Positions 1 to 49,652 of a stretch of DNA of 49,652 nucleotides are shown piece after piece. Below the pieces are notes generated by a model that was given only the letters and a program-made list of their open reading frames with translations, was not told the origin of the DNA and searched no databases. The position numbers and the translations under genes are program-made. Position 1 is the first letter of the stretch; the number at the start of each line of letters is the position of its first letter. Source of the stretch: a virus; IMG/VR virus record IMGVR_UViG_3300034198_008242, positions 1 to 49,652 of that record; one strand, written 5' to 3'.

Positions 1-56
1 GAATACTCTGAATCAAATTCCAATCTCAAAGTTACATACTGAGCTTTAACGCCCAT
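1..56 (-). CDS. partial small protein, runs off window
   Basis: An ATG at 56 opens a frame that stays open to the window edge and gives 18 residues starting MGVKAQYVTL. The start lies 3 bases below the stop of the next upstream gene. The N-terminus resembles that gene's product (both start M..K..QYV followed by alternating hydrophobic residues), so the two may be tandem duplicates. Function unknown; the C-terminus is not in the window. Confidence 0.5.
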   Translation of the reverse strand, partial: MGVKAQYVTLRLEFDSEY

Positions 57-58
57 GA

Positions 59-205
59 TCACTCATCCTTATCTGAATCGAAAAAATCGCTAGCAAAAAG
101 AACTTCGATATCTTCACCAAAAAGCAAACTCCAATCCCAAACATTGGGAGCGTCGATAACTTCTGGATCATACGTAACTTCAATAACAACATACTGACTT
201 TTCAT
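59..205 (-). CDS. small acidic hypothetical protein, 48 aa
   Basis: The frame starts with ATG at 205 and reads MKSQYVVIEV, a likely beta strand, then an acidic Asp/Glu/Phe-rich tail. It sits in a tight chain of small minus-strand genes with gaps of only a few bases, which is the main reason to believe it. An AAAGAGTG purine run about 7 bases upstream could act as ribosome binding site. I do not recognise the family. It resembles the partial gene at the window edge and may be its paralog. Confidence 0.55.
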   Translation of the reverse strand: MKSQYVVIEVTYDPEVIDAPNVWDWSLLFGEDIEVLFASDFFDSDKDE

Positions 206-219
206 AATAACACTCTTTC

Positions 220-402
220 TTAGTTAAATGGACTAGTCCATGTTTCATATTGGCGCAAAGTAATCTGACCGCTCTTACACAAAGAGTCAGTCCAATCATT
301 CCACGCAGTTCTAATAGCAACCTTATCATCTTTCCCGAACCATTTAATTACTCCGGGAAGAATAAAAGCTTTGAAATCAGCGACTGCTGTGTTCTTTCTC
401 AT
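220..402 (-). CDS. hypothetical protein, 60 aa
   Basis: The start chosen is ATG at 402 because a GAGAAAG purine run lies about 7 bases upstream. An in-frame ATG at 417 would add MRKRK. The product is basic and tryptophan-rich (KWFGKDD, TAWNDWTD, TWTSPFN), probably a small globular protein. It overlaps the 3' end of the upstream gene by 26 bases in another frame, in keeping with the compact operon. No family recognised. Confidence 0.55.
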   Translation of the reverse strand: MRKNTAVADFKAFILPGVIKWFGKDDKVAIRTAWNDWTDSLCKSGQITLRQYETWTSPFN

Positions 403-526
403 TTTTCGCTTTCTCATTGTGTAGATCAAATTCTTTATTGACAATCATCATAGCGACATTAACAGCGTCTTTAAAGCCCTGCTCGTATCCAGTACGATAA
501 TCTTTATCTCTAAGTTTTTTACCCAT
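377..526 (-). CDS. hypothetical charged protein, 49 aa
   Basis: ATG at 526 overlaps the preceding gene's stop inside ATGGGTAA, and a GGAGATATCT run gives a good Shine-Dalgarno upstream. The product begins MGKKLRDKDYRTGYEQGFKD and ends in a Lys/Glu-rich helix. The G-Y-x-x-G-F pattern (RTGYEQGFKDAV) is common in small phage and plasmid proteins of unknown role. Translational coupling to the gene above is likely. Confidence 0.6.
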   Translation of the reverse strand: MGKKLRDKDYRTGYEQGFKDAVNVAMMIVNKEFDLHNEKAKNEKEHSSR

Positions 527-725
527 AGATATCTCCAAGAAGTCTCTCAGCATCTACAAATACACTTTTATCATAACGAACACCATCAACAATACTTTCT
601 GTCCAGCTAATTCTATACCCAGCAGAATATGCATAATCAGAAACCCAAGCAATCATCTGCTGAACAGCATCTAAGAAACTATCAGCTTCGAACGTATTGC
701 TTAAAGAAACAGTATATTCATCCAT
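519..725 (-). CDS. hypothetical protein, 68 aa
   Basis: The start ATG at 725 overlaps the stop of the gene above by 8 bases (ATGGATGA), and GGAAGGC lies about 7 bases upstream. A longer in-frame extension exists but would overlap the upstream gene by about 90 bases and reads as Met/Leu-rich noise. The product starts MDEYTVSLSNTFEADSFLDA and is acidic, with a likely alpha/beta fold. Function unknown. Confidence 0.65.
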   Translation of the reverse strand: MDEYTVSLSNTFEADSFLDAVQQMIAWVSDYAYSAGYRISWTESIVDGVRYDKSVFVDAERLLGDIYG

Positions 726-1080
726 AAACAAGCCTTCCAAATAGAGCAAACTGAATAACATTATCTGCATCTGAAGCATCATGATTCTCATAAAAATCAT
801 TGACACTCATACTAGCCCAAATTGCAGCTTTCTCAACACCATGAATAAAAGCTGAAAGTGTAAGAACATACTCAACCGGATTACCATTGTCATCCTCTTC
901 TTCAGAATCAAAGATAGAAAGATCACAACCACGACTAAGACATTCACTTGCACAACCAGCACCCTCAGGCCAAACATTATGACGAGGTTCTACATAACTA
1001 CACCAATAATTAATACCACCTTCAAGGGCTGTGCAAAGAATATTGTCAACCATCTCACCAGTAATCTTATATGTAGTCAT
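718..1080 (-). CDS. conserved phage-type hypothetical, 120 aa
   Basis: ATG at 1080 follows AGGAGAAATT, the strongest ribosome binding site in this cluster. An alternative ATG at 1122, overlapping the upstream stop as TAATG, would add 14 residues. The product reads MTTYKITGEMVDNILCTAL followed by GGINYWCSYVEP, an arrangement (ALEGGI-NYW) that I associate with small unknown proteins of actinobacteriophages. Four cysteines lie in its first half. Role unknown. Confidence 0.7.
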   Translation of the reverse strand: MTTYKITGEMVDNILCTALEGGINYWCSYVEPRHNVWPEGAGCASECLSRGCDLSIFDSEEEDDNGNPVEYVLTLSAFIHGVEKAAIWASMSVNDFYENHDASDADNVIQFALFGRLVYG

Positions 1081-1121
1081 AATTTCTCCTACATAGTCAT
1101 TCGACATATCAATAACAGTCA

Positions 1122-1358
1122 TTAGTAATTATAATCCTCTCTAGAGCTAATATATTGGTCAATAGCAAAATCATCAGCCCGATCTTGCATTTCTGCATCA
1201 TACTCATCCCAAGTGGGAAGTCCACAATTCTCAATGCAATGTTCACCCTCATCATCAAAATCATGATAACAAAGATCAACATCTTCATAAGGATTGTCGG
1301 GAGGAGATTCTAAAGGCTTGTAACTATTAGCAAGCATTCTTTTGAATTCATAATTCAT
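1122..1358 (-). CDS. acidic hypothetical protein, 78 aa
   Basis: ATG at 1358 overlaps the preceding stop as ATGA and has GGTGGAAAG upstream, so this start is preferred to an in-frame one 12 bases earlier. The product is very acidic (EDVDLCYHDFDDEGEHC) with a C..H..H..C..C spacing that could bind a metal. It ends sharing one base with the next gene's alternative start. Unknown function. Confidence 0.65.
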   Translation of the reverse strand: MNYEFKRMLANSYKPLESPPDNPYEDVDLCYHDFDDEGEHCIENCGLPTWDEYDAEMQDRADDFAIDQYISSREDYNY

Positions 1359-1585
1359 GCTTTCCACCAACCTTCATCTGGATCATCACAAATATAAAGC
1401 TCTTCAGAACAACCACAAGGGCACTGAAAACCAGTAACCCAAAAGCCTTGCCACATAGGATCAAAATAACTAGCACCGCTACAATAAGGAGTGCCACAAT
1501 ATTTATCACTAGGCCTATCTTCAAACTCTCCAAGAAAATCTGGAGCATCAAAATCAGGCTCTTCCAACTCCATCTGACTGCTCAT
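1355..1585 (-). CDS. cysteine-rich small protein, 76 aa
   Basis: ATG at 1585 is preceded by GAGGAG at about 10 bases. The acidic N-terminus (ELEEPDFDAPDFLGEFED) is followed by C-x4-C and then C-P-C-G-C and a last Cys, six in all, which suggests a zinc-binding fold. It overlaps the gene above by 32 bases in another frame and the gene below by 4 bases. No named family recognised. Confidence 0.65.
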   Translation of the reverse strand: MSSQMELEEPDFDAPDFLGEFEDRPSDKYCGTPYCSGASYFDPMWQGFWVTGFQCPCGCSEELYICDDPDEGWWKA

Positions 1586-1850
1586 TCTTAATCAACTCCT
1601 CATGTTGTTCGATATTCTTATCAATCTTACGAAACTTAGAACCGGAAGGATTAGAAAAATACTCAGCAATAGGACCTATATCTTCACCGGCACCATACTC
1701 GAAAACACGAAGATACCAATTGCTAAGATTAACTCCATACTGATTTTCAATAATCCTTGCCGCTTTCCTAGCAGCTTCATCTACAGAAAGAGCTTCAGTA
1801 ATTTGAACTGCAACTCTAGCCTCTACTACATAATAATTTTCATTTGCCAC
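1554..1850 (-). CDS. hypothetical protein, 98 aa, GTG start
   Basis: No ATG fits, but GTG at 1850 has GAGG six bases upstream and directly follows the stop of the small membrane protein gene. The product starts VANENYYVVEARVAVQITEA; the beta-strand plus Ala-rich helix (SVDEAARKAARIIE) is a common alpha/beta layout in phage accessory proteins. The C-terminus is polar. Function unknown. Confidence 0.6.
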   Translation of the reverse strand: MANENYYVVEARVAVQITEALSVDEAARKAARIIENQYGVNLSNWYLRVFEYGAGEDIGPIAEYFSNPSGSKFRKIDKNIEQHEELIKNEQSDGVGRA

Positions 1851-1857
1851 TTTAACC

Positions 1858-1998
1858 TCACAATAGAGCAATAAAAAAGATAATTGGAGCAGCAATAAAC
1901 AGGATCAGGAAAATTCCAAATACGCTGAAGATCGCCATTCCAAAGAAAGCAACCAATAACACAAAAATTGTAAAACGGATAAAGTCAGAAAAATACAC
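1858..1998 (-). CDS. small membrane protein, 46 aa
   Basis: GTG at 1998 has GAGGGAGA about 5 bases upstream. Almost the whole product is hydrophobic: after VYFSDFIRFTI come two near-continuous runs of Val/Leu/Ile/Phe/Ala (FVLLVAFFGMAIFSVFGIF and LILFIAAPIIFFIALL), so one long or two short membrane spans. The stop TGA lies inside the Shine-Dalgarno of the next gene, so the two are probably coupled. It could alter the host membrane after infection; this is inference. Confidence 0.6.
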   Translation of the reverse strand: MYFSDFIRFTIFVLLVAFFGMAIFSVFGIFLILFIAAPIIFFIALL

Positions 1999-2037
1999 AT
2001 AATCTCCCTCGTCTCTACATTATTGTAGCACTAAGCA

Positions 2038-3411
2038 TCATCCTTTCCCATTCAACTTAAGAATAAGATTGGCGATATGATTGTCAGCTTCTGCTCTAAA
2101 ACCGAGATCATCATCATGAAGCTTACTCTTAAGATGATCGTATTCATGAACAAGAGTGCCAATCAACGTACTCTGATCTCTAAAGGAATTGATAGAGATA
2201 TAAACATTGGATGTTTGCATATTTGCAACACCAAGAACAGAATCTTGTTCACCCTGAGGGACAAAGAACTTAGTATCCCTAACATGGAAATCATAGTCAG
2301 GAAGAAAAGACTTAACCATATCAAGAGACTCTTCATACAGATTACGATTCTTACCAGTAAGAGTCATAAACTCATACTCAACTTCATCACCAAGAATATC
2401 TTCCGCAGTCGGAACACCACAGCGACCAAGAATCTTATACAAATAATCACTCTTGATTTCCACAACAGACTGATTGCGAATAGAAAACTGTGTCTTAAAC
2501 CGCATCAAATCTGAACTTACAGCAATAGCGTCACCATGAATCTCATTCCAAGCTGAAAGAAATGCACTATCAGTCTTATTGCCAAACCATGATTCAATAT
2601 TGTAGGAAGGAATACTCCACTCCCAGCGCTTCTTATTTGCACAATAAATCATCTGCTTTGCAATATCAACATGATTAGCATCATTACCATTAAGCTGATA
2701 CAACATTGACGTAACCTTAGTACCAAGTTCATAAGTATTACGAACTCTACGTTCTTCGTTAAGCGTAATGTTATTGAACTCATAATCAAAGATTGAAAGA
2801 TCAGAACTTGATTCTGAATGAACAAGAACACCCTTGTAGTAGAAATTAGGCTCATGATCAAAGGACTTGAAAATCTTTCCAGAATAATCATTGCTGGAAA
2901 GCGGAGTACGCTTGATAGAGAAATACTTATCAAAGTCTTCGATAATATCAAGCAGAGGCTTGACTGCACTCAGATAAACAGCAAACTCTCCATCAACGAA
3001 CTTTACCTCATCAACAACTTCAATCGAATACTCTTTGCCGCTATCAGTGAACTCATCCAAAGCATTGCAAAAAGCTTCACGAAAAATCTGAAACTCAGAA
3101 TCCCAAGAAAGAACACCGGCATCAACAGTAAAAGAAGAAGGTTTCAATACCTCATCATTATACAAATAATAGACACACTCAATACCACCCTCATCCTGAA
3201 CAACATACTGCATTTTATACTCGCCAAGACTATCTCGGCCAACATTAATCCAATCCCAACCATTACGCAAAGCAGCAATTGGAGCGAATTTAGAACCCGA
3301 ACCAAATTGGCCAATTGTATTCTCATTCTCACGCTTTGTCGAAAGACCTAACTTTTCCAAAAACAAACGATTAACATCGTCTGCCTTATTCGCAATTCTA
3401 ATGTACGACAT
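2038..3411 (-). CDS. GHKL-like loop plus HEXXH metallopeptidase-like protein, 457 aa
   Basis: The N-terminus carries IGQFGSGSKFAPIAALRNG (about residues 33-51), a glycine loop like the ATP-lid (G2) box of GHKL ATPases such as Hsp90, MutL and the phage rIIA-like proteins. The matching DxGxG box is not obvious, so ATP binding is unproven. Near the C-terminus LVHEYDH gives H422-E423-x-x-H426, with E441 (FRAEADNH) as a possible third ligand, a gluzincin-like zinc site. A start at 3411 is supported by AAGGAGCG. It is the first gene after the long non-coding region and heads the operon of small unknown genes. A role against the host is plausible but inferred. Confidence 0.75.
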   Translation of the reverse strand: MSYIRIANKADDVNRLFLEKLGLSTKRENENTIGQFGSGSKFAPIAALRNGWDWINVGRDSLGEYKMQYVVQDEGGIECVYYLYNDEVLKPSSFTVDAGVLSWDSEFQIFREAFCNALDEFTDSGKEYSIEVVDEVKFVDGEFAVYLSAVKPLLDIIEDFDKYFSIKRTPLSSNDYSGKIFKSFDHEPNFYYKGVLVHSESSSDLSIFDYEFNNITLNEERRVRNTYELGTKVTSMLYQLNGNDANHVDIAKQMIYCANKKRWEWSIPSYNIESWFGNKTDSAFLSAWNEIHGDAIAVSSDLMRFKTQFSIRNQSVVEIKSDYLYKILGRCGVPTAEDILGDEVEYEFMTLTGKNRNLYEESLDMVKSFLPDYDFHVRDTKFFVPQGEQDSVLGVANMQTSNVYISINSFRDQSTLIGTLVHEYDHLKSKLHDDDLGFRAEADNHIANLILKLNGKG

Positions 3412-3573
3412 CTAAACGCTCCTTATATAAGGTCAGATAAACTGTTTCGATTAACTGATACTATCTTAGCAGTCGTTACCTGTCTGAGATAGATATTTAA
3501 CCGGCACTCACAAAGTTCTTGATTAGGGTTTCGATTTATGTTTCGAAAAGATTTTCGGGCGAACATAATTATC

Positions 3574-3603
3574 TACCTAATCATGCGCCCAGCAAATTAG
3601 GTA
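3574..3603. repeat. inverted repeat, operator-like
   Basis: Arms TACCTAAT (3574-3581) and ATTAGGTA (3596-3603) match perfectly around a 14-base spacer. The spacing (22 bases centre to centre, about two helical turns) suits a dimeric DNA-binding protein. It lies upstream of the operon starting at 3411. No regulator gene for it can be assigned. Confidence 0.5.
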
Positions 3604-3632
3604 CATAATTAGGCTTGAATTTAATACAAAAA

Positions 3633-3667
3633 AATGGAGGCTCTAATTGAGCCTCCATTCTTTTTGA
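3633..3667. terminator. bidirectional intrinsic terminator
   Basis: An 11-bp perfect stem (AATGGAGGCTC with GAGCCTCCATT) closes a 5-base loop at 3644-3648. On the minus strand it is followed by a run of seven T, so it should end transcription of the lysin operon. On the plus strand CTTTTT follows as well. Confidence 0.85.
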
Positions 3668-3698
3668 AAAAGTATTCAGTTTTACTTTAAAGAAAGAT

Positions 3699-4235
3699 CT
3701 AACGCAGACCTAACTTACTAGAACAACCCGGCCAAGCACCCCAACCGGAAGAAGCCAAAACTTTCTCAGCGACTATTATTTGCTGCTCTCTAGAAGCTTC
3801 CCAAGGATTTGGAGAAAACTCTCCACCACCAAAAGAAAGCCACGTCGAATAACTACGTTGATGCATGAACTGAAGTCCACCACCAAACCCGTTACCCGTA
3901 TTAATTGCCCAATTACCGCCAGACTCACACTGCGCGATAGCATCCCAAACTGAACCATCAGAGCTAACTGAAGTCTCAATAACAGGAGGAGCTTCTACTA
4001 CAACAACTGGAGCTACATAAACCGTTGTCGTAGTAGTATTCAACCAACTTAAATCAATAGTTGTAGTAGTAGTAACTTCTTCCACAACTACCGGCGAAAC
4101 TTCTTCTACAAAAACAATGCTATAATCATTACTAAAACTTCCCGTACCAGCAGAAGCAACAGTTGTAGCAATTGCACTAATAGCAATAACTACAGAAATT
4201 GCAACTACAATCATAGACTTCGTAAAAACATTCAT
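3699..4235 (-). CDS. secreted Rpf-domain transglycosylase, probable lysin
   Basis: Residues 1-30 form a signal peptide or signal anchor ([20 protein letters not shown]). A Thr/Val linker with two TTTTT runs follows. The C-terminal 80 residues match the resuscitation-promoting factor (Rpf) transglycosylase fold: [23 protein letters not shown], then REQQ and WGAWPGC. E104 in CESGG is the expected catalytic acid, and C103 with C171 the conserved disulfide. The enzyme should cleave the glycan of peptidoglycan outside the membrane. It is the only wall hydrolase seen here, so it may be the endolysin; a role in waking dormant hosts is possible. The start has GAGG upstream and a strong terminator follows the gene. 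Confidence 0.88.
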
Positions 4236-4247
4236 ATAACCTCATCT

Positions 4248-4472
4248 CTACAGTCCTCTCTCTACGCAGGATATGGCTTTATAAGGGATATAAACAACTT
4301 CCCGGATATCGACACTATATCTAAAGCCCGTCTGCCTAGTTACAAATACGCCATCACTACAGATAGCTCGTATATACCCTATGTATACCTTGTTTGTATG
4401 GAGGAGATTTATTTTTACTTCTACTTGTTTCTCAACAAGCTCATCGAAGTACTCAATCTGATTTTTCCACAT
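4248..4472 (-). CDS. small beta-rich hypothetical protein, 74 aa
   Basis: The product starts MWKNQIEYFDELVEKQVEVK and continues with alternating hydrophobic strands (VYIGYIRAICSDGVFVT, EVVYIPYKAISCVERG). This is the pattern of a small Sm/SH3-like barrel, but sequence alone cannot confirm it. GAGGTATTCGAT precedes the ATG. It lies 12 bases before the lysin gene in the same operon. Function unknown. Confidence 0.65.
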   Translation of the reverse strand: MWKNQIEYFDELVEKQVEVKINLLHTNKVYIGYIRAICSDGVFVTRQTGFRYSVDIREVVYIPYKAISCVERGL

Positions 4473-4523
4473 ATCGAATACCTCGGTGTACCATTATATC
4501 AAATAATGGGTTATTTTCAAAGT

Positions 4524-4829
4524 CTACAATCCATTCCAAAGCAATTCCCAGCTTTTTTTGTTGGAAATCGGGGTGTAGTCATCGAAATTTTTACCGCTTA
4601 TAAGGCCCAGAAAAATATGCCCGGGTCCATTGCCTTCGGCATCACAAGCGATCTCAAGCTGAAAAATGTTATCATTCGCATCTTTGACTAAAATAACAGG
4701 CCAAACAGCGTCAGATCCAGTCTCAGTAGCAGAACTAGCGTCTACCTGAACAATTGTGCAGCCAACAAGGCCACTCAGCTGCTCCCTGACCATCTGAATA
4801 TTCGCATCAATATTTGACATATTAGACAT
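4524..4829 (-). CDS. hypothetical protein, 101 aa
   Basis: ATG at 4829 overlaps the upstream stop by 8 bases and has GAGG nine bases upstream. An ATG three codons later is a weaker alternative. The product is acidic, with strands such as CTIVQVDASS and VWPVILVKD, and ends in KSWELLWNGL. It looks like a soluble alpha/beta protein. No family recognised. Confidence 0.65.
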   Translation of the reverse strand: MSNMSNIDANIQMVREQLSGLVGCTIVQVDASSATETGSDAVWPVILVKDANDNIFQLEIACDAEGNGPGHIFLGLISGKNFDDYTPISNKKSWELLWNGL

Positions 4830-5013
4830 CTATATCATCCTCATTTTCGTAATCTTTGACAACAAGTCGAAGATCAAGACAAAAATCTTGAGCCTGATTG
4901 CTATCAACCAAACTTTGCTGACTAATTGAAGCAAGAAAACTATCAATATGAAGAAAAAGCTCCCTGCAGAAATCTGCAGGGAGCTTCTCCTTGCCATCTG
5001 CTAAAGCATTCAA
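4822..5013 (-). CDS. hypothetical protein, 63 aa, TTG start
   Basis: A TTG at 5013 overlaps the previous stop as TTGA with AAGG seven bases upstream, implying translational coupling. The product reads LNALADGKEKLPADFCRELF and ends in an acidic tail (DYENEDDIDV). Its first codons contain a perfect 14-bp inverted repeat followed by a T-run (4957-4986), so transcription may often stop inside the gene. The start is therefore less certain than for its neighbours. Confidence 0.5.
   Translation of the reverse strand: MNALADGKEKLPADFCRELFLHIDSFLASISQQSLVDSNQAQDFCLDLRLVVKDYENEDDIDV
4957..4986 (-). terminator. terminator-like hairpin inside a coding region
   Basis: AAGCTCCCTGCAGA (4957-4970) and its exact complement (4973-4986) are separated by 2 bases. 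On the minus strand the stem is followed by TTTCTTC, giving an intrinsic-terminator shape 27 bases after the TTG at 5013. It may end transcripts of the gene at 5010-5357 or attenuate the downstream lysin operon. Confidence 0.6.
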
Positions 5014-5357
5014 GCAGTGACCTTATCCTTAACATTGCGACGAACCGAAGTCTTCGCAATCTTGTTTTCCTCAATAACCTCAACCTCAACATCGGAGTAT
5101 CCGTGGAAGTAAAGATCTCCAATAGCATCATTGTCGTCATGCTTGCGATAAACAATCTTAACCTTCAGACCCATCTGAAGTGCAGCCTGACGAATACGCT
5201 GCTGAAGTGCATTGTACTTATTACCGGCTTCAATGTTCTTAACAACCTGAACTTCACCACTCTTAAGCGCTTCCTGAATCTGCTTACGCTCTTCAGAAGG
5301 ACGACCTCCACCACGACGAACTGTAGGAAGGGAATCAGTGACTTCAATATTAAGCAT
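5010..5357 (-). CDS. possible DNA-binding hypothetical protein, 115 aa
   Basis: ATG at 5357 has GGAGATATA upstream. After a short strand the protein holds RRGGGRPSEERKQI, an AT-hook-like G-R-P in a basic stretch, followed by a helix and a K/R-rich middle (QQRIRQAALQMGLKVKIVYR). The C-terminus is strand-rich and basic. Nucleic-acid binding is a reasonable guess from the basic character and the hook-like motif; no named family recognised. It is the first gene after the 155-bp gap below the WhiB gene. Confidence 0.6.
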   Translation of the reverse strand: MLNIEVTDSLPTVRRGGGRPSEERKQIQEALKSGEVQVVKNIEAGNKYNALQQRIRQAALQMGLKVKIVYRKHDDNDAIGDLYFHGYSDVEVEVIEENKIAKTSVRRNVKDKVTA

Positions 5358-5439
5358 TATATCTCCTATTTATATCGGAATTTTTATTTGGTAGAGGCTT
5401 TATGAGGGACGTTTTGCAGGCCCGGGTGCCTCTGGGATC

Positions 5440-5489
5440 AGTATAGCGGACCATCAGGCGAAACCTACGTCAATCAGGATTTTTTTCTA
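5440..5489 (-). promoter_or_regulatory. weak candidate promoter
   Basis: In the 155-bp gap between 5357 and 5513 the minus strand holds TATACT (5440-5445) with TTGACG 22 bases further upstream. That spacing is too long for a standard sigma-70 site, and no TGN extension is present, so this is only a candidate for the operon starting at 5357. Confidence 0.3.
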
Positions 5490-5512
5490 TTCAACAAATC
5501 TAACAGCAAAAT

Positions 5513-5791
5513 TTATCTGACGCTATTTGGAGAGGCTTTTGGTGATGTTCTGCGAGACGAATTTGTCTTAAGGATACGACCCTTCTTAAAGAAGACTCCT
5601 CCCCAAAGGCCATAACCGTCCTTCTGAGCAGCGCCTGCTTCCCTACACTCATTCTTTACTTCGCACCTCTCACAGATAGAGATGATTTCAAACTTCTTCT
5701 TCGGAGTCATCTGTTCGAAGTCCTCAAAGAACAACGAAGTATTCATGCCCCTCTTTCTGCAAAGGGCTTTATTAAGATCACTAATATTCAA
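5513..5791 (-). CDS. WhiB-family Fe-S transcriptional regulator
   Basis: The four cluster cysteines are C11 (KALCRKRG), C40 and C43 (ICERC) and C49 (NEC), in the family's C..CxxCx5C order, followed by the signature GLWGG turn at 61-65 and a basic KKGR tail that binds DNA. WhiB proteins coordinate a [4Fe-4S] cluster and act with the principal sigma factor. The start is a TTG at 5791 behind AGGAGATAAT. At 92 residues it has normal length. It follows the large terminase gene by 8 bases, suggesting late control of lysis or host genes; that timing is inference. Confidence 0.9.
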   Translation of the reverse strand: MNISDLNKALCRKRGMNTSLFFEDFEQMTPKKKFEIISICERCEVKNECREAGAAQKDGYGLWGGVFFKKGRILKTNSSRRTSPKASPNSVR

Positions 5792-5799
5792 ATTATCTC

Positions 5800-7590
5800 C
5801 TAGATAATCTCAAGCCAGCTTTTAATATCATCTGGCAGTTCTTTTGGTTTTTCTGTTTCAATTACACCCTTGGATGTCAAAGTTCTCTTGATAGCGCCAT
5901 CTGCTTCTTCACCTTCAAGAGTGGTGAAATCGACAGCATCTAATATTTCAATATCAATCTCAAAATCTGATGACATATTAGAAATGCACATAAACGTAGC
6001 GCCAGCAACTGAGTCAGCCAAATCCTTGGAGCCAGTTGTCGGATGGTCAACCTTAGTGTTATTGATAAGCTTAAGTTTAAGAAGCTCATCTTCCACCAAG
6101 ATATCATTCCAATAGCCACGCAATCTTCCATCATAGATAGCAGTAGATAAAGTATCGTAATCCTTTTTCGCTACTGTATGGAGATCTGCATTGATACCAA
6201 GAGATCTAAGAGACTGAATCATATCAGCACTGTTCCATTGATCGAAAGTAACCGATACAACAGTAAAGCGCCTAGTCAATTCGGCAATCGTTGTTCTAAT
6301 CGCTGCAAAAGGAATTTCGGAGTTATCTTCTGCCTTCCAAGACTGGATATAATCCATTTCAATGATAGGAAGATTTTCTACACCGCCAAGAGTTTTGATC
6401 TGCTTAAACCCCGGCGAATGAACCATGCAAACAGCAGCACGATCTCGTTTAAGACCAAGATCAACATGGATATATCTCGCATGAGTATCACTACCCAAAA
6501 ACCACTCAGCAAATCTGCCTTCTTCATCGACGGGAGTCTGCTTGTATCTAAACGCAGCACGAACAGATTCCGGATCTCTGAAGTAGGCGTCCACCATCTC
6601 TGGGGGTTCGCACATGAACCTAGCGCGAGCCATGATAGGATCGCGCCTGAACTCGTTCTCAAACTCCTCTTTATGGCGGGTGGGATTGACTTCCCACGTC
6701 GAAGCCTTAAGCGCCCAAGACTGGGCCTCACGATAGCCTCCACGGTTGCCCATCTTCTCATCAAGTACGATACCACCCTGCTCAACTAAGTCGTCAATAA
6801 CAGACTTATATCTCTGCTGAATGAAGTCTCCCCTGAATCTTGGGAAAGAAAGAAGAACAACCTTTCCGACACTTGGAAAGCGTGAAGTAATTGAAGCTCT
6901 AGCCATCTCGTAAATCTCGGAGGCAGATCCTTTATTTCTAAGTTGCCCCTTAAGTTCTCCGTCTGTTTTGAAAGCAGAGATCTCATCAAGCACAACTGTC
7001 AGAACTTCATAACCCTCCCAGCCTTCCGCCTCAGAGTGGCCGGAGAACATTCGAACAGGACGATCAAACCAAAAGATTTCTTGAACACGCGGCTCAAAGC
7101 CGACATCATTAGCCCAAGGGGAAGCGAGCAAAAGGTTTTTCAAAGGATCAAAGAAAACCTGCTGAGCCTGCTTGGCGTTTACAGCCAAGTTAACCAAGTC
7201 GATATAAACACCAGAGGCTTTTCCGAAATACTCAAGAGGATCACGAAGACAATGAAGAAGGTAACTAATGTAAGCGAGAGAAACTCTGGAAACGTGATCC
7301 TTACCAGATCCCTTTCCTAACTGACAAATTACTTCATTGACAGTATACCTATTGTAGTAATCGATGCCCTCTTGCTCCCCCATTAGCATTGAGAGAGTTT
7401 CCGGCTTAAAAATCTGAGTAATGTGCCTTGCGATTTCAAGCTGAATATCGCTAAGCGGAGGAAGACCAAGATACTTCTTATCAGTCACAAATCTCTGAAT
7501 AGGAACAGGCTCTTCATTTAGATCTTCATTCTTTAAAAGTCTATCAAAATCATCAAAGTCTAAATTGGCACCATAAAAATCTTCGCCCAT
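5800..7590 (-). CDS. terL: terminase large subunit
   Basis: The ATPase domain shows a Walker A loop GKGSGKD at about residues 92-98 and Walker B LTVVLDEIS near 200. The nuclease half has acidic motifs HVDLGLKRDRA, VTFDQWNSAD and KDLADSVAG, as expected for RNase H-fold terminases. It cuts and pumps concatemeric DNA into proheads. The start at 7590 is preferred over 7629: GAGG lies seven bases upstream and the previous stop overlaps only the leader. At 596 aa it is a typical length. The portal that it should dock to is not in the window. Confidence 0.93.
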   Translation of the reverse strand: MGEDFYGANLDFDDFDRLLKNEDLNEEPVPIQRFVTDKKYLGLPPLSDIQLEIARHITQIFKPETLSMLMGEQEGIDYYNRYTVNEVICQLGKGSGKDHVSRVSLAYISYLLHCLRDPLEYFGKASGVYIDLVNLAVNAKQAQQVFFDPLKNLLLASPWANDVGFEPRVQEIFWFDRPVRMFSGHSEAEGWEGYEVLTVVLDEISAFKTDGELKGQLRNKGSASEIYEMARASITSRFPSVGKVVLLSFPRFRGDFIQQRYKSVIDDLVEQGGIVLDEKMGNRGGYREAQSWALKASTWEVNPTRHKEEFENEFRRDPIMARARFMCEPPEMVDAYFRDPESVRAAFRYKQTPVDEEGRFAEWFLGSDTHARYIHVDLGLKRDRAAVCMVHSPGFKQIKTLGGVENLPIIEMDYIQSWKAEDNSEIPFAAIRTTIAELTRRFTVVSVTFDQWNSADMIQSLRSLGINADLHTVAKKDYDTLSTAIYDGRLRGYWNDILVEDELLKLKLINNTKVDHPTTGSKDLADSVAGATFMCISNMSSDFEIDIEILDAVDFTTLEGEEADGAIKRTLTSKGVIETEKPKELPDDIKSWLEII

Positions 7591-7591
7591 C

Positions 7592-7924
7592 CTATAACCT
7601 CTTCCTAATAAATCTAATAGTCTTGCCAACGATCTTCAAAGGATCGTATTCGTGCAAAAAATTTGGAGCAGCAAGGTGCTTAACTATAATCAAAATACAA
7701 GCCCAAATAGGCCAGCGAGCAACAGGATGATACACACCTCTCCAACAACCATCAGAAAATGTTTCGTACTTAACATTGGACCCCCTAGATTTATTTCTAT
7801 CGTTTAAGATCATTGCGATTACATCGTATATAAGAATATACAATGCCAGCACTACCCAAGCGACAGTTGATCGTCTAGGGAACGATCTATTCCACGACTT
7901 CTGCATCTTCAATGTTGAGATCAT
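7592..7924 (-). CDS. small membrane protein between terminase genes, 110 aa
   Basis: Two hydrophobic spans are visible: VAWVVLALYILIYDVIAMI and WPIWACILIIVKHLA, separated by a polar loop with KYETFSDGCWRGVYHPVARW. The C-terminus is basic (KTIRFIRKRL). ATG at 7924 overlaps the small terminase gene by 38 bases; ATG at 7906 is an alternative. The stop lies inside the ribosome binding site of the large terminase gene. A membrane protein at this place is unusual; it could be an accessory lysis or exclusion protein, but no family is recognised. Confidence 0.6.
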   Translation of the reverse strand: MISTLKMQKSWNRSFPRRSTVAWVVLALYILIYDVIAMILNDRNKSRGSNVKYETFSDGCWRGVYHPVARWPIWACILIIVKHLAAPNFLHEYDPLKIVGKTIRFIRKRL

Positions 7925-8492
7925 CGCTGGCTTCTTGGGGAGAGCTATAGCCCTCGGTATTCATCATATTGAACGCCTCCTGCAAAGCAATGCGAGCCTT
8001 CGGCTTACAAGCATCACAATCAGCAACAATGTCTTTGATAACCTTAGAGATAATTTGGTTTACAGTTTCGGCCTTCTGCATTCGGGCGATATATTCGCCA
8101 TCACTCTTTGTTCCTCCCATCAACTGATGAAGCTGGGCTTTCTTCGTAGCAATATCCAGACACAACTTAAGAGCCTGATTTCTTGCAGAAACCATACCCT
8201 CTCTTGTAGCTATTTCGACAGTCTCCCAAGATTCTTTTGAAATCTCATCAAACTCAGCCAAAGCCTTAATCGTATTAAACTGGACCTTCTCCAGAAAGTA
8301 CGGATCATCTTCAGCACGACCCTCTAAGAAAGTCTTGTATTGAGTAACGTAATCTCTAACGGTATTTGGAGATACCTGTTCAAGTTCCGCTATATCGGAG
8401 ACAGAATAACCCTTAAGGCTGAGCAGACCTACTTGCTCAACCTTCTTGGCTTTATCAAAAATAGTTTCAACTTTTTCAAGTTCTTCGGACAT
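7887..8492 (-). CDS. terS: terminase small subunit (probable)
   Basis: A helix-turn-helix near residues 22-50 (LLSLKGYSVSDIAELEQVSP then NTVRDYV) is followed by long helices and an acidic C-terminus (EDAEVVE). This is the layout of small terminases, which recognise packaging DNA and form rings. Its place just ahead of the large subunit supports the call, although a generic HTH protein cannot be excluded. There is no Shine-Dalgarno; a TATAAT box lies six bases before the ATG, so the mRNA may be leaderless. Confidence 0.72.
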   Translation of the reverse strand: MSEELEKVETIFDKAKKVEQVGLLSLKGYSVSDIAELEQVSPNTVRDYVTQYKTFLEGRAEDDPYFLEKVQFNTIKALAEFDEISKESWETVEIATREGMVSARNQALKLCLDIATKKAQLHQLMGGTKSDGEYIARMQKAETVNQIISKVIKDIVADCDACKPKARIALQEAFNMMNTEGYSSPQEASDDLNIEDAEVVE

Positions 8493-8498
8493 ATGCTA

Positions 8499-8507
8499 AT
8501 TATACCA
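8499..8507 (-). promoter_or_regulatory. extended -10 promoter, leaderless start
   Basis: The minus strand reads TGG-TATAAT, then six bases, then the ATG at 8492. The expected +1 falls on the ATG itself. No clear -35 is present, which the TGN extension can compensate. It would drive the terminase operon. Confidence 0.65.
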
Positions 8508-8511
8508 TATA

Positions 8512-8844
8512 TTAATCAGATTCTTCTAAGTCATCAATATCAATATCACCGGCAGACTCAATTACAATCTTACTACTGCCCTTCTTTTGGCGAGGTTTGC
8601 TTGAAGCCTTACGCTCAATCACAAGAGCAGCCTCAGCATCATCCTCAGGAAGATTGCCATTAAGTCGTTCAATCTCTCGTCTAAATTCGGCAACTAGAAT
8701 GACGAGGATCTTCTCTACCATCTCTTGATCATAAGATGACCCGATCATGTACTTAGAAAGAATCTTCTTTGCGTTCTCATAGGAACCGAACTTGATTAGT
8801 TCTTTCTCCACAATCTTGAACGCATCTTTACTTGTGTTAGACAT
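8512..8844 (-). CDS. hypothetical protein, 110 aa
   Basis: The ATG at 8844 is preferred to the GTG at 8850 because AGATAGG is better spaced. The product starts MSNTSKDAFKIVEKELIKFG, is helical, and has a charged linker (RKASSKPRQKKGSSK) before an acidic end (DIDIDDLEESD). Such acidic tails are common in proteins that contact DNA-binding partners. It directly precedes the terminase genes but its role is unknown. Confidence 0.65.
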   Translation of the reverse strand: MSNTSKDAFKIVEKELIKFGSYENAKKILSKYMIGSSYDQEMVEKILVILVAEFRREIERLNGNLPEDDAEAALVIERKASSKPRQKKGSSKIVIESAGDIDIDDLEESD

Positions 8845-8868
8845 ACTCACCTATCTTTTGTCGATGTA

Positions 8869-8896
8869 TGCGTGCGGGGTTTCTGCCCCGCACGCA
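8869..8896 (-). terminator. GC-rich hairpin without T-run
   Basis: An 11-bp stem (TGCGTGCGGGG with CCCCGCACGCA) closes a 6-base loop. No T-run follows on either strand. It sits between the DUF932-like gene and the gene starting at 8844. Immediately upstream on the minus strand lies TACAAT (8898-8903), whose predicted +1 would fall in the stem's 5' arm. Confidence 0.65.
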
Positions 8897-8931
8897 CATT
8901 GTATCGGATAAAAAGGAGAAACAAACGTATT

Positions 8932-9933
8932 TCAGTAAGAACTTCCACAAGAATTGCAGCGTTCCTGATGGTTCAGCGTAAGATTTCCGCCGATCTGAAG
9001 GAGACGCTCACGCATATCCTGACTGAGTTCTCCATCATGACTTCCGGTATAAGTAATAAGATTGACAACATCATGCATATTCTCAATCTTATCATTGCTG
9101 ATAGTCGCAAGGAAATCAGGGTTCACAGCCCAAAAAAGCAGGCGAGTCTGAACCTTATTGGGAAGCTTATACTCAAGAACAACTTGGCGGATAATCTTCA
9201 CATAATCCTTGACTTCTTCCTCAAGGAGCTTATTGAAGTTATCAAATAGATCAGGCAGCTTCTCAATGGCAATAACAGAGAAATCTCTAATCTGACGAAG
9301 AACATCGTCGTGCGATGAACCAGCGACACGGAACTTGCGACTCTCAAGTTCATTGATCATTCCATTGGAGCAAAGTTCACGCCAAATGTAAGAATCAATC
9401 GAAGGATGCCTATCCCAAGCATCTGAGAAAACAACCTTAACGCCACCAAAAAGATTTGAGCCATCAACTGACTCACGATAACTTGATGGAAGGATTGAAA
9501 AAGAAGTAATGGTATCGCTCATCTTCGCATAACGAAGATCATAATCGCCACCAGTTGCCTCAAGAACAGCATCAAACATCTCAGTGTTCGAAACATAAGG
9601 AGTATTAGTCTTCATAAAAGAGCGAATATGTCCGTCCTCAGAAAGAGCGGCAATATGATTCGATCTATTATTATTGATAAAATAATTCACAGTATAAGAA
9701 AGAAGATCATCAGGAATGCGTCTAGCATAAGGAACTGGAATCTTCATCTCCTCGGCAATCTGCCGAAAAGACCCATCGGTAAGAAAATAATCTTCCCCGG
9801 AAATACTAACGCTTGGACGTTTGCCAGCGTTAAAGGAAAGATCTCCTACCTGAAAATCAAGGTGCTGAGTGTTCTCAGATCTATTTCGAAGTTTTTCTTC
9901 GAAAGAAAGATCAGGAGCAAGAGTAGCAGTCAT
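8932..9933 (-). CDS. DUF932-like phage protein
   Basis: The middle contains SSYRESVDGSNLFGGVKVVF followed by SDAW and WRELCSNGMI, which resembles the DUF932/phage-plasmid-like family found in many actinobacteriophage replication modules; the biochemical role is unknown. The N-terminal part (FSFNAGKRP-like, SFRQIAEEMKIPVPYARRIP) fits as well. ATG at 9933 with AAGGAAGC is chosen over an upstream in-frame start at 9969. The C-terminus ends CNSCGSSY, a possible half zinc site. A promoter and operator-like palindrome lie just upstream. Confidence 0.7.
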   Translation of the reverse strand: MTATLAPDLSFEEKLRNRSENTQHLDFQVGDLSFNAGKRPSVSISGEDYFLTDGSFRQIAEEMKIPVPYARRIPDDLLSYTVNYFINNNRSNHIAALSEDGHIRSFMKTNTPYVSNTEMFDAVLEATGGDYDLRYAKMSDTITSFSILPSSYRESVDGSNLFGGVKVVFSDAWDRHPSIDSYIWRELCSNGMINELESRKFRVAGSSHDDVLRQIRDFSVIAIEKLPDLFDNFNKLLEEEVKDYVKIIRQVVLEYKLPNKVQTRLLFWAVNPDFLATISNDKIENMHDVVNLITYTGSHDGELSQDMRERLLQIGGNLTLNHQERCNSCGSSY

Positions 9934-9952
9934 TTTGCTTCCTTTCGTATGC

Positions 9953-9982
9953 CCCCAACTTGGGGACATCGACAGTATAGCA
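9953..9982 (-). promoter_or_regulatory. extended -10 promoter with palindrome at +1
   Basis: TGC-TATACT (9974-9982, minus) has no good -35. The palindrome CCCCAA-C-TTGGGG (9953-9965) begins about two bases past the predicted +1 and could be an operator for the gene starting at 9933. Confidence 0.5.
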
Positions 9983-10007
9983 TCGCAACGACGCCACGCC
10001 TCAGTTT

Positions 10008-10304
10008 TTATTTATTTCTTTTTCTGGCCTTCGCCATTGCCCGCATACGTTCCTCACGCTCTCGTCCCGGCCTTTTGCCCATAGAGCTAGCCTTCTTTGG
10101 ACCTTGCGTATTAGCGCCAATCTTCCGGCCCTTGCCTCTATACTTGAGCAAGTCAAACTTCACCGCCCAGTTATATACAGCCTGAGTGGTGATGCGAATA
10201 TTGTATTTCTTTTCAAGAAGTTCGCAGATATCTTTCAAGTTCATGCGCTTCTTTACATAATGATGATAGAGCCATTCTCTATCTTTATAAGGTTCAAGTG
10301 CCAT
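10008..10304 (-). CDS. helix-turn-helix DNA-binding protein, 98 aa
   Basis: The first half is a probable HTH: YHHYVKKRMNLKDICELLEK then ITTQAVYNWAVKFDLLKYR. The second half is very basic (RGKGRKIG, MGKRPGREREERMRAMAKAR), as in proteins that wrap or load onto DNA. It overlaps the RuvC-like gene by 11 bases. It could be a small regulator or a packaging/recombination accessory factor. Target unknown. Confidence 0.7.
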   Translation of the reverse strand: MALEPYKDREWLYHHYVKKRMNLKDICELLEKKYNIRITTQAVYNWAVKFDLLKYRGKGRKIGANTQGPKKASSMGKRPGREREERMRAMAKARKRNK

Positions 10305-10893
10305 CGTAGTCCTCCTTATTGATTAAGTCTAAAGAATACAATCCAATTCCAATTGAATCGCAAATATCGTTGTCATTTATATGATCTATGCCAGATATTT
10401 TCTCATGAACAATTCTAATAGTTCTTTGCTTTCTTTCTGAAGCCGCCATCTTCTTTGACTCTTTTTCGCCAAATTGTCTAGTCCAGCTTTCTTTCTCAGC
10501 TTTACTTACATTCTTATACCCAATAAAACTTTTCCAATTGGCGATAGTTACTTCAGATACATTATCGCAATAATTTAGGCAGGTTCCAATAACGTGTCCC
10601 GAAACCTGAGACAAAACTCTGCTAGTAGCAGGATTTTGTATGTAAATAGGCTGCTCAACAAAAACATAGTCAATTTTATATTTATCAAAAAACTCTTTAA
10701 AGAAAGACGTAATAATCTTTAGCTTCATATTCATTGGCATTCTTTCTAACTTAAGTTTGCCAACTTCTTTCAAAAGAGTCTTATCTTTCTTTTGATCAAA
10801 AATAGAAATAGCTATGGCCGTAGACGAGGCATCTACGGCCATAATCACTGCTGGGATTGGGTCTTTATGCTTCATCATCTTAACAACACGCAT
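10294..10893 (-). CDS. RuvC-like Holliday junction resolvase
   Basis: Acidic residues follow the RuvC/RNase H order: D21 in VIMAVDASSTAIAIS, E80 in YVFVEQPIYI, and the C-terminal NDNDICDSIGIG with paired Asp. The length (199 aa) is normal. It should resolve branched DNA before packaging. ATG at 10893 shares its A with the preceding stop (TAATG), so the gene is coupled to the zinc-finger gene; an in-frame start four codons earlier is less likely. Confidence 0.85.
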   Translation of the reverse strand: MRVVKMMKHKDPIPAVIMAVDASSTAIAISIFDQKKDKTLLKEVGKLKLERMPMNMKLKIITSFFKEFFDKYKIDYVFVEQPIYIQNPATSRVLSQVSGHVIGTCLNYCDNVSEVTIANWKSFIGYKNVSKAEKESWTRQFGEKESKKMAASERKQRTIRIVHEKISGIDHINDNDICDSIGIGLYSLDLINKEDYDGT

Positions 10894-11207
10894 TAGAATG
10901 ACCAATCTTCTATAAGTTTATCTTTATCCCATCCCCAACTAGCAAGACGATCAATTAATCTATTTGTCTTACAAGCCTCGCAAATATTTTCATCATTATA
11001 CATTGATAATATTGTATTACAATCAGTATTGCTGCAAACCCTTTTCTTATTGGCTCGTCGCTCTTTTTTCTTATAATAACGATCTAGAACATTTTTATTT
11101 GTTATAACTTTACGACAATCTGTACTACAATAGATCGCATTATGAACCTGTGGTTCAAATAAGGAAAGGCAATCTGGATTGGCGCAAATCTTTGATTGTA
11201 AATCCAC
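10893..11207 (-). CDS. two zinc-finger small protein, 104 aa
   Basis: Two four-cysteine clusters are visible: C8-x4-C13 with C27-x3-C31 (CANPDC, CSTDC), and C58-x4-C63 with C75-x2-C78 (CSNTDC, CEAC). A basic linker (RYYKKKERRANKKR) lies between them. This suggests a DNA- or RNA-binding zinc protein. The start is a GTG at 11207 behind an AAGGA run. It lies between the Fe-S nuclease and the resolvase, so a role in recombination is possible. Confidence 0.75.
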   Translation of the reverse strand: MDLQSKICANPDCLSLFEPQVHNAIYCSTDCRKVITNKNVLDRYYKKKERRANKKRVCSNTDCNTILSMYNDENICEACKTNRLIDRLASWGWDKDKLIEDWSF

Positions 11208-11210
11208 TGA

Positions 11211-11999
11211 TCATGATTCCTTCTTCCTTAAGTTAACTGGAATCCCTTGCTCTTGATCAGCCCAACAATGGGTGAAAGCGTCACATCTGGTACAGTTTTG
11301 TGAAGTTTTCTTGTAGGGCCTCTCCGGAAGATTTCCATCCTTAAAGACTTTATATATTCTAGCATACTTATTGAGTGTTGTTTCAATAAATTTGTCATCC
11401 CGCTTAACAAGCAGGGGAAGGATGGCGGAATCATTCTTACAATAATAGAAAACAAAGCCAGAATCATGGTTCATAGCATGAAGATAGAACTGAATCTGTC
11501 GAAAATGCTCGTCTTTTGGCTTGTGATAAACCTTGCGATAAGCAAAGCCAGCCTCATTGATAGACTTACACTCAACTACCTTTTCACCATTCCAGTCGAT
11601 AATAAAGTCGATATAACCACGAACAGGAGCAGGCTCTTCGATTTTCATCTCAATCTGCTCGCTAACAAGAACACCAAGATCTTTGAAAAGATCTCCTACA
11701 GCATCCTCAATGCGATTACCAAGATCAAAAATTCGCCTAGTTTGGCCAAGAATAGAAATTTCCTGCTGATATCCCCGGAACCTGTACACAGCAAATCTCG
11801 CACACTGGTTAGTGCTAGAAGGAGCAAAACTATCGCTCTGCTTCCAAAAGCTCCCATTAGACGCCTCAAGCTTCTCGCCAATAGCGCTGACAAGAGATCT
11901 CTCAAGATCAGCAACATCATCAGAAACAACTTCAGGAACAGTCTTTGGCTTCTTAGGCTCCGGCTGAGCAGCCTTCAGGTTCTTTATAAGCCCCTTCAT
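11211..11999 (-). CDS. Cas4/AddB-like Fe-S PD-(D/E)XK nuclease
   Basis: The nuclease core is GYIDFII (D131), then VVECKS (E143, K145), then the RecB-family Q-x3-Y helix (Q168, Y172). One cysteine upstream (C66) and three downstream (C236-x2-C239-x5-C245) repeat the split [4Fe-4S] arrangement known from Cas4 and AddB. The enzyme likely resects or trims DNA ends in recombination. Length 262 aa suits a stand-alone member. Its start overlaps the upstream stop by 4 bases. Confidence 0.85.
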   Translation of the reverse strand: MKGLIKNLKAAQPEPKKPKTVPEVVSDDVADLERSLVSAIGEKLEASNGSFWKQSDSFAPSSTNQCARFAVYRFRGYQQEISILGQTRRIFDLGNRIEDAVGDLFKDLGVLVSEQIEMKIEEPAPVRGYIDFIIDWNGEKVVECKSINEAGFAYRKVYHKPKDEHFRQIQFYLHAMNHDSGFVFYYCKNDSAILPLLVKRDDKFIETTLNKYARIYKVFKDGNLPERPYKKTSQNCTRCDAFTHCWADQEQGIPVNLRKKES

Positions 12000-12358
12000 C
12001 GCATACCCGTCATTCCAACCTCAACACGCCCAAGCAACTTAAGTGTATTGATATTTTCCTCCAAAGCAGTAAACATAAGCATAAGCAGATCCTTCCTTCT
12101 ACGCTGAAGAATAGACTTCTCAGAAGTCTTGTAATACTGGGCGCGCGCACCCAACTTCGTTCTAAGCGCAGCAAGCTTAGCAGCAGCAATCAAAGCCTCA
12201 GAACCCATCATAGCATTTGGCTGATCAAGAATACGCTGAACAATAGCCATGCAATCTGAGAACTCCTTAAACTCATCGGAACTAAGAGCACCGGCAACCT
12301 CGTCAAGATTAACCTCAACATTGCTCTCTTCAACTTCACGCAATCTAGATATCGTCAT
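11996..12358 (-). CDS. hypothetical helical protein, 120 aa
   Basis: ATG at 12358 has AAGGAAGG about 5 bases upstream and is preferred to an in-frame start 36 bases earlier. The protein is mostly helical (EVAGALSSDEFKEFSDCMAI; AAAKLAALRTKLGARAQYY; LLMLMFTALEENINTLKLL). It lies between the nuclease genes and is likely part of the recombination/replication operon. No family recognised. Confidence 0.65.
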   Translation of the reverse strand: MTISRLREVEESNVEVNLDEVAGALSSDEFKEFSDCMAIVQRILDQPNAMMGSEALIAAAKLAALRTKLGARAQYYKTSEKSILQRRRKDLLMLMFTALEENINTLKLLGRVEVGMTGMR

Positions 12359-12557
12359 CGAAACCTTCCTTAAACAATTCAATTCCTTCCTCATCGGTCA
12401 TAAGATCGACAAGCTCTCTTATAGTGTCGTCATCAGTCCACTCGCTAAACATATCAGCGTGCCTATCGCACAGATACATTTCAGGCAGATCAAATGGCAT
12501 TAATAGTTTTTTACGAGCAAACTCTCCACAAAAATCTTCGTCATTATCAGAAGCCAT
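12345..12557 (-). CDS. small zinc-binding-type protein, start uncertain
   Basis: The frame contains CMASDNDEDFCGEF and YLCDRHADMF, a C-x9-C...C-x2-H pattern seen in small zinc proteins of actinophages. An ATG at 12557 has no good ribosome binding site and begins just after the first cysteine, so the true start may be upstream, for example TTG at 12641 (behind GGAAGA), inside the preceding gene. The acidic end (EEGIELFKEGFDDDI) overlaps the next gene. Function unknown. Confidence 0.5.
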   Translation of the reverse strand: MASDNDEDFCGEFARKKLLMPFDLPEMYLCDRHADMFSEWTDDDTIRELVDLMTDEEGIELFKEGFDDDI

Positions 12558-12594
12558 ACAAAAAGAAATATCGCTATCAACAACCTTAGAATTA

Positions 12595-12876
12595 CTATCC
12601 GTCCTTAAGTCCGACGAAATCGTCCCAATCGATAATTGCAACCATTCTTCCGTCTCCAAAGACGACTTTGATTGCGGGGTTATATTGGCCGTCATTCCAA
12701 GCATCCTTACAATGTTTAGCCCAAGCTGTAGACTTGAGAGTGAAAGATAACTCATTATGTTTATAATCAATGAGCCAGTCTCCGTCAAGAACTGCATCGC
12801 CCTTCTTGAAGCCTCTTCCGCTATTTTTGACAAGTTTTGCTCCATCTAATGCAGCCTCTCTCTTCTCACCCCTCAT
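12595..12876 (-). CDS. PD-(D/E)XK nuclease-like protein, 93 aa
   Basis: Starting at ATG 12876 the product reads MRGEKREAALDGAKLVKNSG, then RGFKKGDAVLDGDWLIDYKH, then strands ending AIIDWDDF. The D-x-x-x-D-Y-K-H arrangement and preceding GDAVL fit the short Holliday-junction-resolvase/VSR-like nucleases seen in actinophage replication modules. The gene overlaps the RecA-like gene by 11 bases. An in-frame extension to 12939 exists but lies inside that gene. Confidence 0.65.
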   Translation of the reverse strand: MRGEKREAALDGAKLVKNSGRGFKKGDAVLDGDWLIDYKHNELSFTLKSTAWAKHCKDAWNDGQYNPAIKVVFGDGRMVAIIDWDDFVGLKDG

Positions 12877-13828
12877 TAGATGATACATCCTCTGTATCAA
12901 AAATGAGGTCAATATTCTCAAGAGCGGAAAAGATTTCATCCATATCCTTTTCAGTCAGAACAGCAATAAGTTTGTCTGCTCCATGATAACGCTCGCCCTT
13001 CCACTCAAACCAAGCGCCCTTCTTAATTACAACGCCATGACGAACAGCAAGATGGAAAGCTTCCTTCTTATGTTCAATCTCAGCGCTAGTCGGAGAGAAC
13101 CAATAATCACCCTTAGTTCCCTGAACCGGCTTCTGCTTAGACTTATCAATACGCCAAGTTACCTTGCGACTAATAATGCGTTCATCAGAATCCCGATCCA
13201 AATCCGCTGAAGCTTCACCAGCATTAAGACGGATGATATTCGTAGCCCAATGATAAGCAGAATTACCGTACTTACCTTGTGTAACAAAATACTGACCCTT
13301 CGCAGCAATCGTCTGCTGAGCAATAAAGATCACACAATGATTCACACCAGAAATAAGTTCGTCAGCAATCTTCTGAATCAGAACACCCTGAGAACGAGCA
13401 TAGATACCAATGCCACCCATACCATCATCATTCTTATAAAACTGCTCCATGACAATAGTATTGATAGAGTCAAAGATAAAGAAGTACTTTGAATCCTTCT
13501 CCCGGAACATCGGCATGATCACATTCAGAATATCCTCAAGGATAGTCGAACGAATAACAATCCGATTATCAAGATTGATACCGCAATGCTCCATCCACTC
13601 ATCAGTAGACGAACCCTCAGCATCAACAATAACCGGCGTGTAACCAAGCTTCTGCGCCTCCGCAGCAGCATGAAAACACATCGTAGACTTACCGGCCTGC
13701 GGATTGCCCCAAACAATATTATAACGGCCAGACCAAATTCCACCGCCTAAAATATAGTTCAAACCAAACGAAGGAGTCGGAATAATCTCCGGAGTAGGAA
13801 TTCGCTCCCCACCTTTAACAATTAACAT
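12866..13828 (-). CDS. RecA-like recombinase/ATPase
   Basis: Walker A is GNPQAGKST (residues 41-49) and the Walker B-like strand is YFFIFDSIN, followed by IFIAQQT as in the RecA L1/L2 region. The N-terminus (ERIPTPEIIPTPSFGLNYILGG) places substrate-like core contacts as in phage RecA homologs. It should pair homologous DNA during repair and replication restart. Start 13828 has AAAGGG nine bases upstream; the gene overlaps the polymerase stop by 14 bases. At 320 aa it lacks a long C-terminal domain. UvsX-type or Sak4-type assignment is not settled from sequence alone. Confidence 0.85.
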   Translation of the reverse strand: MLIVKGGERIPTPEIIPTPSFGLNYILGGGIWSGRYNIVWGNPQAGKSTMCFHAAAEAQKLGYTPVIVDAEGSSTDEWMEHCGINLDNRIVIRSTILEDILNVIMPMFREKDSKYFFIFDSINTIVMEQFYKNDDGMGGIGIYARSQGVLIQKIADELISGVNHCVIFIAQQTIAAKGQYFVTQGKYGNSAYHWATNIIRLNAGEASADLDRDSDERIISRKVTWRIDKSKQKPVQGTKGDYWFSPTSAEIEHKKEAFHLAVRHGVVIKKGAWFEWKGERYHGADKLIAVLTEKDMDEIFSALENIDLIFDTEDVSSNEG

Positions 13829-16800
13829 TAGATTTTGCCCTTTCTGCGTCAATATCTATCAAGTTCATCTTACACCACTTCTCAGCCGAAACAACATTCG
13901 AAAGAGTAATTTGACCATTCTTTCCACGAATAGTCTTAATAATCTTCCACTCAAACGAGCGCCTCAACTCGGTCTGATTACCCAAAACACTTTCACCAAA
14001 CATCGTAGCCTTAAGCCAGCCAGAATCAGGAATATAGAAATACGAAGAACTCATATCACGATCAGTACGAGTCTTGAACTGAACAGTATTCATAAGATAG
14101 GCCAAAGTAATCGACTTACCATCAGGAACCATGTTCCTCTTGATACCAATGTCATACAAGAAATCGTACTCGCTCAACGCACCATCGCCATCAATCTGAC
14201 CACGAAGGAACTTAGAGAACTTTGAATCAGACTTACCAGTCTCAATATCATTGAAGTCCTCAATGTGATGAATCGTCTGATCACCAACAATAGCGATCAC
14301 ATAATCCCGCTTATTGATCACAGCATTAGAATCAGCAAACGAAGACACAACGCCAGTCGAATCCTCAATCTCAGCCCGGAAATAACGAGGAGTCCTCTTC
14401 GTAGACTTCACAACGCCACGAACAATATAAAGATTGATATCCTCCTTATTATCCTGAGCCAAATTACACGGCATAATGATGTCATCAAACGGAGACTTAT
14501 CACTCATTGTTACAGGATAATTTAAAAGTGGACCGAAGTATCTGCGAGACTCATAAGGAGAGTCATAACCTATACTGTCAAGAGCACCAACCTTCTGCAA
14601 AGCTTCAAGATTATTTACCTTAACCTTAGAGCGAGCAACAGTATTGATGAAGTGATCATAATCCTCAAACGGACGCTTAGCTATAATCTCGGTAACAGTA
14701 GAAGCACCACAGCCAGCGATATTGGAAATACCAAAGCGAAGAGCGTCTCCATCAAGCGAGAAAGATGGTTCAGACTTATTCACATCAGGGCCAAGGATCT
14801 CAATGCCGATGCGCTGAGCCTCAAACAAATAAGTTGTGATCTTCTCACCCTCAGTCTCGTTGGACAATGTAGCCCAAATAAACTCAGTAGGATAATTAAC
14901 CTTCAGCCACATCGTCTGATATGACACAACAGAGTATGCAGTAGCATGAGACTTATTGAACATATAAAGAGAAGCCTTCTCAATATCAGCCCAAAGAGCC
15001 TTAGCCTTGGAGACACTAATATGCTTAGAAGCTCCGTCCACAAACTCTTTCTTGTACTTATCGAACTCAGCAGCGTCCTTCTTCTTAGAGATAATCTTAC
15101 GAAGACGATCAGCGCCTGCCCACGAAAAACCAGCAAGCTCAACAGCAATCTTCATAACCTGCTCTTCGAAGATAAACGTGCCATAAGTTTCTCCAAGAAT
15201 TCCCTCAAGGATCTCATGATCATAAACAAATGTCTCAGTACCATCACGACGAGCAAGATATCTCTTGCCCTGAGTCACATATGAACCCGGACGGACTAGA
15301 GCGTTCGAAACGGCCAAATCATTGAAACTAGAAATGCCCATCTCAGCAATGAGAGATGCATAGCCAGCGCCTTCCGCTTGGAAGATTCCGACGACGTTAC
15401 CTGCTGTAAACTCGGCAAAGACTCTTGGATCAGGGTTGTCAATATCAACACTATCTTTTGTGACATCTCTGCCCGTTCTCTCTTCGATTGATCGAATACA
15501 ATCCTTAATGACCGTGATTGCACGAACCCCAAGAGCGTCAAATTTAATGAGGCCAAATTCACCAGTTTCATCCTTATCGTAGGCAACAACATTGATCTTA
15601 CGTTTTGTCCCCGCTTCCTCCCGAACTTCAATCGGAACGATTGTTTCAAGGGGAACACTGGACACCACAACACCAGCAGCGTGCGCTGAGGCGTTCTTAT
15701 ATCGCCCTGAGAGCCTCTCGGCAACCTTTATTACGTCAGGGTTCTTCTTTCTGAACTTCGCCAAACTATCCTTAGTCTTATACTCATCAAACGTCTCAAA
15801 CATTGGCGATATTGCGTTAGCCTCAGTATAAGGGACAGCAAAGGCACTGGACACGGCTTTGATAGATCCCTTAGGCTGAAAAGTGCCGTAAGCGGAAATG
15901 CCAGCAACATTCTCATGACCCCAACGATTTCTCAGATACTCTTTCGCCTCATCACGCCTGCGATCTTCGAAGTCAAGATCAATATCCGGGAAGTCATCTC
16001 TCTCAGGATTGATAAACCGAAAAAAGAGAAGTCCATGCTTGACCGGATCGATATTCGTAATACCAAGAACATAAGACAATAAAGATCCACCAGCGCTACC
16101 ACGGGCAGGCCCACGGGCAATGCCGTCACTATCAGCCCAACTAATAAGATCCCAAAGGACCAGAAAATAGTCGGAGAAATTCTTTCCCGCAATAACATTA
16201 AGCTCCTCCTCAAGTCGATCAATATACTCCTGATTTGAACCGAAGCCCTTCTGCTGAAGCATGAAGAAAGAAATGTCACGGAGATAATCATTAGATGACA
16301 TATCCACCTTGATATCCTTCGTGTAAGAAGGAAGGAGCATATTGTTCATCTTGATCTCTGCGTTACACTTCTCCGCAATCTCCATAGTATTCTCAAGAAT
16401 ATCAAGGCGAGTTATGCCCACATCAGAGAAATGCTGGAGGACATCATTCGCATCCATAAGGTACAGCGGAAGATCCTTGAACGAAAGTCGTCTCTCAGGA
16501 TAAAGAATATCCATCTTCTCAATCAAATCATGAACACCGCAAGCATGATCATAATTATCCTTAGCGTGACGCTTCTGGCTAGCATTCATTGAAGAGTTCT
16601 GGCCAATAGCAAGAAGGACTTCTTCAACACCCCAATCTTGTTTGGTGGGAAAGTGACAATCAAGAGTTCCCACAATGGGAATATTGTAAGAGTCACCATA
16701 ATCAATAAGCTTCGCATTCAGCTTAGGGGGATTATGAGGCTGTACCTCAAGATAATAGTCATCCTTGAAGATACCCTGAAAACGTCCAAGCAACTTCTCG

Positions 16801-17261
16801 GCACGCTCTTCTTCGTCATTAAGGATAGCCTGAGACAAAGCGCTACCCATGCAGCCGGAAAGACAAATAAGACCTTCGCCAAACTGCTCAAGGTTAGAGA
16901 AGTCGATACGAGGTTTATAGTAAAACTGCTCAGTCCAAGCTACGTTATTGATCCTGAAAAGATTCTCAAGACCCTTATCGTTCTTGGCAAGAAGAATAAG
17001 GTGGAAGCGCTCAGCCTTATTAGTCTCATCATCCATAGAAACGTCATCGACAAAATATGCCTCAACGCCAAAGATGGGCTTTACATTCTGCTGCTTACAG
17101 GCCTTCTGGAAGCGAATAAATCCGCCCATAGTTCCGTGATCAGTAATTGCTGCTGCAACCTGACCATTAGTGCTGACAATGCTAGCCATCTCTTCGGGCG
17201 TAGTCATTCCATCAAGCAAAGAGTATTCGCTATGATTATGTAGATGCGTAAATTGTGGCAA
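13815..17261 (-). CDS. dnaE: DNA polymerase III alpha subunit (DnaE-type)
   Basis: The PHP domain opens with FTHLHNHSEYSLLDGMTTPE, keeping the metal-binding histidines. The palm shows DFPDIDLDFEDRRRDEAKEYL near residue 425, carrying the catalytic aspartates. Further DnaE features follow (KFDALGVRAITVIKD; YAGGAS-type handling region; an OB-like C-terminal part). It is the replicative polymerase of the phage. The start is TTG at 17261 with AGGGA upstream. At 1148 aa it is full length with no intein. Confidence 0.95.
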   Translation of the reverse strand: MPQFTHLHNHSEYSLLDGMTTPEEMASIVSTNGQVAAAITDHGTMGGFIRFQKACKQQNVKPIFGVEAYFVDDVSMDDETNKAERFHLILLAKNDKGLENLFRINNVAWTEQFYYKPRIDFSNLEQFGEGLICLSGCMGSALSQAILNDEEERAEKLLGRFQGIFKDDYYLEVQPHNPPKLNAKLIDYGDSYNIPIVGTLDCHFPTKQDWGVEEVLLAIGQNSSMNASQKRHAKDNYDHACGVHDLIEKMDILYPERRLSFKDLPLYLMDANDVLQHFSDVGITRLDILENTMEIAEKCNAEIKMNNMLLPSYTKDIKVDMSSNDYLRDISFFMLQQKGFGSNQEYIDRLEEELNVIAGKNFSDYFLVLWDLISWADSDGIARGPARGSAGGSLLSYVLGITNIDPVKHGLLFFRFINPERDDFPDIDLDFEDRRRDEAKEYLRNRWGHENVAGISAYGTFQPKGSIKAVSSAFAVPYTEANAISPMFETFDEYKTKDSLAKFRKKNPDVIKVAERLSGRYKNASAHAAGVVVSSVPLETIVPIEVREEAGTKRKINVVAYDKDETGEFGLIKFDALGVRAITVIKDCIRSIEERTGRDVTKDSVDIDNPDPRVFAEFTAGNVVGIFQAEGAGYASLIAEMGISSFNDLAVSNALVRPGSYVTQGKRYLARRDGTETFVYDHEILEGILGETYGTFIFEEQVMKIAVELAGFSWAGADRLRKIISKKKDAAEFDKYKKEFVDGASKHISVSKAKALWADIEKASLYMFNKSHATAYSVVSYQTMWLKVNYPTEFIWATLSNETEGEKITTYLFEAQRIGIEILGPDVNKSEPSFSLDGDALRFGISNIAGCGASTVTEIIAKRPFEDYDHFINTVARSKVKVNNLEALQKVGALDSIGYDSPYESRRYFGPLLNYPVTMSDKSPFDDIIMPCNLAQDNKEDINLYIVRGVVKSTKRTPRYFRAEIEDSTGVVSSFADSNAVINKRDYVIAIVGDQTIHHIEDFNDIETGKSDSKFSKFLRGQIDGDGALSEYDFLYDIGIKRNMVPDGKSITLAYLMNTVQFKTRTDRDMSSSYFYIPDSGWLKATMFGESVLGNQTELRRSFEWKIIKTIRGKNGQITLSNVVSAEKWCKMNLIDIDAERAKSNVNC

Positions 17262-17263
17262 GA

Positions 17264-17479
17264 TTATTCCCTGTCTGATCCGGAGATAATGCAGATCAGA
17301 TCTAACTCCATAGTGCTCCAGCAGTCGTCATCTTCCGACATGAAATCGCATAACTCTTTAGAATAATTTTCATGGGTATGAATAGAATGAGGATTGCTTT
17401 TCTTCCACAGTGCATAATCTTCTTCTGTAAAAGAAACATCTAGATACTGGAAACGCTGAAATCTTGCTTTATACATCAT
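17264..17479 (-). CDS. hypothetical protein, 71 aa
   Basis: ATG at 17479 overlaps the deaminase stop as ATGA. The product is MMYKARFQRFQYLDVSFTEE followed by a polar, acidic region (SEDDDCWSTMELDLICIISG). Its last codons supply the ribosome binding site of the polymerase gene. It appears to be a short linker gene with no recognised family. Confidence 0.6.
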   Translation of the reverse strand: MMYKARFQRFQYLDVSFTEEDYALWKKSNPHSIHTHENYSKELCDFMSEDDDCWSTMELDLICIISGSDRE

Positions 17480-17958
17480 TTCTCCAAAAAGATAGGCGGG
17501 ATAGAATCACTATTAACAACGTAAACATCAACTCCGCCTTCCTGAAGCAACTCAATCGCTTCATTCTGCGGATAATAAGTTAAGGCAATAACCTTCTTGA
17601 TACCTGCATTAATCAGAGTCCTTGAACAAAAAACACAAGGAGTCGTTGTCAGATACATAGTAGCACCATTTGTGCTGACACCATTCATCGCTGCCGAAAT
17701 AATCGCATTAAGTTCTGCGTGAATCGCCTTGCACTTCCTCCAACTTTTACCCGACTCTCTAGTCAGGCAATCTTCGGTACAATGTGAAGTCTGTCTTGCA
17801 GAGCCATTGTATCCCATAGATATGACCTGATTAGTATCAGGATTGACAATTACGCTACCAACCTTCCGACTAGGACACGTCGATCTCTGCGCTGTTGCCT
17901 TCGCAAGATTTAAAAAATATTCATCCCAAGAGGGACGATTTGGAATAAGCTCACTCAT
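17476..17958 (-). CDS. dCMP deaminase
   Basis: The zinc site is complete: H80-A-E82 (KAIHAELNAI) and C108/C111 (TTTPCVFC). Extra cysteines near C28, C60 and C64 fit the second zinc site of T4-type deoxycytidylate deaminases. The enzyme converts dCMP to dUMP, feeding dTMP synthesis. It overlaps both neighbours by 4 bases, inside a small nucleotide-metabolism run ahead of the polymerase. Length 160 aa is typical. Confidence 0.92.
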   Translation of the reverse strand: MSELIPNRPSWDEYFLNLAKATAQRSTCPSRKVGSVIVNPDTNQVISMGYNGSARQTSHCTEDCLTRESGKSWRKCKAIHAELNAIISAAMNGVSTNGATMYLTTTPCVFCSRTLINAGIKKVIALTYYPQNEAIELLQEGGVDVYVVNSDSIPPIFLEK

Positions 17959-18314
17959 ATTTTCTCCACTATAAACGCCGGAATATCATTGTAATTCGCG
18001 GCTCTCTTTGTCTCATATGAATCATAACCAAATAAAAACAAAAGATCTGGTTTCGACTCTTCAATCATAGCATAGCCTACGCCCTCGTATTCATCCGACC
18101 AATGCTTTATTAGCCACTCCATATTGAATGAATTTTTTGTAGAAGAAGGCCAAGTCTTCTTGACCCAATCCTCCACAATGTCAGAAACATGGCCACTTCC
18201 AGTATAAATAACATACAAGTTATCTTTATAAGAAACATAAAGACCATCAAGAAATGTTTTGACAGCAACAACATTTATCTTGGCGTGATCAGAGCCAGAA
18301 ACTAAAACCCTCAT
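17955..18314 (-). CDS. SLOG/DUF2493-like protein, 119 aa
   Basis: The N-terminus MRVLVSGSDHAKI and the later LYVIYTGSGHVSDIVEDWV followed by PDLLFLFG resemble the Rossmann-like SLOG/DUF2493 fold, which binds nucleotides or ADP-ribose-type ligands. ATG at 18314 overlaps the previous stop by 4 bases and is preferred to an in-frame start six codons earlier. It sits between deaminase and nucleotidase genes, which suggests nucleotide handling. The exact ligand is unknown. Confidence 0.65.
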   Translation of the reverse strand: MRVLVSGSDHAKINVVAVKTFLDGLYVSYKDNLYVIYTGSGHVSDIVEDWVKKTWPSSTKNSFNMEWLIKHWSDEYEGVGYAMIEESKPDLLFLFGYDSYETKRAANYNDIPAFIVEKI

Positions 18315-18838
18315 GGCAATTCGATTTCCCACAAAGAATCAATTCTGATACTAGGATCAACATCAGCGTTAATATTGTAAGGGCGATTGAGAAGAAAAGC
18401 GTTTACTCCAAGATCCTTAGCACCCTGAGCCATATCAGGATGATCGTCAACATAAACGCTCACTTCGATCTGACTAACAAACTCCGGCTTGTTTTTCTCA
18501 AAAACCACAAAGTCTGCAGGGATATCCCACTCAAAGAACCAATCCCAAGTCTCAGGACTAAGGCTGATATCTCTTGCCGTCAAATACATGACATCATATC
18601 TAGAGCTATAGTGATTGACCCAATGCCATGCATCACCAAAAGCTTTAGAGTTTTTAACAACAAGTGGATCAATCAAAAAAGAATTCAGAGTATCTCTAGG
18701 AATATCAGGGCAGATATCTTCCCAATCATAACTAGGCCACTCCATCCAATGTTTAAAATCATGTCCACACTTATTGAGAGTAATCTTCAACTCTTCAAAA
18801 AAGTCTGCTACAACACCGTCGATGTCAAGTACTATCAT
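18311..18838 (-). CDS. HAD-family 5'-nucleotidase-like phosphatase
   Basis: HAD motif I is VLDIDGVVADF with D5 and D7, motif II is YLTARD, and motif III/IV is VYVDDHPDMA. The length and FEELK... insertion resemble NT5C-type deoxyribonucleotidases or polynucleotide 3'-phosphatase-like phage HADs. AAAAGGTAA precedes the ATG. It likely dephosphorylates (deoxy)nucleotides in concert with the deaminase next door. Confidence 0.8.
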   Translation of the reverse strand: MIVLDIDGVVADFFEELKITLNKCGHDFKHWMEWPSYDWEDICPDIPRDTLNSFLIDPLVVKNSKAFGDAWHWVNHYSSRYDVMYLTARDISLSPETWDWFFEWDIPADFVVFEKNKPEFVSQIEVSVYVDDHPDMAQGAKDLGVNAFLLNRPYNINADVDPSIRIDSLWEIELP

Positions 18839-18879
18839 TTACCTTTTCCTCAGTCGATTACAATAACTTTGGTGAAAGT

Positions 18880-18901
18880 GGGGGCCGGTTTCCCGGCCCC
18901 C
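18880..18901 (-). terminator. GC-rich hairpin after the SSB gene
   Basis: A 9-bp all-GC stem (GGGGGCCGG with CCGGCCCCC) closes a tetraloop that reads GAAA on the minus strand, a GNRA loop. It starts 7 bases below the SSB stop. No T-run follows on the minus strand, so it may act as a weak terminator or mRNA 3' stabiliser. Confidence 0.7.
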
Positions 18902-18907
18902 AAATTT

Positions 18908-19573
18908 TCACTTCCAGTCGTTAGAGCTTGAGGAGTCGTCCTCAGCAATGTAGAACCCAGCCTGTTCAGCAGGATTCATCAACTTGTAAACGCGAGTAAG
19001 ATCATGCACAGGAAGACTTGCGATACTAGGATCGGCGTCCTTCGGAGCAAGAGGAATAAGGTTGTACTTTGTCTGCTGCTTCTGACCAGTACGAGAAATC
19101 TTGAAATCACGATCAAGAATCGTACCATACTCAGATGCAAACGTCACAATTGTTTCTGCAACGTGAGCGCCTGTGAACTTCTGATCAAGAACCCGAGGTT
19201 CCCAAACACCGTCCTCAGCATTAAACACAGCAACATTAAGAAGAAGATGCTGCTTAGCTTTCCAACCACGATCACGAACAACCTGCTCGCAACCGAAACA
19301 ACGATAACCAAACTCTTCCTGATCTCCGGTGCAAATTGCACTCTTGCGGAAATCATTAGGATTGGTGTGTACAGAAACAACATGGGCAAGCCCAGACTCA
19401 TCAGAATAGTTCTGAGAATCTTCAGTCAGTTCCTGACGGAATCGAATGAGGAAGGATTCACCGGACTTCACGGTGAAATAGCGTTGAACACGCTCTCCAT
19501 CCTGCGGGCCACCTGAACCCTTGTTTTCGATTGTATTTTTCTTGAGATCGCTCAAGGTCTTAAACATACTCAT
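18908..19573 (-). CDS. gp32-like single-stranded DNA-binding protein
   Basis: A cluster H69, C81, C92, C95 (CTGDQEEFGYRCFGC) resembles the zinc site of T4 gp32. The C-terminus is acidic and serine-rich (AEDDSSSSNDWK), as in SSBs that recruit replication partners. The basic N-terminus (FKTLSDLKKNTIE) would mediate cooperative binding. It has its own promoter and a hairpin after its stop, so it is probably transcribed at high level as a separate unit. Confidence 0.8.
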   Translation of the reverse strand: MSMFKTLSDLKKNTIENKGSGGPQDGERVQRYFTVKSGESFLIRFRQELTEDSQNYSDESGLAHVVSVHTNPNDFRKSAICTGDQEEFGYRCFGCEQVVRDRGWKAKQHLLLNVAVFNAEDGVWEPRVLDQKFTGAHVAETIVTFASEYGTILDRDFKISRTGQKQQTKYNLIPLAPKDADPSIASLPVHDLTRVYKLMNPAEQAGFYIAEDDSSSSNDWK

Positions 19574-19624
19574 AATTTTTACCTTTACCTTTCGACGTTA
19601 TAAACGTATTATATTTGGTGATTA

Positions 19625-19642
19625 GGCGCACTCTGGCGCACT
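19625..19642 (-). repeat. direct repeat at SSB transcription start
   Basis: GGCGCACT occurs twice (19625-19632 and 19635-19642), ten bases apart, so on the same face of the helix. The repeats begin about five bases below the -10 box and span the predicted +1, the usual site for an operator. Confidence 0.5.
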
Positions 19643-19817
19643 AGTCATTATACCATCTATCGGTGGACTGCGACAACCCCAACGTGGAGGAAGCCTCAAG
19701 CACCTCCTCTAGCATACACAAGTCCTGCTCGCTAAGTAGCATGGATGAGGTGATGATCTCATCGTTGACTTGTAGCTCAAAAATATCTTCCGTAAGCTTA
19801 GTAAGACGAAAGTACAT
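19641..19817 (-). CDS. hypothetical protein, 58 aa
   Basis: ATG at 19817 is chosen because GGAGG lies seven bases upstream. An in-frame start at 19853 would sit inside the primase gene. The product (MYFRLTKLTEDIFELQVNDE and a helix SEQDLCMLEEVLEA) looks like a small alpha/beta protein. Its last codons contain the -10 box of the SSB promoter. Function unknown. Confidence 0.65.
   Translation of the reverse strand: MYFRLTKLTEDIFELQVNDEIITSSMLLSEQDLCMLEEVLEASSTLGLSQSTDRWYND
19647..19676 (-). promoter_or_regulatory. sigma-70-type promoter of the SSB gene
   Basis: On the minus strand TTGTCG (-35, 19671-19676), an 18-base spacer and TGG-TATAAT (19647-19652) are in line. The -10 lies inside the last codons of the gene at 19641-19817. 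The leader would be about 65 bases with AAAGGTAAAGG before the ATG. Confidence 0.7.
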
Positions 19818-20718
19818 CGTCAAACCTCCATGTGAAATAGTCTTGCGCTGCACCTAAATAGGTAGATATCTGGTCATCAGTCATCTCGCCCGGATCTTTC
19901 AATCCAGAATCAGAGAAATTGACAATCTTGATATCTTTACCAAAACATTTGGAAACTATCTGATCCCTCATGGCATGGCCAGCGCTATCATTATCAGAAA
20001 AGATAACGATATTATCGAAGTACTTGTTCAACAAAGATATATGGCCATCTGTAATTGTAGCACCAAGAGATGCTACAACATTCGGAAATCCGGCCTGATG
20101 TATTCTCAACGCATCAAGACTTCCTTCGACCACAATGCAGGTATTATACTTCTTAGCATTGTTCAGATTAAACAATATATCTTTTCTAGGAAAACCCTTC
20201 GAATAAAGATACTTCGGCTGAACATCAGCCTCCGTAGTTCTCCCAATAAAGCCTATCACCTTATGGCGCTCATTCCTCGCCGGAATAACTAGACGCCTCT
20301 TAGAAGGAGAATAAGCGATGTCAAAGTAGGAGATAGTGTCTTCAGAGAAGCCTCTATCGACAAGGTATTTAACCTTATCTAAATCCTCGGGATATGTGAG
20401 CCTAATAGAATCAAGAGCTTCGTCCCACGAATTGTCTTCCTTCGCATCTTCGGTATAAACAAGATTCTTCTGAATCTCATCAAGAGAATAATCTCTGACG
20501 ATCTTTCCATGATCACCAAAGAACTCCATCAGATCTCTGATAGATCCGGTTTTACCGCAAGATGGATTAAAGCAAATCCACAGTCCAGTTGTCTTATTTA
20601 CATAGAAAGCCGGAGTATCCATGTTGGAATGAAATGGACAATAGCAAGCAAGTTCCGATCCATCATCACGGATTACCTGAATACCCCGACTCTCTATGTA
20701 CTCAAAAATATCAAGCAT
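19798..20718 (-). CDS. dnaG: DnaG-type DNA primase (short form)
   Basis: The N-terminal zinc ribbon shows C27-x2-H30 and C49-x4-C54 (CYCPFH, CFNPSC). The Toprim core has VVEGSLDAL and IVIFSDNDSAG. The protein is 306 aa, shorter than bacterial DnaG, and lacks a clear helicase-interaction domain. It makes RNA primers for the polymerase. It follows the helicase with only one small gene between. Confidence 0.9.
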   Translation of the reverse strand: MLDIFEYIESRGIQVIRDDGSELACYCPFHSNMDTPAFYVNKTTGLWICFNPSCGKTGSIRDLMEFFGDHGKIVRDYSLDEIQKNLVYTEDAKEDNSWDEALDSIRLTYPEDLDKVKYLVDRGFSEDTISYFDIAYSPSKRRLVIPARNERHKVIGFIGRTTEADVQPKYLYSKGFPRKDILFNLNNAKKYNTCIVVEGSLDALRIHQAGFPNVVASLGATITDGHISLLNKYFDNIVIFSDNDSAGHAMRDQIVSKCFGKDIKIVNFSDSGLKDPGEMTDDQISTYLGAAQDYFTWRFDDVLSSY

Positions 20719-20911
20719 AGAATTCTACAGTAAAGTTAAAGTTACCTTTACTATTCATACTCCACTTCACAGAAGTCTTGCGAAAATGCTTCTTAGTATT
20801 CTCTCTAACGAAGTCCTCAATCATCGGACGCTGACGGATGATAGTTTCCTGATCAATCGCCTCTCCAGTAATTGTATAGATGGGCCTCTTATTCTTGCGC
20901 TTCGTGTTCAT
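20711..20911 (-). CDS. small basic protein between helicase and primase, 66 aa
   Basis: The ATG at 20911 follows GGAAGGAAATTT. The product is very basic (MNTKRKNKRPIYTITGEAID; KHFRKTSVKWSMNSKG). It overlaps the helicase gene by 23 bases and the primase gene by 8 bases. Its place suggests a helper of one of those enzymes, but no motif supports a specific role. Confidence 0.65.
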   Translation of the reverse strand: MNTKRKNKRPIYTITGEAIDQETIIRQRPMIEDFVRENTKKHFRKTSVKWSMNSKGNFNFTVEFYA

Positions 20912-22124
20912 AAATTTCCTTCCATTGACCAGAATCTAGATTCCAACGAAGATAGAAAGCAAAAGGAGCACAGCGTCTCGTTTTGCGAGTAACTACCTGA
21001 AAAATATCACTACCAACAGAACGATGCACAGCAAGCACCATATCTGCATCATAAGAAAGCTGCTTACTCCAAGCGATCTCACTAAGTTCCGGAGGACGCT
21101 CATCATGGCCATCATCCATAGTAACACCTGAAACATCAATTACAGGGACACGATTGCGTACAGCAATTCTCTTGAAGGCCTTAGACAAATTCTTAGCCCT
21201 CTCAGTTTCAGATCCGCCCTTGTTGGCATCATCGAAGAGAGTGTGATAATCAAGGATCACAAGATCAGGCTTATATTGCTCAATTTTGGATTGAACAAAG
21301 TGCTGATCGGCAGTCTCAATACCATCTGACGTTACAAGATGGAACGGAGGCTTACCATCAAACATCTCCTTAGCCCATCCCTCATAACGATCACTACTAA
21401 CACCCTTGCCATTGTTAAGCTGAGTGTTAGTAAAAACCTCGCCAGCATTCAGGATAGTATCCATCCGGAACTCTTCCTGAAGACGATCCATCTCAAGAGA
21501 AATGATAAGAGGCACATAGCCTGCACGCCAAGCGTTAGCAGCCATCAATCTGGTAAGCGCAGATTTACCTACACCAGTCCAGCCAATAACAACAACAAAG
21601 TCTCCCGGCTGAAAACCGCCAAAATGTGCATCAATAACCTTGATTCCACTGGTTACACCGATAGCCTTGTTTTCAGGGTTCTCAATGCGATCCCGCAGAA
21701 TATCTGCACGCTCAGACCAATCAGCAATATTGGAATCCTTAAGTCTTCCCGAATCACGGATAAGTTGCGCCGACTCATTCTGAATAAGAGTAAGAATCTT
21801 TGCAGGATCATCACCACTCTTTAGCGCCTCAGAAGCCTTAAAGAGCGCCCCACGAACACCACGGCCAAGACTCTGCTTCTTCGCATCATCTATATAGAAC
21901 TGCAACGGCGATTCTGCTGTAAAGAACTCAAAGCTTTTAAAGTTTGACTTTACAACATCTTTCGATGGAGATTGTCCATACTCATTATTAAACTCCACAA
22001 TGAAATTCCATACATCGCCATACTCAGCAAAAACATGATCCACTCCCTGCTCAATACAGGAAGCAACATCACCCGTCTTGATGATGCTATTGAGCAAATT
22101 AAGCTCATAATTCATCAAACTCAC
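20889..22124 (-). CDS. dnaB: DnaB-type replicative helicase
   Basis: The RecA-fold core shows Walker A GWTGVGKS near residue 180, then the DnaB signature LIISLEMDRLQEEFRMD, VILDYHTLF (Walker B) and a C-terminal strand with DMVLAVHR. The linker GVTSGIKVIDAHFGGFQPGD is typical of DnaB. The protein unwinds the fork and should work with the primase. Start GTG at 22124 is close behind GAGGA; an ATG three codons later (22115) is equally possible. Length 411 aa is normal. Confidence 0.93.
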   Translation of the reverse strand: MSLMNYELNLLNSIIKTGDVASCIEQGVDHVFAEYGDVWNFIVEFNNEYGQSPSKDVVKSNFKSFEFFTAESPLQFYIDDAKKQSLGRGVRGALFKASEALKSGDDPAKILTLIQNESAQLIRDSGRLKDSNIADWSERADILRDRIENPENKAIGVTSGIKVIDAHFGGFQPGDFVVVIGWTGVGKSALTRLMAANAWRAGYVPLIISLEMDRLQEEFRMDTILNAGEVFTNTQLNNGKGVSSDRYEGWAKEMFDGKPPFHLVTSDGIETADQHFVQSKIEQYKPDLVILDYHTLFDDANKGGSETERAKNLSKAFKRIAVRNRVPVIDVSGVTMDDGHDERPPELSEIAWSKQLSYDADMVLAVHRSVGSDIFQVVTRKTRRCAPFAFYLRWNLDSGQWKEIYEHEAQE

Positions 22125-22470
22125 GCATCCTCTGCTCCGTCTCTTTCACAAGACGTTCGAAATTTTTATTGGACTTCTCAAGCTCCACAACCTTATCTCT
22201 AATCTTGCTACTATCCAACGCAAAATTATAAACGAGAATAGGATCTGGGCTTGTCTTTACATACTCCCGGACACACTTTTCTAATACATCAAGTGAATAA
22301 TACTTAGAGTAATATCCGGTTAAACTATCGATAATATCATTCTGACGAGGTTCCGGAAGAAATAGCTTCCCGAACTCGTTGCAATACGACTGAAACATAC
22401 GCAGAACTGTCTCTGAAGCTGGCTTCATTTGCGCTTTCAACTCGCTTCCATTGTAGAAGTAACCTATCAT
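22105..22470 (-). CDS. hypothetical protein, helicase-loader position
   Basis: The product is helical with a charged C-terminal coil (KVVELEKSNKNFERLVKETE). It directly precedes the helicase and overlaps it by up to 20 bases, a place where phages often keep a helicase loader, but no AAA+ motif is seen. ATG at 22470 overlaps the WhiB-like gene by 134 bases in another frame. A start at 22428 (MKPASETVLRMFQSYCNEFG) reduces that to 92 bases. The overlap is real either way. Confidence 0.6.
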   Translation of the reverse strand: MIGYFYNGSELKAQMKPASETVLRMFQSYCNEFGKLFLPEPRQNDIIDSLTGYYSKYYSLDVLEKCVREYVKTSPDPILVYNFALDSSKIRDKVVELEKSNKNFERLVKETEQRMREFDEL

Positions 22471-22663
22471 ATTTAGACATACCTGCGGAAATGAACGAAC
22501 CGTCCGTCTCAGCAGTTGCCACTATACACTCTACCTGCACCCGACAACCTTCGCATATTAACTTTGCTTCTTGTATATCGTCAATATGAAAAGAAGTAAA
22601 CTTCTTGTCAAACTTGCAGAGTGCTTCCTTAGTCCAGTGAACCTTTTTAAGATTCGCAGACAT
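22337..22663 (-). CDS. second WhiB-like protein
   Basis: Cysteines C16, C37-x2-C40-x5-C46 (ALCKFD, ICEGCRVQVEC) reproduce the WhiB Fe-S ligands. The usual G(V/I)WGG turn is degenerate (GSFISAGMSKYDR), so DNA or sigma contacts may differ from the first WhiB. Its last 134 bases also code for the next gene in a different frame. ATG at 22663 joins the previous stop as TGATG. Length 108 aa. Confidence 0.78.
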   Translation of the reverse strand: MSANLKKVHWTKEALCKFDKKFTSFHIDDIQEAKLICEGCRVQVECIVATAETDGSFISAGMSKYDRLLLQWKRVESANEASFRDSSAYVSVVLQRVREAISSGTSSE

Positions 22664-22890
22664 CAGCTCTCAGCCAGACCTCTGTCAGCCTCAAGCAACT
22701 GTGCTTCAATCTGAGCCTGAACTTCTTCCCAAAGGCTCTTCCAAGCCTCATCTTTAGTTTGTTCAGGACTAACAGTATAACGAGCACCGGCATCAATTCT
22801 CAGAGACTCATAATTACCAAGATTCCGTGTAATACCTACGGAGCACCAAATGGTATTCTCATCATCTTTTTCGGGCGTTAAATTAGCCAT
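22663..22890 (-). CDS. conserved-type hypothetical protein, 75 aa
   Basis: ATG at 22890 has GAGG eight bases upstream. The pattern IWCSVGITRNLGNYESLRID, then GARYTVSP and an acidic helix (SLWEEVQAQIEAQLLEADRG) is one I associate with small unknown genes in actinophage replication regions. It lies between the MerR-type and WhiB genes. Biochemical role unknown. Confidence 0.65.
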   Translation of the reverse strand: MANLTPEKDDENTIWCSVGITRNLGNYESLRIDAGARYTVSPEQTKDEAWKSLWEEVQAQIEAQLLEADRGLAES

Positions 22891-23350
22891 TATCATTACC
22901 TCTTATATACATAGAGTCAAGCTTTCGCTTAACTGTGGATTTGTTTATGCCCGCAACATTTGTGTCTGCAGGCCTTCCTACAGGCTTCCTTCTGTTAAAG
23001 AATTCGGCCACAACTTCAATGTCTTCAGGAGAGTATATCCTAGTCCACGTCTTACCGTCGTGATTTAGAGCAATTTTTTCTACCTGTGGCAAAAGACCAT
23101 TGTTCTCATACTTGCGAATAGTAGCAGGTTTTCTGCCAACAATCCTAGCGACATCTCCTATCTTCAGAAGAGGCACAAGTAAACTAGGAGCATTTTCATA
23201 CTCAATAACTTCATTGCTATGAGAGTGATAATTTCGAACGATGACAAGATTCTTCATCCAATCTACTCTTATCACTCTCACAGCATTTCTATTAGGCATC
23301 CTATAAAGTTTGCCTACCTTTATCTTTACAAGATCAACTTCGTGATGCAC
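22883..23350 (-). CDS. MerR-type helix-turn-helix protein, 155 aa
   Basis: The central part LKIGDVARIVGRKPATIRKY followed by ENNGLLP and TRIYSPEDIEVVAEF is a MerR-like winged HTH. An N-terminal 60-residue beta-rich region (KLYRMPNRNAVRVIRVDWMK) precedes it and the C-terminus has a second basic segment (RRKPVGRPADT...KSTVKRKLDSM) resembling a recognition tail. The start is GTG at 23350 with a weak ribosome site. It may regulate phage or host promoters or serve as an excision-type accessory factor. Confidence 0.7.
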   Translation of the reverse strand: MHHEVDLVKIKVGKLYRMPNRNAVRVIRVDWMKNLVIVRNYHSHSNEVIEYENAPSLLVPLLKIGDVARIVGRKPATIRKYENNGLLPQVEKIALNHDGKTWTRIYSPEDIEVVAEFFNRRKPVGRPADTNVAGINKSTVKRKLDSMYIRGNDNG

Positions 23351-23537
23351 TTCTGATAACCGCTTCTGTCAATCTCTGCTTGAAGACTTCCCATTTCTTA
23401 TATTTGATATATCCCTTGTGGGAACAAATATAACATCCGAGTTGCATTATTCTTGTGTCGTTTTCATCATAGAAGTCTTCTTCTTCATAGATAAAGCCTC
23501 CACATCTTTTACATTTAAGTTGATAAGTGAGATTCAC
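23334..23537 (-). CDS. zinc-ribbon small protein, 67 aa
   Basis: Two CxxC pairs (CKRC near residue 9 and CYIC near 35) form a classical zinc ribbon. The rest is basic and aromatic (KGYIKYKKWEVFKQR). GTG at 23537 overlaps the holin stop as GTGA. It probably binds nucleic acid or protein; the function cannot be fixed. Confidence 0.65.
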   Translation of the reverse strand: MNLTYQLKCKRCGGFIYEEEDFYDENDTRIMQLGCYICSHKGYIKYKKWEVFKQRLTEAVIRSASRS

Positions 23538-23827
23538 TTAGATCCAACTCCAATCGATTCAAGCTTACTGTTGAGAGAAGTTCCACCGAAGTACTGCTGG
23601 TAGAAAACCTGAGCGACAGTGAAGACGACACCAAGATTAAGAAGAAGATCCTTCCAGTTCCCAAGATCGACACCATTGTCAATTGCGGTAATGCCAAAGG
23701 CAACAACCAGTGAAATAACCACCGAAACGCCCTGCTTCGCCTGTGCTGACCAATCGGTGTTCTTAAGATAAGAAACAATGAAAGGAACAACAAAGCCTGC
23801 AAGTGCTGCTACGCCTAAAGTATTCAT
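23534..23827 (-). CDS. holin-like membrane protein
   Basis: Three hydrophobic spans are visible: LGVAALAGFVVPFIVSYL, GVSVVISLVVAFGITAI and LLLNLGVVFTVAQVFY. The short N-terminus and polar C-terminus (GTSLNSKLESIGVGSK) fit small holins that open the membrane at lysis. ATG at 23827 is preferred to the GTG at 23836 since GGAGG is better spaced. The lysin gene is far away (near 4 kb), so the pairing is inference. Confidence 0.75.
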   Translation of the reverse strand: MNTLGVAALAGFVVPFIVSYLKNTDWSAQAKQGVSVVISLVVAFGITAIDNGVDLGNWKDLLLNLGVVFTVAQVFYQQYFGGTSLNSKLESIGVGSK

Positions 23828-23840
23828 ATAATTCACCTCC

Positions 23841-25079
23841 TCAGATGATTTCCAAGTCCCGATAGGGACGATTAGTTTTATCTACAACGAAAGTAAGTGT
23901 ACCAGTTCTAGAGTCAACACCAGTCAAATCTTTGAACCACTCACTCCCGCCGTCCATAGCCGGACACTGCATATGGATCTTAGTTCTATCATGTTCAATA
24001 ATAGAAAAATGATGATAATGTCCAGTTATAAGAATATTTACATGGCCAATCGGATTATTCGCAAACGTCTGCGCCTTCCACCACTCCTTAACCTTTTTCT
24101 GAGGATCAGCGCCATTGCTAGTTACATGACCATGAGCAAAGCCCAAATAGGTTCCATTAGTTTCTATCACCAAAGAAATTTCATCCTCAGGAATAATAAA
24201 TTTAACATGGCCATAAGCCTCGGGGTTGGCGGAGAGGATCTCTGCAACCATTTCGAAGACAGCGACATCATCGTTATCTCCCCTAGTTGTGAAGGCTTTT
24301 CCTGAGCTATTTCGATTCTCCCCATGATTGCCCGGAACTGAGACAATCAGAACTTCGGGGAACATCTTTGACCAAGTAGTAACCGCCTTAGTCAAAAGAC
24401 GGCGAAGGACACGGATCTGCTGTCTACGATTCAACTGGACGGTGAACGTCTGACTAGCGTAATGTCCTTCGCAGTTCTCCACCATATCACCGATACCGGC
24501 GACAACTAGCGTTTTCATCTTTCGCCCTGACTTCTGGAGTTCGCGGATACGCTCAGTCACACCATCAATCATATCTAAGATGCGCGTGATAGTTCCGTCA
24601 GTTCCATCCCCATCAGCCTTTCCAAGCTGCCAATCTGAAAGGCACACAACAAAAGTTGAGTCACCATCAGCATTCTTTTCTGTCAAAGGACGATGCTTCT
24701 TAATGAGAGTCACAAGATCTTTGTAATCTTCGTCACGATACTGAGTTTCCCTCTTAGCCCTAATGCCTATCTTATAAGAATAAAGTCTCTTGACTTCTCC
24801 CTCACCAGCATTAGCATCCCAAGAAGAAATCTTGACAGGCTCAATAACTTCATACATCTGAGGATCGTATCCAAGTTCCGCAAGAAGCTCGTCCCAATCC
24901 TTCACAGGCTCGCTATAAACTTCTGAGGTAACTTGAACCTCTTCTCCATCCCAATCAACGCTAGGCTTAAGCGCAGCAGGTGGCTTTATGGTTGTCTCTT
25001 TCTTAGGTGGAATATATTCCTTGCCGTCAAGATTAGGGAGATTTAAAGACTCGTCTCCCTCATAAGAAAAATGTTTCAT
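23841..25079 (-). CDS. calcineurin-like metallophosphoesterase
   Basis: The metal motifs appear in order: CLSDWQLGK, GIGDMVEN, VPGNHGEN, FAHGHV and ITGHYHH, which is the calcineurin-like set D-x-H variant, GDxxx, GNHE, GHxH. A 110-residue polar N-terminus precedes them. The substrate (DNA, cyclic nucleotide or protein phosphate) is unknown. It lies between tail genes and the holin. GGAAGG upstream supports the ATG at 25079. Confidence 0.85.
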   Translation of the reverse strand: MKHFSYEGDESLNLPNLDGKEYIPPKKETTIKPPAALKPSVDWDGEEVQVTSEVYSEPVKDWDELLAELGYDPQMYEVIEPVKISSWDANAGEGEVKRLYSYKIGIRAKRETQYRDEDYKDLVTLIKKHRPLTEKNADGDSTFVVCLSDWQLGKADGDGTDGTITRILDMIDGVTERIRELQKSGRKMKTLVVAGIGDMVENCEGHYASQTFTVQLNRRQQIRVLRRLLTKAVTTWSKMFPEVLIVSVPGNHGENRNSSGKAFTTRGDNDDVAVFEMVAEILSANPEAYGHVKFIIPEDEISLVIETNGTYLGFAHGHVTSNGADPQKKVKEWWKAQTFANNPIGHVNILITGHYHHFSIIEHDRTKIHMQCPAMDGGSEWFKDLTGVDSRTGTLTFVVDKTNRPYRDLEII

Positions 25080-25534
25080 GAATTTTTACCTTCCAATTCG
25101 TTAGACTCAAGTGTAGCAGCATTCTCCGGAGATTTTGCAAATTTGCCACCTTTTGTTCTTTTCCCATTTTTCGCTCGTTCCTTAGCAAGTTCGCCCGTTT
25201 TTTTCTTGCGGTCTTTACTTTGCTTTTTCCCTTCACGATGAATGGCACTATGCTCCGGCACAGTGGTTAAAAAAAGATTTTCCGGACGATTATCCAGTTT
25301 GATTTCATTTATATGATGAATAGTTTCCCAAGACTCAAGTATTCTATTCAAAAATTTTTCAACAACAAGGCGATGTTCATAAACATAGCCATGATTACTA
25401 TGAGGATGCTCAGTATTAAGAACCCTTATATAGCCTTTATCATCAATATATCTGCCACCATTGAAATTTGGATTCTTGTGACCAAAGTTCTCTTTTCCCC
25501 AAGCAATACTATTTCTTCTAGAAGCTAATGACAT
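25076..25534 (-). CDS. HNH endonuclease, free-standing
   Basis: The core YEHRLVVEKFLNRILESWE followed by TIHHINEIKLDNRPENL is the HNH_3-type fold, with the HH of the ββα-metal site and the downstream Asn. The Lys-rich tail (KKQSKDRKKKTGELAKER) should bind DNA. It lies between tail and phosphoesterase genes and overlaps the latter by 4 bases, looking like an insertion into a once continuous operon. No strong ribosome binding site is seen. Confidence 0.85.
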   Translation of the reverse strand: MSLASRRNSIAWGKENFGHKNPNFNGGRYIDDKGYIRVLNTEHPHSNHGYVYEHRLVVEKFLNRILESWETIHHINEIKLDNRPENLFLTTVPEHSAIHREGKKQSKDRKKKTGELAKERAKNGKRTKGGKFAKSPENAATLESNELEGKNS

Positions 25535-25537
25535 TGA

Positions 25538-26071
25538 TCAAGCCCCGTCTATATATGGACCAATATCCTCAACTAAGATCCACACATAAGGCGTTGGCAC
25601 ATAAAAAAGACTTCCAACTGCTCCCTTGCCAGATACAACTAAATCAAGAGTGTGATTTCCTTTGATAAGAGCAGGAGAAACTATATGAATAAGCTCGGCT
25701 ACAGGCCTGCCGTATGCAACAGAAGGGCTTAACGCAGAACAAACTCCTGTAGCCTTAGGTCCAACATCAATACCATCAATTTGAACAGATAAGTTCATTA
25801 TCTCGCCAGTTACAGTTGATTCAAACGTACCGCAAGTAACAGTAATTTTTACAAGCCTACTATCATCAACGGCAAAGGGTATATTTAAATTTAGATTATA
25901 AGGAGCATTCTGAGCAAGAACTGCAATACCAGTTTTATAGGTAGCAAGAACTCCCTTAGGAATTTTTCTTAATTCATCTTTATTATATTGATCATTAAGC
26001 ATCATATAGTTTAACTTATCGTAAGATACTGGAGTATTGTCGCCAAATCTTACACTCTGAAATTTTGCCAT
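25538..26071 (-). CDS. tail-tip protein, paralog 1 of 3
   Basis: The N-terminus reads FQSVRFGDNTPVSYDKLNYM then MLNDQYN, which parallels the next two genes (W/F-x-D-x-T-P-L-D...L..M..ND). The remainder is beta-rich and ends VWILVEDIGPYIDGA, again shared. It is likely a small minor tail protein on the tip or fibres made by the large protein upstream. Length 177 aa. The host receptor contact is inference. Confidence 0.7.
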   Translation of the reverse strand: MAKFQSVRFGDNTPVSYDKLNYMMLNDQYNKDELRKIPKGVLATYKTGIAVLAQNAPYNLNLNIPFAVDDSRLVKITVTCGTFESTVTGEIMNLSVQIDGIDVGPKATGVCSALSPSVAYGRPVAELIHIVSPALIKGNHTLDLVVSGKGAVGSLFYVPTPYVWILVEDIGPYIDGA

Positions 26072-26080
26072 AAACTTACC

Positions 26081-26623
26081 TCAATAAATCTTGTTAGCTG
26101 GAAGCTCTGTATTTTGCCCTAAATCTTCAACAAAAAGAGAAGATCCTGCTTCTATATAGGCTGTATTTGTGCCTGCTGCTGTTACTTGACAATATATATT
26201 TATTGTATGATATCCTTTTTCTAAATCATATATTGCTGAAGTAAGGGAAGGAAGTCCCGTTGCTGCCCCACTATTTCTTTGATGAACAACTATTTGCTGC
26301 GAAGAAGAGAAGTTTCCAGAGACAGAAAAATAAAATCTAAACTTATTCCAAATAGTGTCGCTAGCAGCACTAAAAATACCGCAAGGAGCAAAAGTAACTT
26401 TAATAATTCTATTTTCTCTTACATAAAAAGATCCTGAAGTAGCAAATACATTTCCGCTGGCCGTCAAACTTTTATTTGATGTCAATGTGTCTTCATATAA
26501 AAGTCCATCTGCGGATTTAGAAACTAAATCATAAAGATTCTGATCATTCTCAGACATTGCATATAATCTCTGATGATCTAGTGGAGTTGAATCATTCCAT
26601 TGGACAAACTTATAATTACTCAT
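26081..26623 (-). CDS. tail-tip protein, paralog 2 of 3
   Basis: It opens YKFVQWNDSTPLDHQRLYAM and closes SSLFVEDLGQNTELPANKIY, the two ends shared with its neighbours. The middle (about residues 40-150) is divergent and beta-rich, with Ser/Thr-rich strands. It fits a decoration or receptor-binding module. Length 180 aa. Confidence 0.7.
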   Translation of the reverse strand: MSNYKFVQWNDSTPLDHQRLYAMSENDQNLYDLVSKSADGLLYEDTLTSNKSLTASGNVFATSGSFYVRENRIIKVTFAPCGIFSAASDTIWNKFRFYFSVSGNFSSSQQIVVHQRNSGAATGLPSLTSAIYDLEKGYHTINIYCQVTAAGTNTAYIEAGSSLFVEDLGQNTELPANKIY

Positions 26624-26629
26624 CTTATC

Positions 26630-27142
26630 CTACGCATCCATATTCTTTCCCAAGTCTTGAATGAGCAGAAGCGCTCCGCTTGGAAGTGTTATATTAGTTG
26701 TTGTTGCACTTATAATCTTATACTTTACGGAAATTGTATGACTTCCTTCAGCAAGTGACGATGAGTAATAGACATTTTCAGAAATCACATCTTCCTCCGC
26801 TGAGCCAATCGTACTTGTCTTTGCATAAGAATATACATCATCAATCACAAGATTTATCTGAAGTTTAGCTGATACTAGAGAAGAGTTCGCAGTAAAAGGA
26901 TATAACTGAATTTTTATATGACGATTAGCCTCAACATCAAACTGCAAAGAGTCAAATCCCTCAATAGAATTAAATGCCGTACTTGTTAAAGTTGCTGACT
27001 CAATCCTCTTCCATAAAAGAGTCCCTTTTGGCTTTTGATCTATCAGATCCCTGATTAACTCGTCATTAAGAGCCATAGCATTAAGAGCCTTGTAATCAAG
27101 TTCTGAAGCTTTTCCCCATCTTAAATATTGATATTCCGGCAT
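26630..27142 (-). CDS. tail-tip protein, paralog 3 of 3
   Basis: The start YQYLRWGKASELDYKALNAM plus ALNDELI and the end GALLLIQDLGKNMDA match the neighbours. The middle carries its own beta-rich sequence with SHTISVKYKIISATTTNI. It begins 2 bases below the 1708-residue tail protein, so the four genes likely make one tip structure. Length 170 aa. Confidence 0.7.
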   Translation of the reverse strand: MPEYQYLRWGKASELDYKALNAMALNDELIRDLIDQKPKGTLLWKRIESATLTSTAFNSIEGFDSLQFDVEANRHIKIQLYPFTANSSLVSAKLQINLVIDDVYSYAKTSTIGSAEEDVISENVYYSSSLAEGSHTISVKYKIISATTTNITLPSGALLLIQDLGKNMDA

Positions 27143-27143
27143 A

Positions 27144-30100
27144 TTATGGTCCTGTAGTGTATTGAGATATCGACACAGCGCTAGAAGGAGGAAGGGCTAC
27201 GGAAGAACCGTACTTGATCTCCGGAGCGTCAATGGAGTCGCTGAACGTCTTGAGGTTTAAATCTTGCTGTATCCCTCCATCATAGCTCAAGGAAATACTC
27301 ATGATCCAGAATTTTTCATTCGTCATTCCAAAATCGGTGAAATTTGTTATTGTCACACAATCTCCAAGTTGCAAATGAGGAACGCCAATTGTGCTAATCT
27401 TGAACATCTTGACGGGGTTCTTGTAATATCCAATAATATGATCAGATACTAACTGTGCATAAAACTTATTACCAATAAATTTATTGTCAATTTGAATTTC
27501 TTTTAATCTGTATTTTCTAATATTTGAGGCTATCTCGGAAGTTACGTTTGTCAGACTCTCTTTTGCTGTATCACTCTTTACGGCAATCCCAGAAATTCTG
27601 AAGAAGTTATCGGACTGAGTGAGAGGATCTTTCCCCTCAAGGAATACTACATTGGTATAATAGTCTCCCCTAGCGTAGAAGTAATTTACCCCATTATCAG
27701 AATATGCTGAGGCCCCCGGATCTTTCAAGGAGACAGCAATCTTGGTGGAAAAAGAATCAGATACATAGTAGTCGATATCGACAAGGTTTTCGACAACCTC
27801 TTGAGTTACAAGAGGATAATTCACAACAACCGCGGGTGAGTCAGCATACTTAGCTTCATAATATCTCAGTTCTCTAGCGCGCGCCCCCGATGTATGCCAC
27901 GAAATTTCTGTATCAAAAGACCCTCTTGTAAGTTTGACAAGATTCTTCCCATCAATACCATCGTACTTAATAATCTCATTATCTATCTTAACATACCCAG
28001 ATAATGTCCAAATTGGATTATCAACATTCTCAAGAGGTATTGAAGTCGAAGAGGGAGTCAAGTCAGATGTAATAGAAGTGACAGCAAGAGACTCTCCCTG
28101 CTCGCTACTCCAGAGTGGCGAAGTAGAATTTGCATCAAAAGTAGACTTGTTTACCTTCACCGTAACTTTATTAGTCTGGACATCCGATGTATAGCTACCA
28201 GAAATAATATTTGTGCTATCAGAAAAATTGTATTGACTATTCTGATATCTATCGAACATTACGTCGTGAAGAATGTTTCTATACTCATATCTAAAATAAC
28301 CATACTCATCAAAATAAAACATACCAAGATCTGCTGTAGCAATTTCCAGCATTGAATCCCAATAGCTATTGTCACTAGTGTAGATATATTTAAAAGTTGG
28401 GATCACAGAAAGCGAGGCGGCGATATAATGGCTTTTAATCCTATCATTTGACAATGTATAGTCATAGTAGGAAAAGTTGCTAATATAAGTAGACATATCA
28501 GTCTCTAAATACGTCTGATGGTCTGTGATGGCAGATAGGGCGGATGGAATGGCCTGAGAGCCGACACTAACTCCATCAACAAAAAGCTCATACGTTACAA
28601 CCGCCCCTACAGTTTTCTTTGTGACAACCAAATGATGAGGAGACGTACAATCATAAAGACCACTTGTGATCTTAAAAAACGGTGGACTTGTTAACCACAG
28701 GCCAAATTCATATCGAACTTGCGTTCCGGTAACTCTATATCTTAAATCATAATTATAAACTCCAGAAGGTCTTACAGTAGTCAAAATTGAATAATCAGTG
28801 CTAGATGAAAGTGTAGTTGCATCTTTTACATAATGCATTATTTCTGTTGTAAAATTATTGTCATTTGAAAAAATGAAGTTTGAATCATCATCTTCGTTAT
28901 AAAGATAAATAGGGTATACAGTTCTATAAGAAGAATCTTTATACTCTGGAGTAAATGTCTGAATAGCAAAATCATCGATCTGCCTTTGAACATCGTCCTG
29001 AACACTAAGAACATCTGAATAAAGTAAACCAGAAGCTGACTCATCATTTACATGAGAAACGGCTCTACCGTACACAGAAGATGACTGATCATAAACCTCT
29101 TTATATGTACTAGTTACAATTCCCCAATTTGTCAAAAGACCTGATCCGATAGATGAAGTTACGTTTACTATAATATTTGGACTAGGGCTTGTGCCCTTCG
29201 ACAAAATTGTACCAGTCATATATTTAGAAGTATCATCAAGATAATATACTGTTACTGTATTACCTACTGTCAGAGCATTAAAATTAGCAATATCGCTATA
29301 AGTAAGATAAAAAGTTGCCGCTCCAGTTTGAATAGAATTAGATGTAGTAGAACGTAAATCATATACGTTTACGGTATCAAGATTCTTATCAAATGGAAAA
29401 TACACAGAAGGATCATCCAGAAATATAGACTCGCGATATTTATCATTAAAATAAATTTTTCTTCTAGGAAAACCGCTTCTCAGCAAGATATCTGAGATCG
29501 ATCTGCCTGCGCTAAGACCTTGAGAGACATATCCAGCAATAGTTTCTTCTTGCAAAAACTTTGAATAATCCCTAAACTTAACATCAACTTTCATTGACCC
29601 GTCATCAATTGACCAATCATCAACATACATTTCATATGCGACAGGAATTGTTTCAAAAGATTCTATTTTTTCAATATAATGATTTAAATATATGAATACA
29701 ACTGTATCTGGAAAGAGATAGTCCTTATATATAGAATCACCATACAAGTTGAAAGTAAGATCAGCATTGGACAAAGTGATAGAGCCGTTGTTTGCAGCAG
29801 TAGCTCCTAAAGGAAGCGATGCGTCATAATTTTCTCTAACCTTGTCAAAGTTAAAAGAAATAACGTAGTCACTTAAATCAACTTCCCAAATAGGATTGAT
29901 AGTATAAATTCTGCCAAAATCCCCCGGATTCACTGTGCTTACAGGAGTGATCTTGACTGAAGTGATAGACATATATTCATCCGCAGCAAGACCCAAGTCT
30001 GCCAATTCAAGGAAAACATAGGACTGTCCCGCAAAAGATTTGGTACCAGTAACAACAGTCGCATCTGCCTTTTCGACAGAAAAATTAAACGTAGCAACAG

Positions 30101-32270
30101 CACCCAAATAAAAACCTGTAGAGACTTTGATCCTATTGCAATTTTGTGCATCAAACTTCACTTTGATAAAATCTTGGTTAGCAAAAATTCCAGTAGAACT
30201 ATTAGACTTTACTCTAGTCATCCAGCTATAATTTTTCTCAATAGAACCTGTGCTATCAGGGGTATAACAGTAGTTGTTAGACTTAATTACATGATTATTT
30301 TTATTTAAAAAATTAGTAAAAGCATAAGCAAAAGTTTCTTCTTGTACCCCATCCACAGCGCGGGCTGCACTGGTGTATTTGTCTATGGTGTCAATTGCCA
30401 AAGTTCCTGCGTTAGAAATAAACGTATACATTGCCAATAAATCATCGGCAGCCAAGGCGTAATCAAACATTGAAAACTCTGATATATAACCATAAGTAAA
30501 ATGATAACCAGCAGCATCACCAAGAGTGGTACCTGCATAGTCCGCTCCAATAGTAAAGTATGGGATCAAACTAGTTGTTATATTTCTAAGAACAAAACCT
30601 GTAGCGAGTGTTGTTGAAGTATCAAGGACGCCATTGATATACAGAGATAGTGTTAAACCATTTTTTATTACTGATATTTGATAATTAGTTCCGGCAGATA
30701 AAGTAGCTGATGACGTGAGAGTTGTGACAGCAAGAGTTGCGTTATCTACAACTTTAATTCTTATCTTATTAGTGCTAACAATATATGAAATTTGGATTGC
30801 TGTTTTCTGAAGAGAGTCACCAAGCCAAAAAATTGTCTGAGTACCGGAGCCTGTGGCTGTTTTGTTAAAAAGAAAATTGTATGTAAAATTACTACAGTTA
30901 TTTATAGATGCAAATTGAGCAGATGTATTTGTATCTAAAGCAGTAGAAGAGTAATTATATTTAGCACCATTTAAAATCTCCATGCCAACAAGATAATTAA
31001 AACCGTAACCTGCAAAATAGTCAAAATAAAAATCTGCATAAGTAGTGGCGTTATAGGTATCTGCTCTATAGAATCCCAAGCCCACATTTTTCGCATCATT
31101 TGTTCTAAATATAGTATTGCTAACATACGAAGTGCCAAGCGTCGATACTGGTGACGAAGAGTTAGTTGGCTCGCTTGTTCCCATATCATACAGAGTAACC
31201 GTATTATACTTAGCTTCTAATCTATAATAGTTTGAACTAGAAAAAGATCCCGTTATAGTATTTAAAGTAGCAAAATCACCATTTACTCTTTTTTGAATAA
31301 GAATAGTGGTGGCAGCGGTTTGTATGGCAGAGATAAAATTATTTTCATCAACATATCTTACATATGCTCCTATACCATATGAACTTGCGGTGGCACCTTT
31401 TTTAAAATCAACAAAATGATCAAATCCTTGCACATTTTGATATATAGCCTTGACATTATCGTTAATAGTGTCAAGACGATAATACGCCTGATTGCTCGAA
31501 ATTTGCCACAAAGTAGAGTTAGCGTTAAAAGAATAAAGCGACATATCGTAATCAGCAACATCGCTACTTGTGCAATTGCCAAGACTCTGAGAGTCTGCTC
31601 TGTTAAATGTATCTATAATTCTCTTAGGTTCCAAAACTTCTATTACGGAATTAGAGAACTTGAAAGAGTTCATTGTCGTCGGAAGCAGAGAGTTGTAGAC
31701 TGGAACACCAGCAGTAGAGTCTCCCATTGCGAGAGATATTTTATTAGATCCGTAGTTCTTAATTCTATGTCCGCCAAGAGTATTGTAGTACAAGGTATGA
31801 ATGCCACTCTGAGTACCACTAGTATTTATTCTTCCAGTAGCTAAGTTGAATATGGCATTTGCTTGATTAGTATTAAGATTGAATGTATTAGCCCCCGGAT
31901 TCTGGACATAATAAGTTGTCTCAGAAGCAGAATTACTAGCAGTCAATCCCGTAGGAAGTGCCCCAGTTGTCTTCAAAATGACGGCAGTACCCGCAGCAAG
32001 GCCGTGTGATGCTATAGTAACCACAGCAGGCGTAGCTATGCTGACAGTAAACGTCTTACTAGTCTCATAAACATCGAACTCAGTTTTGTCAAACTTGTAA
32101 TAAAGCTGAGGATTCAAATCCAATGTTTGCTTTGAGTAAGAATGAGAAGAAGTATAAGTCTTGACATTCTCAAGATACCGCATATCTGACATCCAAGCCT
32201 TTACAGTTGGAGTAACAGTCTGATTCTCGCTATTAAGTTCACTAAGAAGATCATCCGAAATCGGAATCAT
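27144..32270 (-). CDS. large tail hub/fibre protein with two LamG-like domains
   Basis: At 1708 aa this is the second largest gene. Two concanavalin/LamG-like segments are visible: about residues 460-613 (NYQISVIKNGLTLSLYINGV; YGYISEFSMFDYALAADDL) and about 1140-1285 (HHLVVTKK; YELFVDGVSVGSQ; ISNFSYYDYTLSNDRI). Such domains bind sugars. The N-terminus (VTPTVKAWMSDMRYLENVKT) and the C-terminal part (LQLGDCVTITNFTDFGM; KFWIMSISLSYDGGIQ) resemble siphophage tail-hub proteins. It likely caps the tail and contacts the host glycan. Its start overlaps the upstream gene by 4 bases. Confidence 0.75.
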   Translation of the reverse strand: MIPISDDLLSELNSENQTVTPTVKAWMSDMRYLENVKTYTSSHSYSKQTLDLNPQLYYKFDKTEFDVYETSKTFTVSIATPAVVTIASHGLAAGTAVILKTTGALPTGLTASNSASETTYYVQNPGANTFNLNTNQANAIFNLATGRINTSGTQSGIHTLYYNTLGGHRIKNYGSNKISLAMGDSTAGVPVYNSLLPTTMNSFKFSNSVIEVLEPKRIIDTFNRADSQSLGNCTSSDVADYDMSLYSFNANSTLWQISSNQAYYRLDTINDNVKAIYQNVQGFDHFVDFKKGATASSYGIGAYVRYVDENNFISAIQTAATTILIQKRVNGDFATLNTITGSFSSSNYYRLEAKYNTVTLYDMGTSEPTNSSSPVSTLGTSYVSNTIFRTNDAKNVGLGFYRADTYNATTYADFYFDYFAGYGFNYLVGMEILNGAKYNYSSTALDTNTSAQFASINNCSNFTYNFLFNKTATGSGTQTIFWLGDSLQKTAIQISYIVSTNKIRIKVVDNATLAVTTLTSSATLSAGTNYQISVIKNGLTLSLYINGVLDTSTTLATGFVLRNITTSLIPYFTIGADYAGTTLGDAAGYHFTYGYISEFSMFDYALAADDLLAMYTFISNAGTLAIDTIDKYTSAARAVDGVQEETFAYAFTNFLNKNNHVIKSNNYCYTPDSTGSIEKNYSWMTRVKSNSSTGIFANQDFIKVKFDAQNCNRIKVSTGFYLGAVATFNFSVEKADATVVTGTKSFAGQSYVFLELADLGLAADEYMSITSVKITPVSTVNPGDFGRIYTINPIWEVDLSDYVISFNFDKVRENYDASLPLGATAANNGSITLSNADLTFNLYGDSIYKDYLFPDTVVFIYLNHYIEKIESFETIPVAYEMYVDDWSIDDGSMKVDVKFRDYSKFLQEETIAGYVSQGLSAGRSISDILLRSGFPRRKIYFNDKYRESIFLDDPSVYFPFDKNLDTVNVYDLRSTTSNSIQTGAATFYLTYSDIANFNALTVGNTVTVYYLDDTSKYMTGTILSKGTSPSPNIIVNVTSSIGSGLLTNWGIVTSTYKEVYDQSSSVYGRAVSHVNDESASGLLYSDVLSVQDDVQRQIDDFAIQTFTPEYKDSSYRTVYPIYLYNEDDDSNFIFSNDNNFTTEIMHYVKDATTLSSSTDYSILTTVRPSGVYNYDLRYRVTGTQVRYEFGLWLTSPPFFKITSGLYDCTSPHHLVVTKKTVGAVVTYELFVDGVSVGSQAIPSALSAITDHQTYLETDMSTYISNFSYYDYTLSNDRIKSHYIAASLSVIPTFKYIYTSDNSYWDSMLEIATADLGMFYFDEYGYFRYEYRNILHDVMFDRYQNSQYNFSDSTNIISGSYTSDVQTNKVTVKVNKSTFDANSTSPLWSSEQGESLAVTSITSDLTPSSTSIPLENVDNPIWTLSGYVKIDNEIIKYDGIDGKNLVKLTRGSFDTEISWHTSGARARELRYYEAKYADSPAVVVNYPLVTQEVVENLVDIDYYVSDSFSTKIAVSLKDPGASAYSDNGVNYFYARGDYYTNVVFLEGKDPLTQSDNFFRISGIAVKSDTAKESLTNVTSEIASNIRKYRLKEIQIDNKFIGNKFYAQLVSDHIIGYYKNPVKMFKISTIGVPHLQLGDCVTITNFTDFGMTNEKFWIMSISLSYDGGIQQDLNLKTFSDSIDAPEIKYGSSVALPPSSAVSISQYTTGP

Positions 32271-32683
32271 GATTCCTCAAATTCGACAGATACTTCCCAA
32301 ATGAACACTCCCGATTTTGGATCTCTCTTTGTGAGAGTCTCGTTATAACTTGTGACAAAAACAGTGAACTCCTCATACTTTCCATTTTCATAAAAAAATC
32401 TAAGTAAATGAGAACCATATGAATCACCAAAAAGAGATACCATAGTATCCCTCCCGGCATAACCATCAATAGTGCAGGTGCTGTCATCTGGAAGGTACGA
32501 CCAACTCATGCCAAAGGTATGCTTTACAGATTTTGTATATCTTTTCCTTGTACCATTAGCAAGCTCATTGGTAGCAAATCTTTCGTCCCGGTTCCTAGTT
32601 ACAGGAGTACGACCCTGATCTGTTAACTGAACATTATCAATCCATATTGCTGCCGGGAAGAATAAAGTATTTCCTGCGTTCAT
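32267..32683 (-). CDS. distal tail-like protein, 138 aa
   Basis: The gene lies directly after the tape measure and before the hub, the usual place of the distal tail protein, and overlaps both by 4 bases. The protein is beta-rich (FGMSWSYLPDDSTCTIDGYA; EEFTVFVTSYNETLTKRDPK; VFIWEVSVEFEES). Length 138 aa is short for a full Dit. No further motif supports it, so position is the main evidence. Confidence 0.6.
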   Translation of the reverse strand: MNAGNTLFFPAAIWIDNVQLTDQGRTPVTRNRDERFATNELANGTRKRYTKSVKHTFGMSWSYLPDDSTCTIDGYAGRDTMVSLFGDSYGSHLLRFFYENGKYEEFTVFVTSYNETLTKRDPKSGVFIWEVSVEFEES

Positions 32684-35600
32684 TTAACATCCCATCTATT
32701 ATTATAAGATGATATCACTCTTCTTTGCTGCCCCGCAACTTTGCGATCTCTGGAGACAGTCTTCATATTGTATTTACTTGCCATATCAGCGAACCACTGC
32801 TCTTCGCCAATAAACGTATCAACTGAAATATATGTATCTCCACCAGATACACTTTGTGCAGCGCTGTAAGACTTCATATCCATACTACCGGATGTCATCC
32901 TGCCTGCGCCTCTTGATGCGACTCCAAGAGCAGAACTCATTCCCATCTTAGAGGCTGCGGAAGCAAGATACGCCATATTGGACGCACGATATTTTGGATC
33001 AGTAGAAATGACAAACTCATCAAAGCCACCTTCAGCAAGATTTACCAGTGAACCTCCGGGTACAGCTTTAAAGTATCCGCCAGATGCAGCCCCAAAAATT
33101 CCTCCAAAGACGCCTCCGATGGCACCCCCAACGGCCTTAACTCCGGACTCCAGACCTGACGCAAGACTTCCGAGCACAGGAACATTTTTTATAGATGTCC
33201 ATATATCGCCCATGACACTGCTAAACATAGTCCAAAGGCCGCTGAAGATATTTGTTGCAAACTTAATCGGAGTGCTTAGTACGTTGCTAAATCCAGCCCA
33301 GCTTGCAAGCAAGCCAATAGGACCAAAGATCATTCCGAGGAAATTAGAGCCAATGCCATCAGTACTACTCTTTGCCCCTGCGAAATCTGTTCCATTTATA
33401 ACAGAGGCAGCAGTGATCATATCTTGTTGCATACCAGCAGTAGTCTTGGTAAAGTTTGTTGAAACTTCTCCGGTATTAAAGTTCATAATACCAGTCATAT
33501 TTCCGGACTCGTCCTCAATTGCAGAGCCAGTCTGGCCAAACTGATTGACCATTCCATTTGTAGTCTGAGTCCAAGTATTCCCGAGATCATCTGTATATAC
33601 AACAGTATCGGCTGCTATACCAGCAGCAGCAGTTCTGTAATTACCTTGAACTCCGGTGAATACTGCATCAACTTTCTGGCCTGCTCCACTCCATGCAGCC
33701 CCAGTTGCCTGAGCAGTCTTCTGAACTTCCTCAGTAATATCATACCCCTTCTTCTTGAACTCTTCAATAAGATTGGGAGTAATAGCGATATTTTTGTCAC
33801 GAAGTTCTTGTACAATCTGAGCATTAGTTTTCTTACTTGAGCCAGTAGAGTCAAAGAGTGACTTGATAAGTCCGCCAACACCTCCAATAAGGCCGCCAAG
33901 CGCTGCTCCAGCGACGGTGGATACAACTGGAATCGGAATGAAGCTTGCTATGGTTCCGCCTATAGCTGCGCCAGCCCCTGCTCCGCCAAGAATATTTGTA
34001 GCAAGACTTCCCTTATCTACGCCATTATCTTGGCTAACTTCGTTGGCAGTTTGTCTATCAACAGAAGCTTGCAATTCTTCTTTCGTAGGAACAGGAGTAA
34101 CGCCTCTAGGAGCACCGGCAAGGGTTTCTGCATCTCTAAGGAACTTATCTATTGCCTTTTGATCTCCCTTAGCAATAAGACCTTGGAAGATGTCAGTCAT
34201 CCTCTTCCCGCCCTCTGAATCAATATTACCTCTGAGGAAATCTTTTGAGGCTTGAACAATATCTGTCGCAAAATTGGCTGGAAGCGATTTAGCTCCGGAG
34301 CCTCCGCCAATATCAGTCATGCTTCCGTCACCCGGAACATCAGAAGCTTCGCTCTTCTTCATAAGAATCGTGACAGTAACAGGCTCAGCAAAAGCGGCCA
34401 TCCAGTCGGTCATTTGAGACTTACCGCTAGCAATAAACTCCTGAACAACATTCTTATTCGCCGTAAGGAAGACTTCCTTCATAATGTCCATAGCAGTCTG
34501 AGTCTTACCCGGCCAAGAATCAACTCCATTATCAAGAAGGACAGTATTAAGCTGATCCATCATTGTCTGAACACCCTCAACAGTTGCTGGGGTATACTGA
34601 GTTATAAGGTCAATCTGAGCTTCAATAGAAGTTTTGCGAGTTTGATAGATTTCTTCGGCAGCATCTTTTTCAGCATTAATTTGCTCTTTAAGATTATCTC
34701 TTTGCTCAGCAAGAAGATCTCTTCCTCTAGACTTCTCTAGATCTCCCATCTGCTTATTTGATTCAGCACCATTCACCTGCTGCTCAAGGTCCATAGTTCT
34801 TACATCATTAAATCTTCCCTCATAAATGGCCAGCAATCTATTCTTCGCATAATTAGCGTTATCAAGCTGGCGCTTCTGCATGATTTCTTTTTTCTTATTA
34901 AGATATTCTTCAGTCTTATAAAGCTTTTCTTCCGCTTTTTCTTGATCAGTAATGGCCTTGACTCTATCGTCAAAGATTTTCATTGCAATCTTATGAGAAG
35001 CCTCAAGGGCATCGGTGGCGCTCTTTTTGATGTCACCGATCTTTTTTTCCAAAACGCTCATTACCTGAGCAGCCCAATCTTGTGCCCATTCAGGAGCTTT
35101 AGAGCTAGCTGCTAAGCCTTCATTAACGCCATCACCAAGTATCTGACCGGCTGTGTTTGCATCCGGTTTAGCTTCCTTTGCTGCATCAATAGTGCCAGCA
35201 CCAAAAATACCAGATATTCCTTGACGATATGTTGCATCTAAGCTATCAATCCATCCAGCATTTCTGCCGAAAGCATCAAGATCGTCCTCCAAAGTTCTAA
35301 GACCAAGAGGATCGTCCAATTTCCCAAAACTAACTGTCTCAAAGAAACCAGCAATAGCTCCCATAACAGGACCCATCCATCCAATGGCTTTTTGAGCGAA
35401 CTGTTGTAGCATCATAAGGGCAGGTCTTACAAACTCGTAAACAATGGCCAGCGCAGCTTCAAATGCTCCGGAAAAATCTGTTTTAAACAATCTATAAATA
35501 ACAGCAACAACGTCTTTTACAATATAAGCAGTTCTTTCGAAGAAAGGCCACAACTTAGGAATAATAGCTGCAACAAACTCAATGGCTTTCGCTACACCAT

Positions 35601-38600
35601 CAAGTGCCATTGAAATAATATCTCCAACACCGCCAATAGTTGACCCTGCTTCTTCTGCCCCGCTTGCGCCAGTTCCAAGTTGTCCAAAAACGCCCTTCAT
35701 TTTTTCAACAATGCCAGAGATGGCTTCCTTAACTTTATTGAAGGCTTCTCCAACTTTTTTCAGAGAAGGTTCAATTTGCTTTCTAATCTGATCCCAGTTT
35801 TTCCCAAGACCCTTGAAGGCGACAACTAGCGTTAAGACTAAGCCAATAACTACTGAAATCAGTAAGCTGATCCAATTAAACTTCATGAAGCCATTTGCAA
35901 TTTTTCCAATCGCTCCGGCAGCGCCAGTCTTCTCAATTTGCATTGAGCCAGTCAAGAATCTGCCAACACCAGAAGCAGCGCCTTTTGCGTTTTCACCAAT
36001 CTTCTTGTAGTTTATAGCAGTTTTTGGATTAGGTGGAGGAGGAAGAGTCGCCAGTCTAGCCTTCTCGGCATCATTCAATCTTTGTACAACATTTGTCAAT
36101 CGCTCAAAAGGACCAACAGAAAGATCAATTTTCTTTGGCATTGCCGCGGTAGTTACTTCTCTTTGCTTATCAAGCCAAGCTAAGTGCTTAGCCTTACGAG
36201 CAAGCTCATCATAAGAATTAATATTTTCTTTAAGATGAGGAGACTTCCCGGCCATAGCAGGACCAAGGCCAGCAGCCTTATTAATCTTCGAAGCCTCAAC
36301 AGCAGCGCCAGCTTCAGCGGCATCTCCATAAGCAGCAAAAGGACCAAGGCCAGCCTTAGGATTTACACCCCCAGCGCCAGAGAGGGCTGAGGCCTTAGAA
36401 GTAGCAGCAGATTTAGTTGCAGCAGCAGTTTCCGCAGCAGCAGCTTGACCCATTGCAACAGTTTTTTCTTCAATAGCAACAATCGAAGCCTGAGTGGAGG
36501 CAGCAAGATCTTTTTCTGTTGTCGCCAATAATTCATTAGCAGCAGCAAGCTCTTTAGTCACAAGACTTTCCGTAACAATCTCAGGAGTCTTTCTTTCTTG
36601 CTCTGCCGCTTTTTCAAGATCAGTTAAAGCGCCTCGTTTTAATTTACGTTTTTCTTTACCTCTCAAAAGAGGAACCACTTTATCACCCATCCCAAGGAAC
36701 CCGCGAGATCCCTTGGGCATAAGTCCCGCTGCAACCTCCGGAGTTACTGTTCCCATTTTCGGAAGAACAAAACTTGCAACTCTAGTAAAGGCAGAGATGG
36801 CGTGTTTTGCTTGAGCAAAAATATAAATAATCGGGCCAATTGCAGCAAGAATACCTGCAAACCCAAGGATCATAATCTGGAAAGACTTAGGAGACTTCAT
36901 GAATGTATCTAGAAGTTTAACAAGTTTATCGCCCAATACAAGGAAGGCCGGAGTTATTGCAGCCCCAAGTTGAACTTTGATATCATCAAACGCTGCCCTC
37001 ATACGTTTGAGGGCTACGCTTGGATCTTTCTTAATTTCTTCAGAAGCTTTTTTGTATCTCTCCAGAGGTGTAACTGCAGCGCCAGCGGCAACTCCGGAAG
37101 CGACAAGGCCTCTGGCATAATCTGACGTAAGGTTGGCCGCTGAGAACGCGTTCCCATTTTCGTCCACCCCATCGCTGAGCATCTTAAGTTCTTTTCTGCC
37201 TCTCTCTACGTCAGTAAAGAAAGTTTGCATTCTAGCAGTCTGCCTATTTCCAAACATATCTCCAAGAGCCTTGGATGCGGCTTCCGGAGTCATACCTGCC
37301 AAATTTTTGCCCAAAGACATAATCTCAAGATCGGCTTTTTTTACTTGACCAGAAGCATCAAACAAAGAAAAACCCATCTCGGCAATTAAATCAGAAGATT
37401 TTTTCGTAGGGTTTACAAGACGTTGCAAAGAGAACTTCAAAGCGTGAGCAGCTTCGGTAGCTGGAATGCCAGCCTTATACATACCAGCAAGAGCAGCGGC
37501 TGTTCCACCAGCGCTAAAGCCCATCTGTTTCATAACAGGAGCGACTTCAGGGAAAGCCTGAGCAAGATCAGAAAGCTGCAAAGAAGTTTCATCAGCCACA
37601 GCGCTCATCTGAGCCATTAATTCGTTTGTTTTTGCAAGTCCTGCTTGAGTAGTATCCCCTCCAGCAAAAATAGCATTCATAGTTCTGAAAAAGTTCAGCG
37701 CTGTTGAAGTATCTGTTTCACCAACCATTGCAACTTCACTAACAGACTCAGCAAACTTCGCAATATTTTCTTCGCCATCAACGCCCAAGGCGGCAATATC
37801 TTTGAACAAAGCAGTTGCAGATTTTCTGCCAACACCAAACTCTCTAGACACCCCTCTAATTGACGTAGTAAGTTTGTCGTAATCTGCGCCAAACTCTGTG
37901 ACCTTCTTCAACTGAACCATCTCAGCAGAGACAGCCGCAAAGGACCTAACCGCCATAGTTCCAAGTCCGACAATGGGAAGCGTAATGCCCTCCATCATCT
38001 GACGACCCATCCACTGAGTATTCTTGGCCTGATTAGTCATTTGCTTACTAAGACCCTCAAGATTTCCCTGAAGGACCCTCAAGGTTGCATTAAACTTCTC
38101 AGCCTTGGTTGCAGGCTGCATGAAGGCAATGCCGCCCTCGCCAGTTACGGCGCGAAGACTATCTCTAGATGCTATACCGGATCTAGATGTGTCATCCAGA
38201 TCCCTGCGGAAATTTCGCATATTTTTCCGCAACATACCAAAAGATGTAGGATTTCCGACAACCGGAGTACCCACGGCTTCCATAACATCTTTATAAGCCT
38301 TAACGTCAGAAGCCTTAGCGCCAGTTTGAAGACCCACGGCAGAAGTTTTCTGAGCATTTTTAAGTTCTTTTTGAAGAGTTCGAACTTTTGCTGTTAAATT
38401 ATCTACAGAATTGCCAGCGGGAGCAGTTCCTTGAGCAGCGCTAGACGCAATTTTCGAAAACTCACTGGTAACAGCAGCAAGATCTTTTTTAAGCTTCTCA
38501 GTATTAATACTTTTAGAAAGCTGTTTATCTACAGAAACAAGTTGCTGTCCAAGAGATCTAAGGTCCTTAATGACATCCTGAATGCCCTCAGACACGCCTC

Positions 38601-38646
38601 TGACGTGAATAGTGCTTACTTCATCTTGTCCAGAACCTATAGCCAT
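32680..38646 (-). CDS. tape measure protein, 1988 aa
   Basis: The TP901-type core lies near residues 230-420 (FAAVSAEMVQLKKVTEFGAD; SVSEVAMVGETDTSTALNFF; LAGMYKAGIPATEAAHALKF). A membrane-like span follows near 925-948 (ISLLISVVIGLVLTLVVAF), a charged coiled region near 1225-1360 and a Gly/Ala-rich span near 1553-1600. The protein sets tail length and probably enters the envelope during DNA delivery. At about 1.5 angstrom per residue it predicts a tail near 300 nm (inference). No lysozyme or peptidase motif was noticed. Confidence 0.92.
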   Translation of the reverse strand: MAIGSGQDEVSTIHVRGVSEGIQDVIKDLRSLGQQLVSVDKQLSKSINTEKLKKDLAAVTSEFSKIASSAAQGTAPAGNSVDNLTAKVRTLQKELKNAQKTSAVGLQTGAKASDVKAYKDVMEAVGTPVVGNPTSFGMLRKNMRNFRRDLDDTSRSGIASRDSLRAVTGEGGIAFMQPATKAEKFNATLRVLQGNLEGLSKQMTNQAKNTQWMGRQMMEGITLPIVGLGTMAVRSFAAVSAEMVQLKKVTEFGADYDKLTTSIRGVSREFGVGRKSATALFKDIAALGVDGEENIAKFAESVSEVAMVGETDTSTALNFFRTMNAIFAGGDTTQAGLAKTNELMAQMSAVADETSLQLSDLAQAFPEVAPVMKQMGFSAGGTAAALAGMYKAGIPATEAAHALKFSLQRLVNPTKKSSDLIAEMGFSLFDASGQVKKADLEIMSLGKNLAGMTPEAASKALGDMFGNRQTARMQTFFTDVERGRKELKMLSDGVDENGNAFSAANLTSDYARGLVASGVAAGAAVTPLERYKKASEEIKKDPSVALKRMRAAFDDIKVQLGAAITPAFLVLGDKLVKLLDTFMKSPKSFQIMILGFAGILAAIGPIIYIFAQAKHAISAFTRVASFVLPKMGTVTPEVAAGLMPKGSRGFLGMGDKVVPLLRGKEKRKLKRGALTDLEKAAEQERKTPEIVTESLVTKELAAANELLATTEKDLAASTQASIVAIEEKTVAMGQAAAAETAAATKSAATSKASALSGAGGVNPKAGLGPFAAYGDAAEAGAAVEASKINKAAGLGPAMAGKSPHLKENINSYDELARKAKHLAWLDKQREVTTAAMPKKIDLSVGPFERLTNVVQRLNDAEKARLATLPPPPNPKTAINYKKIGENAKGAASGVGRFLTGSMQIEKTGAAGAIGKIANGFMKFNWISLLISVVIGLVLTLVVAFKGLGKNWDQIRKQIEPSLKKVGEAFNKVKEAISGIVEKMKGVFGQLGTGASGAEEAGSTIGGVGDIISMALDGVAKAIEFVAAIIPKLWPFFERTAYIVKDVVAVIYRLFKTDFSGAFEAALAIVYEFVRPALMMLQQFAQKAIGWMGPVMGAIAGFFETVSFGKLDDPLGLRTLEDDLDAFGRNAGWIDSLDATYRQGISGIFGAGTIDAAKEAKPDANTAGQILGDGVNEGLAASSKAPEWAQDWAAQVMSVLEKKIGDIKKSATDALEASHKIAMKIFDDRVKAITDQEKAEEKLYKTEEYLNKKKEIMQKRQLDNANYAKNRLLAIYEGRFNDVRTMDLEQQVNGAESNKQMGDLEKSRGRDLLAEQRDNLKEQINAEKDAAEEIYQTRKTSIEAQIDLITQYTPATVEGVQTMMDQLNTVLLDNGVDSWPGKTQTAMDIMKEVFLTANKNVVQEFIASGKSQMTDWMAAFAEPVTVTILMKKSEASDVPGDGSMTDIGGGSGAKSLPANFATDIVQASKDFLRGNIDSEGGKRMTDIFQGLIAKGDQKAIDKFLRDAETLAGAPRGVTPVPTKEELQASVDRQTANEVSQDNGVDKGSLATNILGGAGAGAAIGGTIASFIPIPVVSTVAGAALGGLIGGVGGLIKSLFDSTGSSKKTNAQIVQELRDKNIAITPNLIEEFKKKGYDITEEVQKTAQATGAAWSGAGQKVDAVFTGVQGNYRTAAAGIAADTVVYTDDLGNTWTQTTNGMVNQFGQTGSAIEDESGNMTGIMNFNTGEVSTNFTKTTAGMQQDMITAASVINGTDFAGAKSSTDGIGSNFLGMIFGPIGLLASWAGFSNVLSTPIKFATNIFSGLWTMFSSVMGDIWTSIKNVPVLGSLASGLESGVKAVGGAIGGVFGGIFGAASGGYFKAVPGGSLVNLAEGGFDEFVISTDPKYRASNMAYLASAASKMGMSSALGVASRGAGRMTSGSMDMKSYSAAQSVSGGDTYISVDTFIGEEQWFADMASKYNMKTVSRDRKVAGQQRRVISSYNNRWDVK

Positions 38647-38673
38647 ATCTCACACTCACAAAATCCTGATGGA

Positions 38674-39087
38674 TTACTGCTCAGACTCAATTATAGAATA
38701 ACCTAGATTTATAGGCAACTTTTGAACTTCATTTTCACCAAAAGCCGGAGTAACTTCCCCGCCAACTCTCGGGTCAGCAAGAGCAAGGGGGACGTACTCA
38801 CGATTCTCAGTTTTCTTCTCATCTGAATCCGAATAAACGTGCTGGATCGCAGACTCAATCTCTCCGGTGTCACCACCGAATGCCGAAGCCATAGTTCTCA
38901 TGAAACGCTGCTGTCTTTCAGAAGTCATTTCATAGAGAACAATAAGTTCATCTAAAGAAAGAGATTCCTCAAGATCAAGGAAATTTTTCCATGAACCACA
39001 TTCACAAAAAACTTCTTGCTCAAGTAATGTTAGAGGGATATCGTCAATAGTGACATCATCGCCACCACTGCCTCCCCCGCCTATGCG
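38674..39087 (-). CDS. tail assembly chaperone C-terminal part (frameshift product)
   Basis: This frame has no start of its own near its beginning but continues the upstream chaperone after a -1 slip at CCCAAAC: the next codons give RIGGGGSGGDDVTIDDIPLT and it stays open to 38674. A Gly-rich linker is usual at such joints. It contains FCECGSW and a helical C-terminus (MTSERQQRFMRTMASAFGG). The fused form should chaperone the tape measure, encoded next. An internal ATG at 38928 gives an 84-aa alternative. Confidence 0.82.
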   Translation of the reverse strand, partial: RIGGGGSGGDDVTIDDIPLTLLEQEVFCECGSWKNFLDLEESLSLDELIVLYEMTSERQQRFMRTMASAFGGDTGEIESAIQHVYSDSDEKKTENREYVPLALADPRVGGEVTPAFGENEVQKLPINLGYSIIESEQ

Positions 39088-39377
39088 TTTGGGTCAGTCC
39101 CCATTGCAGCGGTAATAAGCTGATTGAATGATCTAACATCAAGAAGATCCTCAACGGCCTCTGGGTCTGCTGCGATCTCCGGCTCAATAGCCTCAAGAAT
39201 AACCTGAGCAGCCTCAACCATGAGGTCAACTGAACGATCATCATTCTCAGATGTTTCCATTTCCTTCATAACTGAATTCAGCTTTCTAAGCTGACGCAGG
39301 GAAACGGGATAAATTGTCCGTGTCTTGTCTGTAAAAACGACTTCAACTCCCGGACGAATATTGTTAACTTTAGCCAT
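39081..39377 (-). CDS. tail assembly chaperone, short form
   Basis: The product (98 aa) reads MAKVNNIRPGVEVVFTDKTR, then helical regions, and ends GTDPNA at 39081. Its place between major tail protein and tape measure, and the slippery site at its end, identify it as the lambda gpG-type chaperone. GGAGTGAGATT precedes the ATG at 39377. A hairpin and an extended -10 promoter lie just upstream. Confidence 0.85.
   Translation of the reverse strand: MAKVNNIRPGVEVVFTDKTRTIYPVSLRQLRKLNSVMKEMETSENDDRSVDLMVEAAQVILEAIEPEIAADPEAVEDLLDVRSFNQLITAAMGTDPNA
39087..39093 (-). other. -1 programmed frameshift slippery site CCCAAAC
   Basis: In frame 0 the codons are C-CCA-AAC, the canonical X-XXY-YYZ heptamer, followed by GCA and the stop TAG at 39081-39083. 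A -1 slip enters a frame that is open for 137 codons to 38674. This is the standard joint between tail assembly chaperone forms. Confidence 0.85.
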
Positions 39378-39404
39378 AATCTCACTCCTATAAGGTCAAA
39401 GCAT

Positions 39405-39413
39405 ATTATAGCA
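39405..39413 (-). promoter_or_regulatory. extended -10 promoter behind a hairpin
   Basis: TGC-TATAAT on the minus strand starts right after the hairpin at 39414-39441, so its -35 region is the stem itself and has no match. The extension may suffice. It would give a leader of about 21 bases with GGAGTGAG for the chaperone genes and tape measure. Confidence 0.5.
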
Positions 39414-39441
39414 CAAAGGGGCGAGTTTCCTCGCCCCTTTG
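39414..39441 (-). terminator. 12-bp hairpin after the major tail gene
   Basis: CAAAGGGGCGAG pairs perfectly with CTCGCCCCTTTG around a tetraloop that is GAAA on the minus strand. It follows the major tail gene stop by 25 bases. No T-run follows; it may limit read-through from the abundant capsid/tail mRNA or protect its 3' end. Confidence 0.75.
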
Positions 39442-39466
39442 CTACAATATTAAGTTTTAAAGTCAA

Positions 39467-40012
39467 TCAGAGTTGATCAACAATGGTACCGTACTCTTGA
39501 CCAGTTGCAGAAGGGTCAGGGAGAATACGGAAGTCAACGGGGTATGCTACGTTCTCAGCACGCTTCAGCATATGTGAACTTGAGCTATACTGCATAACTC
39601 GGTTACAGTTGTAAGTACGAGTCTTATTTACAGTACCGGAAGTTCCGGGTGCAAGACCGACAATCTTAAGCGCACGCTCAACAGGATAAACAGGCTGGAT
39701 GCCCATACGGAGGGTCTTTGTAGAACCACCGTATGAAAGATCTGATTCAGCGCCAGTAGTCTGAAGATTCCAAGAGTAAGCAAGATTCTCAAGCGTTGCT
39801 TCAGCAAGCTTTGTCTTAACCGAAACCTTGATCTTTGAAACGATTACGCGTGCAGCGTCACCGAACTGATCGATTTCGATATCAACCATATCTGGCTCCC
39901 AAGCGATTTCAGCGCCGTCCTGAGTTGCGCCAATATCGGAGACAGTTGCTAGAGTGGCACCAATTGAGATGATACCTTCACCCGTGATAATATTTGAAAA
40001 TGTTACAGCCAT
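39467..40012 (-). CDS. major tail (tube) protein
   Basis: The protein starts MAVTFSNIITGEGIISIGA and is beta-rich through (AARVIVSKIKVSVKTKLAEA; GGSTKTLRMGIQPVYPVERA). At 181 aa and directly ahead of the chaperone pair, it is best read as the tail tube subunit. AGGAGGAAAGAA is a strong ribosome binding site, fitting high expression, and a hairpin follows the stop. Confidence 0.82.
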   Translation of the reverse strand: MAVTFSNIITGEGIISIGATLATVSDIGATQDGAEIAWEPDMVDIEIDQFGDAARVIVSKIKVSVKTKLAEATLENLAYSWNLQTTGAESDLSYGGSTKTLRMGIQPVYPVERALKIVGLAPGTSGTVNKTRTYNCNRVMQYSSSSHMLKRAENVAYPVDFRILPDPSATGQEYGTIVDQL

Positions 40013-40028
40013 TTCTTTCCTCCTATTC

Positions 40029-40220
40029 CTATTCTAGAATAAATAAATTTTTACCTTTTTTGGTTCTTCTCTTTGCGAGTTTCATCGCATGATCGAACTC
40101 AACTTCATCAGAGCGGCCACCAATCCCTTTGGATTTTTGCCACTCAAACTCATAGACCTTATTTTTAAATCTCACTATCTTGCCAGAGCCTTTGCCAATA
40201 TAGGTTATTGCTCTATACAT
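40029..40220 (-). CDS. small basic protein, 63 aa
   Basis: The product (MYRAITYIGKGSGKIVRFKN; AMKLAKRRTKKGKNLFILE) is small and basic, with an SH3-like strand order at its start. It lies between tail terminator and tube genes. GGAAGTTATCCT precedes the ATG. Many phages keep a small unknown protein here; function not assignable. Confidence 0.6.
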   Translation of the reverse strand: MYRAITYIGKGSGKIVRFKNKVYEFEWQKSKGIGGRSDEVEFDHAMKLAKRRTKKGKNLFILE

Positions 40221-40249
40221 AGGATAACTTCCATTTTCTTATAAAGCAA

Positions 40250-40657
40250 TTATATCTCAAGATATCCAACCTCAAAAGACCTGACAATACTTGCAAATCC
40301 CTCACGCTCTAGTGCCGAAAACATCCCGCCATTTGCCATTCTGCACCAGCAGAGTCGATAAACTGGAGAGATCATTCTGGCCTTAATTGGGGATATTCCA
40401 TCGCCAACGTGAAGAAAATTTTCAATAACCTTGGCAATGTCTTTAGCTCGGCTAAGATCTGTATCGTAAACGTAATACGTCAAAGCAGACTCTCTAAGCC
40501 AGAACTGTTCAGAGTTTCTAGTAGATGTTGACTCTTCCCAAACTACAAAGGGAGCAGGAGAATCCCTATACCCCGCCAAAGGAGTAATAGACATTCCATC
40601 ATATCCATGATCGGAGAAATATGACTGCAAAGCCGGATTTATATCTACGCCTATCAC
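40250..40657 (-). CDS. tail terminator-like protein, 135 aa
   Basis: The N-terminus (DINPALQSYFSDHGYDGMSI) and central strand/helix region (LTYYVYDTDLSRAKDIAKVI; ENFL) match the fold of tail terminators, which close the tail after assembly. Gene order (stopper, completion, terminator, tube) supports it. The sequence similarity I can see is weak, so position is the main reason. Confidence 0.62.
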   Translation of the reverse strand: MIGVDINPALQSYFSDHGYDGMSITPLAGYRDSPAPFVVWEESTSTRNSEQFWLRESALTYYVYDTDLSRAKDIAKVIENFLHVGDGISPIKARMISPVYRLCWCRMANGGMFSALEREGFASIVRSFEVGYLEI

Positions 40658-41058
40658 AATGACCTCGCAATCATCTTTGCATGAGCCAAAGCAGTTTTCA
40701 CTGCCTGATCAATCTCAGGTTTAAGTGCTTTGGTTCCGGGATGTGAGGCTGACCTAGCGAAATTGTCATTGCCTACTGGCATAGGCTCTGGAGAAGTGAT
40801 CGAATGTCCCTTCGTCCCGTAATATATATATTGTCCAACTGCATCTTTTGTCTTTACGCAGATCTTTAAGCCTCTTGTATCTGACTCAACTACCACAACA
40901 AAGTGCTTTGCTTTATCTCCAATAGCTTCCTGCAAATTATTCATAATAGAATTCTTGACAGTAAACGCAAGTTGAGTTTTTTTAACATTTATACGAGTTC
41001 TTTGATTATCAACTCTTTGTGCAATTGTGTCCGCAGCCTTAATATTATCGATACTCAT
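40654..41058 (-). CDS. HK97 gp10-like tail completion protein
   Basis: The segment VGQYIYYGTKGHSI and the later FARSASHPGTKA (glycine-rich turn plus HPG-type motif) are the hallmarks of HK97 gp10-like proteins. A helix-rich N-terminus and a closing helix (PEIDQAVKTALAHAKMIARS) complete it. It overlaps the flanking genes by 4 bases each. Role: connecting head completion to tail. Confidence 0.75.
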   Translation of the reverse strand: MSIDNIKAADTIAQRVDNQRTRINVKKTQLAFTVKNSIMNNLQEAIGDKAKHFVVVVESDTRGLKICVKTKDAVGQYIYYGTKGHSITSPEPMPVGNDNFARSASHPGTKALKPEIDQAVKTALAHAKMIARSL

Positions 41059-41432
41059 GGCTCAATCACCGTCTTAACCTTGACTTGAATATGCTGAATC
41101 TGTCCGCTAAGCGAAACATTCTTGTCAATCTGAATTACCTGCATATACCGAGAGTCTATTATATTATCGCCAACAATTGTTCTAAGGTTTTTAAATCTTG
41201 TTGAGTAACTTATGTCAGCGTCGTGTGGAAAGAAGATTGTATAATAGTCGGCCTCTTCTACCGTAGGAGACACTCGGATCGCTGTAGAGGACCCTGAGGG
41301 CACATAGGAGCAAACCTGAGAGCTAGTCTCAAGGTTCCAAGAAGCCTTATTTTGACCCATATCATTTTTGGTCGTCACTCTGCTATAAAGATCAACCCGG
41401 TGGCTTAATCTAATAAAAGATTTATTAATAGA
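41055..41432 (-). CDS. head-tail stopper-like protein, 125 aa
   Basis: ATG at 41432 overlaps the adaptor stop by 8 bases; an in-frame ATG 48 bases earlier would lie in the adaptor gene. The protein (FIRLSHRVDLYSRVTTKNDM then GQNKASW) has the beta-barrel pattern of phage_H_T_join / SPP1 gp16-type stoppers, with DLYSRV as its typical strand. Gene order fits. The stopper closes the portal channel after packaging. Confidence 0.75.
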   Translation of the reverse strand, partial: SINKSFIRLSHRVDLYSRVTTKNDMGQNKASWNLETSSQVCSYVPSGSSTAIRVSPTVEEADYYTIFFPHDADISYSTRFKNLRTIVGDNIIDSRYMQVIQIDKNVSLSGQIQHIQVKVKTVIEP

Positions 41433-42297
41433 CATAATCCATATTCCAAAGAACAAAGTCCATAAGCAAAGTATCGACATCGATATTGCCCGTCGAATTA
41501 AAGATAGATGGATCGAACTGAAGTCTCAAAGTATCTTGATCCATTCTAGTTACACCATAACGACGACTTTCTCTTTTAACATCATTGAAAAGATCAGTCA
41601 TCAACAAAGACATTGCCTGCTGAATCTCCCAAGGAACAGTGGGCCATCCCCAATCACCCGTCACATAAACAATAGCTCTATTTGTAAAGATAGCCGGATA
41701 CAAATCATCACGACGACTATCGGGATACGGATACTGCTGTAACAGTCTTAAGTAATATCTGCTCCTGAGATCGAAAGCAACTTTGTCGGTATAATCAGAT
41801 TCATCAATAAAGACACTTGAAAAAGAAACTAATCTAGAGTTAAGGTAGATTTGCTCTCTGTTGTTGCCATCATATTTCTTTAACTTATTTTTAACAAACT
41901 GAAAATTTTGGCCAGTGTAAGTATCAACAATTCTCCTAGCCATTTTTTCAATAGAAGCATATCTTGCTGTATATTCCGGAAGATCAAACTCTGGATACTC
42001 AGCAACAAAATCTGCTAAAGCTACATATGAGTCCTCAATTTTAAACTCAGTAAAATCATAAAATGCGCTACTAGATATAGTCGCTTGCCACTTCAAAGAG
42101 TATGTACCAAAAGATCCCAGAATATCTGGATTTAAAGCATACTGATAAGTAGTTCCACTAACCAAAGTGGGAGTTGCAGAATCTACAAGAAGTTCGTCAT
42201 TCTCATAATAAACAGAAACCTTAATTGTGCCAGCAGTTGGGGCAGAAGGGAAGCTATATGATTGAGTTACAGAAGAGTAAGATTCATAAGTGTTCAT
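41425..42297 (-). CDS. head-tail adaptor (connector) protein, 290 aa
   Basis: The C-terminal half resembles gp6/gp15-type adaptors: ALADFVAEYPEFDLPEYTAR, IEKMARRIVDTYTGQNF, then LYPAIFTNRAIVYVTGDWGW and PWEIQQAMSLLMTDLF. A 90-residue beta-rich N-terminal extension (FPSAPTAGTIKVSVYYENDE) is unusual for the family and may decorate the neck. The start ATG has no near Shine-Dalgarno; a TATAAT box sits six bases upstream (leaderless). Confidence 0.78.
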   Translation of the reverse strand: MNTYESYSSVTQSYSFPSAPTAGTIKVSVYYENDELLVDSATPTLVSGTTYQYALNPDILGSFGTYSLKWQATISSSAFYDFTEFKIEDSYVALADFVAEYPEFDLPEYTARYASIEKMARRIVDTYTGQNFQFVKNKLKKYDGNNREQIYLNSRLVSFSSVFIDESDYTDKVAFDLRSRYYLRLLQQYPYPDSRRDDLYPAIFTNRAIVYVTGDWGWPTVPWEIQQAMSLLMTDLFNDVKRESRRYGVTRMDQDTLRLQFDPSIFNSTGNIDVDTLLMDFVLWNMDYVY

Positions 42298-42303
42298 ATA
42301 CAG

Positions 42304-42332
42304 ATTATAACACTATCCTCTTTTTTAACCAA
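42304..42332 (-). promoter_or_regulatory. sigma-70-type promoter, leaderless adaptor gene
   Basis: TTGGTT (42327-42332), a 17-base spacer and TGT-TATAAT (42304-42309) precede the ATG at 42297 by six bases, so +1 coincides with the start codon. The -35 overlaps the upstream gene's stop. Confidence 0.7.
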
Positions 42333-42654
42333 GTTTATAGAAGTCTTCAACCATCTTTTTGCTAGCAATAACAAACTTATTTGGGTACTCATTAATAAGA
42401 TAATTCGCCTCTAAAGGCTCAACAAGCTGAAACGGATCGGCCTTGGTGAACTCAACATTGGGTGAATAATAAGCTTCCCCGAAGTTCATTTTAACCATAA
42501 TCTTCTCAATATTAAGAGCAGCAAGAGGATCATCAGAGATATTGGGAGTGGCATCAAGAATCTGCTCAGCAGTTTCCACCTTCTTACGAGCAACGCGCTT
42601 TGTTGCTTCCTTCTTCACAACATTCTCTACAACTTCAACAGTTTCATCAGTCAT
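42325..42654 (-). CDS. hypothetical neck-region protein, 109 aa
   Basis: A charged N-terminus (VVENVVKKEATKRVARKKVE) precedes a compact part (KIMVKMNFGEAYYSPNVEFT; EYPNKFVIASKKMVEDFYKL). AGGAGAAAAA gives a strong ribosome binding site. It lies between capsid and adaptor genes, where small head proteins are common. No family recognised. Confidence 0.65.
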   Translation of the reverse strand: MTDETVEVVENVVKKEATKRVARKKVETAEQILDATPNISDDPLAALNIEKIMVKMNFGEAYYSPNVEFTKADPFQLVEPLEANYLINEYPNKFVIASKKMVEDFYKLG

Positions 42655-42677
42655 TTTTTCTCCTAAAAAATACTAAA

Positions 42678-42697
42678 GCCGGGGATTTCTCCCCGGC
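42678..42697 (-). terminator. hairpin terminator after the HNH gene
   Basis: GCCGGGG and CCCCGGC pair around a 6-base loop. On the minus strand TTTAGTATTTTTT follows, giving a reasonable intrinsic terminator 30 bases after the HNH stop. The ribosome binding site of the next gene overlaps the T-run. Confidence 0.7.
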
Positions 42698-42700
42698 CAA

Positions 42701-42720
42701 AGTATATCACAATTTTGTGA
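42701..42720 (-). promoter_or_regulatory. extended -10 promoter with dyad
   Basis: TGA-TATACT (minus, 42701-42709) is immediately preceded by the 14-bp dyad TCACAA-TT-TTGTGA (42707-42720), which may be an operator. Its predicted +1 falls in the 5' arm of the hairpin at 42678-42697. It would serve the gene starting at 42654. Confidence 0.5.
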
Positions 42721-42726
42721 CAAAAG

Positions 42727-43230
42727 TTATGAACGAACCTTGAGTGCTTCCGGGCGATAGAGAGAAAGTATCTCTAAAGCGAATTCTACCTTATCCTCAA
42801 TACGTTGCCCCGTAGGCTGCAGTTTACTCCAAAGCTCCAAGTTCTCAATTCTATTATCTGAGCGATTTCCGTTAATGTGATGGACATTTTCATGGGATTT
42901 GAGTGGACGCCCAATATGTTCTGCCATTACTAAACGATGCTCCATAATAGTTTGTCGTCTAGTTTTCATTGCTTCATAAAAAGGATGATCTTTAGATAAA
43001 TAAATATTGACATAACCATTTTTATCTATAGATCTAGATCCCCCAACCCAATGAATATTATGCTGGCCATAACGTCTATCAATATGTTCAACTCCATTTT
43101 CTTCACATATTCTTTTGACGGTCTTGTGAGTTCTGCCAACTTGTTTAGAGATATTTGTGTAACTTATACCGGAATTGCGTAAATTTAATATTTCAGTCAC
43201 ACTTTGCTCTGTCAGAATTTTTCTAGACAT
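42727..43230 (-). CDS. HNH endonuclease with N-terminal HTH, 167 aa
   Basis: An N-terminal HTH (SVTEILNLRNSGISYTNISK then QVGRTHKTVKRICEENG) precedes the HNH_3 core EHRLVMAEHIGRPLKSHENV then HHINGNRSDNRIENLEL. These are typical free-standing homing-type nucleases that cut intron- or gene-less alleles and promote their own spread. It sits between the capsid and neck genes with its own promoter and an SD-hiding hairpin. ATG at 43230 has AGGAGG nine bases upstream. Confidence 0.9.
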   Translation of the reverse strand: MSRKILTEQSVTEILNLRNSGISYTNISKQVGRTHKTVKRICEENGVEHIDRRYGQHNIHWVGGSRSIDKNGYVNIYLSKDHPFYEAMKTRRQTIMEHRLVMAEHIGRPLKSHENVHHINGNRSDNRIENLELWSKLQPTGQRIEDKVEFALEILSLYRPEALKVRS

Positions 43231-43232
43231 GA

Positions 43233-43264
43233 ATAATGGCCTCCTATTGCTAGGAGGCCATTAT
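43233..43264 (-). promoter_or_regulatory. hairpin hiding the HNH Shine-Dalgarno
   Basis: Arms 43233-43246 and 43251-43264 form a perfect 14-bp stem with a GCAA (GNRA) tetraloop on the minus strand. The 3' arm contains the AGGAGG (43240-43245) of the HNH gene. No T-run follows, so it is not a normal terminator. Confidence 0.85.
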
Positions 43265-43289
43265 AACACAGTGATCTAGTTTGCGTCAA
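43260..43289 (-). promoter_or_regulatory. sigma-70-type promoter of the HNH gene
   Basis: TTGACG (43284-43289), an 18-base spacer and TGT-TATAAT (43260-43265) form the clearest promoter near the capsid gene. The -10 overlaps the outer end of the hairpin's 5' arm, and the predicted +1 near 43253 leaves only about three bases of that arm in the mRNA. Confidence 0.8.
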
Positions 43290-43305
43290 CTTATGACGTT
43301 AAGAG

Positions 43306-44370
43306 CTAACTACGCACCTTGACATTTCTTACGTGAACGTAAGCAGCGGCGTTTTCGATCTGATTGGCAACTCGGATAAACTGAGTGTATTCAATCGTGT
43401 CCTTCTTGGGCTTGAACTCACGGTAAACCGTGATGTCACGCTGAATGCCGATAATACGGTTCTGCGGGAACGTAAGTTCAACGATACCATGATTGCCTGA
43501 GGCAGCAGTATAAGTGCCAGTCTCAGTTTCAGGGTAAAGAGGAACCTCAAGCAGCGGGATGCCGAACGGACGAATGCCATTGACATAATCCGTACCAGCG
43601 CCACCACCTGCACCGCCCATGCCCTGATTGACGATAGCATCGCCAAGAAGGGAACCAGCAGCAGCACCAAAGCCGGAACCAGTGGTACCAGCACCGCCAC
43701 CGGGGTTGTAGGTAGCGTTAGCCGTAGCGTCAAGCGAAAGACTCCAGATGTAGTCCTGAAGCAGCGAGCTAGATGTTGAGAAAGCAAGCTGCGAACGACG
43801 CTGAAGGTACTTGTTCGGCAGGGCACGAAGGGCCTTGTCGAAGGTTGAACGGGTAAGGTTGCCACCGGCAGCGTCAACAACAACGCCACTGGTACGAGCA
43901 AGAACCTTGAAGCCATTAAGTGCCTTATACAGCGGATCTGCGGTAAGAGCAGTGCTGCCATTGATGTAAAGGTCCTCAAGATCGTTAGCGGTCTGGCGAG
44001 CCATAAGCGAAGCTACATGGTCCTCCAGAGAATCGCCTTCGATATTGTCCTCAAGGCCTTCAGTTGTAAGTTCCCAGTCAAGACGAAGTTTAACAGTCGT
44101 CATAGAAACCTTGGTGAAAGTGGGATCAGCATTGCTGCCGTCATCCGTACCTTCAGTAGCCTTACGCATGATGCGCTGGCCAATGTCAACCTTATCGATC
44201 TCAACAGTCGGAGCGTTCATACGAACGATACGAGCCGTCTTCATAAGGACTGACTGATCAAACAGGTAATCAATAAAGCGATTAGCCTGTCTGGGCTTCA
44301 GAATACCGCCTGTACCGGCGCCAATCTGTGTTGTGTTAATAACCTTTTCTAAAAGATCTCTACTGCTCAT
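43306..44370 (-). CDS. major capsid protein (HK97 fold)
   Basis: The protein (354 aa) shows the HK97-like order: helical N-terminus (SSRDLLEKVINTTQIGAGTG), then LKPRQANRFIDYLFDQSVLM, E-loop region, and the spine-helix ARQTANDLEDLYINGS. A Gly-rich loop (GGGAGTTGSGFGAAAGS) is unusual. ATG at 44370 (second of two) is best spaced from GGAGG. Codon use here is more GC-rich than its neighbours, fitting high expression. It follows the prohead protease as in most siphophages. Confidence 0.93.
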   Translation of the reverse strand: MSSRDLLEKVINTTQIGAGTGGILKPRQANRFIDYLFDQSVLMKTARIVRMNAPTVEIDKVDIGQRIMRKATEGTDDGSNADPTFTKVSMTTVKLRLDWELTTEGLEDNIEGDSLEDHVASLMARQTANDLEDLYINGSTALTADPLYKALNGFKVLARTSGVVVDAAGGNLTRSTFDKALRALPNKYLQRRSQLAFSTSSSLLQDYIWSLSLDATANATYNPGGGAGTTGSGFGAAAGSLLGDAIVNQGMGGAGGGAGTDYVNGIRPFGIPLLEVPLYPETETGTYTAASGNHGIVELTFPQNRIIGIQRDITVYREFKPKKDTIEYTQFIRVANQIENAAAYVHVRNVKVRS

Positions 44371-44386
44371 CATTCACCTCCATTAG

Positions 44387-47371
44387 TCATGAATTGTAGC
44401 CTAAGACCTTAACGATCTCGGCAGGGACGAACATTCCGCCCCAAAAGCTTTCCGACTCAACACTCTTTTCGAGAGTCTCACCATCTGCAATATCATCGGC
44501 ATCTACGTCAACCGACTTCTTTTCTGCACCTGAATTAGCAACCTTCTCAAGATCACTTGAAAGCTCTTCGGCGGAATCCTTTACCTCAGAAACGGACTTT
44601 TCGATGGCATCGATCTTTCCGTCTACCTCTGCTGTAATGTCAGCCTTGACCTTTTCAAGCTTCTCATCAAGAAGAGCGCTTATTCCATCAAGTACCTTCT
44701 CAAAATCCATTTCTTCTTCTCCTTCTGGAGTCTCATCATTAAATGAGACATCTTCTCCATCTTCCGACTTCTTCACAGTCTGGAGAGCGTACTCTCCGGG
44801 ACCCTGACCTGTCAGAGCTTCGTCGCCACCAGAAACATTTGAGGACGACGTAGAATTAATAACTTCCATCTTGGGCGTGGTGTCTCCAACACTTTCTTCA
44901 AGCATTCCTCCACCAACATTGATAGTTACTCTAGGAGCATTATCCATGTTGCCCTCAGAAACAATTCTAAGATTGTGATTCATGCTAGTAACATCAACAA
45001 CCTGTCCCTTCTCAACAGTTTCCTTACCGAAAAGGAAATTGCCAAGCTTGGACAGAATAGTTTCTTTTTGCATATCAGTGAAATCTTCTTGAGACATATC
45101 ATTGATAGTAGCATAGTTTTTTGCTAATTGCAAATCATTATTATTTTTTGATACCATAACTTCCTCTCCAATATCTTCAGTTTCATAAACTTCATCTGAG
45201 ACTTTTAATTGCCAAGCCCACTTTTGATGACTATCAATTCTTTCGGCAAGGAAATTTGCAAGACCCTGCTGATTTGCATTTGCTGCAACCTGAAAAGCTA
45301 CATTCAATGTGTCAAGAACTGCATCATTGTCTCTAGCCAATGCCTGCACCATATACTGAGGATCAACTGAATCAACGACTGCATCTGCTAGAGTTGCATT
45401 TGCAATGGATTCAGTAATGCTCTTTGGAGCAACTCCACCAAGCTTAACAATATATTCAGCCAATGGATCTACACTACTAAAAACGTCATCATAAATTTCA
45501 CCGAAAAGACTGTGATAGACAGCAAAGTCATCACCTCTTACATTCCAGTGATAACCATGAGCATGAGAATACATAACCAGTGCATCCGACACTGACTTTC
45601 TCAGAGAATTAATAACCTGTAAGTCCATGCCATTTGGCATGGGCATCATCTTATTAATATTATTTTCCATATTTAATCCCGTCTCCTTCAAGACAGTCGG
45701 CAACTCGCGATCAGGTCCATTGACTCTACGCCAAGCAGCACGAATTTTTTCCTTAACCTTTGGCAAATCTCCAGAAGGAATCTGAACTTGATTCCCTCTG
45801 AATCCCGCCGAAGTAAGCGCAGTAGCCGCTCTAGAAACCTGAGTTACTGTTTCTTTTTGAGAAATACTATCCCAAAGTCTCAACTTCCAAGTTGAAGGCT
45901 TTTCTGAATCCGGAACGTAAGCAAAGGCAGCGGCGGGAAAATCTTCCCCGTCTTCGCGCTTAGTCACTGCTTTATTCATTTCATCATCATCATAAATTCC
46001 CTGCTGAGGCTTTTTAATGCCGCCGCCTCCTGCGCCAACTGACGCAGTATCGACAGATTTATCCAAAGCTGCAATAATAGAAACCGTGGAAGATCGATGT
46101 CCTACGACAGTCTCAGTAGCAGCCCATCCGTCACTCGTCTCTTTCCAGATCTGTATCAAAAGAGCGGGGTCTTCTTCACTTCCATTTATAGAGAAATCAG
46201 AATCTGGAACATTCACAGATCCGCTATTTTGAATTCTAACCACTTTGCCGCGAGCAGTACCGCCAGAAGAATTCCAAGAAACAAAGTTTCCAACTCTAGG
46301 CATTGCCTTCGACATACCATCTCCGGGATCTTCAACACTCATACCATCGACATCAGTGCCAACACCCTTGTCCATAGCTTTAATTCTATTAGTAATAGCG
46401 CGCGCCCAAGTTTGGCCGGGATCTCCGCCCCACAAAGCCCAAGCGATTCTTCCAGCGCTAGGATAACCATCGCCGGGAGTGAACCCCCTACCTTGCTTAT
46501 CAACCTCATGACGAGAGAAGAATGAGTGCATTCTTTTAACAGTCGAAATGCTCAGAGTATCTTTATTCATAATATCTCTAGCTCTAGCTACACCAACAGG
46601 AGTTCCGCCACGATTAAATTCTTTTCTCCACTCAAGACCTCGGCGCGCTTCCGCAGCCATAGCATCTGTAGGAACAGTATCAATGTCAGAAAGAGCCTTC
46701 TGAAAAGAATCATTAATAGCTTCATAAAGCTTGTTAACTAGAATTTCATCATATTCTTGAGCTTTTCCAACGATAAGCATTTCATCTTCACATACAGGGC
46801 AAACGCTATCCCCGCCAATTGAAGTGTAAGCATCTTCTTCACAATAATAAACATCCTGCATATCTTCAGCAACATACTCAAGCTCACCATCAATACTCTT
46901 GATCATTGCGAACATACCAGCAGGATTGCATGGATTATCAACGACACTAAGTTCACCAAGTTTATAATTAACAATTTCGTTAATATATCGGCCAAGCTTT
47001 TCGGATTTTTTCTTCTCTGCCCTTACGACATTGCCACCAATAGAAAAGCCGCGAAGGGTGCCGTCAAGAATCTTCTGCCAAGTGTTTTCAGCGCCCTTTG
47101 AGATATATACGGAAACTTCAATACCCTGATAAGTTTCACCCTCAAATACTACCGGGACGGGCTTCCAATCAACAAGCTTTCCAACGGCAACTGGAGAATG
47201 CATTTCGCGAATATTGCCAATCCAATTGGAAAAAGCTTCTACAGAAGCATCAAAATTTACAACATCATCCACAAGATCCGGATTATCGGCTGTAGCAATA
47301 CCAGTTACGATTCTCTGTTCTTTATTGATCTTTTGGAATGGGAAAGTAAAATTTAAATCTGCTGAGTGCAT
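44387..47371 (-). CDS. prohead protease fused to Dps-like and scaffold-like domains
   Basis: Residues 1-160 are a U35/S78-type prohead protease with H58 (EMHSP), S110 (RGFSIGG) and E140/D145 (GELSVVDNP). Next come a segment with HEVDKQGRGF and YPSAGRIAWALWGGDPGQ (about 240-335), a tudor-like HVA1/DUF2945-type module (VGNFVSWNSSGGTARG, about 355-440), another small module (FAYVPDSEKPSTWK, about 478-570), a Dps-like ferritin domain (about 580-720), and an acidic coiled end (about 880-945), probably scaffold. In the Dps part H608, H620, D635 and E639 keep the ferroxidase spacing of E. coli Dps H51/H63/D78/E82. The third ATG (47371) is best placed behind GGAGG. Confidence 0.85.
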   Translation of the reverse strand: MHSADLNFTFPFQKINKEQRIVTGIATADNPDLVDDVVNFDASVEAFSNWIGNIREMHSPVAVGKLVDWKPVPVVFEGETYQGIEVSVYISKGAENTWQKILDGTLRGFSIGGNVVRAEKKKSEKLGRYINEIVNYKLGELSVVDNPCNPAGMFAMIKSIDGELEYVAEDMQDVYYCEEDAYTSIGGDSVCPVCEDEMLIVGKAQEYDEILVNKLYEAINDSFQKALSDIDTVPTDAMAAEARRGLEWRKEFNRGGTPVGVARARDIMNKDTLSISTVKRMHSFFSRHEVDKQGRGFTPGDGYPSAGRIAWALWGGDPGQTWARAITNRIKAMDKGVGTDVDGMSVEDPGDGMSKAMPRVGNFVSWNSSGGTARGKVVRIQNSGSVNVPDSDFSINGSEEDPALLIQIWKETSDGWAATETVVGHRSSTVSIIAALDKSVDTASVGAGGGGIKKPQQGIYDDDEMNKAVTKREDGEDFPAAAFAYVPDSEKPSTWKLRLWDSISQKETVTQVSRAATALTSAGFRGNQVQIPSGDLPKVKEKIRAAWRRVNGPDRELPTVLKETGLNMENNINKMMPMPNGMDLQVINSLRKSVSDALVMYSHAHGYHWNVRGDDFAVYHSLFGEIYDDVFSSVDPLAEYIVKLGGVAPKSITESIANATLADAVVDSVDPQYMVQALARDNDAVLDTLNVAFQVAANANQQGLANFLAERIDSHQKWAWQLKVSDEVYETEDIGEEVMVSKNNNDLQLAKNYATINDMSQEDFTDMQKETILSKLGNFLFGKETVEKGQVVDVTSMNHNLRIVSEGNMDNAPRVTINVGGGMLEESVGDTTPKMEVINSTSSSNVSGGDEALTGQGPGEYALQTVKKSEDGEDVSFNDETPEGEEEMDFEKVLDGISALLDEKLEKVKADITAEVDGKIDAIEKSVSEVKDSAEELSSDLEKVANSGAEKKSVDVDADDIADGETLEKSVESESFWGGMFVPAEIVKVLGYNS

Positions 47372-47392
47372 CATCATGCCTCCAATCTTGTA

Positions 47393-47421
47393 ATTGTATA
47401 TCAAATATTACATAAAGTCAA
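47393..47421 (-). promoter_or_regulatory. strong sigma-70-type promoter of the capsid operon
   Basis: TTGACT (47416-47421), a 17-base spacer and TACAAT (47393-47398) match the consensus in 10 of 12 positions. The predicted +1 near 47386 leaves a 15-base leader that is little more than the GGAGG. It would drive protease, capsid and the following structural genes. Confidence 0.75.
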
Positions 47422-47486
47422 TTTATGTTAAATTGCAATATCTTTAATTGTCATAGATGGTATTTCATAATAGATCAAAGAAAACA

Positions 47487-48098
47487 TCATGCGGTTTCAT
47501 AAGTGAAGTGATAGCGAATCTGCACGTTTGCCGCTATTGGCGCGGATGTCGCCGTGATTACAGCGTTGTTGATAACAATCGCTGCTCTTGCGGTGTTGTC
47601 AGCAGAAAGTCGTAGCATCCCGAAAAACGGCGATAGAGCAGCATTATTTGCACTACCTAGTTGCTGCTGAAAAGTGGCCGCCACAGGTGCAACAGGAAGG
47701 CTGAACATATAGTTTCCGCTACCAGCAGTGACGCTAGTGCTACCTGCGATTATTAACGCCCAGCCCATTACCGTCTTTCCGATTTGCACATAGGCACCGG
47801 AAGTAGTGAGAAACCCGCCTGATCCGAGATTCGGATTGGTAGTAGTAGCGGTTACCGCTGGGGTCCAAGAAGTCCACACGCCACCCTGCCAAGTAGTGTC
47901 GTAGTTTGTTGCACTATTCTTTACAAGTAACTGACCAGTAGTACCACCAACTGGAACTCCCGCACCTTGAGGGCCTTGAGGACCCTGAGGACCCTGAGGA
48001 CCCTGAGGGCCTTGAGCACCTTGAGCGCCTACTGACCCCTGAGCGCCAACAGAAGTTTCAACCCAAGCGGAACCATTCCAAAGTTTTATAACAGTCAT
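47487..48098 (-). CDS. collagen-repeat fibre protein, 203 aa
   Basis: After MTVIKLWNGSAWVETS comes a run of Gly-x-y triplets (GAQGSVGAQGAQ then GPQ five times) that folds as a collagen-like triple helix. A C-terminal beta-rich head (about 60-203; GQLLVKNSATNYDTTWQGG; MGWALIIAGSTSVTAGSG) likely trimerises or binds the host. Such proteins form fibres or capsid decorations. The start overlaps the upstream gene by 4 bases behind AGGAG. Confidence 0.82.
   Translation of the reverse strand: MTVIKLWNGSAWVETSVGAQGSVGAQGAQGPQGPQGPQGPQGPQGAGVPVGGTTGQLLVKNSATNYDTTWQGGVWTSWTPAVTATTTNPNLGSGGFLTTSGAYVQIGKTVMGWALIIAGSTSVTAGSGNYMFSLPVAPVAATFQQQLGSANNAALSPFFGMLRLSADNTARAAIVINNAVITATSAPIAANVQIRYHFTYETA
47960..48055 (-). 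repeat. tandem 9-base repeats coding Gly-Pro-Gln
   Basis: Near-identical 9-base units (plus strand GGACCCTGA and variants) repeat through the collagen-like segment. Repeats of this kind can change number by slippage, altering shaft length between relatives. Confidence 0.8.
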
Positions 48099-48652
48099 AT
48101 TCTACTCCTATACAAATTAACATCAATAGTAGATGCAGCAATTTCTGGACTAATCGGCCATCCATTACTTAATAACAAGTTAAATGTATCTAATGAATTA
48201 TTAACCAAATCAACATAATTTACAATAGTTAAATTAATATCAGATCGATTAGATAAAATTTCTTCTATAGAAGCTCTCATATCTATAGCCGTCTGATTCA
48301 CCGATCCGCCAAAAGACTGAAAATAGGACAATTGCATCTCATCTACAGACCTGCTCGTTAGAGCAATGGTCCACTCACCTTCTGGCAGATCCGTTAAATT
48401 ATATACAGACATTTTTAAAACATTATCATCAGGAACTACCTCAACCCACTCGGATGCAAGTTGAGTTAAATACTCATGAGCATAATAATCGGTATTTGGA
48501 TTCGGATTATAGTTCAATGAATCAACTTCACGACTTCTGATAGTTTGCTCAATATCTTTATTATACCAAATAGGCATTTGAGATGAAAAAGAAAGAGCAT
48601 AAGTTAAAGCTGTAGTTCCAGTTCTATTAAGACCACCAACAATATACTTCAC
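48095..48652 (-). CDS. sulfotransferase-like protein, 185 aa
   Basis: The N-terminus YIVGGLNRTGTTALTYALS is a P-loop like the PAPS-binding 5'-phosphosulfate loop (xGxxRSGTT-L) of sulfotransferases. Later KMSVYNLTDLP and IALTSRSVDEMQLSYFQSF parallel the 3'-phosphate loop region (I.L.R.P.E...S). It lies between two appendage genes, so it may modify fibres or host glycans. A nucleotide-kinase-like P-loop protein is the alternative. The start is GTG at 48652, sharing one base with the preceding stop. Confidence 0.6.
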   Translation of the reverse strand: MKYIVGGLNRTGTTALTYALSFSSQMPIWYNKDIEQTIRSREVDSLNYNPNPNTDYYAHEYLTQLASEWVEVVPDDNVLKMSVYNLTDLPEGEWTIALTSRSVDEMQLSYFQSFGGSVNQTAIDMRASIEEILSNRSDINLTIVNYVDLVNNSLDTFNLLLSNGWPISPEIAASTIDVNLYRSRI

Positions 48653-49335
48653 TATCTCACCGCCAAAAGAACGCCCATTTGATATGCCAAAGTGTTGCCC
48701 ACAGTAGCAGTTCTAGTGCCAGTAGCACCAGAAGCAGACAGTGTTTCAGTGGACATAAGTGAATTCAAGTAAACACTATTTGGAGCACCAAAAACATTTA
48801 AATTAGATCTCTGAGTCATTGAAGCAGGCTTAGTCAATGTTCCTAAACCGTAAAATGAAGATGACCAGTTAAACCAGCAACCCACCAGCAAATCTGACGC
48901 TGTAGTAGTAGTGACAGATGAAGCCACAAGTCCGGAAGGTGTACCGACAACATCGAATGCTGTAGCCCCAGATATCGCCATAATCGACATAGTTCCCGCA
49001 TTCCAGTTAGCCCCACCCGTCCACGTCAAAGAAGTTTCAGAACCAGTAGCAGTCTTTGTGAATACATCCATAACAAAAAGATCGCCCGAAAAGTTGTCAA
49101 AGGCTGCGCGAGTTGTCCATCCCGGAGGAGGGTAGGCTCCAGAGTATCCCGGGTTACCAGTCTTTGCGTCTGCGCCAATATTTACTTGCATAACAAGAAT
49201 ATCACCAGCAGCAAAGCCAGCAGGCATAGCGCAAGTCATAGTAGAAGAAGTTGTAGTAGTAGTAGCAACAGATCTAAAAGCTGGACCAGAAGCAGCAGCG
49301 GCTACACGCGAAGATGCTGTTACGCCCAAGATCAT
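48652..49335 (-). CDS. virion appendage/decoration-like protein, 227 aa
   Basis: The beta-rich sequence (VATTTTTSSTMTCAMPAGFA then AGDILVMQVNIGA; LTWTGGANWNAGTMSIMAIS; TRTATVGNTLAYQMGVLLAV) has the jelly-roll/Ig-like style of phage decoration and fibre proteins. The GFAAGDILV pattern is widespread in such proteins. It overlaps the upstream gene as ATGA. The precise location on the virion is unknown. Confidence 0.7.
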   Translation of the reverse strand: MILGVTASSRVAAAASGPAFRSVATTTTTSSTMTCAMPAGFAAGDILVMQVNIGADAKTGNPGYSGAYPPPGWTTRAAFDNFSGDLFVMDVFTKTATGSETSLTWTGGANWNAGTMSIMAISGATAFDVVGTPSGLVASSVTTTTASDLLVGCWFNWSSSFYGLGTLTKPASMTQRSNLNVFGAPNSVYLNSLMSTETLSASGATGTRTATVGNTLAYQMGVLLAVR

Positions 49336-49628
49336 GTTAAATCACCGATCAAAACCCATGTATTAGTAGCCCGTTTGATGAGTGTTGCAGAAGACCACTG
49401 TGCCCTCAAAACTAAACTAGGAGTAGCATTGACAGTGACAGTTCCATCAAACGGAGCAACAGTAACTGCTCCAGTTCCGGTAGCCAAAAGATGGATCTGA
49501 GTTCCAATAGGAAAGGCTACAGAACCATTAGTAGGAACAGTTATAGTAGCAGCAGCAGAAACTTCAACCAAAGTCTGTTCATCAGTCAAAGCCAAAGTAT
49601 AGTTAGCTGACTTAGTAGAAGTAGCCAT
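49332..49628 (-). CDS. small appendage-like protein, 98 aa
   Basis: The protein (ATSTKSANYTLALTDEQTLV; AATITVPTNGSVAFPIGTQI; TGAVTVAPFDGTVTVNATPS) resembles the repeat unit of short fibre and decoration domains. It has no good ribosome binding site within the 24 bases before the window edge, and the edge is near, so a longer upstream context may be missing. Fold: beta-sandwich, inferred. Confidence 0.65.
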   Translation of the reverse strand: MATSTKSANYTLALTDEQTLVEVSAAATITVPTNGSVAFPIGTQIHLLATGTGAVTVAPFDGTVTVNATPSLVLRAQWSSATLIKRATNTWVLIGDLT

Positions 49629-49652
49629 TCTATAAGGGGCAAATAAAGAACC

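Follow-up and report, generated by a model that had tools for sequence, protein, structure and literature searches.

In a virus record of 49,652 nucleotides (a 49.6-kb stretch of about 41% GC, hereafter the window), the gene for an HNH endonuclease located downstream of the major capsid gene is preceded by a promoter and a perfect RNA hairpin that overlap each other, the Shine-Dalgarno sequence (SD) being included in the hairpin. The best explanation, which we consider probable, is that the gene is a cassette at the capsid end, silent on read-through RNA and expressed from its own promoter. This reading is based on the sequence, the insertion as compared with homologues, the computed fold energies, the recurrence of the arrangement in other phage HNH genes, and covariation in two other leader families. 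A putatively mobile endonuclease cassette would have landed at the capsid 3' end, ahead of the capsid terminator, bringing a sigma70-type promoter with its start point inside the hairpin. RNA entering from the capsid gene would hold both arms and fold, so that the SD is buried and the cassette stays silent on the abundant capsid message, and RNA from its own promoter, without most of the 5' arm, would be translated. The relevant features are as follows.

43306 to 44373, minus strand: major capsid gene (MCP), with final codons GTGCGTAGTTAG, the residues as in relatives and the codons different
43260 to 43289, minus strand: HNH promoter, TTGACG at 43289-43284, an 18-nt spacer, a TG extended -10, and TATAAT at 43265-43260
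43251 to 43264, minus strand: 5' arm of the hairpin, ATAATGGCCTCCTA, with the anti-SD CCTCCT and the greater part of the -10
43251 to 43254, minus strand: predicted transcription start region, +1 at about 43253-43251 as judged from leaderless-gene calibration and opening energies
43247 to 43250, minus strand: GCAA loop of 4 nt
43233 to 43246, minus strand: 3' arm of the hairpin, TAGGAGGCCATTAT, holding the SD AGGAGG at 43245-43240
42727 to 43230, minus strand: HNH endonuclease gene, 167 aa, with an N-terminal HTH-like region, an HNH_3 domain and a C-terminal KVRS
42727 to 42743, minus strand: HNH 3' end, TCAAGGTTCGTTCATAA, matching at all 17 nt the capsid 3' ends in two related loci (L001 and L004)
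42677 to 42706, minus strand: displaced ancestral capsid-terminator unit, consisting of an extended -10 (TGATATACT), a hairpin (GCCGGGGAGAAATCCCCGGC) and a U-rich tail
42325 to 42654, minus strand: phrog_9487 gene, the next gene after MCP in relatives without HNH

The HNH protein was identified as a homing-type endonuclease by its match to HNH_3 (E 4.9e-12), within which the catalytic motif VHHINGNRSDNRIENL is intact, and to several HNH PHROGs; an HTH_38-like region covers residues 2-45. The window encodes two WhiB-domain proteins and its capsid protein shares about 51% identity with Streptomyces phage capsid proteins, from which we infer an actinophage, as the sequence-only reading of this DNA had proposed. 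Upstream of the capsid gene, a single ORF of 1005 aa (44387-47404) joins a prohead-protease-like N-terminus, a TUDOR-like domain and a Dps/ferritin domain. At a second HNH gene of the window (25076-25534), no promoter/hairpin leader like that at 43.2 kb was found, and a search of the window against Rfam matched no family.

The arms at 43264-43251 and 43246-43233 are paired at all 14 positions, and AGGAGG lies ten bases before the ATG (43230-43228). Among the eight inverted repeats of at least 14 nt listed for the window, the leader repeat is the sole perfectly complementary pair. The promoter agrees with the consensus at 11 of 12 positions in addition to the TG, and is the top promoter-like site between 40 and 46 kb; the pattern TTGACN-N17-19-TATAAT occurs once in the window (0.16 expected). 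Both the 14-bp stem with its GCAA loop and SD-containing 3' arm, and the TTGACG-N18-TATAAT promoter with its -10 overlapping the 5' arm, had been described before, and were confirmed here as one interlocked unit. The folding of the leader gave a z of -6.8. When the -10, SD and ATG were held fixed and the remaining leader bases were permuted, none of 2000 shuffles equalled the observed cost of opening the ribosome-binding site (RBS), 26.2 kcal/mol as against a maximum of 16.7 in the shuffles. Near-matches (TATAATGGCCTCC) elsewhere in the window were at chance level, and thus the leader hairpin is not a phage-wide element.

The position of +1 was calibrated as the 7th nt after the -10 hexamer, using leaderless-type genes. 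The sequence TGNTATAAT precedes two other genes of the same phage, a head-tail adaptor gene (42312-42297) and a 201-aa gene (8507-8492), which are likely transcribed as leaderless mRNAs. Since the ATG of each (starts 42297 and 8492) lies exactly 7 nt past the hexamer, the HNH +1 was put at 43253, a plausible position, the nearest purine being 43251. Opening of the SD-AUG region was computed to cost 25-26 kcal/mol in the read-through RNA; in the own-promoter RNA the cost falls with the position of +1, from 20.8 (43259) through 11.9 (43256) to 5.8 (43253) and 5.6 kcal/mol (43251). A start 7-9 nt past the -10 would, by this model, lift the block on the RBS, with RNA begun at about 43253 losing most of the 5' arm, and a +1 at 43256 or further upstream would leave most of the sequestration in place (at least 11.9 kcal/mol). 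The sequence-only reading, in which the long RNA is closed and the own-promoter RNA is open, is thus supported in computation (25-26 versus 5.8 kcal/mol) for the predicted start. The difference between long and own-promoter RNA, 20.4 kcal/mol, is the largest of all the leaders scored.

The origin of the arrangement was traced by comparison with related capsid loci. Five of these (L001, L004, L005, L006 and L008) carry no HNH gene between MCP and the next gene, and their junction is homologous to the window, the order after the capsid stop being TGTGNTATNNT, a GC hairpin, a U-rich tail, an SD and the next gene. In the window, the capsid-like 3' end of the HNH gene is followed by the extended -10 and the terminator of this clade, identical to L005 over 31 nt and with a hairpin (42698-42677) scored as terminator-like, indicating that the final capsid codons were the point of entry of the cassette. 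The HNH 3' end appears to have replaced the old capsid end, leaving the capsid terminator behind HNH. Read-through from the capsid gene into HNH, claimed earlier, is therefore to be expected, as a prediction from gene order. The capsid gene itself closes (43306-43321) with synonymous codons GTGCGTAGT that differ both from those of relatives and from those of the copy at the end of the HNH gene; such codons could shield the host allele from the nuclease.

The closest HNH homologue (L002/L003), 60% identical and also ending in PEALKVRS, lies between one copy of the terminator and a second; its promoter is kept and its SD is free. Loss of pairing in a homologue that keeps the gene had been named beforehand as evidence against the switch, and strictly this is what L002/L003 show, with a terminator instead. 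The SD-hiding stem is, on the sequences compared, not conserved at this capsid site: two protein scans for a further homologue with the same stem at the capsid end gave only L002/L003. The two placements point to the selective pressure involved, as the window cassette is placed between the capsid gene and its terminator, whereas the closest homologue, after a terminator, has a free SD. In L002, HNH is followed by a second capsid-type terminator and then by a C5-methyltransferase-like gene (from 5887); more than one gene appears to have been inserted at this capsid site.

Among about 50 capsid loci compared, nearly all carry a hairpin after the capsid gene and most an extended -10 near it. In the clade of the window, the -10 precedes the 5' arm or lies within it. 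In a second group it overlaps the 3' arm or follows it closely, the ATG of the next gene usually being some 7 nt past the -10, and in a third group the -10 is located about 20-30 nt downstream of the hairpin. In the displaced unit of the window (42677-42706) and in the five loci without HNH, the extended -10 is at or in the 5' arm of the post-capsid terminator; this -10 pairs with bases past the hairpin and seems to covary with them (TATACT/AGTAT, TATGAT/ATCAT). A promoter starting inside the terminator would escape termination, and a terminator-proof promoter is thus possible at these sites.

The same comparison bears on the proposal that the HNH leader hairpin is mainly a terminator or attenuator of the capsid message, diverged from the post-capsid terminator, with the overlap of the SD as a by-product of compactness. 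A hairpin terminator stands at this position in nearly every relative examined, mostly with an extended -10 nearby; the nearest clade has the -10 at or in the 5' arm as in the window, and L002/L003 retain a real terminator before HNH. A hairpin is present in the window, as expected of an intrinsic terminator, but it is followed by TCATGTCT instead of a U-tract, and the terminator scan that called the displaced ancestral hairpin at 42698-42677 did not call it. Its arm sequence also differs from the rest of the clade and holds the SD. We therefore regard the terminator proposal as unlikely, albeit the strongest of the alternatives.

The generality of the read-through-silent arrangement was examined in 137 phage HNH genes gathered by protein similarity alone. 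A promoter was accepted when its -10 agreed at 5 or more of 6 positions and was accompanied by a TG or by a -35 with at least 4 of 6, 12-45 nt before the start; a leader was scored as a switch when the RBS was at least 4 kcal/mol more closed in the long than in the own-promoter RNA. The promoter criterion selected 28 of the 137 genes, and 62 other genes of the same contigs served as controls. Switch-type leaders were found for 23 of the 28 HNH genes as against 3 of the 62 controls (p=1.3e-13), with rule-based assignment of start codons, SDs and +1 and only partial control for kinship within the HNH set; 114 of the 137 do not score as switches (23/137 do). After clustering at 50% identity, the ratio is 8/8 for HNH versus 3/46 for control clusters, and with the window left out 7/7 versus 3/46 (p=8e-7), although the HNH proteins all fall together in one cluster at 35% identity, so that the counts need not represent independent origins. 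A composition-controlled test gave 18/28 versus 2/62 (p=5e-10). Of the controls, the strongest is the gene that follows the second L002 terminator. HNH genes from cellular contigs show a weak effect, 4/11 versus 0/15 (p=0.02), which is non-significant for well-supported promoters. Leaderless-type promoters were slightly enriched among HNH genes (8/137 versus 32/1255, p=0.04), an enrichment on which no claim rests. In Streptomyces phage PinkiePie (L439) and phage BRock (L438), TTGACA-N17-TACAAT or TATAAT lies a few bases before the ATG of HNH genes, which are probably leaderless. With many sigma70-like phage HNH leaders equivalent to that of the window, the earlier idea of a separate origin of the switch in this actinophage found no support.

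Three geometries were recognized among these leaders. In the first, the -10 is paired with the start-codon region (L300, L327, L371, L415 and L406); in the second, the SD is part of the 3' arm and the 5' arm falls between the -35 and the -10 (L374, L421, L357 and L363); in the third, the 5' arm includes the -10 plus the anti-SD, as in the window and in a GIY-YIG gene (L127) for which a search for relatives returned L127 alone. The latter gene came from a pattern scan, the matches of which serve as examples only because they were chosen by the pattern itself; in a second leader set (A2 and A3 queries) the seeds were picked for their switch-like look and the members fetched by protein. Two further hairpins were observed. 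A perfect 15-bp stem TATAATATCCTCCTAGGATCCTAGGAGGATATTATG of the same geometry as the window precedes a non-endonuclease gene with a weak virion-protein match (L130, 1292-1331). In Mycobacterium phage Soul22 (L440), a hairpin of about 15 bp without an obvious SD ends directly at the HNH start codon (gene at 210), a possible related leader.

Double changes were found in 4 of 12 pairs of leader family A4, with a covariation score of 0.241 against 0.117 in shuffled alignments (0/500 reach 0.241), and in 4 of 19 pairs of family A5 (9 cells; 0/500 shuffles equal); the structures were read off the same sequences and relatedness alone can beat such shuffles, so that the covariation is support for RNA pairing and not proof. 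These compensatory changes, together with retained G-U pairs, favour RNA over a DNA operator.

An operator was considered as the palindrome could be bound over the -10 and the start by the HNH protein or another regulator, leading to repression of the promoter. The inverted repeat is indeed perfect across the -10 and +1, the HNH protein has its HTH_38-like region, and I-TevI represses its own expression by binding an operator that covers the late promoter (PMC2988022). An RNA hairpin, however, suits the tight loop of 4 nt and the presence of the SD within the arm, other HNH leaders have the 5' arm in the -35/-10 spacer, where it shows no symmetry about +1, and the G-U pairs retained there break DNA symmetry. 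An operator is accordingly improbable as the main role, and the two functions are mutually compatible. Least probable is a chance or RNA-stability hairpin protecting or processing the capsid 3' end with no part in HNH translation: stable hairpins are common at the ends of strongly expressed capsid mRNAs and hairpins occur family-wide at this site, but the perfect pairing extends through the -10 and includes the SD, none of the 2000 constrained shuffles matched it, and the same logic is strongly enriched in HNH leaders over control genes.

Returning to the silent-cassette reading, we favour, with less confidence than for the window itself, the view that an RBS-hiding hairpin broken by an internal start is common in sigma70-driven phage endonuclease genes well outside the T4-like phages, in at least three geometries and for enzymes of the HNH and perhaps also the GIY-YIG and endonuclease VII types, so that a mobile gene could land in any operon and remain deaf to transcription of its neighbours. 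Homing genes need expression without harm to the adjoining gene, and a leader with the start inside the hairpin would insulate them from nearby transcription in about 60 bases and with no protein. If the survey holds, such leaders would be a recurring answer to the survival of homing genes in very active operons, recognizable from sequence, and a source of natural read-through-proof leaders.

In the introns of phage T4, the SD of I-TevI, I-TevII and I-TevIII is held in a stable hairpin on RNA started upstream, and RNA from an internal promoter lacks the 5' arm (PMC2988022, PMC3014915). I-TevI shares with the window an endonuclease gene, an SD-hiding hairpin and an internal promoter placed to drop the 5' arm. 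The three T4 genes are intron-encoded, use phage middle or late promoters and serve temporal control, whereas the window gene is a free-standing HNH gene beside the capsid gene of an inferred actinophage, with a sigma70-type extended -10 and a perfect 14-bp stem. The support from computation for the I-TevI-type logic of the sequence-only reading covers the distinction between read-through and own-promoter RNA, as opposed to the early/late timing of T4; the promoter of the window HNH gene is sigma70-like (TTGACG/TATAAT) and not of the T4-type late kind (TATAAATA). The T4 genes e, soc and 49 (endonuclease VII) carry an inhibitory structure over the RBS in longer transcripts, and in the case of e its 5' strand contains late promoters (PMC3014915); unlike the window gene, these are ordinary phage genes with late promoters, not mobile elements, and the purpose is timing. 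In seg43 of Aeromonas phage 25, a very stable hairpin lies immediately upstream of the endonuclease RBS, which is left unhidden (PMC2988022), resembling L002/L003 and differing from the window with its SD inside the stem. In the open-access literature, RBS-hiding hairpins of endonuclease genes were found for T4-type phages only, which is not proof of absence elsewhere. In two free-standing endonuclease genes, mobE of Aeh1 and segB of T4, an RNA hairpin likewise covers the RBS and a promoter is nearby (PMC2988022); mobE, like the window gene, encodes an HNH enzyme. Both belong to T4-type phages of Gram-negative hosts and use late promoters, mobE being located within a ribonucleotide reductase gene and not at a capsid 3' end. 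The logic itself is thus already known from T4-type phages (I-TevI, segB and mobE), and what is new here is the lineage, the type of promoter and the breadth of its occurrence.
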